38,719 bases of DNA from an archaeon (GTDB taxonomy: Archaea; AGJL01; Methanococci; Methanococcales; Methanocaldococcaceae): positions 1 to 38,719 of the forward strand of contig JAJRSC010000029.1 in NCBI GenBank assembly GCA_024278985.1, written 5' to 3'. Position numbers and translations under genes: made by a program. This document shows positions 1-38,719 of the stretch, one piece after another; the stretch's first letter is position 1; each line of letters opens with the position of its first letter. Below the pieces are notes generated by a model. The model ran no database searches. It saw only the letters and a list, made by a program, of their open reading frames with translations, and was not told the DNA's origin.

Positions 1-188
1 ACTTTAAATTTAGTTATGTCTTTATCAAACATAACATCTTTTTTAATGTCAAAGTTTTCCTCTTTATTCCCCTCTCCCCCACTACTATCATCAAACTCAT
101 TCTCATTATCTATATATTTTCCACTTAAATAGGTGTTATCCCTTAGAAGTTTGTCATGGATTTTTTTATTAGTAGTTATTTTTTTTTT
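1..188 (-). CDS. VWA-type chelatase subunit, N-terminal linker only (runs off window)
   Basis: The minus strand is open from the window edge up to the A-run that ends the upstream AAA+ chelatase gene. It encodes a hydrophilic, acidic stretch that includes [16 protein letters not shown], which resembles the low-complexity linker joining the AAA+ and VWA parts of ChlD/cobaltochelatase proteins. The frame has no ATG, GTG or TTG until an ATG at about positions 28-30. A -1 shift at the A10 run (179-188) would join it directly to the AAA+ gene. The VWA domain itself lies outside the window, so the identity is inferred from context. It could instead be a separate gene with a rare start codon. Confidence 0.5.
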
Positions 189-1189
189 AATTTATTTATT
201 GTATCCTCCAATTTTTCTTTGTCTAATTTTGGCTGTTCAAATGGTTTTCTTCTTAATCTATGAGGTAAAGCTAACTCCATGGCTTCCTTAACATCCTCTA
301 AAATAACCTCTTCTCTACCATTGTAAGCAGCTAAGGCCTTAGCAGTTCTTACAACTGTTATATCTGCTCTATGACTATGAATTCCTAACTCTATACAAAC
401 TCCAGATATTAATTCTAAGAGTTCATCACTTATTTTAACTTTTTCTAAAAGTTCTCTTGCTTTGATAATCTTCTCTCTTAATTCTTTTTGTTTCTCTTCA
501 AACTTCTTATAAAATTCTTCAGGATTTTTTTGGAATTCTTCAACTCTTTTTATTATCTCAACTCTATCCTTAACATTATTTATTCCCTCTACATCAACCA
601 TTAACCCAAATCTATCTAAAATTTGAGGTCTTAATTCACCTTCTTCTGGGTTCATTGTTCCAACTAATATAAATCTTGATGGGTGCTTAACTTTAATCCC
701 TTCTCTCTCTACAATATTCCAACCTGATGCAGCTACATCTAAAAGAATATCTACAATATGGTCATCTAATAAATTAACTTCATCAATATATAGAATATTT
801 CTATTTGCCTCTGCTAAAATTCCTGGTTCTAAAGCTTTTATACCTTCTTTTATTGCCTTTTCAATATCTAGAGTACCTACAACTCTATCCTCAGTAGCTC
901 CAATTGGTAAATTTACAACTTTCATTTTCTTTTTAATTATTTTTAGTTCTCCTTTCTCCTTTTTTTCTTTACATATATCACATAATTCATCTGGAGAACA
1001 GTTAAATGGGCAGTCAGTTACTTCTATCTCTGGAAGTAAATCAGCTAAAGCTCTTACAGTTGTAGATTTTGCTGTTCCTTTCTCTCCTCTTATTAGAACT
1101 CCTCCAATTTTTGGATTAATTGCATTTAAAATTAAAGCTTTTTTCATTTTTTCCTGTCCAACTATTGCAGTAAATGGATATATAATCAT
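176..1189 (-). CDS. Mg/Co-chelatase-type AAA+ ATPase (ChlI/BchI-like)
   Basis: This is a AAA+ ATPase of the ChlI/BchI family, the motor that drives metal insertion into tetrapyrroles. In methanogens this would serve cobalt or nickel tetrapyrroles rather than chlorophyll. Visible motifs are Walker [10 protein letters not shown] near residues 35-43, a four-Cys cluster (CPFNC, CDIC) near residues 60-73, Walker B ILYIDE followed by NLLDD, and the arginine-rich HSHRADI sensor region. I chose the third in-frame Met (ATG ending at 1189) because GAGGG lies at a normal distance before it; the first Met at 1195 abuts that site. The gene ends in LKKK-stop at a run of ten A residues, and an acidic linker continues in the -1 frame. 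Related archaeal proteins are often one AAA+/VWA fusion, so this may be the front part of a fused subunit. Confidence 0.85.
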
Positions 1190-1216
1190 AATCATCCCTC
1201 TAAAATACCTCTAAAG

Positions 1217-1273
1217 ATAATTATTAATATTTTAAGTATTAAATAATATTATTACTAATAATTATTAATATTT
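1217..1273. repeat. Two 16-bp direct repeats in a divergent intergenic region (possible operator)
   Basis: The 16-mer ATAATTATTAATATTT occurs at 1217-1232 and again at 1258-1273, a 41-bp period, between the divergent chelatase and ABC ATPase genes. The second copy ends 17 bp before the ABC ATPase ATG. Position and spacing suggest a shared regulatory site, possibly metal-responsive given the flanking genes. The region is almost pure A/T, so chance similarity is a real alternative. Confidence 0.4.
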
Positions 1274-1290
1274 ATGGGTGTAGAATAAGT

Positions 1291-2418
1291 ATGTTAAAAA
1301 CCAAAGACTTAGGTGTAGGATATAAAGAGATTGTTGTAGACAATATTAATTTGGAAATTAAAAAAGGGGAAATATTGGCTATACTTGGTCCAAATGGTGT
1401 TGGAAAATCAACACTTTTAAAAACATTATGTTCTTTTTTATCTCCTTTAAAAGGAGTTGTATATTTAGAATCTCAAATTCTTCATAATATAAAACCTTCA
1501 GAACTTGCTAAAAAATTGGCTGTTGTATTAACAGAAAGAGTAAATCCAGGAAATTTAACAGGATTTGATATAATTGCAATAGGAAGACATCCATACACTG
1601 ATTTATTTGGAAGATTATCAGAGAGAGATATTGAAGTTATAGAAGAATCTGCTAAGGCTGTTAATGCACTTCATCTTTTAGATAAAAAATTTTTTGAAAT
1701 GAGTGATGGAGAAAGACAAAAAATAATGATTGCAAGGGCATTAGCTCAAGAACCAGAAATTTTAATTTTAGATGAACCAACATCATTTTTAGATGCCAAG
1801 CATAAAATAGAATTAACTCTTTTATTAAGAAAGTTAGCCACTGAAAAAAATTTGGCAATAGTTGTAACACTACATGATATTGAATTAGCTTTGAGAGTAG
1901 CTGATAAATTGGCTTTAATAAAGGATAAAAAAATTATTGCATATGGTTATCCAGAGGATATTTTAAATAAAGATACTGTTAATTATTTATATGATGTTAC
2001 TTCAGCCAATTTTAGTAGAGAGATTGGATATTTTGAACTGATTAATAAATCAAAGAGAGAAATAAAAATTTTTGTTATTTGTGGTGCTGGGACTGGAGCT
2101 GGATTATTAAGATATTTAGTAAAAAATGGATATAAAATTTATTGTGGTATCTTACACGAGAATGATTTTGATTATATTGTAGCAAAAACTATGGAAATAG
2201 AAATAATCAAAGAAAAAGCATTTTCTCAAATATCAAAGGAAAATATTGAAAAAGCAAAAAATATTATTGATGAATGTGATTATATAATATATACTGAGTT
2301 TCCTGTTGGAGAAATTAATAAAGAAAATTTATATTTAATTGACTACTCAATAAATAAAAATAAAAAAGTTATTAAATACCAATCAGTTCAAGATTTAAAA
2401 TCCACTCATAAAATTTAA
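1291..2418 (+). CDS. ABC transporter ATP-binding protein (iron/cobalamin type) with C-terminal extension
   Basis: This is the ATPase of an iron-siderophore/cobalamin-type ABC importer (FecE/BtuD group), a peripheral membrane protein. Walker A GPNGVGKST is at residues 33-41, the Q-loop region follows, the signature is MSDGE (variant of LSGGE) near 137, Walker B is ILILDEP near 157, and the switch His is in VTLHD. The canonical ATPase ends near residue 250. A further 125 residues form a separate alpha/beta-looking domain beginning IKIFVICGAGTGAGLLRYL. No permease or binding-protein gene is adjacent, so the ATPase is an orphan here. Its divergent partner is a tetrapyrrole chelatase gene, which favours cobalamin/cobinamide or metal uptake, but the substrate cannot be read from the sequence. 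Confidence 0.88.
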   Translation: MLKTKDLGVGYKEIVVDNINLEIKKGEILAILGPNGVGKSTLLKTLCSFLSPLKGVVYLESQILHNIKPSELAKKLAVVLTERVNPGNLTGFDIIAIGRHPYTDLFGRLSERDIEVIEESAKAVNALHLLDKKFFEMSDGERQKIMIARALAQEPEILILDEPTSFLDAKHKIELTLLLRKLATEKNLAIVVTLHDIELALRVADKLALIKDKKIIAYGYPEDILNKDTVNYLYDVTSANFSREIGYFELINKSKREIKIFVICGAGTGAGLLRYLVKNGYKIYCGILHENDFDYIVAKTMEIEIIKEKAFSQISKENIEKAKNIIDECDYIIYTEFPVGEINKENLYLIDYSINKNKKVIKYQSVQDLKSTHKI

Positions 2419-2497
2419 TGTTTATATAAAATAATATATTAATGTTGTCTAAAGGGATATTTAAATTTTTTTATATATTTAAATTTAATTTTATAAT

Positions 2498-3550
2498 TTA
2501 ATATTTTTTCTTATATTCTCTAAATTTTTCCCAATTTAATTTTGGTTTTAGTCCTAACTCTTCAATTTTTTCAACTACATCATCTAAATTGGCAGTTTTT
2601 GGATTTCCTACACCTTTTATATTATGAGGATAATTTTTTGGAATTACTGTGGCTATATTACTTGCTCCTGCTAAGAGAGAAAATTGTATAAGTTCTGGCA
2701 TTATTGTAGGAGAGAGAGATGTTATTCTTATATTTGGAAATATTAATCTTGTTATTGCTATAGTTTTTGCCTGTTCAATAGATGAACATCTTTTAACATG
2801 TTCCATTGGTGTATCTTTATAAGGGTTAAATCCCATTATTGGAACTTCTCCAATATCAAAATTATTTTTTAAATAAAAAAGATGATTAACTCTATCCTCA
2901 TAACTCTCTCCAATTCCTATTAATAGCCCAGAAGATAATTCTATGCCATATTTATTAACTAATTTGCATACTCTTATCCTATCTTCTAACTCTTCTCCAG
3001 GCTTTAATTTTTTAAATAAACTTTCATTTATTGTTTCTAAATTACAACAGATAGTATCAACATTTAGATTTTTAAGATTTTTTATATTGTCCTCACTAAG
3101 AAGAGAACCAACATTTATTAAAACTTCTAAATTAAAATTTTCTTTAATTATTTTTGTAGCCCTTATACTATCTTCTCCACTACATCCAGAACAGCTGACT
3201 CTTTTTATTCCACTTTCTTCTATAGCTTTTCCTGCTTTAAATATCTCTTCATCTTTTAGTTTAAATGGTTTATAATATCCTTCTCTTGATGTCCCAGCTG
3301 CAAAACCACAATATAAACATTTTGGGTTTATTGGGCAAATATTTGAGATATGAATAGTTGAAGTAATTTCAATTTCCTTTTTAAAGTAATCTCTAACTTC
3401 TGATGCAATATTAAAAAGTTTTAACAAATCTCTCCAATTATCTATTTTAAATAATTTTAATGCTTCTTCTTCATCAATAAGCCCTGTTTTTAGAAAATAA
3501 TTATTTTCTTTACTATCTTCAAATCTTTCAATTATTGAATATATATCCAT
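2498..3550 (-). CDS. hcgA: FeGP cofactor biosynthesis radical SAM protein HcgA/HmdB
   Basis: A radical SAM enzyme of the BioB/ThiH-like group. The cluster motif is CPINPKCLYC at residues 72-81, i.e. C-x5-C-x2-C. That unusual spacing is the published hallmark of HmdB (HcgA), which acts in making the iron-guanylylpyridinol cofactor of Hmd hydrogenase. A second cysteine pair occurs in SCSGCSGED. The length of 350 residues fits the family. The gene is divergent from mch, whose product uses methenyl-H4MPT, the same compound Hmd acts on. No hmd or other hcg genes are in the window. A related BioB-like radical SAM protein of different function is possible but less likely given the motif. Confidence 0.8.
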   Translation of the reverse strand: MDIYSIIERFEDSKENNYFLKTGLIDEEEALKLFKIDNWRDLLKLFNIASEVRDYFKKEIEITSTIHISNICPINPKCLYCGFAAGTSREGYYKPFKLKDEEIFKAGKAIEESGIKRVSCSGCSGEDSIRATKIIKENFNLEVLINVGSLLSEDNIKNLKNLNVDTICCNLETINESLFKKLKPGEELEDRIRVCKLVNKYGIELSSGLLIGIGESYEDRVNHLFYLKNNFDIGEVPIMGFNPYKDTPMEHVKRCSSIEQAKTIAITRLIFPNIRITSLSPTIMPELIQFSLLAGASNIATVIPKNYPHNIKGVGNPKTANLDDVVEKIEELGLKPKLNWEKFREYKKKY

Positions 3551-3628
3551 AATTAATCACTAACTTTTATTTTAGCCAAAAAATATTTTATCTACTTATG
3601 AAATTAATATATGTTATGTCATACACTT

Positions 3629-3655
3629 AATAAAACTTTCACATAATAAAACTTT
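3629..3655. repeat. Direct repeat AATAAAACTTT x2 in mch leader/promoter region
   Basis: AATAAAACTTT occurs at 3629-3639 and 3645-3655, a 16-bp period, ending 12 bp before the mch ATG and just upstream of or within its SD site (GGTGA, 3656-3660). A weak TATA-like stretch (AATATATG, about 3607-3614) lies upstream, so the repeats fall near the expected transcription start. This could be a regulator site or a chance AT repeat. Confidence 0.35.
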
Positions 3656-3667
3656 GGTGAATTAAAT

Positions 3668-4633
3668 ATGTTAAGTGTTAATGAAAAGGCCTATAAAATT
3701 GTTGAAGAAATGATAAAAAATAAAGAAGAATTAAAAATAGATGTTATAAAATTAGAGAATGGTGCAACAGTTTTAGATTGTGGAGTTAATGTAGAAGGTA
3801 GTTGGGAAGCTGGAAAATTATTTACTAAAATATGTTTAGGAGGATTGGCAGAAGTCTCTATTTCTCCATCTCCATATGAAGCTATTCCATTACCATATGT
3901 TAAAGTTAAAACCTCTCATCCTGCTATCTCAACACTTGGCTCACAAAAAGCTGGGTGGGTTGTTAAAGTAGGAAAATACTTTGCAATGGGTTCTGGTCCA
4001 GCAAGAGCCTTAGCTAAAAAACCTAAAAAGACATATGAAGAAATAGATTATGAAGACAACTATGATAAAGCTATTTTATGTTTAGAGGCTTCAAAATTAC
4101 CAAATGAGGAAGTAGCTGAATATGTTGCTAAGGAGTGTAATGTTGATGTTGAAAATGTTTATCTTTTAGTAGCTCCAACAGCTTCATTAGTAGGTGCTAT
4201 ACAAATTAGTGGTAGAGTTGTAGAAAATGGAACTTATAAAATGATTGAAGTTTTAGAGTTTGATGTTAAGAAAGTAAAATATGCCTCTGGATTAGCTCCA
4301 ATAGCTCCAATAGTTGGAGATGACTTTACAATGATGGGAGTCACAAATGATATGGTTTTATATGCTGGAGTAACCCAATACTATATAAAAGCTGATGACA
4401 ATGATGATTTAGAAAGTTTAACTAAAGCTTTACCATCTTCTGCTTCTAAAGATTATGGTAAGCCATTCTTAGAGGTATTTAAAGCAGCTGACTATGACTT
4501 TTATAAAATAGATAAAGGAATGTTTGCCCCAGCTGTTGTAGTAGTAAATAATATTAAAAATGGTAAGATATACAAAGCTGGAAAGGTAAATATAGATATT
4601 ATTAAAAAATCTATTGGATTAGTTGAATTCTAA
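3668..4633 (+). CDS. mch: Methenyltetrahydromethanopterin cyclohydrolase
   Basis: Mch interconverts N5-formyl-H4MPT and N5,N10-methenyl-H4MPT in the cytoplasm, a central step in reducing CO2 to methane. The protein is 321 residues, the usual family length. It shows the characteristic N-terminus ([12 protein letters not shown]), the [15 protein letters not shown] block, and the glycine-rich [14 protein letters not shown] and [17 protein letters not shown] segments. The start ATG is preceded by GGTGA with a 7-nt gap. The gene has its own promoter region shared divergently with hcgA. A pyrimidine/T-rich tract at 4644-4660 follows the stop and could be a weak terminator before the next gene. Confidence 0.97.
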
Positions 4634-4670
4634 TTCTTCTCACCTCTTTTTTTACTTTTTAGGGATTAAT

Positions 4671-5747
4671 ATGCTAATTAAGGGAAAGTTTCTTTATGGT
4701 GAAGATTATAAGATTGTAGAAGGTACTTTAATAGTTGAAGATAATGAAATTAAAGGATTTAGTAATGAAAAGGAGGATATTAAAATTAATGGCTTAATAA
4801 TTCCTGGAATAATAAATGCACATACACATATAGCAGATAGTTCTATAAGAGATATAGGGATAAATAAGAGTTTGGATGATTTAGTTAAACCTCCAAATGG
4901 TTTAAAGCATAGATATTTAAAAGATTGTAGTAGAGAGATATTAAAAGAGGGTATTAAATTTGGATTAAATGAATTGGAAGAGTTTGGAGTTAGGTACTTT
5001 TGTGATTTTAGAGAAAATGGAATAAGTGGTGTTAAATTACTAAAAGAATGTTTAAATGGAAGTAAAGTTAAATGTATCCTTCTTGGAAGACCTAATAATA
5101 AAGTAGAAACTGAGGAAATATTAAAAATTTCTGATGGAATAAATTTAAGTGGAGCCAATGAGTATAGTGATGATTTTTTAAAAGATGTATTTAGAATATA
5201 TAAAAAATTTAAGAATAAACTTTTTGGAATACATGTTGCTGAACATATTGGAGCAGTTGAATATTCTTTAAAAAAATATAATCAGACAGAATTAGAGAGA
5301 TTACTTAATTTGAAAGTAAAACCCTCTTTTATAGTTCATGGAGTTCATTTAAAAGATAATGATATTTATTTACTTGAAAAGTATAATATACCAGTTGTTT
5401 TATGTGTAAGAGCAAATCTTTATTTAAATGTTGGTATTCCAAATATAGAGAAATTAAAAGATTTAGTTTTAGGATTAGGAACTGATAATTTTATGATAAA
5501 TTCACCATCTATTTTTAGAGAAATGGAGTTTATATATAGGCTGTATCATCTTGAACCAAAAGAAATATTAAAAATGGCTACTCTTAACAATGCAAAAATA
5601 TTAAATCTTAAAAATGTTGGATTAATTGAGGAAGGATATAAACCTGTATTTACTGTTATAAATAATAATGTTTTTTTATTCTCTAAAAATATAGTTGCTT
5701 CAATATTAAGAGTTGAAAAAGGAGATATACTTAATATAACAATTTAA
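4671..5747 (+). CDS. Metal-dependent amidohydrolase
   Basis: A 358-residue member of the amidohydrolase superfamily (chlorohydrolase/cytosine deaminase-like branch). The metal-binding HxH is in INAHTHIADSS (H51, H53), followed by HVAEH near residue 208, a later conserved His in IVHGVHL, and the catalytic Asp in GLGTDN. N-terminal and C-terminal beta-rich segments frame the barrel, as in deaminases. I chose ATG 4671 because AGGGATT lies just before it; the reading frame is open further upstream but overlaps the end of mch. The substrate is unknown: aminohydrolysis of a purine, pterin or S-adenosyl breakdown product is plausible by family. It sits 12 bp before sucC. Confidence 0.8.
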   Translation: MLIKGKFLYGEDYKIVEGTLIVEDNEIKGFSNEKEDIKINGLIIPGIINAHTHIADSSIRDIGINKSLDDLVKPPNGLKHRYLKDCSREILKEGIKFGLNELEEFGVRYFCDFRENGISGVKLLKECLNGSKVKCILLGRPNNKVETEEILKISDGINLSGANEYSDDFLKDVFRIYKKFKNKLFGIHVAEHIGAVEYSLKKYNQTELERLLNLKVKPSFIVHGVHLKDNDIYLLEKYNIPVVLCVRANLYLNVGIPNIEKLKDLVLGLGTDNFMINSPSIFREMEFIYRLYHLEPKEILKMATLNNAKILNLKNVGLIEEGYKPVFTVINNNVFLFSKNIVASILRVEKGDILNITI

Positions 5748-5759
5748 TGGGGTGGAAAT

Positions 5760-6818
5760 TTGAAATTACATGAATATGAAGCAAAAGAAATTTTTAAAGA
5801 GTATGGAATCCCGGTTCCAAAGAGTTTTTTATTAAAAAAAGGTGAAATAAAAGATATAGATGGAGATGTTGTTTTAAAAGCACAGGTTTTAGTTGGAGGT
5901 AGAGGAAAGGCCGGAGGAATTATATTTGCAAACAAAGATAATTTTAAGGAAAAAGTTGAAGAACTATTTAACAAAGAAATAAAAGGAGAAAAAGTTGAGA
6001 AAATTTTAGTAGAAGAAAAATTACCTATTAAAAAAGAGTATTATTTAGCAATAACTATAGATAGATTAAGTAAAAAGCCAGTTATTATATTCTCAACAGA
6101 GGGAGGGGTGGATATTGAAGAATTTCCTGATGAGAAGATAGTTAAGTATTATGTTGATATTAAAAAACCATTCTTACCATATATTGGTAGAGAAATAGCC
6201 AAAGATATGAATGTTGATGTAAGAATAGGAGATATTATATATAAATTATATAAAATCTTCAAAGATTTAGATGCTACTCTTGTAGAAATAAATCCTCTTG
6301 TTATTACTGAAAATAACCAAATTTATGCTGCTGATGCTGTTATTATATTAGATGATGATGCTAACTTTAGGCATAATTATAAAAAATTTGAAGATTATAA
6401 AGAAGTTAAGCCATACTCCTATGTTGAGTTAGATGGAGACATTGCAGTTATTGGTAATGGGGCAGGATTAACTCTTGCTACAATGGATTTAATATACAAC
6501 TTAGGAAAAAAACCAGCATGTTTTTTAGATGTTGGTGGAGGGGCAAATAGAGAAGTTATAAAAGATGCACTAAGAACAGTTCTTAAAAATAAAAATGTTA
6601 AAGGAATATTTATTAATATATTAGGGGGAATTACTAAATGTGATGAAGTTGCTAAGGGAATTGTTGAGATTTTAAAAGAAAATCCAAATATTAAGTTTGT
6701 TGTAAGATTAACAGGGACTAATGAAGAGGAGGGTTGGAAAATTTTAGAGGAGAATAATATCCCTTACTTCTTAGATATGCAAGAAGCTGGAAAAAAGATA
6801 GTTAAGTTGGTAGAATGA
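5760..6818 (+). CDS. sucC: Succinate-CoA ligase (ADP-forming) beta subunit
   Basis: The beta subunit of succinyl-CoA synthetase, which couples succinyl-CoA and succinate with ATP/ADP. The N-terminal ATP-grasp domain opens with MKLHEYEAKEIFKEYGIPVP and includes KAQVLVGGRGKAGGI; the C-terminal CoA-ligase domain contains GNGAGLTLATMDL and LDVGGGAN. The start is a TTG at 5760, supported by GGGGTGG just upstream and by the family N-terminus. At 352 residues it is slightly short for the family but complete. The alpha subunit gene (sucD) is not adjacent. The stop overlaps galE by 4 nt (ATGA). Confidence 0.95.
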   Translation: MKLHEYEAKEIFKEYGIPVPKSFLLKKGEIKDIDGDVVLKAQVLVGGRGKAGGIIFANKDNFKEKVEELFNKEIKGEKVEKILVEEKLPIKKEYYLAITIDRLSKKPVIIFSTEGGVDIEEFPDEKIVKYYVDIKKPFLPYIGREIAKDMNVDVRIGDIIYKLYKIFKDLDATLVEINPLVITENNQIYAADAVIILDDDANFRHNYKKFEDYKEVKPYSYVELDGDIAVIGNGAGLTLATMDLIYNLGKKPACFLDVGGGANREVIKDALRTVLKNKNVKGIFINILGGITKCDEVAKGIVEILKENPNIKFVVRLTGTNEEEGWKILEENNIPYFLDMQEAGKKIVKLVE

Positions 6819-7723
6819 TGCTTGTAACAGGAGGAGCAGGATTTATTGGAAGTCATATAGTTGATAGATTAATTAATGATGGCTATGAGGTTATAGTTTT
6901 AGATAATCTAACAACAGGAAATATAAAAAATGTTAATCCAAAGGCAAAATTTATAAATTGTGATGTTAGAGACAACTTAGAAGATAAAATAAATTTTAAA
7001 GATGTTGAAGTAATTTTTCATCAGGCAGCTCAAATAAATGTACGAGTCTCTGTAGATAATCCCATATATGATGCTAATATAAATGTATTAGGAACTATAA
7101 ATATTTTGAATCTTATGAGAAAGTATGATATACAAAAAATAATTTTTGCATCCTCTGGAGGAGCAGTTTATGGTGAGCCAGAATATCTACCTGTTGATGA
7201 AAATCATAAAATTTCTCCATTATCTCCATATGGATTAAGTAAGTATGCTGGGGAGGAGTATATTAAATTGTATAATAGGTTATATAACATAGAGTATTGT
7301 ATACTAAGATATTCCAATGTTTATGGTGAAAGACAAGACCCAAGGGGAGAGGCAGGGGTTATTAGTATATTTATAGAGAGAATCATAAACAATAAAAGAC
7401 CTGTCATATTTGGAGATGGAAATCAAACAAGAGATTTTATATATGTTGGAGATGTTGTAGATGCAAATATTTTAGCAATGAATTGGAAAAATGAAATTGT
7501 TAATATTGGAACAGGAAAAGAGACAACTATTAATGAACTTTATAATATTATTAGTAGAGAACTAAACTTTAAAGATAAACCTATTTATGATAAACCAAGA
7601 GAAGGAGAAGTTTATAGGATATATCTTAACATAGATAAAGCAAAATCTTTGGGCTGGCAACCAAAAACAACTCTTCAAGAAGGTATAAAAAGAGTAATTA
7701 ATTGGTTTAAAAATGAATATTAA
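6815..7723 (+). CDS. galE: NAD-dependent nucleotide-sugar epimerase (UDP-glucose 4-epimerase type)
   Basis: An extended short-chain dehydrogenase that epimerises UDP-sugars, likely supplying precursors for surface or S-layer glycans. The Rossmann motif GGAGFIGSHI is at residues 6-15, the catalytic Ser is in FASSGGAVYG, the YxxxK pair is in SPYGLSKYAGEEY, and SNVYGERQDPRGEAGVISIF is typical of GalE-like archaeal enzymes. The length of 302 residues is standard. The start overlaps the sucC stop as ATGA (the second ATG at 6818 is an alternative), implying cotranscription. The exact sugar specificity (glucose, N-acetylglucosamine or uronic acid) is not readable. Confidence 0.9.
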   Translation: MMLVTGGAGFIGSHIVDRLINDGYEVIVLDNLTTGNIKNVNPKAKFINCDVRDNLEDKINFKDVEVIFHQAAQINVRVSVDNPIYDANINVLGTINILNLMRKYDIQKIIFASSGGAVYGEPEYLPVDENHKISPLSPYGLSKYAGEEYIKLYNRLYNIEYCILRYSNVYGERQDPRGEAGVISIFIERIINNKRPVIFGDGNQTRDFIYVGDVVDANILAMNWKNEIVNIGTGKETTINELYNIISRELNFKDKPIYDKPREGEVYRIYLNIDKAKSLGWQPKTTLQEGIKRVINWFKNEY

Positions 7724-7778
7724 GCTATATTTCATCCCTACAATAAAATTAATAAATATTCTTATATTTCACTGACCA

Positions 7779-7791
7779 AAAGATTTATATA
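7779..7791 (+). promoter_or_regulatory. BRE/TATA promoter of the EF-1alpha gene
   Basis: AAAAG followed by TTTATATA (7784-7791) is a textbook archaeal BRE plus TATA box. Transcription would begin about 25 bp downstream, near 7812, giving a leader of about 70 nt before the EF-1alpha ATG at 7882. The rest of the 158-bp gap after galE shows nothing else. Confidence 0.75.
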
Positions 7792-7881
7792 CTCTTCATA
7801 ATTATAAATAGAAAGCACTAAATTAAATAACATAAAATATGTATTCTTATTCATAAAAAATAAACTAATTTGGTGAAAAAT

Positions 7882-9168
7882 ATGGCAAAGCAAAAACCAG
7901 TATTAAACGTAGCATTTATTGGACACGTAGATGCTGGAAAATCTACAACTGTTGGAAGATTATTATACGATAGTGGAGCAATTGACCCACAGTTATTAGA
8001 AAAATTAAAAAGAGAAGCTCAAGAAAGAGGTAAAGCAGGATTCGAATTTGCTTATGTTATGGATAACTTAAAAGAAGAAAGAGAAAGAGGAGTTACAATA
8101 GACGTTGCACACAAAAAATTCGAAACTAAAAAATATGAAGTTACTATCGTTGACTGTCCAGGACACAGAGACTTTATTAAAAACATGATTACTGGAGCAT
8201 CACAAGCAGATGCTGCTATATTAGTTGTTGACGTTAACGACGCTAAAACAGGAATCCAACCACAAACAAGAGAACACATGTTCTTAGCAAGAACATTAGG
8301 AATTAAACAAATTGCTGTTTGTATAAACAAAATGGATACAGTCAATTACAGCCAAGAAGAATATGAAAAAATGAAAAAAATGTTATCTGAACAATTATTA
8401 AGAGTCTTAGGTTATAACCCAGACCAAATTGACTTTATTCCAACTGCATCATTAAAAGGAGACAACGTTGTTAAAAGATCAGAAAATATGCCATGGTACA
8501 AAGGTCCAACATTAGTCGAAGCAATTGACAAATTCCAACCACCAGAAAAACCAGTTAACTTACCATTAAGAATACCAATTCAAGATGTCTATTCAATTAC
8601 TGGAGTTGGTACTGTCCCAGTTGGAAGAGTAGAAACTGGTATTTTAAGACCTGGAGATAAAGTTGTCTTTGAACCTGCAGGAGTTAGTGGAGAAGTTAAA
8701 TCTATTGAAATGCACCATGAACAAATACCACAAGCAGAACCAGGAGACAATATTGGATTTAACGTAAGAGGTGTAAGTAAGAAGGATATCAAAAGAGGAG
8801 ACGTTTGTGGACATCCAGACAATCCACCAACAGTTGCAGAAGAATTTACTGCTCAGTTAGTTATCTTACAACACCCAACTGCTATAACTGTCGGTTATAC
8901 CCCAGTATTCCACGCACACACAGCACAAGTTGCATGTACATTTATAGAATTATTAAAGAAATTAGACCCAAGAACTGGGCAAGTAATTGAAGAAAACCCA
9001 CAATTCTTAAAAACTGGAGATGCTGCAGTAGTTAGAATAAAACCAACCAAACCAATGGTTATAGAAAATGTTAGAGAAATTCCACAATTAGGAAGATTCG
9101 CAGTTAGAGATATGGGAATGACTATAGCTGCAGGAATGGCTATAGATGTCAAAGCTAAAAATAAATAA
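7882..9168 (+). CDS. tuf: Translation elongation factor 1-alpha (EF-Tu)
   Basis: A GTPase that delivers aminoacyl-tRNA to the ribosome. GTPase motifs are GHVDAGKST (G1), DCPGHRD (G3), NKMD (G4) and SASL-type TASLKGDN (G5), followed by the beta-barrel domains with PVGRVETG and the conserved C-terminal [11 protein letters not shown]. The start is ATG 7882, giving [14 protein letters not shown], with the SD GGTGA at 7872-7876. The 428 residues match archaeal EF-1alpha. Codon use differs from its neighbours, with many C-ending codons (GAC, AAC, TTC), as expected for very high expression. It heads a short unit with rps10. Confidence 0.98.
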
Positions 9169-9172
9169 ATCC

Positions 9173-9190
9173 TTTTTCTTTAATTTTTTT
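9173..9190 (+). terminator. Oligo-T tract after the EF-1alpha gene
   Basis: A T-rich run directly follows the EF-1alpha stop (two tracts of five and seven T residues). Archaeal RNA polymerase terminates at such tracts, so it may attenuate readthrough into rps10, which lacks an obvious TATA box of its own in the 73-bp gap. Confidence 0.4.
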
Positions 9191-9241
9191 TAAATTTTAT
9201 AGTTATAGGTTCAAATATTTAATAACATGATGGTGATTAAG

Positions 9242-9544
9242 ATGAGAAAGGTTAAAATAAAATTAACAAGTACCGACCATAAAGTTTTAGATGAACTATG
9301 TAATCAAATAAAAGAGATTGCAGAAAAGACAGGAGTAGATATTTCTGGACCTATTCCACTACCAACTAAAAAATTAAGAGTAACAGTAAGAAGAAGTCCA
9401 GACGGAGAAGGTTCTTCAACATTTGACAGATATACATTAACTATCCATAAAAGATTAATCTATATTGATGCTGATGAGAGAGCATTAAGACATATAACAA
9501 GAATAAGAATTCCTGATGGAGTAGAAATTGAGATAAAGGTCTAA
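9242..9544 (+). CDS. rps10: 30S ribosomal protein S10
   Basis: Small-subunit protein S10, 100 residues. Recognisable blocks are [41 protein letters not shown] and [21 protein letters not shown] chose ATG 9242 because GGTGAT (9232-9237) precedes it and archaeal S10 begins at this point; an upstream in-frame ATG at 9227 would add five residues with no SD. It follows EF-1alpha, a gene order common in archaea. Confidence 0.97.
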
Positions 9545-9576
9545 TTTTGAAATGTTAATTTTGCATAAGTTATTAA

Positions 9577-9607
9577 AGTTGTGGTCTGAAAAATGAGGAC
9601 CACAACT
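9577..9607. terminator. GC-richer hairpin between convergent rps10 and GTPase genes
   Basis: A perfect 10-bp inverted repeat, AGTTGTGGTC (9577-9586) and GACCACAACT (9598-9607), with an 11-nt loop, lies between two convergent genes and touches the GTPase stop codon. Its GC content stands out from the surroundings. A T-run follows on the plus strand (from about 9613). It probably serves as a bidirectional terminator or 3'-end stabiliser. Confidence 0.55.
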
Positions 9608-10694
9608 AATTAACTTTTTTTCCTATACCAATAAATATTTTATTTGCTCCTATTTTATCCCCATGTTGAGATATTATTTCAATATTTTCCTTTTTAGCAA
9701 GTTCTTCAACTCTCTTTCTTCCAGTATCTTTACTTTTCTCTCCAAAGGATATAATTATAATATTATCTCCAACTTCTTTAAATCCTAAAATAGGTTTTTT
9801 TATTTTTTTATACAAATCATTTTTATCTTTTAAATGCTCAACAACCATTTTAGCATCCTCAATAAAAGGGAAATCTTTAATATATCCAATAAATTTATCT
9901 ATGTTACTATCTCTTTCTTGACCATATTTTTTTAGATTTATTTTAAAGTAATTTAATTTTCCTTCTTGATATTCTCTTATAACAGACTCTGCTGCTCTTT
10001 CTACATCAGGAAGTCCTCCTTTTTTATAGTATCCTCTTTTCTTAGCAATTTCCTTTAAAATAGATTCATCAATTTCTTTATAATCAATATTATAATATTC
10101 TTTAATTCTTGAACTATCAAAGTTATTTATTCTTTCCAAGATTTTTATAGCTGGGGATATTAAAGAATCTGCTTTTTCTAATCTTAATGCTCCTGAAATA
10201 ATTAAATCATCTTCATTTTTCATCTCCAACACTCCTGGAGTATCAAGAAGTTTAATTTTTTTTGTTAATTTTATCCACTGCTCTCCCTTTGTTAAACCAG
10301 CAATATTTCCAGTTAGAGCACTTCTTTTTCCAGTTAGTGCATTAATTATTGATGACTTTCCTACATTTGGATAACCAACAACTCCAACCTTCCCCTCTCC
10401 ACCAATAAGTTCTTTAATTTTATCTCTTAAAATTTTTGTTCCCAATCTTCTTTTAGCAGAAACAAAAACAGTATTCTCCCCTAAAATTGATTTCCATTTT
10501 TCAAGTATTTCTTTAGGTACTAAATCTGCCTTATTTAAAACATAAATTAATTTCTTTCCTTTTGATTTTACTTTTTCTTCTAATTCTTTGTTTCTTGTTA
10601 ATTCTGGGTCTCTTGCATCTAAAACCAATAATATTAAATCACATTCATCAATAACCTTATCAACTATCTTTTTGACTGGTACTCTTTTTCTCAT
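9606..10694 (-). CDS. Circularly permuted GTPase (YlqF/RbgA/YawG family)
   Basis: A ribosome-assembly type GTPase with the G motifs in permuted order: G4 NKAD at residues 54-57 and G5 SAKR near 79-82 come before G1 GYPNVGKSS at 107-115 and G3 DTPG at 151-154. This order defines the YlqF/YawG/YjeQ class. After the GTPase domain a helical segment ends near residue 280, followed by a short basic alpha/beta tail that may bind RNA. The start has AGGGATT before it. By family it likely acts in large-subunit maturation; the exact step is unknown. It is divergent from the HARP gene. Confidence 0.9.
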   Translation of the reverse strand: MRKRVPVKKIVDKVIDECDLILLVLDARDPELTRNKELEEKVKSKGKKLIYVLNKADLVPKEILEKWKSILGENTVFVSAKRRLGTKILRDKIKELIGGEGKVGVVGYPNVGKSSIINALTGKRSALTGNIAGLTKGEQWIKLTKKIKLLDTPGVLEMKNEDDLIISGALRLEKADSLISPAIKILERINNFDSSRIKEYYNIDYKEIDESILKEIAKKRGYYKKGGLPDVERAAESVIREYQEGKLNYFKINLKKYGQERDSNIDKFIGYIKDFPFIEDAKMVVEHLKDKNDLYKKIKKPILGFKEVGDNIIIISFGEKSKDTGRKRVEELAKKENIEIISQHGDKIGANKIFIGIGKKVN

Positions 10695-10767
10695 AGTAAT
10701 CCCTAAATATTTAATAGTATATCAAGAATATTTTATAATCAAAATTATTTTTAAATGTGTGTTAGTT

Positions 10768-11439
10768 ATGCATAAACAGAGATTTTGTTTAGATACAAGT
10801 GCCTTTACAGAGCCATCAGTAAGGAAAGCATTAGGATATGAATCTATAACAGATTTAACTAATAGAATTATGGATTTAATTGCTGAGGCAAGAGTTAAAT
10901 TAAATATATCTTGCCATATCCCATATCCAAGTGTATATAATGAACTTATTGGATTTTTAGAAAATGAAGGATGTCCAAGAGAGGTTATAATAAAAGTAGA
11001 TACTTGGCTTGTAAAAAAAACCCCTAATAGGTATGAGATTAAACTCCCAGCAGAAATATTTTATGATTATATAAAAGATTTAAGAGAGAGGATTAATAAA
11101 GGTTTAAGAATTGGAGAGGAATATATTACAAAAACTGCAGATATGGTTTATGAACATATAAAAAAGAACCCTGATATAAATAAAAGAGAACTATTAAATA
11201 GTATCCTTTCTAAAACAATAAATAATTTTAGAAATAAATATAGAAGTGCTTTAAGAGTTGGAACATTAGATAGTGCTCCAGATTTAGATGTTTTATTATT
11301 GGCTAAAGAGTTAGATGCTGCTGTTGTAGCAAGTGATGGGGGTATAGAAAAATGGGCTCAAAGATTAGGGTTAAGATTTGTTAATGCTTCAGATTTTCCT
11401 TTTATGCTTGAAGAATATTTAAAACACTCAAAACAGTGA
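10768..11439 (+). CDS. Protein-only RNase P homologue (HARP, UPF0278, PIN domain)
   Basis: A 223-residue PIN-domain protein of the family first annotated as 'RNA ligase partner' and later shown in Aquifex to be a minimal protein-only RNase P, which trims tRNA 5' ends. The N-terminal acidic site is in CLDTSAFTEPSVRKALG (D9), and the C-terminal site is in TLDSAPDLDVLLLAKEL and VVASDGGIEKWAQRLG. A basic helical insertion in the middle matches the family arm. ATG 10768 gives the family N-terminus; GTG codons just upstream are alternatives, and no strong SD is seen. DUF356 follows 4 bp later, suggesting cotranscription. Confidence 0.88.
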   Translation: MHKQRFCLDTSAFTEPSVRKALGYESITDLTNRIMDLIAEARVKLNISCHIPYPSVYNELIGFLENEGCPREVIIKVDTWLVKKTPNRYEIKLPAEIFYDYIKDLRERINKGLRIGEEYITKTADMVYEHIKKNPDINKRELLNSILSKTINNFRNKYRSALRVGTLDSAPDLDVLLLAKELDAAVVASDGGIEKWAQRLGLRFVNASDFPFMLEEYLKHSKQ

Positions 11440-11443
11440 GAAT

Positions 11444-11821
11444 ATGACTCTACTACTAATAAGAGGAGACAGTTATGAAAAATTAAAAAATGCTCTTGCA
11501 GATGTTGATAGACATGCAGAACTAACTATAATAGGTAAGCCAAAAATTATAGTTCCTGAGGCAGCAGATGAAATATTAGAGCATATCTTGGGAGAAGTTA
11601 AAAAACCTTGTAAAACTGCATGTATAGCAAAAATAGCAGAAAAAGCACCTAAAGCAATAGACAGAATAAGAAAAATTCATCCTCCAGCCCATATTGTTGT
11701 TATTAGTGAGAGATATGGAGATATATACTATCAGCTATTAAAAGATTTTACAAGACTTCCAGTTTTGAGAGGATATTATAAATCAAAAAAGAAAAAAAAG
11801 AATAAGTATCTCTCAAAATAA
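11444..11821 (+). CDS. DUF356 family protein
   Basis: A 125-residue protein matching the DUF356 family, which is largely confined to methanogens. It has an alpha/beta core (LLLIRGDSYEKLKNALADVD, IVVISERYGDIYYQLL), two cysteines in KKPCKTACIAKIAEKAP, and a very lysine-rich tail (SKKKKKNKYLSK) that could touch RNA or DNA. The function is unknown. It begins 4 bp after the HARP stop, with GTGAG before its ATG, so it is probably in one transcript with the RNase P-like gene and may share a role in RNA. Confidence 0.8.
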   Translation: MTLLLIRGDSYEKLKNALADVDRHAELTIIGKPKIIVPEAADEILEHILGEVKKPCKTACIAKIAEKAPKAIDRIRKIHPPAHIVVISERYGDIYYQLLKDFTRLPVLRGYYKSKKKKKNKYLSK

Positions 11822-11839
11822 CTCTATTAGGGGATTTTT

Positions 11840-12343
11840 ATGGACAAACCTATTCTAATAGATATTAAAGAAAGAAAACATAATTTAATAGACTTAGGTG
11901 AAAAAAAATTAAGAGATTTATATAATCTTAGAGTAAAAATGGAAATAATTAGAGATATTGGTGATGATAAAAAACTTGAAGAATTAGAGGAGAAAGAGTT
12001 AGATTTAGTTTATGATTTAAATAAAATAGATTTAGGAATTAAAACCCTCGAAGCTGCTGAGTATATTATAGAAAATAACATATTTGGAAAATACTGGGAA
12101 AAAATAGAGGAATCATTGGATACTGATAAATTGTTAGAAATATTTATAAAAAATGGATTAAATATAAAAAAATCTTGCTTAGAGTTGTATAATATGTTTA
12201 ATATTAATGATAAATCTATTTTAAAAAAAATTGAAAAATTGCCTGATGAAGAAAAATGTATGGGAGAATGTGACAATAAAATAACTGAAAATATTATTGA
12301 GAGATTAAAATCATTAAAAAATAAGCTAATGAAAGGTGAATAA
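11840..12343 (+). CDS. Hypothetical helical protein
   Basis: A 167-residue charged protein I do not recognise. It is predicted to be almost all helix, with a likely coiled coil between about residues 15 and 65 (LRDLYNLRVKMEIIRDIG, LEELEEKELDLVYDLNKID). Three cysteines occur, two of them close together in EEKCMGECDNK. There is no signal peptide or membrane segment. AGGGGAT precedes the ATG, and the stop lies 4 bp before the ileS start, so it belongs to the same unit. Confidence 0.75.
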   Translation: MDKPILIDIKERKHNLIDLGEKKLRDLYNLRVKMEIIRDIGDDKKLEELEEKELDLVYDLNKIDLGIKTLEAAEYIIENNIFGKYWEKIEESLDTDKLLEIFIKNGLNIKKSCLELYNMFNINDKSILKKIEKLPDEEKCMGECDNKITENIIERLKSLKNKLMKGE

Positions 12344-12347
12344 TGAC

Positions 12348-15300
12348 ATGGAAAGAGTAAAAAAAGTTAATTTTAGAGAATTAGATAAGAAAATAAAAGA
12401 ATTTTGGAAAAATAATAGAATTTATGAAAAAGTTAAAGAAAAAAATAAAGATAATAAAGAGTTTTATTTTGTTGATGGACCTCCATATTGTTCTGGGTCT
12501 ATACACTTAGGAACTGCCTGGAATAAAATAATTAAAGATACTTATTTAAGATTTAAAAGAATGCAGGGGTATAATGTATTAGATAAAGCTGGTTGGGACA
12601 TGCATGGCCTACCAATAGAGGTTAAAGTTGAGAAGGAACTGAACATAAAAACAAAAAAAGATATTGAAAAAATAGGAGTTGATAAATTTATAGAAAAATG
12701 TAAAGAGTTTGCTTTAAAACATAAGGAAATTATGGAAAATCAATTTAAAAATTTAGGTGTTTGGTTAGATTGGGACAATGCATATATGCCAATAACTAAG
12801 GAATATATGGAAACTGGTTGGTGGAGTTTAAAAGTAGCTCATGAGAAAGGACTATTAAAAAAAGACTTAAGAGTTGTCTATTGGTGTCCAAGGTGTGAAA
12901 CAGCTTTAGCTGAGCATGAAGTTAGGGGAGAGTACAAAGAAGTTGAAGACCCCTCTTTATATGTAAAATTTAAGTTAAAAGATGAGGATGCATATATAGT
13001 CATTTGGACAACTACTCCTTGGACATTGGTGGCAAACTTAGCAGTTGCAGTGCATCCAGATTATGATTATTGTTATGTTGAAGTTGAAAAAGAAAATAAA
13101 GAAGTTTGGATAATTGCTGAGAAATTAGTAGAAGATGTTTTAAAAAAGGCAAAAATTAAAAAATATAAAATCATAAAAAAAGTTAAAGGTAAAGAATTAG
13201 AAGGTAAGAGATATATTCATCCACTATTGGAAGAAGTTGAAAGACAAAAAGAGTTTGCTAAAGTTGCCCATTACATTGTTTTAGGAGAACATGTTACATT
13301 ATAAGGAGGTACTGGATTAGTTCATACAGCTCCAGGTCATGGAGAGGAAGATTTTGAAGTGGCTAAAAAGTATAATCTCCCTATTTATTGTCCAATTGAT
13401 GACCAAGGAAAATATACAGAGGGTAAGTGGAGAGGTATTTTTGTTAAAGATGCTGATGATTTAATTGTTAAGACATTAGAAGAAAAAGGTCTATTGGTTA
13501 ATTATGGTAGAATTAAGCATAGTTATCCTCACTGTTGGAGATGTAAAACACCTTTGTTATTTAGAGCAACAGAACAGTGGTTTTTAATTATCTCAAAAAT
13601 TAAGGATGAAATTATAGAGCAGGCAAAAACTGTTACATGGATTCCTGAATGGATTGAAACAAGATATATAAATGGTGTTAAGTTTGTTGGAGATTGGAAT
13701 ATAAGTAGGCAAAGATATTGGGGAATCCCTCTACCAGTATGGGTTTGTAAAAAGTGTGGAAAGTATATTGTTGTTGGAAGTGTTGAAGAACTTAAAGAGA
13801 GGGCTGTTGAAAATATTGAATTGGAGGATTTACATAAACCATATGTTGATAAAGTTAAGTTAAGATGTGAATGTTCTGGAATTATGGAAAGAGTTCCAGA
13901 TGTTTTAGATGTTTGGTTTGACTCTGGATTGGCACCATATGCATCAATAAATTCAAAAACATTAAAGAAAGCTGATTTTATTACTGAAGGACATGACCAA
14001 GTTACAAAATGGTTTTACTCTCAACATGCGCTCTCTGCTATAGTCTTTGGAGATGTGCCTTATAAGAAGTGTCTTACTCATGGCTTTACTTTGGATGAGA
14101 AAGGAGACAAGATGAGTAAAAGTTTGGGGAATATAGTTAGTCCTGATGATGTTGTTGAGAAATATGGGGCTGATATATTAAGGTTTTATTTACTATCTGC
14201 AAATAAGGTTTGGGAGGATTTAAGATTTGTATGGAGTGAAGTTGATGATGTATTAAGTCTATTTAATACCTTATGGAATGCCTATATGTTTGCAGTTAAT
14301 TATATGGTTTTAGATAATTTTCAACCAAATGATGATTATTTCAAATATCTAAGAGAAGAGGATAAGTGGATAATAAGTAGAGTTAATTCTTTAGCAAAAA
14401 AAGCAATTAAAAGTTTAGAAATTCCTCATTTCCATACTTATACATGGTCAATTAAAGACTTTATATTAAATGATTTGAGTAGGTGGTATATAAGATTAAT
14501 AAGGGATAGAACTTGGAAAGAAGGAGAAGATAGTGATAAGTTTGCTGTCTATCAAACACTATACTATACATTATTAAAATTGTCTAAAATTATTGCCCCA
14601 ATAGCACCATACACTGCTGAAGCAATATATCAAAATCTAAAAACTAAGGATTTGGAAGAAAGTATTTTTATGTATAATATTGATGTTGATGAGGAATTAA
14701 TAGATACTGAACTTGAAAAAGATATGGAAATTGTTAGAGATATTGTTGATGCCATTTATAGAGGAAGAGATAAGATAAAATATACATTAAGATATCCATT
14801 AAAAGAGATTGTAATATCTGGAAATGAAGAAGTAAAAAAGGCTGTTGATAGATTTGAGGAAATTATTAAAGAGCAGGGAAATGTTAAGATTATTAAATTT
14901 GGAGAAGTAGGAAACTATAAAATAAAGCCAAATTATAGAGAGTTGGGTAAGAGATACAAAAGTGAAGTTCCTAAAGTTGTTGAGATATTAAATAAAGTAG
15001 ATGCCAAAGAATTAATTAATGAACTAAATGAGAAAGGTAAGGCTATTATTGAGGGTTATGAGATTTTACCAAGTTATATAGATGTTAAAATTGAATTACC
15101 TGAAAATATTTCTGGAGTTGAATTTAGCAAAGGAACAGTATATATTAATGCTAAAATTGAAGAAGATTTAATAAAAGAGGGATTAATGAGAGAAGTTATT
15201 AGAAGAATACAGGCAATGAGAAAAGATTTAGATTTAGATATTGAAGAAAAAATAAAGGTTAAGGTTGAAGGAATTGACTTAAATGGATTTGAAAAAATTA

Positions 15301-15419
15301 TTGAGAGAGAAGTTAGAGGAACATTTGAGGATATTGAAGGAGAATATATAAAAGATTGGGAAATTAAAACTCCTGATGGAAGAAAATATAATATAAAAAT
15401 AAGAATTGAAAGAGCTTAA
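12348..15419 (+). pseudogene. ileS: Isoleucyl-tRNA synthetase with one in-frame TAA
   Basis: IleRS charges tRNA-Ile. The whole reading frame is 1023 codons plus the end stop, but codon 319 (13302-13304) is TAA. The first part has the class I SIHLG motif (residues 51-55), WDMHGLPIE, a zinc-type CPRC, and the editing-domain TTTPWTL. The second part resumes in the same frame at GGTGLVHTAPGHGEEDF and carries WFDSG, the KMSKS motif (14109-14123) and the anticodon-binding region. Family members have Glu-Glu or similar where TAA-GGA stands, so one G-to-T change in GAA explains it. ATG 12348 has SD GGTGA at 12335-12339. Options are sequence error, a recent nonsense mutation, readthrough, or a functional split enzyme. 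Both halves remain well conserved, which argues against long decay. Confidence 0.88.
13302..13310 (+). other. In-frame stop TAA within ileS followed by GGAGGT
   Basis: TAA at 13302-13304 is followed at once by GGAGGT, giving AAGGAGGT, a near-perfect SD. No ATG, GTG or TTG lies in the ileS frame at normal SD distance; the first is GTG at 13359, about 49 bp on. GGA-GGT encodes the expected Gly-Gly before the conserved TG..HTAPGHG block, so the SD match may be coincidental. Confidence 0.8.
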
Positions 15420-15459
15420 ATATTATTTTATACTTATTTTTTATTTTTGGGGGAATAAT

Positions 15460-17340
15460 ATGTCAAACATAAAAAAAATTATTTTGGAAAAATTAAATAT
15501 CAGTGAAGAGGAACTTAATAAACTAATAAAAGAAAAAAAAGAAGAGTATGGTGGAATTGTAACTGATGAGGCTATTTTAAGAATTATTGCTAATGAATAT
15601 AATATAGATATTGATGATGAACTTGGAGAATTCTTAATTAAAGATATTAGAGAAGGACAAATAAATGTTGAGATTATTGGAGTTGTTAAAGATGTTTCTG
15701 AGATAAAAACATTTAAGAGAAAAGATGGAAGTGAAGGAAAATATAGGAAGGTTGTTATAGCAGATAAATCTGGGGAAATAGTTATAACCTTATGGGATGA
15801 GTTAGCTGAAAAAGATATAAAAGTAGGAGATATTTTAAAAATTAGAAAAGCAAAATCAAGAATTTGGAGAGATAAAATAGAATTATCTTCTGGAAAAGAT
15901 ACATCAATAAGAATTTTAGAATCTACAAAAAAGGAACTTCCTGAAGTTAAGGAAATTTATAAGATTAATGAACTTGAACCTGGAATTACTGCTACAATTG
16001 AAGGTGTTGTTAAATCTTCCCTTCCACCAAAAGAAACAAAAAAAGATAACAAAACTGTTAAATTTAGGTCTTTTATTTTAGAAGATGAAACTGGTAGTAT
16101 AAGGGTAGTTTTATGGGATGAGTTGGCTGAGAAAGATATAAAAGTAGGGGATAAGGTTAGAGTTAGAGGATATATTAGAAGAAATTACTATTTTAAAGAT
16201 TCCTTAGAATGCACTGCCAATAATGTAGAAATTATAGAAAGAGGTGAAATAAAAAAGGCTCCTATTATAAAAATTAGTGAGTTGGATGATTATGAAAGTT
16301 ATGAGTTGGTTAGTGTAGAAGGAACTATAAAAGTTATTGGTGGAAAAAGATATATTAATATTGATGGAGAAAAAAGAAGCCTACAAGAGATTATTTTAAA
16401 TGATGGTAGTGATGATATTATAATATCATTTTGGGGGTTTAAAAAGGCACTTTTAGAAGGATTAAAAGAGGGAGATGTAGTAAGAATATACAATTTAAGA
16501 ATTAGTAAATATATAGACAAAGAAGGAAATTTAAGAATAAATTTAGTAGCAACCCAAGAAACAGAAATAGAAAAGATAGGAGAGACAGATTATAAATTAA
16601 AGTTTTATAAAATTGGAGAAATATTAGAGAATCCATATATTGAAGATATTAATATTATAGGAGTTGTTACTGAGGACTTTGGTGTTAATGAAGTCATTAT
16701 AAATGATAAAATAAGGAAGGTAAGAAATATTATTTTAGAAGATGAAACTGGAAGAATAAAATTAAGTTTATGGGATGAGTTAGCTGAAAGTGATATTAAA
16801 GAAGGGGATACTTTAGGAATATTACATGCAAATGCTAGAATTAGAGATAATTTTGTTGATTTATCATTAGGTAGATTTGGGAGAATAGAAAAAGTAGATA
16901 TAAAAATATTCCCAAGAAAATTTATAGCTGATTTAAAAGATAATGAAATTGTAGAGATTAGAGGAACTATTGTAAAAATACTTTCTGGTCCAGTAATTAA
17001 AATTTGTCCAAGTTGTAAAAAAAGAGTTGAAGATATTTGTGAGGAGTGTGGAGTTGAAGGGGTTGATAGATTATCAATATCCTTTATATTAGATGATGGA
17101 ACAGATACAATATTATGTAAAGCATATGATAAAAAAGTAGAAAAAATATTAAAAAATGAAAAAGAAAATATTTATTTAAAATCTTTTGAAGAAATTGAAA
17201 AGGAATTATTAGGAGAAGAGATTATTTTATTAGGATATGTTAAAGTAGATGAAGAAAAAATTTTTTATGTAAAAGGAGTCTATCCTTTTAACATTGATAA
17301 AGAAATAAAGATTCTTAAAGATGGATATAATGATATTTAA
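15460..17340 (+). CDS. rpa: Replication protein A (single-stranded DNA-binding, multi-OB fold)
   Basis: A single-polypeptide archaeal RPA, 626 residues, binding single-stranded DNA in replication and repair. Four OB-fold units are seen. Three carry nearly the same motif, LWDELAEKDIKVGD, LWDELAEKDIKVGD and LWDELAESDIKEGD, near residues 110-125, 217-232 and 437-452, which shows internal duplication. A more diverged unit (SFWGFKKALLEGLKEGD) lies between them. A C-terminal zinc finger CPSC...CEEC occurs near residues 513-530, followed by one more OB-like segment. The start ATG 15460 is fixed by the SD GGGGG just upstream; the longer frame would overlap ileS. This architecture matches the Methanocaldococcus RPA. 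Confidence 0.93.
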   Translation: MSNIKKIILEKLNISEEELNKLIKEKKEEYGGIVTDEAILRIIANEYNIDIDDELGEFLIKDIREGQINVEIIGVVKDVSEIKTFKRKDGSEGKYRKVVIADKSGEIVITLWDELAEKDIKVGDILKIRKAKSRIWRDKIELSSGKDTSIRILESTKKELPEVKEIYKINELEPGITATIEGVVKSSLPPKETKKDNKTVKFRSFILEDETGSIRVVLWDELAEKDIKVGDKVRVRGYIRRNYYFKDSLECTANNVEIIERGEIKKAPIIKISELDDYESYELVSVEGTIKVIGGKRYINIDGEKRSLQEIILNDGSDDIIISFWGFKKALLEGLKEGDVVRIYNLRISKYIDKEGNLRINLVATQETEIEKIGETDYKLKFYKIGEILENPYIEDINIIGVVTEDFGVNEVIINDKIRKVRNIILEDETGRIKLSLWDELAESDIKEGDTLGILHANARIRDNFVDLSLGRFGRIEKVDIKIFPRKFIADLKDNEIVEIRGTIVKILSGPVIKICPSCKKRVEDICEECGVEGVDRLSISFILDDGTDTILCKAYDKKVEKILKNEKENIYLKSFEEIEKELLGEEIILLGYVKVDEEKIFYVKGVYPFNIDKEIKILKDGYNDI

Positions 17341-17689
17341 GAATTATGAAGAGTATAAAAAAAAGATTTCTGAAATTAAAGAAAAATTAAAAGGTAAATA
17401 TGGTTGTATCTTAACATTATCTGGATATGTAAGAGAATATAATTTAAAAGAAGGTAAGAAAATACCAACAACAAAGTTAGTTATTGATAAGAAAGTAATT
17501 GATAAAATTAAACATCTCTCCAATATAGCAAAAGAAAAATATGGGGTTTTGGAAGTTATTATTTTCCATAATTATGGAGAGTTAAAAGTTGGTGAGCAAA
17601 TAACAGAGATTACTATTTTCTCAGCTCATAGATATGAGGCAATGGATGCTCTAAACTTTATTATCAATGAAATTAAAAAATATCATTAA
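17330..17689 (+). CDS. MoaE-like molybdopterin synthase domain protein (short)
   Basis: A 119-residue protein with the MoaE fold, the large subunit of molybdopterin synthase that converts precursor Z to molybdopterin. Matching segments are [35 protein letters not shown] and [19 protein letters not shown]. It ends right after that helix and lacks the C-terminal strand with the IWKKE-type lysines present in classical MoaE, so catalytic competence is uncertain. It overlaps the RPA stop by 11 nt; an in-frame ATG at 17321 would add three residues. No moaD, moaA or other cofactor gene is adjacent. Confidence 0.75.
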
Positions 17690-17712
17690 ATCTAATTTTT
17701 GGTGAGAGTCAT

Positions 17713-19089
17713 ATGTCTAGGCCAGAGGAGATAATAGAAACCATAAAAATGATAAAGTTAGAAAAATTAGATTTAAGAACTGTAACTTTAGGAATTTCAT
17801 TAATTGACTGTTCTACTGATGATTTAGATAAGCTAAAAGAGAATATATACAACAAGATAGTCAGCTCTGCCGAGAATTTAGTTAATGTTTGTAAAAAAGT
17901 TGAAGAAAAGTATGGAGTTCCTATAGTTAATAAAAGAATTGCTATAACTCCAATATCTTTAATTATTGGAGGAGCAATAAAAGATTTATCTAAAAAAGAG
18001 AAAATTCAGGCATGTGTAGAGATAGGGAAAGTTTTAGATAAAGCAGCTAAAAAGGTTGGTGTTGATTTTTTAGGAGGTTATACTTCTTTAGTTCATAAAG
18101 ATGCAACAGAAACAGATAAGGCTGTTATAGATTCAATTCCTTATATGATGGAAAAAACTGAAAGAGTTTGCTCTTCTGTAAATGTTGCTTCAACAAAAAC
18201 TGGAATTAATATGAATGCTATTAAAAAAATGGGTAAAATAATAAAAGAAACTGCTTATAAAACAGAAAATGCTATTGGTTGTGCTAAGTTAGTAGTTTTT
18301 GCAAATGCTCCTGAAGATAATCCTTTTATGGCTGGAGCTTTTCATGGAGTTGGAGAAGGAGATAAAGCAATAAATATAGGTATCTCAGGACCTGGAGTTG
18401 TCAGAGCAGTAGTTGAAAAATTAAATGATGCAGATTTAGGAACATTGTCAAATGAAATAAAAAAAACAGCTTTTAAAATAACAAGAATTGGAGAATTAAT
18501 AGGTAGAGAAGTATCTAAAGAATTAGGGGTTAAATTTGGGATTGTTGATTTATCTTTAGCACCAACACCTGCAAGAGGGGACAGTGTTGCTAATATCTTA
18601 GAGGCAATGGGTTTAGAAAAATGTGGAACACATGGTTCAACTGCTGCCTTAGCTTTATTAAATGATGCTGTCAAAAAAGGAGGTGCTATGGCTACCTCAT
18701 ATGTTGGAGGTTTAAGTGGAGCATTTATTCCTGTAAGTGAAGATTCTGGAATGGTTGAGGCTGTAAAAGCAGGTGCATTAAGTTTAGAAAAATTGGAGGC
18801 AATGACTTGCGTATGTTCTGTTGGTATTGACATGGTTGCAGTTCCAGGAGATACTCCTGATTATACGATATCTGCTATTATAGCTGATGAGATGGCAATA
18901 GGGGTTATTAACAATAAAACAACTGCTGTAAGAATTATTCCAATTCCTGGGGCTAAAGAAGGAGATGAGATAGATTATGGTGGATTACTAGGAAAAGCTG
19001 TTGTTATGAAAGTAAATAAATATTCTCCTGAAAAGTTTATTAAAAGAGGTGGAAGAATTCCAGCCCCAATTCAAGGGCTAACTAATTAA
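17713..19089 (+). CDS. UPF0210/PFL-family (DUF711) protein
   Basis: A 458-residue protein of the UPF0210 family (DUF711, also called PFL-like), found in many archaea and anaerobic bacteria. Typical blocks are [28 protein letters not shown] at the N-terminus, [23 protein letters not shown] and the C-terminal [20 protein letters not shown]. The structure is glycine-rich and related to glycyl-radical enzyme barrels, but no glycyl-radical loop is evident and the function is not established. GGTGA with a 7-nt gap precedes the ATG. It is followed 13 bp later by the AIR-synthase-related gene. Confidence 0.9.
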
Positions 19090-19102
19090 ATTCGTGATAT
19101 TT

Positions 19103-20455
19103 ATGGATTTAGAAGGATACATAAGATTATGTTTAAGAAAAAATATTCCTGAAAAAAAAATTATAGAGGAAGGATTTAAAAGAGTTATTGAAATAAAGGA
19201 AGTAGATGAAAAATTTGCTAAAAAATTTATTCATGCAATTTTAGAGGAAGTTAAAATATCTGAAAAATATAAAGAGATTGAGGATAAAACATTAAAAAAT
19301 CTTTTGGAATATCCAAAATCAGAGGTAAAAATGGGTGAGTTTGGAGTTGGAAGTAGAGGAGAAGGGGATTTTTTTGTACATAGAGAGATAGGTAGGATAA
19401 TAAAATCTACAAATATTAAAGCAGAGGTTTCTGCAGATGAACAAGATGATGCAGGAGTTGTTAAAGTAGATAATGCTAAATATATAGTTTCAGCAATAGA
19501 TGGAACACATTCAAGATTGAGTGAATTTCCTTTTTTAGCAGGGTTTCATGTTAGTAAAGCTGCTTTAAGGGATGTTTTTGTAATGGGTGCTGAAGGTGTA
19601 GCTTTAATTAGTGATATACATTTAGCTGATGATGGAGATATAGGAAAGATTTTTGATTTTACTGCTGGAATATGTGCTGTTTCTGAGATGGTTAATATTC
19701 CACTTATTGGAGGTAGTACTTTAAGAATTGGAGGAGATATGGTAATTGGAGACAGGATGGTTTCAGCAGTTGGGGCAATAGGAGTTATAAGAGATGGAAA
19801 ACCAACAGCAAGAAGAGAGGCAAAAGAAGGAGATATAATATTAATGACAGTAGGCTCTGGTGGAGGAACTATAACAACAACAGCCATATACCATGGATTT
19901 TTTGATGTTATTTATGAAACATTAAATGTAGATTTTATTTTAGATTGTCAAAAATTAATTAGAGAAAATTTAATAGATAAAGTTCATACAATGACAGATA
20001 TAACTAATGGAGGATTAAGAGGAGATGCTTATGAAATATCTAAAACAGCAGGAGTTTCTTTAGTTTTTTATAAAGATAAAGTTTATAAAACTATAAATAA
20101 AAAAGTTCTAAAAATGTTAGAAACATTAAATATAGACCCTCTTGGGATTTCAACAGGCTCATTAATGATTATATGTAATGAAGATGTTGCAGAAGAGATT
20201 AAAAAGGTTATTGATGTTATTGAAGTTGGATATGTTGAAAAAGGAAATGAAAGCTATCTAATAGATAATAATAAAAAAATTCCTTTAAAACCAATGTTTA
20301 GGGAGTCTGCATATACTCCAGTTAAAAAAGTTGTTGATGAACTAAAACCTAAAAATATTGATGAGATGAAAGAAAAAATAAAAAAAGCATGTGATAAAGC
20401 TATTGAAAAAAAGGATTTTGTTGTTAAATTATTAAAAAATAAGATTAAAAATTAA
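19103..20455 (+). CDS. AIR synthase-related protein (PurM/ThiL/HypE superfamily)
   Basis: A 450-residue protein of the PurM-like ATP-binding superfamily. An N-terminal helical region of about 90 residues precedes the PurM-like N domain, with VSADEQDDAGVVKVDN, IDGTHSRLSEFPFLAG and the metal/ATP segment SDIHLADDGD. The C domain has GDIILMTVGSGGGTITT and TDITNGGLRGDAYEI. The substrate is unknown: members of this superfamily phosphorylate or activate amides, thiamine phosphate or selenide. I favour ATG 19103 because GTGAT stands 4 nt before it; GTG 19094 is an alternative. Its stop codon overlaps that of convergent aroA. Confidence 0.8.
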   Translation: MDLEGYIRLCLRKNIPEKKIIEEGFKRVIEIKEVDEKFAKKFIHAILEEVKISEKYKEIEDKTLKNLLEYPKSEVKMGEFGVGSRGEGDFFVHREIGRIIKSTNIKAEVSADEQDDAGVVKVDNAKYIVSAIDGTHSRLSEFPFLAGFHVSKAALRDVFVMGAEGVALISDIHLADDGDIGKIFDFTAGICAVSEMVNIPLIGGSTLRIGGDMVIGDRMVSAVGAIGVIRDGKPTARREAKEGDIILMTVGSGGGTITTTAIYHGFFDVIYETLNVDFILDCQKLIRENLIDKVHTMTDITNGGLRGDAYEISKTAGVSLVFYKDKVYKTINKKVLKMLETLNIDPLGISTGSLMIICNEDVAEEIKKVIDVIEVGYVEKGNESYLIDNNKKIPLKPMFRESAYTPVKKVVDELKPKNIDEMKEKIKKACDKAIEKKDFVVKLLKNKIKN

Positions 20456-21735
20456 TTAACTGTTATATTTGCCCCTAAACTTTTCATTACTTCTACAAAA
20501 TTAGGAAAAGATATTTTAACAGAACTTTCATCATCTATAACTGTCTCACCTTCTGCTTTTAATCCTGCAACTGTAAAGGCCATAACTAACCTATGGTCAT
20601 GGTAGGTATTTAATTTAGCTCCTTTTAATTTTTTAACACCTCTAATAATTAATCCATCTTTTTTTTCTTCTATATCTGCACCCATTTTTTTTAGTTCTGT
20701 ATAACAGGCTTTTAATCTATCACTTTCTTTATATCTAACATGCTCAGCATTATATATTCTAGTTGTTCCTTCAGCAAAACAGCCTAATACTGCTAAAGTT
20801 GGAACTAAATCAGGAATATCCTTAGCATCAATATCAATTCCATTTAAGTTATATTCTCCTTCCACTATTATTCTATCTTTTTTAACTTTAATATCAGCCC
20901 CCATTTCTTTAACTAAATCTATAAATCTTTTATCTCCCTGCTTAGAATCAGCATATAAATTTAATATTTCTATTTTTGAGTTAATTAAAATCCCCGCCGC
21001 TATAATATAAGAAGCAGAAGAATAATCTCCTTCAACTGTATAATTTATTGGTCTGTATTTTTGATTTCCATATACAATAAAAGAATTATCTTCATATTCT
21101 ATATTAATATCAAATTTTTTAAGAATATCAAGTGTTATATCTACATAAGGCTTTGATTTTAATGGTGTCGTTAATTTTAAAGTTGTATCTTCATCATTAA
21201 ATGGTAGAAGCATTAATAAAGAGGTTATAAATTGAGAGCTTACATCTCCTCTTATTTTTACTAAATTTCCCCTCAACTTTCCACTTTCTACAATAATTGG
21301 AGCAGTACCATCAAGTTTTGAGGAAAATGCATTTATATTTAACTGTTTTAATGCATCTAACAATGGTTGCATAGGTCTTTTTCTTATAGAACTATCTCCT
21401 GTTAGAATAGAGAAACCTTTAGGTATTTGGGAAGAAATGGAAGTTAAAATTCTTAAAGTTGTTCCACTATTCCCAACATTTATTATATTTTCAGGAGTTT
21501 TTAAATCTCCTCCAAAAACTTCCCATAAATCATTTTTTAGAGATAAATTAATTTTAGCTCCTAACATTCTACATCCATAGACAGATGATAAACAATCCTT
21601 TCCCCAAAGTGGAGAATATATTATTGATTTTCCCTCTGCCAAACTTGCCCCAATAACTGCTCTATGTGTGTATGATTTAGATGGGGGTGATTTAACTCTA
21701 CCCTCTAAGTGTTCAGTTTTTTTAACTATAAGCAT
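20452..21735 (-). CDS. aroA: 3-phosphoshikimate 1-carboxyvinyltransferase (EPSP synthase)
   Basis: EPSP synthase joins shikimate-3-phosphate and phosphoenolpyruvate in the shikimate pathway to aromatic amino acids. The N-terminal SPPSKSYTHRA, the GNSGTTLRI motif, RGDVSSQFITSLLM, RYKESDRL and the C-terminal DHRLVMAF are all present in order. At 427 residues it is full length. The start ATG overlaps the end of tmk by 10 bp and has GGTGA inside tmk as its SD, so the two are translated from one transcript. No other aro genes are near. Confidence 0.97.
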   Translation of the reverse strand: MLIVKKTEHLEGRVKSPPSKSYTHRAVIGASLAEGKSIIYSPLWGKDCLSSVYGCRMLGAKINLSLKNDLWEVFGGDLKTPENIINVGNSGTTLRILTSISSQIPKGFSILTGDSSIRKRPMQPLLDALKQLNINAFSSKLDGTAPIIVESGKLRGNLVKIRGDVSSQFITSLLMLLPFNDEDTTLKLTTPLKSKPYVDITLDILKKFDINIEYEDNSFIVYGNQKYRPINYTVEGDYSSASYIIAAGILINSKIEILNLYADSKQGDKRFIDLVKEMGADIKVKKDRIIVEGEYNLNGIDIDAKDIPDLVPTLAVLGCFAEGTTRIYNAEHVRYKESDRLKACYTELKKMGADIEEKKDGLIIRGVKKLKGAKLNTYHDHRLVMAFTVAGLKAEGETVIDDESSVKISFPNFVEVMKSLGANITVN

Positions 21736-22271
21736 GCCTTCACCTTTTTTAAAATTTCTTTATGTGTTTCATAAACATCCTTATCTGTTGTATCAATTAC
21801 AATAAAATTATATCTTTTAGATAGTTCTAAATATTTTTTCTGGATTTTTTCTAAAAAATCTCTTTTTTCAAAGATATCACTACTTTTTAATCTTTTTAAT
21901 GCAATATCAATATCTACAACTAACAAAATAGTTATATCTGGCATTATTATGCCTTTATTTATATTTAATATATATTCCTCATCAACATCTAAACCTTGAT
22001 ATGCTAAAGATGAAAAGATATATCTATCACAAACTACTCCTCTTTTAAGATTTTTTCTAATTATCTTGTTATGTTCAAATCTATCTGCTGCAAAAAGTAA
22101 AGTTAATGTTTTACTGTCTACTTTATACTTTCCTTTTAAAATTTGTCTTATAAGGTTTCCAACAATACCATCAGTTGGTTCATAAGTCCAAAAATAGTTT
22201 AACTTTTTAGCTAATAACTTTGACTGAGTAGTTTTTCCTGACCCATCTATTCCCTCAAAGGCTATAAACAT
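21726..22271 (-). CDS. tmk: Thymidylate kinase
   Basis: dTMP kinase, 181 residues, phosphorylating dTMP to dTDP. The P-loop is FEGIDGSGKTTQSK near residues 4-17, the DRY/F-type motif is in VVCDRYIFSSLAYQGLD, and the family motif EPTDG follows the P-loop. The ATG directly abuts the stop codon of the upstream CofE-like gene, with GGAG before it, and the gene overlaps aroA at its end, forming a compact minus-strand unit of three genes. Confidence 0.95.
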   Translation of the reverse strand: MFIAFEGIDGSGKTTQSKLLAKKLNYFWTYEPTDGIVGNLIRQILKGKYKVDSKTLTLLFAADRFEHNKIIRKNLKRGVVCDRYIFSSLAYQGLDVDEEYILNINKGIIMPDITILLVVDIDIALKRLKSSDIFEKRDFLEKIQKKYLELSKRYNFIVIDTTDKDVYETHKEILKKVKACL

Positions 22272-23126
22272 TTAATTCTCCTTTTTAAATTTTTCTTTAA
22301 CTTTAACAACCACTACAGGAGTGTGCTCCAACTTTTCCAATATTTCCTCAGTTATTATATATGTGTTAAATTTTTCATAAACTTCATTCATATTTTTTAT
22401 AGTTTTATGAACTCTATCACTAATAAATGCTATTCTTATTAATTTTTTTATATCTTTTTCATCTCCAGCCAATGCTAATGGAGTGCATCCAATAAATCCA
22501 CCTAATTTTAATTTTTCAGCAATTTTTCCCAATATAAAACCAAAAACTCCCAAGCAATGTATTCCCTCAATAGCATAAGGAAGAGCTGTAACATAAAAAT
22601 TTAAAACTTTGTATGTTGCATCAGTATCAGCAACCATAACATTAACATCCACATTAAAAACTTTTCTTATCTCATCTCTTAAATTTTTAGCCCATATATA
22701 TGGATTCTTTGGTAAGAGGGATGCATAAGTTCCTGGAACATTTGTTAAATCAACCCCTCCCTCAGCATAAGGCTTTAAGGCATATATAAATCCTACCTCT
22801 CTAATAACAACCTCCTTATGTTTTAGAGTTTCTCTTTTAGGAAGATTTTTTAAATTTTTTAATTTTTCTTCTTTAACACCTATTAATTTCCCAAAATAAG
22901 GCCAAAAATATTTTGATAAATAATAAGATACATATGCTAAAATTGAGGGATTATATTTTTCTTCATCTACCAATCTACCCTCAACTGTAGAAATCATTTT
23001 TTCACTTAAAACTATAAAATCCCCATCTTCAAGCTTAATATTACTTTTTTTTATAGCTTCAATAATTATAGGTATTGGATTTTCCCCTTTCTTTATATAT
23101 TTTGTTCTTATAGGATATGCTCTCAT
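22272..23126 (-). CDS. CofE-like (F420-0:L-glutamate ligase family) protein
   Basis: A 284-residue protein of the coenzyme F420 gamma-glutamyl ligase fold family. The N-terminus has IPIIIEAIKKSNIKLEDGDFIVLSEKM, as in CofE, followed by VGFIYALKPYAEGGVDLTNVPGTY and VNVMVADTDATYKVLNFY. It is longer than classical CofE (about 250 residues) and diverged in places, so it is better called a paralogue whose substrate is unknown. I chose the Met of MRAYPIRTKYI because AGGGA precedes it at a normal distance; a Met six codons upstream is less well placed. Confidence 0.78.
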   Translation of the reverse strand: MRAYPIRTKYIKKGENPIPIIIEAIKKSNIKLEDGDFIVLSEKMISTVEGRLVDEEKYNPSILAYVSYYLSKYFWPYFGKLIGVKEEKLKNLKNLPKRETLKHKEVVIREVGFIYALKPYAEGGVDLTNVPGTYASLLPKNPYIWAKNLRDEIRKVFNVDVNVMVADTDATYKVLNFYVTALPYAIEGIHCLGVFGFILGKIAEKLKLGGFIGCTPLALAGDEKDIKKLIRIAFISDRVHKTIKNMNEVYEKFNTYIITEEILEKLEHTPVVVVKVKEKFKKEN

Positions 23127-23197
23127 AATTTCCCTAAACATTAGAAAGATATATAATATTTAAGGTTATTATTATAATTGTAATTAAAAATTTTTGA

Positions 23198-24064
<867 letters not shown>

Positions 24065-24085
24065 AATTATTTTTAGGAATAAAAT

Positions 24086-24874
24086 ATGATAATAACTATT
24101 GCTTCAGGAAAGGGTGGTGTTGGAAAAACCACGACAACAGCATCCTTAGCTGTGGCATTGGCAAAATTAAATAAAAAGGTTTTAGTCATAGATGGAGACA
24201 TATCTATGGCTAATTTAGGAATTTTATTTAATATGGATAAAAAAAAGCCATCCTTACATGAAGTATTATCTGGAGAATGTAATAATGTTTTTGATGCAAT
24301 TTATAAACATAAAACAGGAGTTTATGTTTTACCAACAAGTTTATCTTTGGATGGTTATAAAAAGTCAGATATTGATTTATTTCCTGATATTATAAATGAA
24401 GTTGCTGATAATTTTGATTATGTTATTATAGATGCTCCAGCAGGGTTAAATAGAGAGATGGCTACACACTTAGCTGTGGCTGATAAACTTCTCTTAGTAG
24501 TTACTCCTGAAATGTTTTCAATTGTTGATGCTGTAAGATTAAAAGAATCTGCAGAAATGGCAGGAACCCCTTTATTAGGAGTTGTTTTAAATAGAGTTGG
24601 AAGAGATTTTGGAGAATTAAGGAAGGATGAAATTGAATTTTTAATTAAGGGTAAGGTATTGGTTGAAATTCCTGAAGATGAAAATATTAGACATGCAGCT
24701 TTAAAAAAGATGACTGTTTTAGAATATAAAAATAATTCTCCTGCTTCAATAGCATATTTAAAATTGGCATCAATAATATCAGGAGTTCCTATAGATATTC
24801 CTGTTAAAAATATTAATATTGAAAAAAAAGAGAGTTTTTTAGATAAAATAAAAAAATTATTAAGATTTAGATGA
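24086..24874 (+). CDS. minD: MinD-type ParA family ATPase
   Basis: A deviant-Walker P-loop ATPase of the MinD/ParA group. KGGVGKTTTTASLAVALA at residues 9-26 is the deviant Walker A, VLVIDGDISMANLG is switch I region, and DYVIIDAPAGL is Walker B. The C-terminus ends in a basic amphipathic helix (ESFLDKIKKLLRFR), resembling MinD membrane-targeting tails. No minE or minC is present; archaeal MinD homologues position membrane structures such as archaella or chemosensory arrays, so the cargo is unknown here. It follows prs by 21 bp, and its end overlaps the convergent lipoprotein gene by 15 bp. Confidence 0.92.
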   Translation: MIITIASGKGGVGKTTTTASLAVALAKLNKKVLVIDGDISMANLGILFNMDKKKPSLHEVLSGECNNVFDAIYKHKTGVYVLPTSLSLDGYKKSDIDLFPDIINEVADNFDYVIIDAPAGLNREMATHLAVADKLLLVVTPEMFSIVDAVRLKESAEMAGTPLLGVVLNRVGRDFGELRKDEIEFLIKGKVLVEIPEDENIRHAALKKMTVLEYKNNSPASIAYLKLASIISGVPIDIPVKNINIEKKESFLDKIKKLLRFR

Positions 24875-25648
24875 TATTGGGATATTTGTAATTATTACCA
24901 TTGTGTCATTATATAATTCTATTTTGGTATAATTTGCAACAGTTGAATTTTTTAGTTTTAATAAAGTATAGTTATAAGCATATCTCGCTATACTTTTGTT
25001 ATTGAATATTATAATGCTTTTACTATAAAGATTTTTAGATATATTAACACCATTAAGAAATGCTAAAACTTTTATAGTTTTATTACTTATGTTAAGTTCT
25101 CTTTCATCAACATATCCATTAAACATTTGATACCAATTATCTGAATATTTTAATAATTTTTTTCTTAGTGAATCTAACTTAGTGTTATTAAAGGAATCTA
25201 TTGCTTTTTTAATTCCTTCCAAGTTATTTGATATGATAAGATATCCATTATATACTGTTAAATATGTCCCATTGTTGGAATATATATCTACACCTTTGTA
25301 GTTATCTACTTTAGGCATATTAAAAATGATATCTTTATTAACTGAATATATTATAACATAGATTTTGTTATCTTTAAAAGATATTACATAATCTATATTA
25401 CTCTGATTAATTCCCATTTTATATACAGGGGATAAAATACTATTTAAAATCATTGGATTTTTAATACTATTTATTTGAGTATATCCAAACTCTTTAAAAT
25501 TTTCTGACATTTTTAAAACTTTTTCAACATTTACATTATTTTGATAATGTAAAACAACTTTATTGTTTTCTTTATTATATTCTTGATTGTTTATACAACC
25601 AGAAACCATTATTAAAATCCCAACTAAAAAAATTAACAACTTTCTCAT
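24860..25648 (-). CDS. Putative secreted lipoprotein
   Basis: A 262-residue protein of unknown function with a clear lipoprotein signal: MRKLLIFLVGILIMVSGC, where the Cys at residue 18 would be lipidated. The mature part is rich in Asn and contains many N-x-S/T sequons (for example NNT, NIS, NLT-like NNK/NGT and NDT), as expected for glycosylated surface proteins. No conserved enzyme motif is visible. It lies on the same strand 68 bp downstream of the S-layer gene, suggesting a cell-surface role. GGTGA with a 6-nt gap precedes the ATG. Confidence 0.78.
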   Translation of the reverse strand: MRKLLIFLVGILIMVSGCINNQEYNKENNKVVLHYQNNVNVEKVLKMSENFKEFGYTQINSIKNPMILNSILSPVYKMGINQSNIDYVISFKDNKIYVIIYSVNKDIIFNMPKVDNYKGVDIYSNNGTYLTVYNGYLIISNNLEGIKKAIDSFNNTKLDSLRKKLLKYSDNWYQMFNGYVDERELNISNKTIKVLAFLNGVNISKNLYSKSIIIFNNKSIARYAYNYTLLKLKNSTVANYTKIELYNDTMVIITNIPISSKS

Positions 25649-25662
25649 ACAATTTCACCAAT

Positions 25663-25682
25663 ATATTTAAATGTTTAAATAT
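25663..25682. repeat. 20-bp AT palindrome upstream of the lipoprotein gene
   Basis: ATATTTAAA, a TG spacer, then TTTAAATAT form perfect 9-bp arms, 15-34 bp before the lipoprotein ATG. It could be an operator or an accidental product of A/T composition; it overlaps where a TATA box or start region might be. Confidence 0.35.
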
Positions 25683-25716
25683 AGTTAAAATAAAAAAATA
25701 AAAAAGTTAAAAGGAA

Positions 25717-27393
25717 TTATAAGTTTTTAATTAACGCTAAAGCGGCTTCTCTTGTTTTTTCTCTATCTCCACCAGCTACAACTATAACATCGTGTCCATT
25801 AGCAACTCCTTTTATTAATGCGATTGTTGCAGGACTTGTATTGTTTAATTGTAATTTACCCATATCAACTAACTCTTTTGTTAATTTATTCGCTACTGGA
25901 CCTCCTACTAAGACTAAGTTTTTATCTGCTTTATCTAAACTACCTATTTCGGTATCTAACTTAGCGATTGGTGCTGTTAATGTGACTGGGGTAATAGATT
26001 CGGCACAGATTTTATTTAAGGTTATATCTGCGTTTAATACTGAAACTGTTTGACCAACATCTACTTTTGCATCTTTTGTTACATCAGAATATACATAGAC
26101 TTTATAAGTATCTGTACCAATTTTATCATCTACTTTAAATTTAAAGTAATCATCTACTGCTGAGAATGTATCTCCTTTACTACCAAGTTTATTGTCATCA
26201 TTTGTTGGATCAGTATCGTCTACTAATGCAATACCACAAATTATTCCATCACCAGTTTTATATACTTTATATCCATCATAAGTAGTACTTTGAATATCAG
26301 TATCTTTTGAAATTTTTATTTCATCTGGACTACTTTGAACTACTGCATATATTTTATAATCTCCTTCATACTTGTCTCCTAAATGTAATGTTTTTATATT
26401 GTTTACTAAATATACATCAGCATATCCTGTAGTCTGTGCTACATTTTTATATGCATTTACTACAACTACACCAACTGAGTTTCCAACAACTACTAACGGA
26501 TCTGTATTACTTACAGTATCAAATTTTTCAGCAATAACTTTACCATCTTTTAAGATTTGAACATCTACTTTTGCTGTACCGCCAGATGTAGGTTCTAATA
26601 CGGCTTTTATTTTAGCTTCATATCCATTTCCTAAATCGTATGATTCTCCTTCACTTAAGACTCCATTATATACTAATTTACCTAATAATATATCATCATT
26701 ATCAGTATCCAATTTAACAATTATATATGGCTGACCTAAGAAAGGTATTTCTAATCCTGGAATTAATGCTGTATCAGATGTATCTAAAGCTCCATCTTTG
26801 GTTATTACTGATGCATATCCTACTAAATCAACTCCAAGTTCATAACTTTCATTTTTTAATACATAAAATCCTAACTCAATTCCATCGTCATCATTTTCGT
26901 ATGTTGTACTTTTTAAGTCTACATCATCAATTTTAACTAATGTTGATAATGTTCTAGTTACCCCATAAGTATTAGTAGTATTATATGTAGTACTACCATA
27001 TACAATTGTAGAAATTGGGTAATCTCCATCGTCTGGAGATACTGCATAATAGAATGTATTATTTGCTGATGTATTAAATTCTACTTTACTAGCATCTGCT
27101 GAGACATGAACTTTTAAATCTGCACTTCCTGTAGTAAGCTCACTTTCTTTATAACATAAGGATCCTATTTTTGCAGCGATGTCAGCAGCTGAAACGACAT
27201 CCATAGTTGAAGGGACGTTAGCACCAACAACAACGTAACAGTTTGGTTGTCCATCTTTAACTAATTCATCTTTTAATTCTTTGTAGTCTGTGAAACCGAT
27301 TTTTTCAACTGCTGAAACTCCTGATGCTAAAGCTGTTGCTACCATTGCTCCTCCTATCATTAAACTTCCGATTTTCTTTAAACTCATTGCCAT
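25717..27393 (-). CDS. slaA: S-layer structural protein
   Basis: The major cell-surface layer protein, 558 residues, the same length and type as the Methanocaldococcus S-layer protein. The N-terminus MAMSLKKIGSLMIGGAMVAT is followed by a signal peptide that ends near residue 28 (ASGVSA-VE). The mature part is acidic, rich in Thr, Val and Asp, and dominated by beta strands. The C-terminal anchor-like domain contains LVLVGGPVANKL, VIVVAGGDREKTREAALAL, conserved in methanococcal S-layers. GGTGA lies 6 nt before the ATG. It has its own TATA box. Composition is closer to highly expressed genes than to the flanking ones. Confidence 0.92.
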   Translation of the reverse strand: MAMSLKKIGSLMIGGAMVATALASGVSAVEKIGFTDYKELKDELVKDGQPNCYVVVGANVPSTMDVVSAADIAAKIGSLCYKESELTTGSADLKVHVSADASKVEFNTSANNTFYYAVSPDDGDYPISTIVYGSTTYNTTNTYGVTRTLSTLVKIDDVDLKSTTYENDDDGIELGFYVLKNESYELGVDLVGYASVITKDGALDTSDTALIPGLEIPFLGQPYIIVKLDTDNDDILLGKLVYNGVLSEGESYDLGNGYEAKIKAVLEPTSGGTAKVDVQILKDGKVIAEKFDTVSNTDPLVVVGNSVGVVVVNAYKNVAQTTGYADVYLVNNIKTLHLGDKYEGDYKIYAVVQSSPDEIKISKDTDIQSTTYDGYKVYKTGDGIICGIALVDDTDPTNDDNKLGSKGDTFSAVDDYFKFKVDDKIGTDTYKVYVYSDVTKDAKVDVGQTVSVLNADITLNKICAESITPVTLTAPIAKLDTEIGSLDKADKNLVLVGGPVANKLTKELVDMGKLQLNNTSPATIALIKGVANGHDVIVVAGGDREKTREAALALIKNL

Positions 27394-27450
27394 ATCTTTT
27401 CACCTAATTTTTTTATTTCTTATTTGACACTAATATTATACCCAAAAACC

Positions 27451-27460
27451 CATATATATA
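27451..27460 (-). promoter_or_regulatory. TATA promoter of the S-layer gene
   Basis: On the minus strand, CGTAAG followed by GTATATATATG reads as BRE plus TATA, about 60 bp before the S-layer ATG, predicting a leader of roughly 35 nt. A purine-rich SD follows. In the 313-bp gap 27394-27706, I see no gene, only this promoter, the divergent yhbY promoter and AT-rich sequence. Confidence 0.6.
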
Positions 27461-27607
27461 CCTTACGATAAGAAAAAGTTTTAACAATATTCTCAGAGCA
27501 AAGTAAAAATTTTTATCTAATAAAAATAAGAATTGAGCATAATTTAAACTTTATTTTAGAAATAAAAAAGTTACAAAAATTTAAAACTTTTAAAAAGACA
27601 TTTTACA

Positions 27608-27619
27608 GTATATAAATAA
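27608..27619 (+). promoter_or_regulatory. TATA-like promoter upstream of yhbY-sppA
   Basis: GTATATAAATAA stands about 90 bp before the yhbY ATG and fits an archaeal TATA box. A second candidate, TATAATATAAAA, lies at about 27638-27649. The SD GAGGTGAT is at 27693-27700. Confidence 0.45.
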
Positions 27620-27706
27620 ATTACTATATTTAAGTTTATAATATAAAAATTGACAATAAAATTAAAATAAAATATAAAAGAAATTTAGAAGTGAGGTGAT
27701 AATATT

Positions 27707-28081
27707 ATGAGATTAACTGGAAAAATGAAAAAAATTTTAAGAGCTAAAGCTCATCATTTGGAGCCAGTTGTTTGGGTTGGAAAAGAAGGAAGTGATAAAG
27801 TAGTTAAAGAAGTGGATAGGCAATTAAAAGCAAGAGGATTAATAAAAGTTAAATTAAGAAAAACAGCATTAATGTATGAAGATAAAAATAAAATTGCTGA
27901 AAAGTTAGCAAAAGAAACAGATTCTGAAGTTGTTAGTGTTATAGGTCATGTTATTACACTATTTAGACCAAGAGAAGGATGGAAAAGATATTTATCAAAA
28001 AAACCAAAAAAAGTTAAAAAAGATGAAAAAATTGTTAAATTATTTGAAAGATTTAAAAAAGAAATTGAGAAGAAAAAATAA
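27707..28081 (+). CDS. YhbY/CRM-domain RNA-binding protein
   Basis: A 124-residue protein with a single CRM (YhbY) domain, associated with the large ribosomal subunit or its precursors. The opening RLTGKMKKILRAKAHHLEPVVWVGKEG and the following VVKEVDRQLKARGLIKVKL are typical, including the GxxG-like VGKEGS loop. The C-terminal 35 residues are lysine-rich (KKPKKVKKDEK), probably adding RNA affinity. A strong SD, GAGGTGAT, precedes the start. It is followed 11 bp later by sppA, a pairing seen in Methanocaldococcus. Confidence 0.92.
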   Translation: MRLTGKMKKILRAKAHHLEPVVWVGKEGSDKVVKEVDRQLKARGLIKVKLRKTALMYEDKNKIAEKLAKETDSEVVSVIGHVITLFRPREGWKRYLSKKPKKVKKDEKIVKLFERFKKEIEKKK

Positions 28082-28092
28082 TGTGATATACT

Positions 28093-29007
28093 ATGAAAAA
28101 AATTTATATTATTATTTTAATTGGATTTATTATTGCTGTTGGAATAGTTGGATTGTTAGCTTTAGCTGCTACTGGTTTTGATTTTGGTCAGCCAAAAATT
28201 GCTAAAGTATATCTTTGTGGTCCAATATATTTTGATTACTCTGAAGATACAGGATTATTTCCAACAGAAAAAAGAGATGCCAGATATTATATAAATTTAT
28301 TTGATAAATTAGAAAAAGATAACTCTGTTAAGGGAGTTTTAATAATTGTTGATTCTCCAGGAGGAGAAGTTATTGCAAGTGAAAAACTTGCAAGAAAAAT
28401 TAAAGAACTTTCAGAAAAAAAGCCAGTAGTTGCATATATAGAAACTATTGGAGCATCAGGAGCATATATGGCAATTGCTCCATCTGAATATATAGTTGCT
28501 GAAAGACATGCAATAGTTGGAAGTATTGGAGTTAGAATGGATATAGTTCATTATTATAAATTAATGGAGAAGTTAGGGATAAATGTTACAACAATAAAAG
28601 CTGGAAAATATAAAGATATTGGTTCTCCATACAGACCTCTAACTCCAGAAGAAAAGAAATATTTAGAGCATATAATAAATGAAACATATTTATATTTTGT
28701 CGAATGGGTTGCTGAAAATAGACATTTATCTATAAACTATACTCTAAAAATAGCAGATGGTAAAATATACACTGGAGAAGATGCTAAAAAAGTTGGATTA
28801 GTTGATGCTGTAGGGACTGAAGAAGATGCTTTAAAAAAGTTAGAAACTCTTGCAAATGTAACAAATCCAAAAATTGAAGAATATGGATTAAATGAAGGTT
28901 ATGGATTGTTTGGGATATTATATAAGGGGCTATACTATTTAGGATATGGAATTGGTGAAGGGTTGGGAGAAATATTTATTAAAACAAATGAAAAGGTTTT
29001 CTATTAA
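28093..29007 (+). CDS. sppA: Signal peptide peptidase SppA
   Basis: A membrane-anchored serine protease that digests leftover signal peptides. One N-terminal membrane helix (YIIILIGFIIAVGIVGLLAL, residues 5-24) is followed by the S49 domain: VDSPGGEVIASEKLA, the nucleophile Ser in IGASGAYMAIA, IVGSIGVRM, and the general-base Lys in KAGKYKDIGSPYRPLT. At 304 residues it is a single-domain archaeal SppA. A C-terminal hydrophobic, glycine-rich tail (LFGILYKGLYYLGYGIGEGL) is unusual and could be a second membrane contact. Confidence 0.93.
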   Translation: MKKIYIIILIGFIIAVGIVGLLALAATGFDFGQPKIAKVYLCGPIYFDYSEDTGLFPTEKRDARYYINLFDKLEKDNSVKGVLIIVDSPGGEVIASEKLARKIKELSEKKPVVAYIETIGASGAYMAIAPSEYIVAERHAIVGSIGVRMDIVHYYKLMEKLGINVTTIKAGKYKDIGSPYRPLTPEEKKYLEHIINETYLYFVEWVAENRHLSINYTLKIADGKIYTGEDAKKVGLVDAVGTEEDALKKLETLANVTNPKIEEYGLNEGYGLFGILYKGLYYLGYGIGEGLGEIFIKTNEKVFY

Positions 29008-29028
29008 AATATATGATTTGGTGACTTA

Positions 29029-30313
<1,285 letters not shown>

Positions 30314-30323
30314 ACAAGTTAAA

Positions 30324-30412
30324 TGGCGCAGGGGCTGGGATTTGAACCCAGGCGGGGCGAAGCCCCACTGGATCTCAAGTCCAGCGCCTTAGCCGGGCTT
30401 GGCTACCCCTGC
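30324..30412 (-). tRNA. tRNA-Ser (anticodon TGA), CCA encoded
   Basis: A class II tRNA: acceptor GCAGGGG/CCCCTGC, anticodon stem CTGGA/TCCAG with loop CTTGAGA (anticodon TGA), a long variable arm GGGGCTTCGCCCC, and T-arm CTGGG TTCAAAT CCCAG. The discriminator G73 and encoded CCA (30324-30327) fit serine rather than leucine. It is the first gene of a two-tRNA transcript with tRNA-Ala. Confidence 0.94.
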
Positions 30413-30421
30413 TCCTAAAAG

Positions 30422-30461
30422 AGCATATATTAAATATATTAGATAAAGTATATAAAATTTT
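30422..30461 (-). promoter_or_regulatory. tRNA promoter (TATA box and start site)
   Basis: On the minus strand, ATTTTATATACTT (box A, plus 30448-30460) is followed about 28 bp later by ATGC (plus 30422-30425), the typical methanococcal stable-RNA start element. Transcription would begin about 12 bp before tRNA-Ser and cover both tRNAs. Confidence 0.7.
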
Positions 30462-30517
30462 CGCTCTATAATTAATAATGGATTGTTTTAAATTGCTAAA
30501 CTATAATAAGTGATAAT

Positions 30518-31543
30518 ATGAAAGTATCTGTTTATGGGGCTGGAAATCAAGAGTTATATGTTAAAAAACTAAAATTACATAAAAAATTTGGAGGAGAACC
30601 TCCATTTGGTGGAGCAAGAATAGCAATGGAATTAGCAAGTGCAGGGCATGATGTAGTATTAGCTGAACCAAATAGAAATGTTATGGATGATGATTTATGG
30701 AAAAAAGTTGAAAATTCTGGAGTTAAAGTTGTTGATGATGATATTGAAGGGGCTAAACATGGAGAAATACATATATTATTTACCCCTTTTGGAAAATTAA
30801 CAATTAATATTGCCAATAATATTATCAAATATGTTCCAAAAGATTCTGTTATTTGTAATACATGTACTATATCCCCAAGGATTCTATATTATAATTTAGA
30901 AAAAATTTTAAGATTTGATAGAAAAGATGTGGGAATATCTTCATTTCATCCAGCAGGAGTTCCAGGAACTTTAAAACATAAACATTATGTTATTACACAT
31001 AAAACTTTAAATAATACTGAATTAGCCACAGAAGAACAGGTAAATAAGTTGGTAGAACTTGCTGAAAGTTGTAAAAAAAAGGCATATATAGTTCCTGCAG
31101 AACTTGTTTCTCCTATTGCAGATATGGGTGTTTTAGTTACTTCTATGGCTCTTGTAGGAATATTAAGTTACTATACTGTTGGAAGAAGAGTTATTAATGC
31201 TCCTAAGAGAATGATAGAGAGACAAATAATTGCAAGTTTGGAAACATTGTCAGCAATTATTGAAACTTCAGGAGTTGAGGGATTATTAAAGGTTATAGAT
31301 AGAGATTTAGTAATAAAAAGTGCTGAATCAATGTTTTTATTAAAAGAACAAAAAAATTTAAAATTAGCATTAAATATTTTGAATAACTTAAACATTGAAG
31401 AGGAACTATATAAAAATGCAAAAATAAATGAAACTACACCTGTTTCATCACAAAAATTAATAAAAGAACTTAAAAAAATGTTAGGAGAAAAAAGTGCTGA
31501 AGGAATTATTAAGAGAGCTTTTAGAAAATTATATGAATATTAG
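30518..31543 (+). CDS. hmdII: Hmd-related paralogue (HmdII)
   Basis: A 341-residue paralogue of the H2-forming methylene-H4MPT dehydrogenase Hmd. The N-terminal Rossmann start MKVSVYGAGN matches Hmd, but the Hmd segment with catalytic His14 is replaced. The iron-ligand Cys is kept: NTCTISP (Cys116) aligns with HACTIPT around Cys176 of Hmd, and SSFHPAGVPG matches the following block. HmdII proteins bind the FeGP cofactor but lack hydrogenase activity and have been proposed to link methanogenesis with tRNA/aminoacyl-tRNA synthetase function. AAGTGAT precedes the ATG. It is divergent from two tRNA genes, sharing a 105-bp promoter gap. Confidence 0.9.
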   Translation: MKVSVYGAGNQELYVKKLKLHKKFGGEPPFGGARIAMELASAGHDVVLAEPNRNVMDDDLWKKVENSGVKVVDDDIEGAKHGEIHILFTPFGKLTINIANNIIKYVPKDSVICNTCTISPRILYYNLEKILRFDRKDVGISSFHPAGVPGTLKHKHYVITHKTLNNTELATEEQVNKLVELAESCKKKAYIVPAELVSPIADMGVLVTSMALVGILSYYTVGRRVINAPKRMIERQIIASLETLSAIIETSGVEGLLKVIDRDLVIKSAESMFLLKEQKNLKLALNILNNLNIEEELYKNAKINETTPVSSQKLIKELKKMLGEKSAEGIIKRAFRKLYEY

Positions 31544-31674
31544 AAAATTATTATGTAATAAATATTTATTTTATTTTTATACTTATAATAAATAGAGAGT
31601 ATTAATTTTAAATTTTTTACATTAAAACAACTTATTTTAAATAATTTCTACTGATCAAAAAAAGAGGGTAGAAT

Positions 31675-32715
31675 ATGGTGACATATAAAGATGCTGGAGT
31701 AGATATAGAAAAGGAAGATAAAATTATTAAATCACTAATTTCCCAAATAAAATTTAAAAGAAATGACTATAAACCAAGTTTTTTAGGTCATTATGCTGGA
31801 GCTGTTGAATTTGGAGATTACTATTTAGTTTTATCTACTGATGGGGTAGGTAGTAAAATGATTGTTGCTGAGATGGCTAATAAATTTGACACTGTTGCTA
31901 TTGATATGATTGCTATGAATGTTAATGATGCTATATGTATTGGAGCAGAACCTATTGCATTAGTTGATTATTTAGCTGTTGGATATATAACAGAAGAAAT
32001 AGCAAAACAGATAGGTTATGGTTTAAATAAAGGGGCTGAGGAAGCAAATATAAATATTCTTGGTGGGGAAACTGCCACATTGCCAGATATGATTAAAGGG
32101 ATAGACCTAGCTGGAACTGTTTTAGCAATAGTAAAAAAAGATGAAGTAATAACTGGAGAAAAAATAGAAGAAGGAGATGTTATAGTTGGTTTAAGAAGTT
32201 CAGGAATACATAGTAATGGGTTAAGTTTAGCAAGAAAAGTTTTTTTTGACATAGCAAAATTAAAGTTAGAGGATAAGTTATCATATGGTAAAACTGTTAA
32301 AGAAGAGCTTTTAACTCCAACGAGAATTTATGTTAAACCTGTTTTAGAGATGATTAAAAATGTTAATGTTAAAGGATTAGCTCATATAACAGGAGGAAGT
32401 TTTAGAAAATTAAGAAGATTAAAAAATATGGTTTATTATATTGATAATTTTCCAGAGCCATTACCAATATTTAAAGAAATTCAAAGATTAGGAAATGTTC
32501 CAGATGATGAAATGTTTAGAACCTTTAATATGGGAATAGGTTTTTGTGTTATTGTTGATGAAAAAGATGCCCCTAAAATAATGGATATTGCCAAAAAATA
32601 CAATATAGAGAGTTATATTATTGGAAAGGTTTATAATAAGTTAGATATTGATGGTAAGGAGTATAAAGATTGCTCTATAGTAAAATATAAAGATAAATTA
32701 ATAGTTTTAAAGTGA
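31675..32715 (+). CDS. purM: Phosphoribosylformylglycinamidine cyclo-ligase (AIR synthase)
   Basis: PurM closes the imidazole ring, turning FGAM into AIR in purine synthesis. The family start VTYKDAGVDIEKEDKII, the ATP-binding LSTDGVGSKMIVAE, IAMNVNDAICIGAEPIALVDYLAVG, ILGGETATLPDM and LRSSGIHSNGLSLAR are all present. The 346 residues are full length. AGAGGGTAG precedes the ATG. The 131-bp upstream gap is AT-rich, with a possible TATA at about 31583-31590. The end overlaps the upstream frame of purF, whose start lies 5 bp on. Confidence 0.97.
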   Translation: MVTYKDAGVDIEKEDKIIKSLISQIKFKRNDYKPSFLGHYAGAVEFGDYYLVLSTDGVGSKMIVAEMANKFDTVAIDMIAMNVNDAICIGAEPIALVDYLAVGYITEEIAKQIGYGLNKGAEEANINILGGETATLPDMIKGIDLAGTVLAIVKKDEVITGEKIEEGDVIVGLRSSGIHSNGLSLARKVFFDIAKLKLEDKLSYGKTVKEELLTPTRIYVKPVLEMIKNVNVKGLAHITGGSFRKLRRLKNMVYYIDNFPEPLPIFKEIQRLGNVPDDEMFRTFNMGIGFCVIVDEKDAPKIMDIAKKYNIESYIIGKVYNKLDIDGKEYKDCSIVKYKDKLIVLK

Positions 32716-32720
32716 TAGGA

Positions 32721-34088
32721 ATGTGTGGAATTTTTGGGATATATTCCTATGAAAAAGAAAATGTCACAAAAAAAATATATTATGGATTATTTGCTTTACA
32801 ACACAGGGGTCAAGAAGGTGCAGGAATTGCAGTAAGTGATGGGAAAGGTATAAACTTCTATAAAAACATTGGATTAGTCACAGAAGTTTTTAAAAAAGAT
32901 ATTTTACAAAATTTATTTGGGTATATTGGAATTGGTCATGTTAGATATTCAACAACAGGAATAAAATCTGTTGAAAATTGCCAGCCATTTGTTGTTAAAA
33001 GTTCTCTTGGACAGATAGCAATAGCCCATAATGGAGATATATTAAACTCTGAAGAGTTAAGGTTAGAGTTAGAAAAGAAGGGTCATATATTTACCTCAAC
33101 AACAGATTCAGAAATCATAGCCCAACTCTTAATTAGAGAGATTATAAAAACAAATGATAGGATTGAAGCTATTAAAAATGTATTAAATAAGTTAGTTGGA
33201 GCATATTCATTATTAATTTTGTTTGAAGATTGTTTAATAGCTGTTAGAGATGAACATGGATTTAAACCATTGTGTATTGGAGAGGATGGGGAAAATATTT
33301 ATATTTCTTCAGAAGACTGTGCTTTAACAACCTTAGATGTTTCCTTTTTAAGGGATGTTAAACCAGGGGAAATAGTAGTTATAAATAATGATGGAATGGA
33401 GAGTTATACTTTTAAAAAGAAAAATAAAGTATCTACCTGTATGTTTGAGTATATTTACTTTGCCCGTCCAGATTCTACAATAGATGGAATTAGTGTATAT
33501 AAAGTTAGGAAAGAAGTAGGGAGAAGATTAGCTAAAGAGCACCCTGTAGAAGCAGATATTATATCCCCAATTCCTGACTCAGGAAATGCCTTTGCTATTG
33601 GATACTCAGAGGAGTCAAAAATACCCTATTATGAAGCACTAATAAAGAATAAATATACAGGAAGAACTTTTATTTTACCATCTCAAAATGAGAGAGAATT
33701 AGCTGTTAGATTAAAACTATCTCCTGTTAGGAGTTTGTTAGAGAATAAAAGAGTAGTTTTAGTAGATGATAGTATAGTAAGAGGAACTACATCAAAAAGA
33801 ATAGTAAATATGGTTAAGAAAGTTGGAGCTAAAGAAGTTCATTTAAGAGTTGGATGTCCAAAAATAATATCTCCATGTTATTATGGTATTGATATGGCTA
33901 CTAAGGAGGAGCTAATTGCACATAAAAAATGTATTATGGAAATTGCTAAAATTATAGGAGTTGAATCCTTAGGATATATATCAATTGAAGGACTTTTAAA
34001 GGCAATAGGTAGGAAAGACTTATGTTTAGCCTGCCTAACAGGAGAGTATCCAACAGATATAAACTTTATAAAGGTTCAAAATAGATAA
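32721..34088 (+). CDS. purF: Amidophosphoribosyltransferase
   Basis: PurF transfers glutamine amide nitrogen to PRPP, the first committed purine step. ATG 32721 is chosen because it places the N-terminal nucleophile Cys directly after Met (MCGIFGIYSYE); the GTG nine bases upstream would bury it. The glutaminase domain has ALQHRGQEGAGIA, GHVRYSTTG and AHNGDI; the PRTase domain has the PRPP loop VVLVDDSIVRGTTSKRI. Cysteines in STCMFEYIYF, VGCPK and CLACLTGEYP match the Fe-S type of the Bacillus enzyme. Together with purM it forms an operon. Confidence 0.96.
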   Translation: MCGIFGIYSYEKENVTKKIYYGLFALQHRGQEGAGIAVSDGKGINFYKNIGLVTEVFKKDILQNLFGYIGIGHVRYSTTGIKSVENCQPFVVKSSLGQIAIAHNGDILNSEELRLELEKKGHIFTSTTDSEIIAQLLIREIIKTNDRIEAIKNVLNKLVGAYSLLILFEDCLIAVRDEHGFKPLCIGEDGENIYISSEDCALTTLDVSFLRDVKPGEIVVINNDGMESYTFKKKNKVSTCMFEYIYFARPDSTIDGISVYKVRKEVGRRLAKEHPVEADIISPIPDSGNAFAIGYSEESKIPYYEALIKNKYTGRTFILPSQNERELAVRLKLSPVRSLLENKRVVLVDDSIVRGTTSKRIVNMVKKVGAKEVHLRVGCPKIISPCYYGIDMATKEELIAHKKCIMEIAKIIGVESLGYISIEGLLKAIGRKDLCLACLTGEYPTDINFIKVQNR

Positions 34089-34099
34089 ATAATAATTTG

Positions 34100-35131
34100 G
34101 TGACCTTTATAGACACTGTAAAAAAGATAGTTGTAACTTTGTTATTTGCATTTATTTTAATTATTTCATATGCTTATGCAATATCAATTATAGAACATGT
34201 AGACTTTTTTACAGCATTATATTTTAGTGTTATAACTATAACTACCACAGGTTATGGTGATTTTACACCAAAAACTTTTTTGGGAAGAACAATAACAATT
34301 CTCTATTTATTTATTGGTGTTGGAATAATAATGTATCTTTTTTCTTTAATTGCTGAGTTTATTGTGGAAGGGCAATTTAGTGAGTTGATTAGGATGAAAA
34401 AAATGGAAGATAGGTTAAAAAATTTAAAAGACCATTATATTATTTGTGGATATGGAAAGATGGGAAAAGTCATAGGTAAAAAATTTTTAGAGGAAGGGAT
34501 TAAATTTGTGGCAGTAGATATGAATGAATGTTTATTAAAAGAAGAATTTGAAAAATATCCTGATAAATTTTTATATGTTGTTGGAGATGCTAAAAAGGAA
34601 GATATTCTAAAGAAGGCTCAAATAGAAAAAGCAAAATGTTTATTAGCAACACTACCAACAGATTCAGACAATGTATTCTTAGTTTTAACTGCAAGAGAAT
34701 TAAATCCATCTATTATGATAATTGCTAAGGCAAATGAAAAGGAGACAATAAAAAAATTAAAAATTGCTGGGGCTAATAAAGTAGTATCTCCTTATTTATT
34801 AGGAGGCTTAAGAATGGCATTAATATCAACAAAAACCAGTATTTTAGACTTTTTAAGGTCTTTTTTAAATATTGCAAAAAATGAATATGGAGAGGATATA
34901 GTAGTTGAAAAATTTAAAATTAAAGAAAATTCAATAATGGCAAATAAAACCATTAAAAATTTAGATATTAGAAGGAGGTCAGGAGTAACAATTATAGGGG
35001 TTAAAAGAAATGATAAAATGTTTATTAACCCATACCCTGAGTTTGTATTAAAGCCAGGAGATATAATATATGTGTTAGGTACTAAAGATACTGTTGAGAT
35101 ATTTAGAAAATATTTTATTGATTTTGATTAA
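34100..35131 (+). CDS. Potassium channel with RCK (TrkA-N/TrkA-C) domains
   Basis: A two-transmembrane K+ channel with a cytoplasmic gating ring subunit, MthK-like. The first helix VVTLLFAFILIISYAYAISI, pore helix and selectivity filter TTTGYGD, and the second helix ITILYLFIGVGIIMYLFSLI are followed by the RCK N-lobe (HYIICGYGKMGKVIG, FVAVDMN, VVGDAKKEDIL) and a TrkA-C domain at the end. The start is uncertain. GTG 34100 lies inside the GGTGA that looks like the SD; the expected spacing then points to an ATA codon at 34109. No ATG occurs near. The protein would be 343 residues from GTG or 340 from ATA. Confidence 0.9.
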   Translation: MTFIDTVKKIVVTLLFAFILIISYAYAISIIEHVDFFTALYFSVITITTTGYGDFTPKTFLGRTITILYLFIGVGIIMYLFSLIAEFIVEGQFSELIRMKKMEDRLKNLKDHYIICGYGKMGKVIGKKFLEEGIKFVAVDMNECLLKEEFEKYPDKFLYVVGDAKKEDILKKAQIEKAKCLLATLPTDSDNVFLVLTARELNPSIMIIAKANEKETIKKLKIAGANKVVSPYLLGGLRMALISTKTSILDFLRSFLNIAKNEYGEDIVVEKFKIKENSIMANKTIKNLDIRRRSGVTIIGVKRNDKMFINPYPEFVLKPGDIIYVLGTKDTVEIFRKYFIDFD

Positions 35132-35191
35132 TATTTAGTATTTATGTTTGGTATTTTATTGTTATATAATATTTAATAATAAGGAGATACT

Positions 35192-35929
35192 ATGATTAGA
35201 GTAGTAGTTGATAACCATACTTATACCTCTCTTTATGCTGAACATGGTTTATCTATTTTAGTAGATAATGGGAAGAGAATACTATTTGATACTGGGAAGA
35301 GCAAAATTATTTTAAAAAACTTAAAATTATTAGATGAACTGGAAACTTTTGATTATGTTGTTTTATCTCATGGTCATTATGATCACTGTAACGGATTAAA
35401 ATATATTAAAGAACTTGCTGATAATATAATAGTACATAAAGATGCATTAATAAATAGGTACTATAAAAATAGATACATTGGTATAGATAAAGAAGTAAAA
35501 AATCTCTTAAAAGATGCTATTTTTATTGAAGATGAATATAAGATATCTAAGGATATTATTGTTTTTAAGAGTGATAGAAAACATTTTTATGAAATAGATG
35601 ATTTTAGAGATGAAAATAATAATCTTGACATTGTTAAAGATGAGATTTCTTTATATTACAAAGAATATTTATTTGTAGGATGTTCCCATTCTGGGATAGT
35701 TAATATTATTGAAACATGTAAAGATTTAAATAAAAATATTAAAGGAGTTATTGGAGGATTTCATTTAATTAATTCCACAGATAAGTATATAGATTATGTT
35801 TATAATTACTTATCTAAGCAAAGTTTTTGGTTTAGTCCTTTACATTGTACAGGATTTTATGCATTATCTAAATTATCTAATTTAAATAACTTTATTTATG
35901 GATATGCAGGGAAAAATTATGAAATGTGA
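35192..35929 (+). CDS. Metallo-beta-lactamase superfamily protein
   Basis: A 245-residue zinc hydrolase fold. The metal motif SHGHYDHCNGL gives HxHxDH near residues 63-68, preceded by ILFDTGKS, with later metal ligands in VGCSHSGIVNI and the C-terminal LHCTGF. This sub-group includes archaeal proteins annotated as 7,8-dihydropterin-6-methyl-4-(beta-D-ribofuranosyl)-aminobenzene-5'-phosphate synthase, a methanopterin step, but that assignment here is only by resemblance. It overlaps the next gene by 11 bp. AAGGAG precedes the start. Confidence 0.85.
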   Translation: MIRVVVDNHTYTSLYAEHGLSILVDNGKRILFDTGKSKIILKNLKLLDELETFDYVVLSHGHYDHCNGLKYIKELADNIIVHKDALINRYYKNRYIGIDKEVKNLLKDAIFIEDEYKISKDIIVFKSDRKHFYEIDDFRDENNNLDIVKDEISLYYKEYLFVGCSHSGIVNIIETCKDLNKNIKGVIGGFHLINSTDKYIDYVYNYLSKQSFWFSPLHCTGFYALSKLSNLNNFIYGYAGKNYEM

Positions 35930-36566
35930 ATTTTGTGGAAAAGAAGGAAAAGCATATCTTTTTGGAAAAGTTATATGTGACAGTAAGGAATGTTTAGAAA
36001 AAGCCAAAAAATCTGCAATGTCAAGACATAAAAACCTAATTGTTGCAGTTGGTTCAACAAATCCTGTTAAAATTGAAGGTACAAGAGAAGCATTTGAAAA
36101 AGTTTTAGGATTTTATGATGTTTTAGGTGTAGATGTAGATAGTAAAGTATCATCCCATCCTGTTGGATTAGAAGAAACATTTAAAGGAGCATTAAATAGA
36201 GCAAAAGAAGCATATAAAAAAATAAGTTGTATCTATTCAGTTGGTATTGAGGCAGGAATGATTAAAGTAGGAAATAAATATTTAGATGTCCATATTGCAG
36301 TAGTGTATGATGGAAAAGATATAACTATAGGGCTATCTCAAGGTTTTGAGTATCCAAAAATAGCAGTTAAAAGAATTTTATTAGGAGAAGAAGGAGGAAA
36401 AATAGCTGAAGAACTTTCAAATATTAAAGATATTGGAAAAAAATCAGGTTTTATAGGATATTTAACTGATGAAAATATAACAAGGAAAGATTTATGTAGA
36501 GAAAGTGTAATAATGGCATTAATTCCAAGAATGAGAAAAAACATGTCTTTATATTTTGAGGGGTAA
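35919..36566 (+). CDS. DUF84-type inosine/xanthosine triphosphatase with N-terminal zinc ribbon
   Basis: A 215-residue protein. Residues 1-28 form a small zinc ribbon (CEFCGKEG...CDSKEC); from about residue 38 the DUF84/YjjX NTPase domain follows, with VAVGSTNPVKIEGTREAF, SHPVGLEETFKGALNRA, YSVGIEAG and GFIGYLT. The NTPase family removes non-canonical ITP and XTP from the nucleotide pool. I chose ATG 35919 because CAGGG precedes it and the Cys motif starts there; ATG 35898 is an upstream alternative. The zinc ribbon fused to this domain is not the bacterial architecture. Confidence 0.85.
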   Translation: MKCEFCGKEGKAYLFGKVICDSKECLEKAKKSAMSRHKNLIVAVGSTNPVKIEGTREAFEKVLGFYDVLGVDVDSKVSSHPVGLEETFKGALNRAKEAYKKISCIYSVGIEAGMIKVGNKYLDVHIAVVYDGKDITIGLSQGFEYPKIAVKRILLGEEGGKIAEELSNIKDIGKKSGFIGYLTDENITRKDLCRESVIMALIPRMRKNMSLYFEG

Positions 36567-36568
36567 AT

Positions 36569-36937
36569 ATGAAAAATATTATTTTTGTTGGTCTGGGTGG
36601 ATTTTTAGGGGCTGTATTAAGATTTTATCTTTCAAGTCTTTTCTTTAAATTTCCCTATAGGTCTTTAATAGTTAATTTAATTGGTAGTTTTATTTTAGGA
36701 TTTTCTATATATATTTCTGAATATTTTCCAATTCCTTCAGAATATAAATATTTTGTAATTGCTGGATTTTGTGGAGCATTAACAACATTTTCCACATTTT
36801 CATTTGAAACATTTGAATTTATAGAATATTCTCAATATCTTAATGCTATTTTAAATATTATTTTAAATGTTATAGGTTGTTTAATTATGATATATTTGGG
36901 TAGGGCATCAGCTTTATTTTTATCCAAGGTGATTTAA
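36569..36937 (+). CDS. crcB: Fluoride channel CrcB/Fluc
   Basis: A 122-residue membrane protein with four hydrophobic helices, the dual-topology fluoride exporter that protects against fluoride. Family motifs are GLGGFLGAVLRFYLSS at the N-terminus, the pore Asn in LIVNLIGSFILGF, and GFCGALTTFSTFSFE with the phenylalanine and threonine track. It is a single-copy type, so it would form a homodimer. It lies 2 bp after the NTPase gene and directly before argC, so no riboswitch space exists upstream. Confidence 0.94.
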   Translation: MKNIIFVGLGGFLGAVLRFYLSSLFFKFPYRSLIVNLIGSFILGFSIYISEYFPIPSEYKYFVIAGFCGALTTFSTFSFETFEFIEYSQYLNAILNIILNVIGCLIMIYLGRASALFLSKVI

Positions 36938-37942
36938 ATGGATGTTGGAATTGTAGGAGCTACAGGATATACTGGCTTAGAACTTTTAAGATTGTTGGCA
37001 AATCATCCAGAAGTGGAGGTTAAATATATTACTTCAAGAAGAGAAAAAGGAAAACATTTATTTAAAGTTCATCCATCTTTAAAAGGAGTTAGAAAATATG
37101 AAAATTTATATTTTAGTGAGGATGTTGGTGATGTTGATTTAGTTTTTACAGCTACCCCACATGGAACATCTATGAACATAGTTCCCAAATTTTTAGAGAG
37201 AGGAATTAAAGTTATAGACTTGAGTGGAGACTATAGATTTGAAGATTTAGAAATTTATGAGAAATATTATAAAATAAAGCATGTTGGATTACCAGATGTA
37301 AATATTACCTATGGTCTCCCAGAATTAAACAGAAAAAACATAAAAAAAGCAGATTTGGTAGCTAATCCTGGATGTTTCCCTACAGGGGCAATATTAGCCT
37401 TAGCTCCAGCAGTTAAAAAGAATTTAATAGACAAAAAAATAATTATAGATTCTAAAACAGGAGTAAGTGGAGCAGGAGCAAATCCAACAGAAACTACTCA
37501 TTTTCCAAATGTAAATGAAAATATAACCCCATATAAAATAACAACACACAGGCATCAGCCAGAGATAGAAAAAGAGCTTAAAAAGTTAGGAGATGTAAAA
37601 ATATATTTTACTCCTCATTTAGCTCCAATAACAAGGGGAATTTTAACAACATGCCACACATTTTTAGAAGAAAACATTTCTAAGGAAGAAATTGAAAAAA
37701 TATATATGGACTTTTATAAAAATGAGGTATTTATTAGATTTATAGATATTCCAAAATTAACCTATGTAAGAGGAACAAATTTCTGTGATATTGGTTTTGA
37801 AATTGGGGATGATAGATTAGTTATTATTTCAGCAATTGACAACTTAGTAAAAGGAGCAAGTGGCCAAGCAATTCAAAATATGAATATTATGTTTGGATAT
37901 GATGAAACATTAGGTTTAACAAATTATGGAGTTCATCCATAA
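36938..37942 (+). CDS. argC: N-acetyl-gamma-glutamyl-phosphate reductase
   Basis: ArgC reduces N-acetylglutamyl phosphate in arginine synthesis. The NADP motif [14 protein letters not shown] is at residues 7-20, the catalytic Cys is in [13 protein letters not shown], and the substrate His region is [17 protein letters not shown]. At 334 residues it is slightly short for the type 1 family but complete through the C-terminal [17 protein letters not shown]. It starts right after the crcB stop, with GGTGA inside crcB, so these genes are cotranscribed. Confidence 0.97.
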
Positions 37943-37981
37943 CTAAATTTTTGAAGATAAGACCAAAAATTACTCAATAAA

Positions 37982-37997
37982 CCGAAAAGTATAAATA
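37982..37997 (+). promoter_or_regulatory. BRE/TATA promoter of the histone gene
   Basis: CCGAAAAG followed by TATAAATA (37990-37997) is a strong archaeal BRE-TATA pair. It lies 48-55 bp before the histone ATG, so the leader should be about 25-30 nt. The SD GAGGTGA is at 38034-38040. Confidence 0.75.
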
Positions 37998-38044
37998 ATA
38001 TTTGGAAAAATAAAAAATAATTAGTAAATTTTAGAGGTGAAAGG

Positions 38045-38248
38045 ATGGCAGAGCTCCCAGTTGCTCCATTTGAAAGAATCCTTAAAAAGGCAGGTGCTGA
38101 GAGAGTTATCAGAGCAGCAGCAGAATATTTAGCAGAAGCAATTGAAGAGATAGCTTTAGAAATAGCAAAAGAAGCAGTTGAATTAGCAAAACATGCAAAA
38201 AGAAAAACAGTTAAAGTTGAAGATATTAAATTAGCCTTGAAAAAATAA
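38045..38248 (+). CDS. Archaeal histone
   Basis: A 67-residue histone-fold protein that wraps DNA as dimers and longer assemblies. The sequence [20 protein letters not shown] at the start and KAKRKTVK-like [18 protein letters not shown] at the end match the HMf family, giving three helices and the two L-loops with the conserved Arg/Lys contacts ([14 protein letters not shown]). There are no tails. Strong promoter and SD elements predict high expression. A T-rich terminator follows. Confidence 0.96.
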
Positions 38249-38275
38249 TTTCTTTTTTAATCTTTTTTATACTTT
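38249..38275 (+). terminator. Oligo-T terminator after the histone gene
   Basis: Two T runs of about six residues each directly follow the stop, as in strong archaeal termination sites. Confidence 0.55.
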
Positions 38276-38318
38276 AGTTATATATTTAAAATTATTTCTT
38301 TTTTGAGGTGCTTATTTT

Positions 38319-38719
38319 ATGGGTATAGAGAAATTAATAGAGTTAGCTAAAGAAATTAGAGATGAAAATCTTAGAGAGAAGGTTATTAATTTTATAAAAA
38401 ATCCTAAAGCTACACATCCAGAAATTAAAGAAACTGGTGTTAGTTTAGAAGAATCACCTGCAAGTATAAACTGGCATCATAGATATAGAGGAGGACTAAT
38501 TGAGCATACTGTAGCAGTTACAAAGTTAGCAATGAAAATGGCTAATGTTTTTGAAGATGTTTATGGGGTAAAAATAAATAAGGACTATGTGATAGCTGGA
38601 GCTTTACTCCATGATATTATGAAACCATATAATTATGTAAAAACAGAGGAAGGTTTTGACCATTATGATTTATTCAACTTAGACCATCTAACTCTTGCAG
38701 TTGCTGAACTATATAAAAG
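38319..38719 (+). CDS. HD-domain phosphohydrolase (partial, runs off window)
   Basis: The first 133 codons of an HD-superfamily metal-dependent phosphohydrolase. The metal-binding pattern is visible: HHRYRGGLIEHTVAVTKLA supplies the early His residues and GALLHDIMKPYNYV the HD pair. A helical N-terminus (GIEKLIELAKEIRDENLREK) precedes it. GAGGTG lies 8 nt before the ATG. No substrate can be named; related archaeal proteins are annotated as nucleotidases or uncharacterised. The remainder lies beyond the window. Confidence 0.85.
   Translation, partial: MGIEKLIELAKEIRDENLREKVINFIKNPKATHPEIKETGVSLEESPASINWHHRYRGGLIEHTVAVTKLAMKMANVFEDVYGVKINKDYVIAGALLHDIMKPYNYVKTEEGFDHYDLFNLDHLTLAVAELYK

Follow-up and report, generated by a model that had tools for sequence, protein, structure and literature searches.

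The window analysed here is the whole of contig C1 (38,719 nucleotides) of the draft genome G000, and its ileS gene, encoding isoleucyl-tRNA synthetase (IleRS), occupies one frame on the forward strand (12348..15419), running from the ATG at 12348 to the natural TAA at 15417-15419. Translation bears out the initial annotation in that this frame is nowhere shifted and has a single interruption, the in-frame TAA at codon 319 (13302..13304, forward strand), and the open-frame list accordingly shows the gene as two pieces, 12336-13304 and 13359-15419. The whole frame scores 1095.9 bits with the TIGR00392 profile against a cut-off of 621.4, covering positions 4-857 of 861 with the one stop inside, and as the two halves match consecutive profile positions (4-320, then 324-857), the earlier reading of both flanks as unshifted IleRS likewise stands. 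The upstream fragment (12348..13304, forward strand) is of 318 residues and, matching profile positions 4-320, holds the start of the catalytic domain, the HLGTAWN signature and the first part of the CP1 domain. Right behind the stop, translation and alignment place the conserved CP1 editing motif GGTGLVHTAPGHGEEDFE (13305..13358, forward strand), which by a start-codon scan falls outside any restarted fragment, and the downstream open frame, counted from its first in-frame start, a GTG (13359..15419, forward strand), carries the remaining CP1, the KMSKS region and the anticodon-binding domain.

A match above the ileS cut-off is found in 37 of 40 relatives, and none of these 37 has an internal stop. 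In all aligned Methanococcales, codon 319 reads GAG or GAA (Glu) or else GAT or GAC (Asp), and the simplest origin of the TAA is a single G>T change of GAA to TAA. The initial annotation had also raised the matter of a second ileS elsewhere in the genome; profile search found none in the G000 draft, which at 85.8% completeness could still lack an extra copy. The other matches to the profile in this draft are ValRS-like (contig C30), LeuRS-like (C3) and MetRS-like (C20), names that are suggested by score and place. Codons 510, 577, 734 and 741 of the gene (window positions 13875, 14076, 14547 and 14568) differ from all 29 aligned relatives, and at least two of these four need more than one base change.

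The draft itself is, to judge by its content, of the Methanocaldococcus type and comprises 1,106,849 bases in 30 contigs with 0.3% contamination. The best named matches to it are MAGs assigned to Methanocaldococcaceae and Methanococci, the IleRS tree places the window beside G002 and G010, two genomes of its genus, and no plasmid match was found. The 2,292 N of the draft equal the length of contig C8 (L132, C8:1-2292), which is seemingly N throughout. Many contig ends have exactly 141 bases in common, which suggests the trace of a de Bruijn assembly with k = 141. Several other ends overlap over 128-362 bases with 1-3 mismatches, and both ends of the window are of this kind, since positions 1..312 overlap the end of C4 with 3 mismatches, the stretch thus being present in two versions, and positions 38592..38719 overlap C28 with 1 mismatch. 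Such mismatched overlaps mean that some stretches stand in the assembly twice in differing form, possibly as strain variants or through errors. A repeat of about 160-370 bases, about 92-97% alike between copies, is furthermore found at many contig ends (C2:3-172, C3:50905-51144, C5:57915-58297, C6:28158-28374, C11:1-370, C18:49097-49445, C29:35181-35346 and C30:1-365) and probably broke the assembly there.

The whole draft was surveyed for stray stops against 1.2 Mb of the sister genome G002, whose 1,202 open frames were searched against G000; for 933 of these the best match reached 45% identity or more, giving 274,944 aligned residues, and frames of the rRNA region, weak flanks and extreme match ends were dropped from the count. 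About 40 single in-frame stops (26 TAA, 9 TAG and 5 TGA) were found in 39 conserved genes, so that like lesions are scattered over unrelated essential genes of the same draft, although a few lie near the end of the match (e.g. in AlaRS) and may be harmless, the fair range being 29 to 40. The genes carrying them include purD, purT, ilvD, a CheA, a helicase and those of uS2, uL5, GatA, RadA, FrhA, VhuA, FtsY, DNA ligase, aCPSF1, AlaRS, LysRS, TrpRS, RpoB'', PurA, a LeuA-type synthase, a SUI1-type initiation factor, prefoldin alpha and Csm3. The stop in ileS is therefore nothing special to IleRS, since some 40 stops genome-wide predict 0.15 in a gene of its length. Candidate frameshifts in conserved genes number 11 in G000 as compared with 4 in the reverse survey of G002, and the draft as a whole, with its isolated stops of mixed TAA, TAG and TGA type and heavy in G>T, appears to hold many base errors and needs careful handling.

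Run in the opposite direction, the survey of G002 returned 12 raw stops, which come from rRNA-region frames, the rRNA identity of which was confirmed, from antisense frames and from a single multicopy ATPase gene that has decayed; it found no isolated stop in any conserved single-copy gene of G002. Furthermore, searches of six families across the genus (IleRS, RpoB'', AlaRS, LysRS, uS2 and uL5) found an internal stop in G000 only. The stops are thus absent from independently assembled relatives, in these six families and, after the removals just mentioned, in the G002 survey, and fragmentation alone is not the cause, since the comparison took in three fragmented drafts (G003, G004 and G006) without such stops. 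Missense errors at invariant columns were sought as well, and their signal is swamped by natural divergence. RpoB'' (L260, G000 C19:40548-42032) deviates at 45 genus-invariant positions, as against 5 in G002 and 33 in G010, and many of the G000 deviations need two or three bases and look like real divergence rather than errors.

The distribution of the 40 stops across contigs fits chance (P = 0.50), and with 4 of them within 1 kb of contig ends, where 2.2 are expected, clustering there is not convincing. A one-step source can be named for 29 of the 40, namely G>T in 18, A>T in 4, C>T in 3, C>A in 2, and C>G and T>A in 1 each. Per opportunity this corresponds to rates of about 5.4e-4 for G>T, 3.8e-4 for C>A, 8e-4 for C>T and 1e-4 for A>T, and the like rates of G>T and C>A are as expected of a strandless artefact. 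Conventional sequencing has C>A/G>T and C>T/G>A as its main artefact types, oxidised and deaminated template being reported to leave G>T and C>A at like rates, plus C>T (PMC6337315). Stops from Glu codons exceed those from Lys codons (P = 0.001), and it should also be mentioned that GGA to TGA changes (2 in 10,974 codons) are rarer than GAA/GAG to TAA/TAG changes (16 in 22,629; P = 0.07), a shortfall that argues against pure G>T error, which would not predict it, and that the GC-to-AT bias of the stops also fits real mutation. The other 11 stops have no one-step source from the residue of the relative, and some of these may be genuine or fall at sites that vary. From the stop rates, the error load of the draft can be roughly estimated at 3e-4 wrong bases per position, or about 1 per 3 kb.

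The initial annotation had left four options for the TAA, an assembly error, a young nonsense mutation, readthrough or a tolerated split enzyme, and the assembly error is strongly supported by some 40 like lesions, many of them in indispensable genes, with a spectrum resembling that of error or damage; the split enzyme and readthrough find no support. A functional two-piece IleRS, assembled from residues 1-318 and a C-terminal piece made by restart in the manner of the two-subunit LeuRS of Aquifex, is made attractive by the position of the break in CP1 and by the in-frame GTG starting 55 bases past the stop with a purine-rich stretch ahead of it, but is nonetheless very improbable. Restarting at this GTG, the first in-frame start, would delete the conserved editing motif, no start codon overlaps the stop and no start was found that keeps the conserved motifs, every relative with a match above the cut-off has one unbroken IleRS frame, and the same kind of stop is found in 38 other genes. 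Scarcely to be credited either is a genome-wide readthrough or recoding of stop codons with TAA, among others, read as Glu. Glu sites do hold 17 of the 40 stops and the flanks of the stops stay conserved, but TAA, TAG and TGA are all among the stray stops and take the place of E, K, Q, S, G, L and other residues, so that no pattern of one stop for one residue emerges, and 40 sites per 275,000 residues are far too few for a reassigned codon. Furthermore, ordinary open frames end in all three stops (TAA 619, TGA 194, TAG 117), the aRF1 of G000 is intact, and an ARAGORN search of this incomplete genome turned up tRNA-Sec but none whose anticodon is TTA or CTA.

As for gene decay, dN downstream of the stop, measured to the outgroup L009, is 0.124 for G000 and 0.125 for the sister, with dN/dS at about 0.1, and a long-standing loss of ileS is ruled out by this near identity. 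Constraint behind the break is thus not relaxed, although a young break would show no relaxation either. The idea that ileS is dying and that a second copy, hidden in the 14% of the genome left unassembled, has taken over draws on the draft being only 85.8% complete, but no decay is seen downstream of the stop, the relatives have at most one match each above the ileS cut-off, and such a replacement would leave the other stops unexplained; we regard it as extremely improbable. Somewhat less far-fetched, though still unlikely, are real nonsense mutations in some chromosome copies or cells, of which the draft would have taken the minority alleles. Polyploidy of Methanocaldococcus could let an intact copy cover for a broken one (M. 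jannaschii carries 10-15 copies of its genome during exponential phase and 1-5 in stationary phase; PMC4502288), natural mutation is compatible with the GC-to-AT bias, and two alleles are visible at contig ends. However, some 40 recessive lethals in one consensus would be a very large burden, the majority allele is what a fairly deep consensus would give, and in the six families no tested relative in the genus carries a stop of this kind. That the stops are real in vivo, a nonsense load in essential genes with an 8-oxoguanine-like spectrum, masked by the intact copies of a polyploid heat-loving methanogen, seems to us quite improbable, but a masked load of this kind in a polyploid archaeon would, if true, be noteworthy.

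Most likely, therefore, the ileS stop is present in the assembled letters and not in the organism, and on comparison of the sequences we consider it very probable that the TAA is an uncorrected base-level error in a short-read draft. This explanation is favoured because about 40 isolated nonsense codons are spread at random over genes that could not all be broken at once, and because G>T, C>A and C>T are in excess among the changes behind them. In the living archaeon, codon 319 would then be a Glu codon of which the assembly gives the G as T, and the organism itself would make an ordinary one-chain IleRS; the cause may have been uncorrected read error, or oxidised or deaminated template, where coverage of the assembly was thin. 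A literature search found no report of stop-codon errors in MAGs or in genomes from single cells. Reading the stop as a probable base error guards against the tempting claim that an essential tRNA synthetase is split or recoded here, and at an estimated rate of about one wrong base per 3 kb no lone broken frame of G000 should count as biology.

In comparison with known systems, the gene is reminiscent of any other archaeal IleRS of Methanocaldococcus (TIGR00392), with all domains present and about 80% identity to its relatives in the genus both before and after the stop, and it differs by one TAA at codon 319 in the G000 draft only. The LeuRS of Aquifex consists of two subunits and is split within CP1, the domain in which the break in IleRS would also fall, but the resemblance goes no further, since this ileS has no start that keeps the editing motif, the relatives are unsplit and the same lesion is found in many unrelated genes. 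The stops are in better agreement with base errors in draft short-read assemblies, and although the cause is in G000 deduced rather than directly seen, they have in common with such errors that they are scattered single-base changes, often G>T, C>A or C>T, which fall in random genes, keep the frame and leave their neighbours intact.
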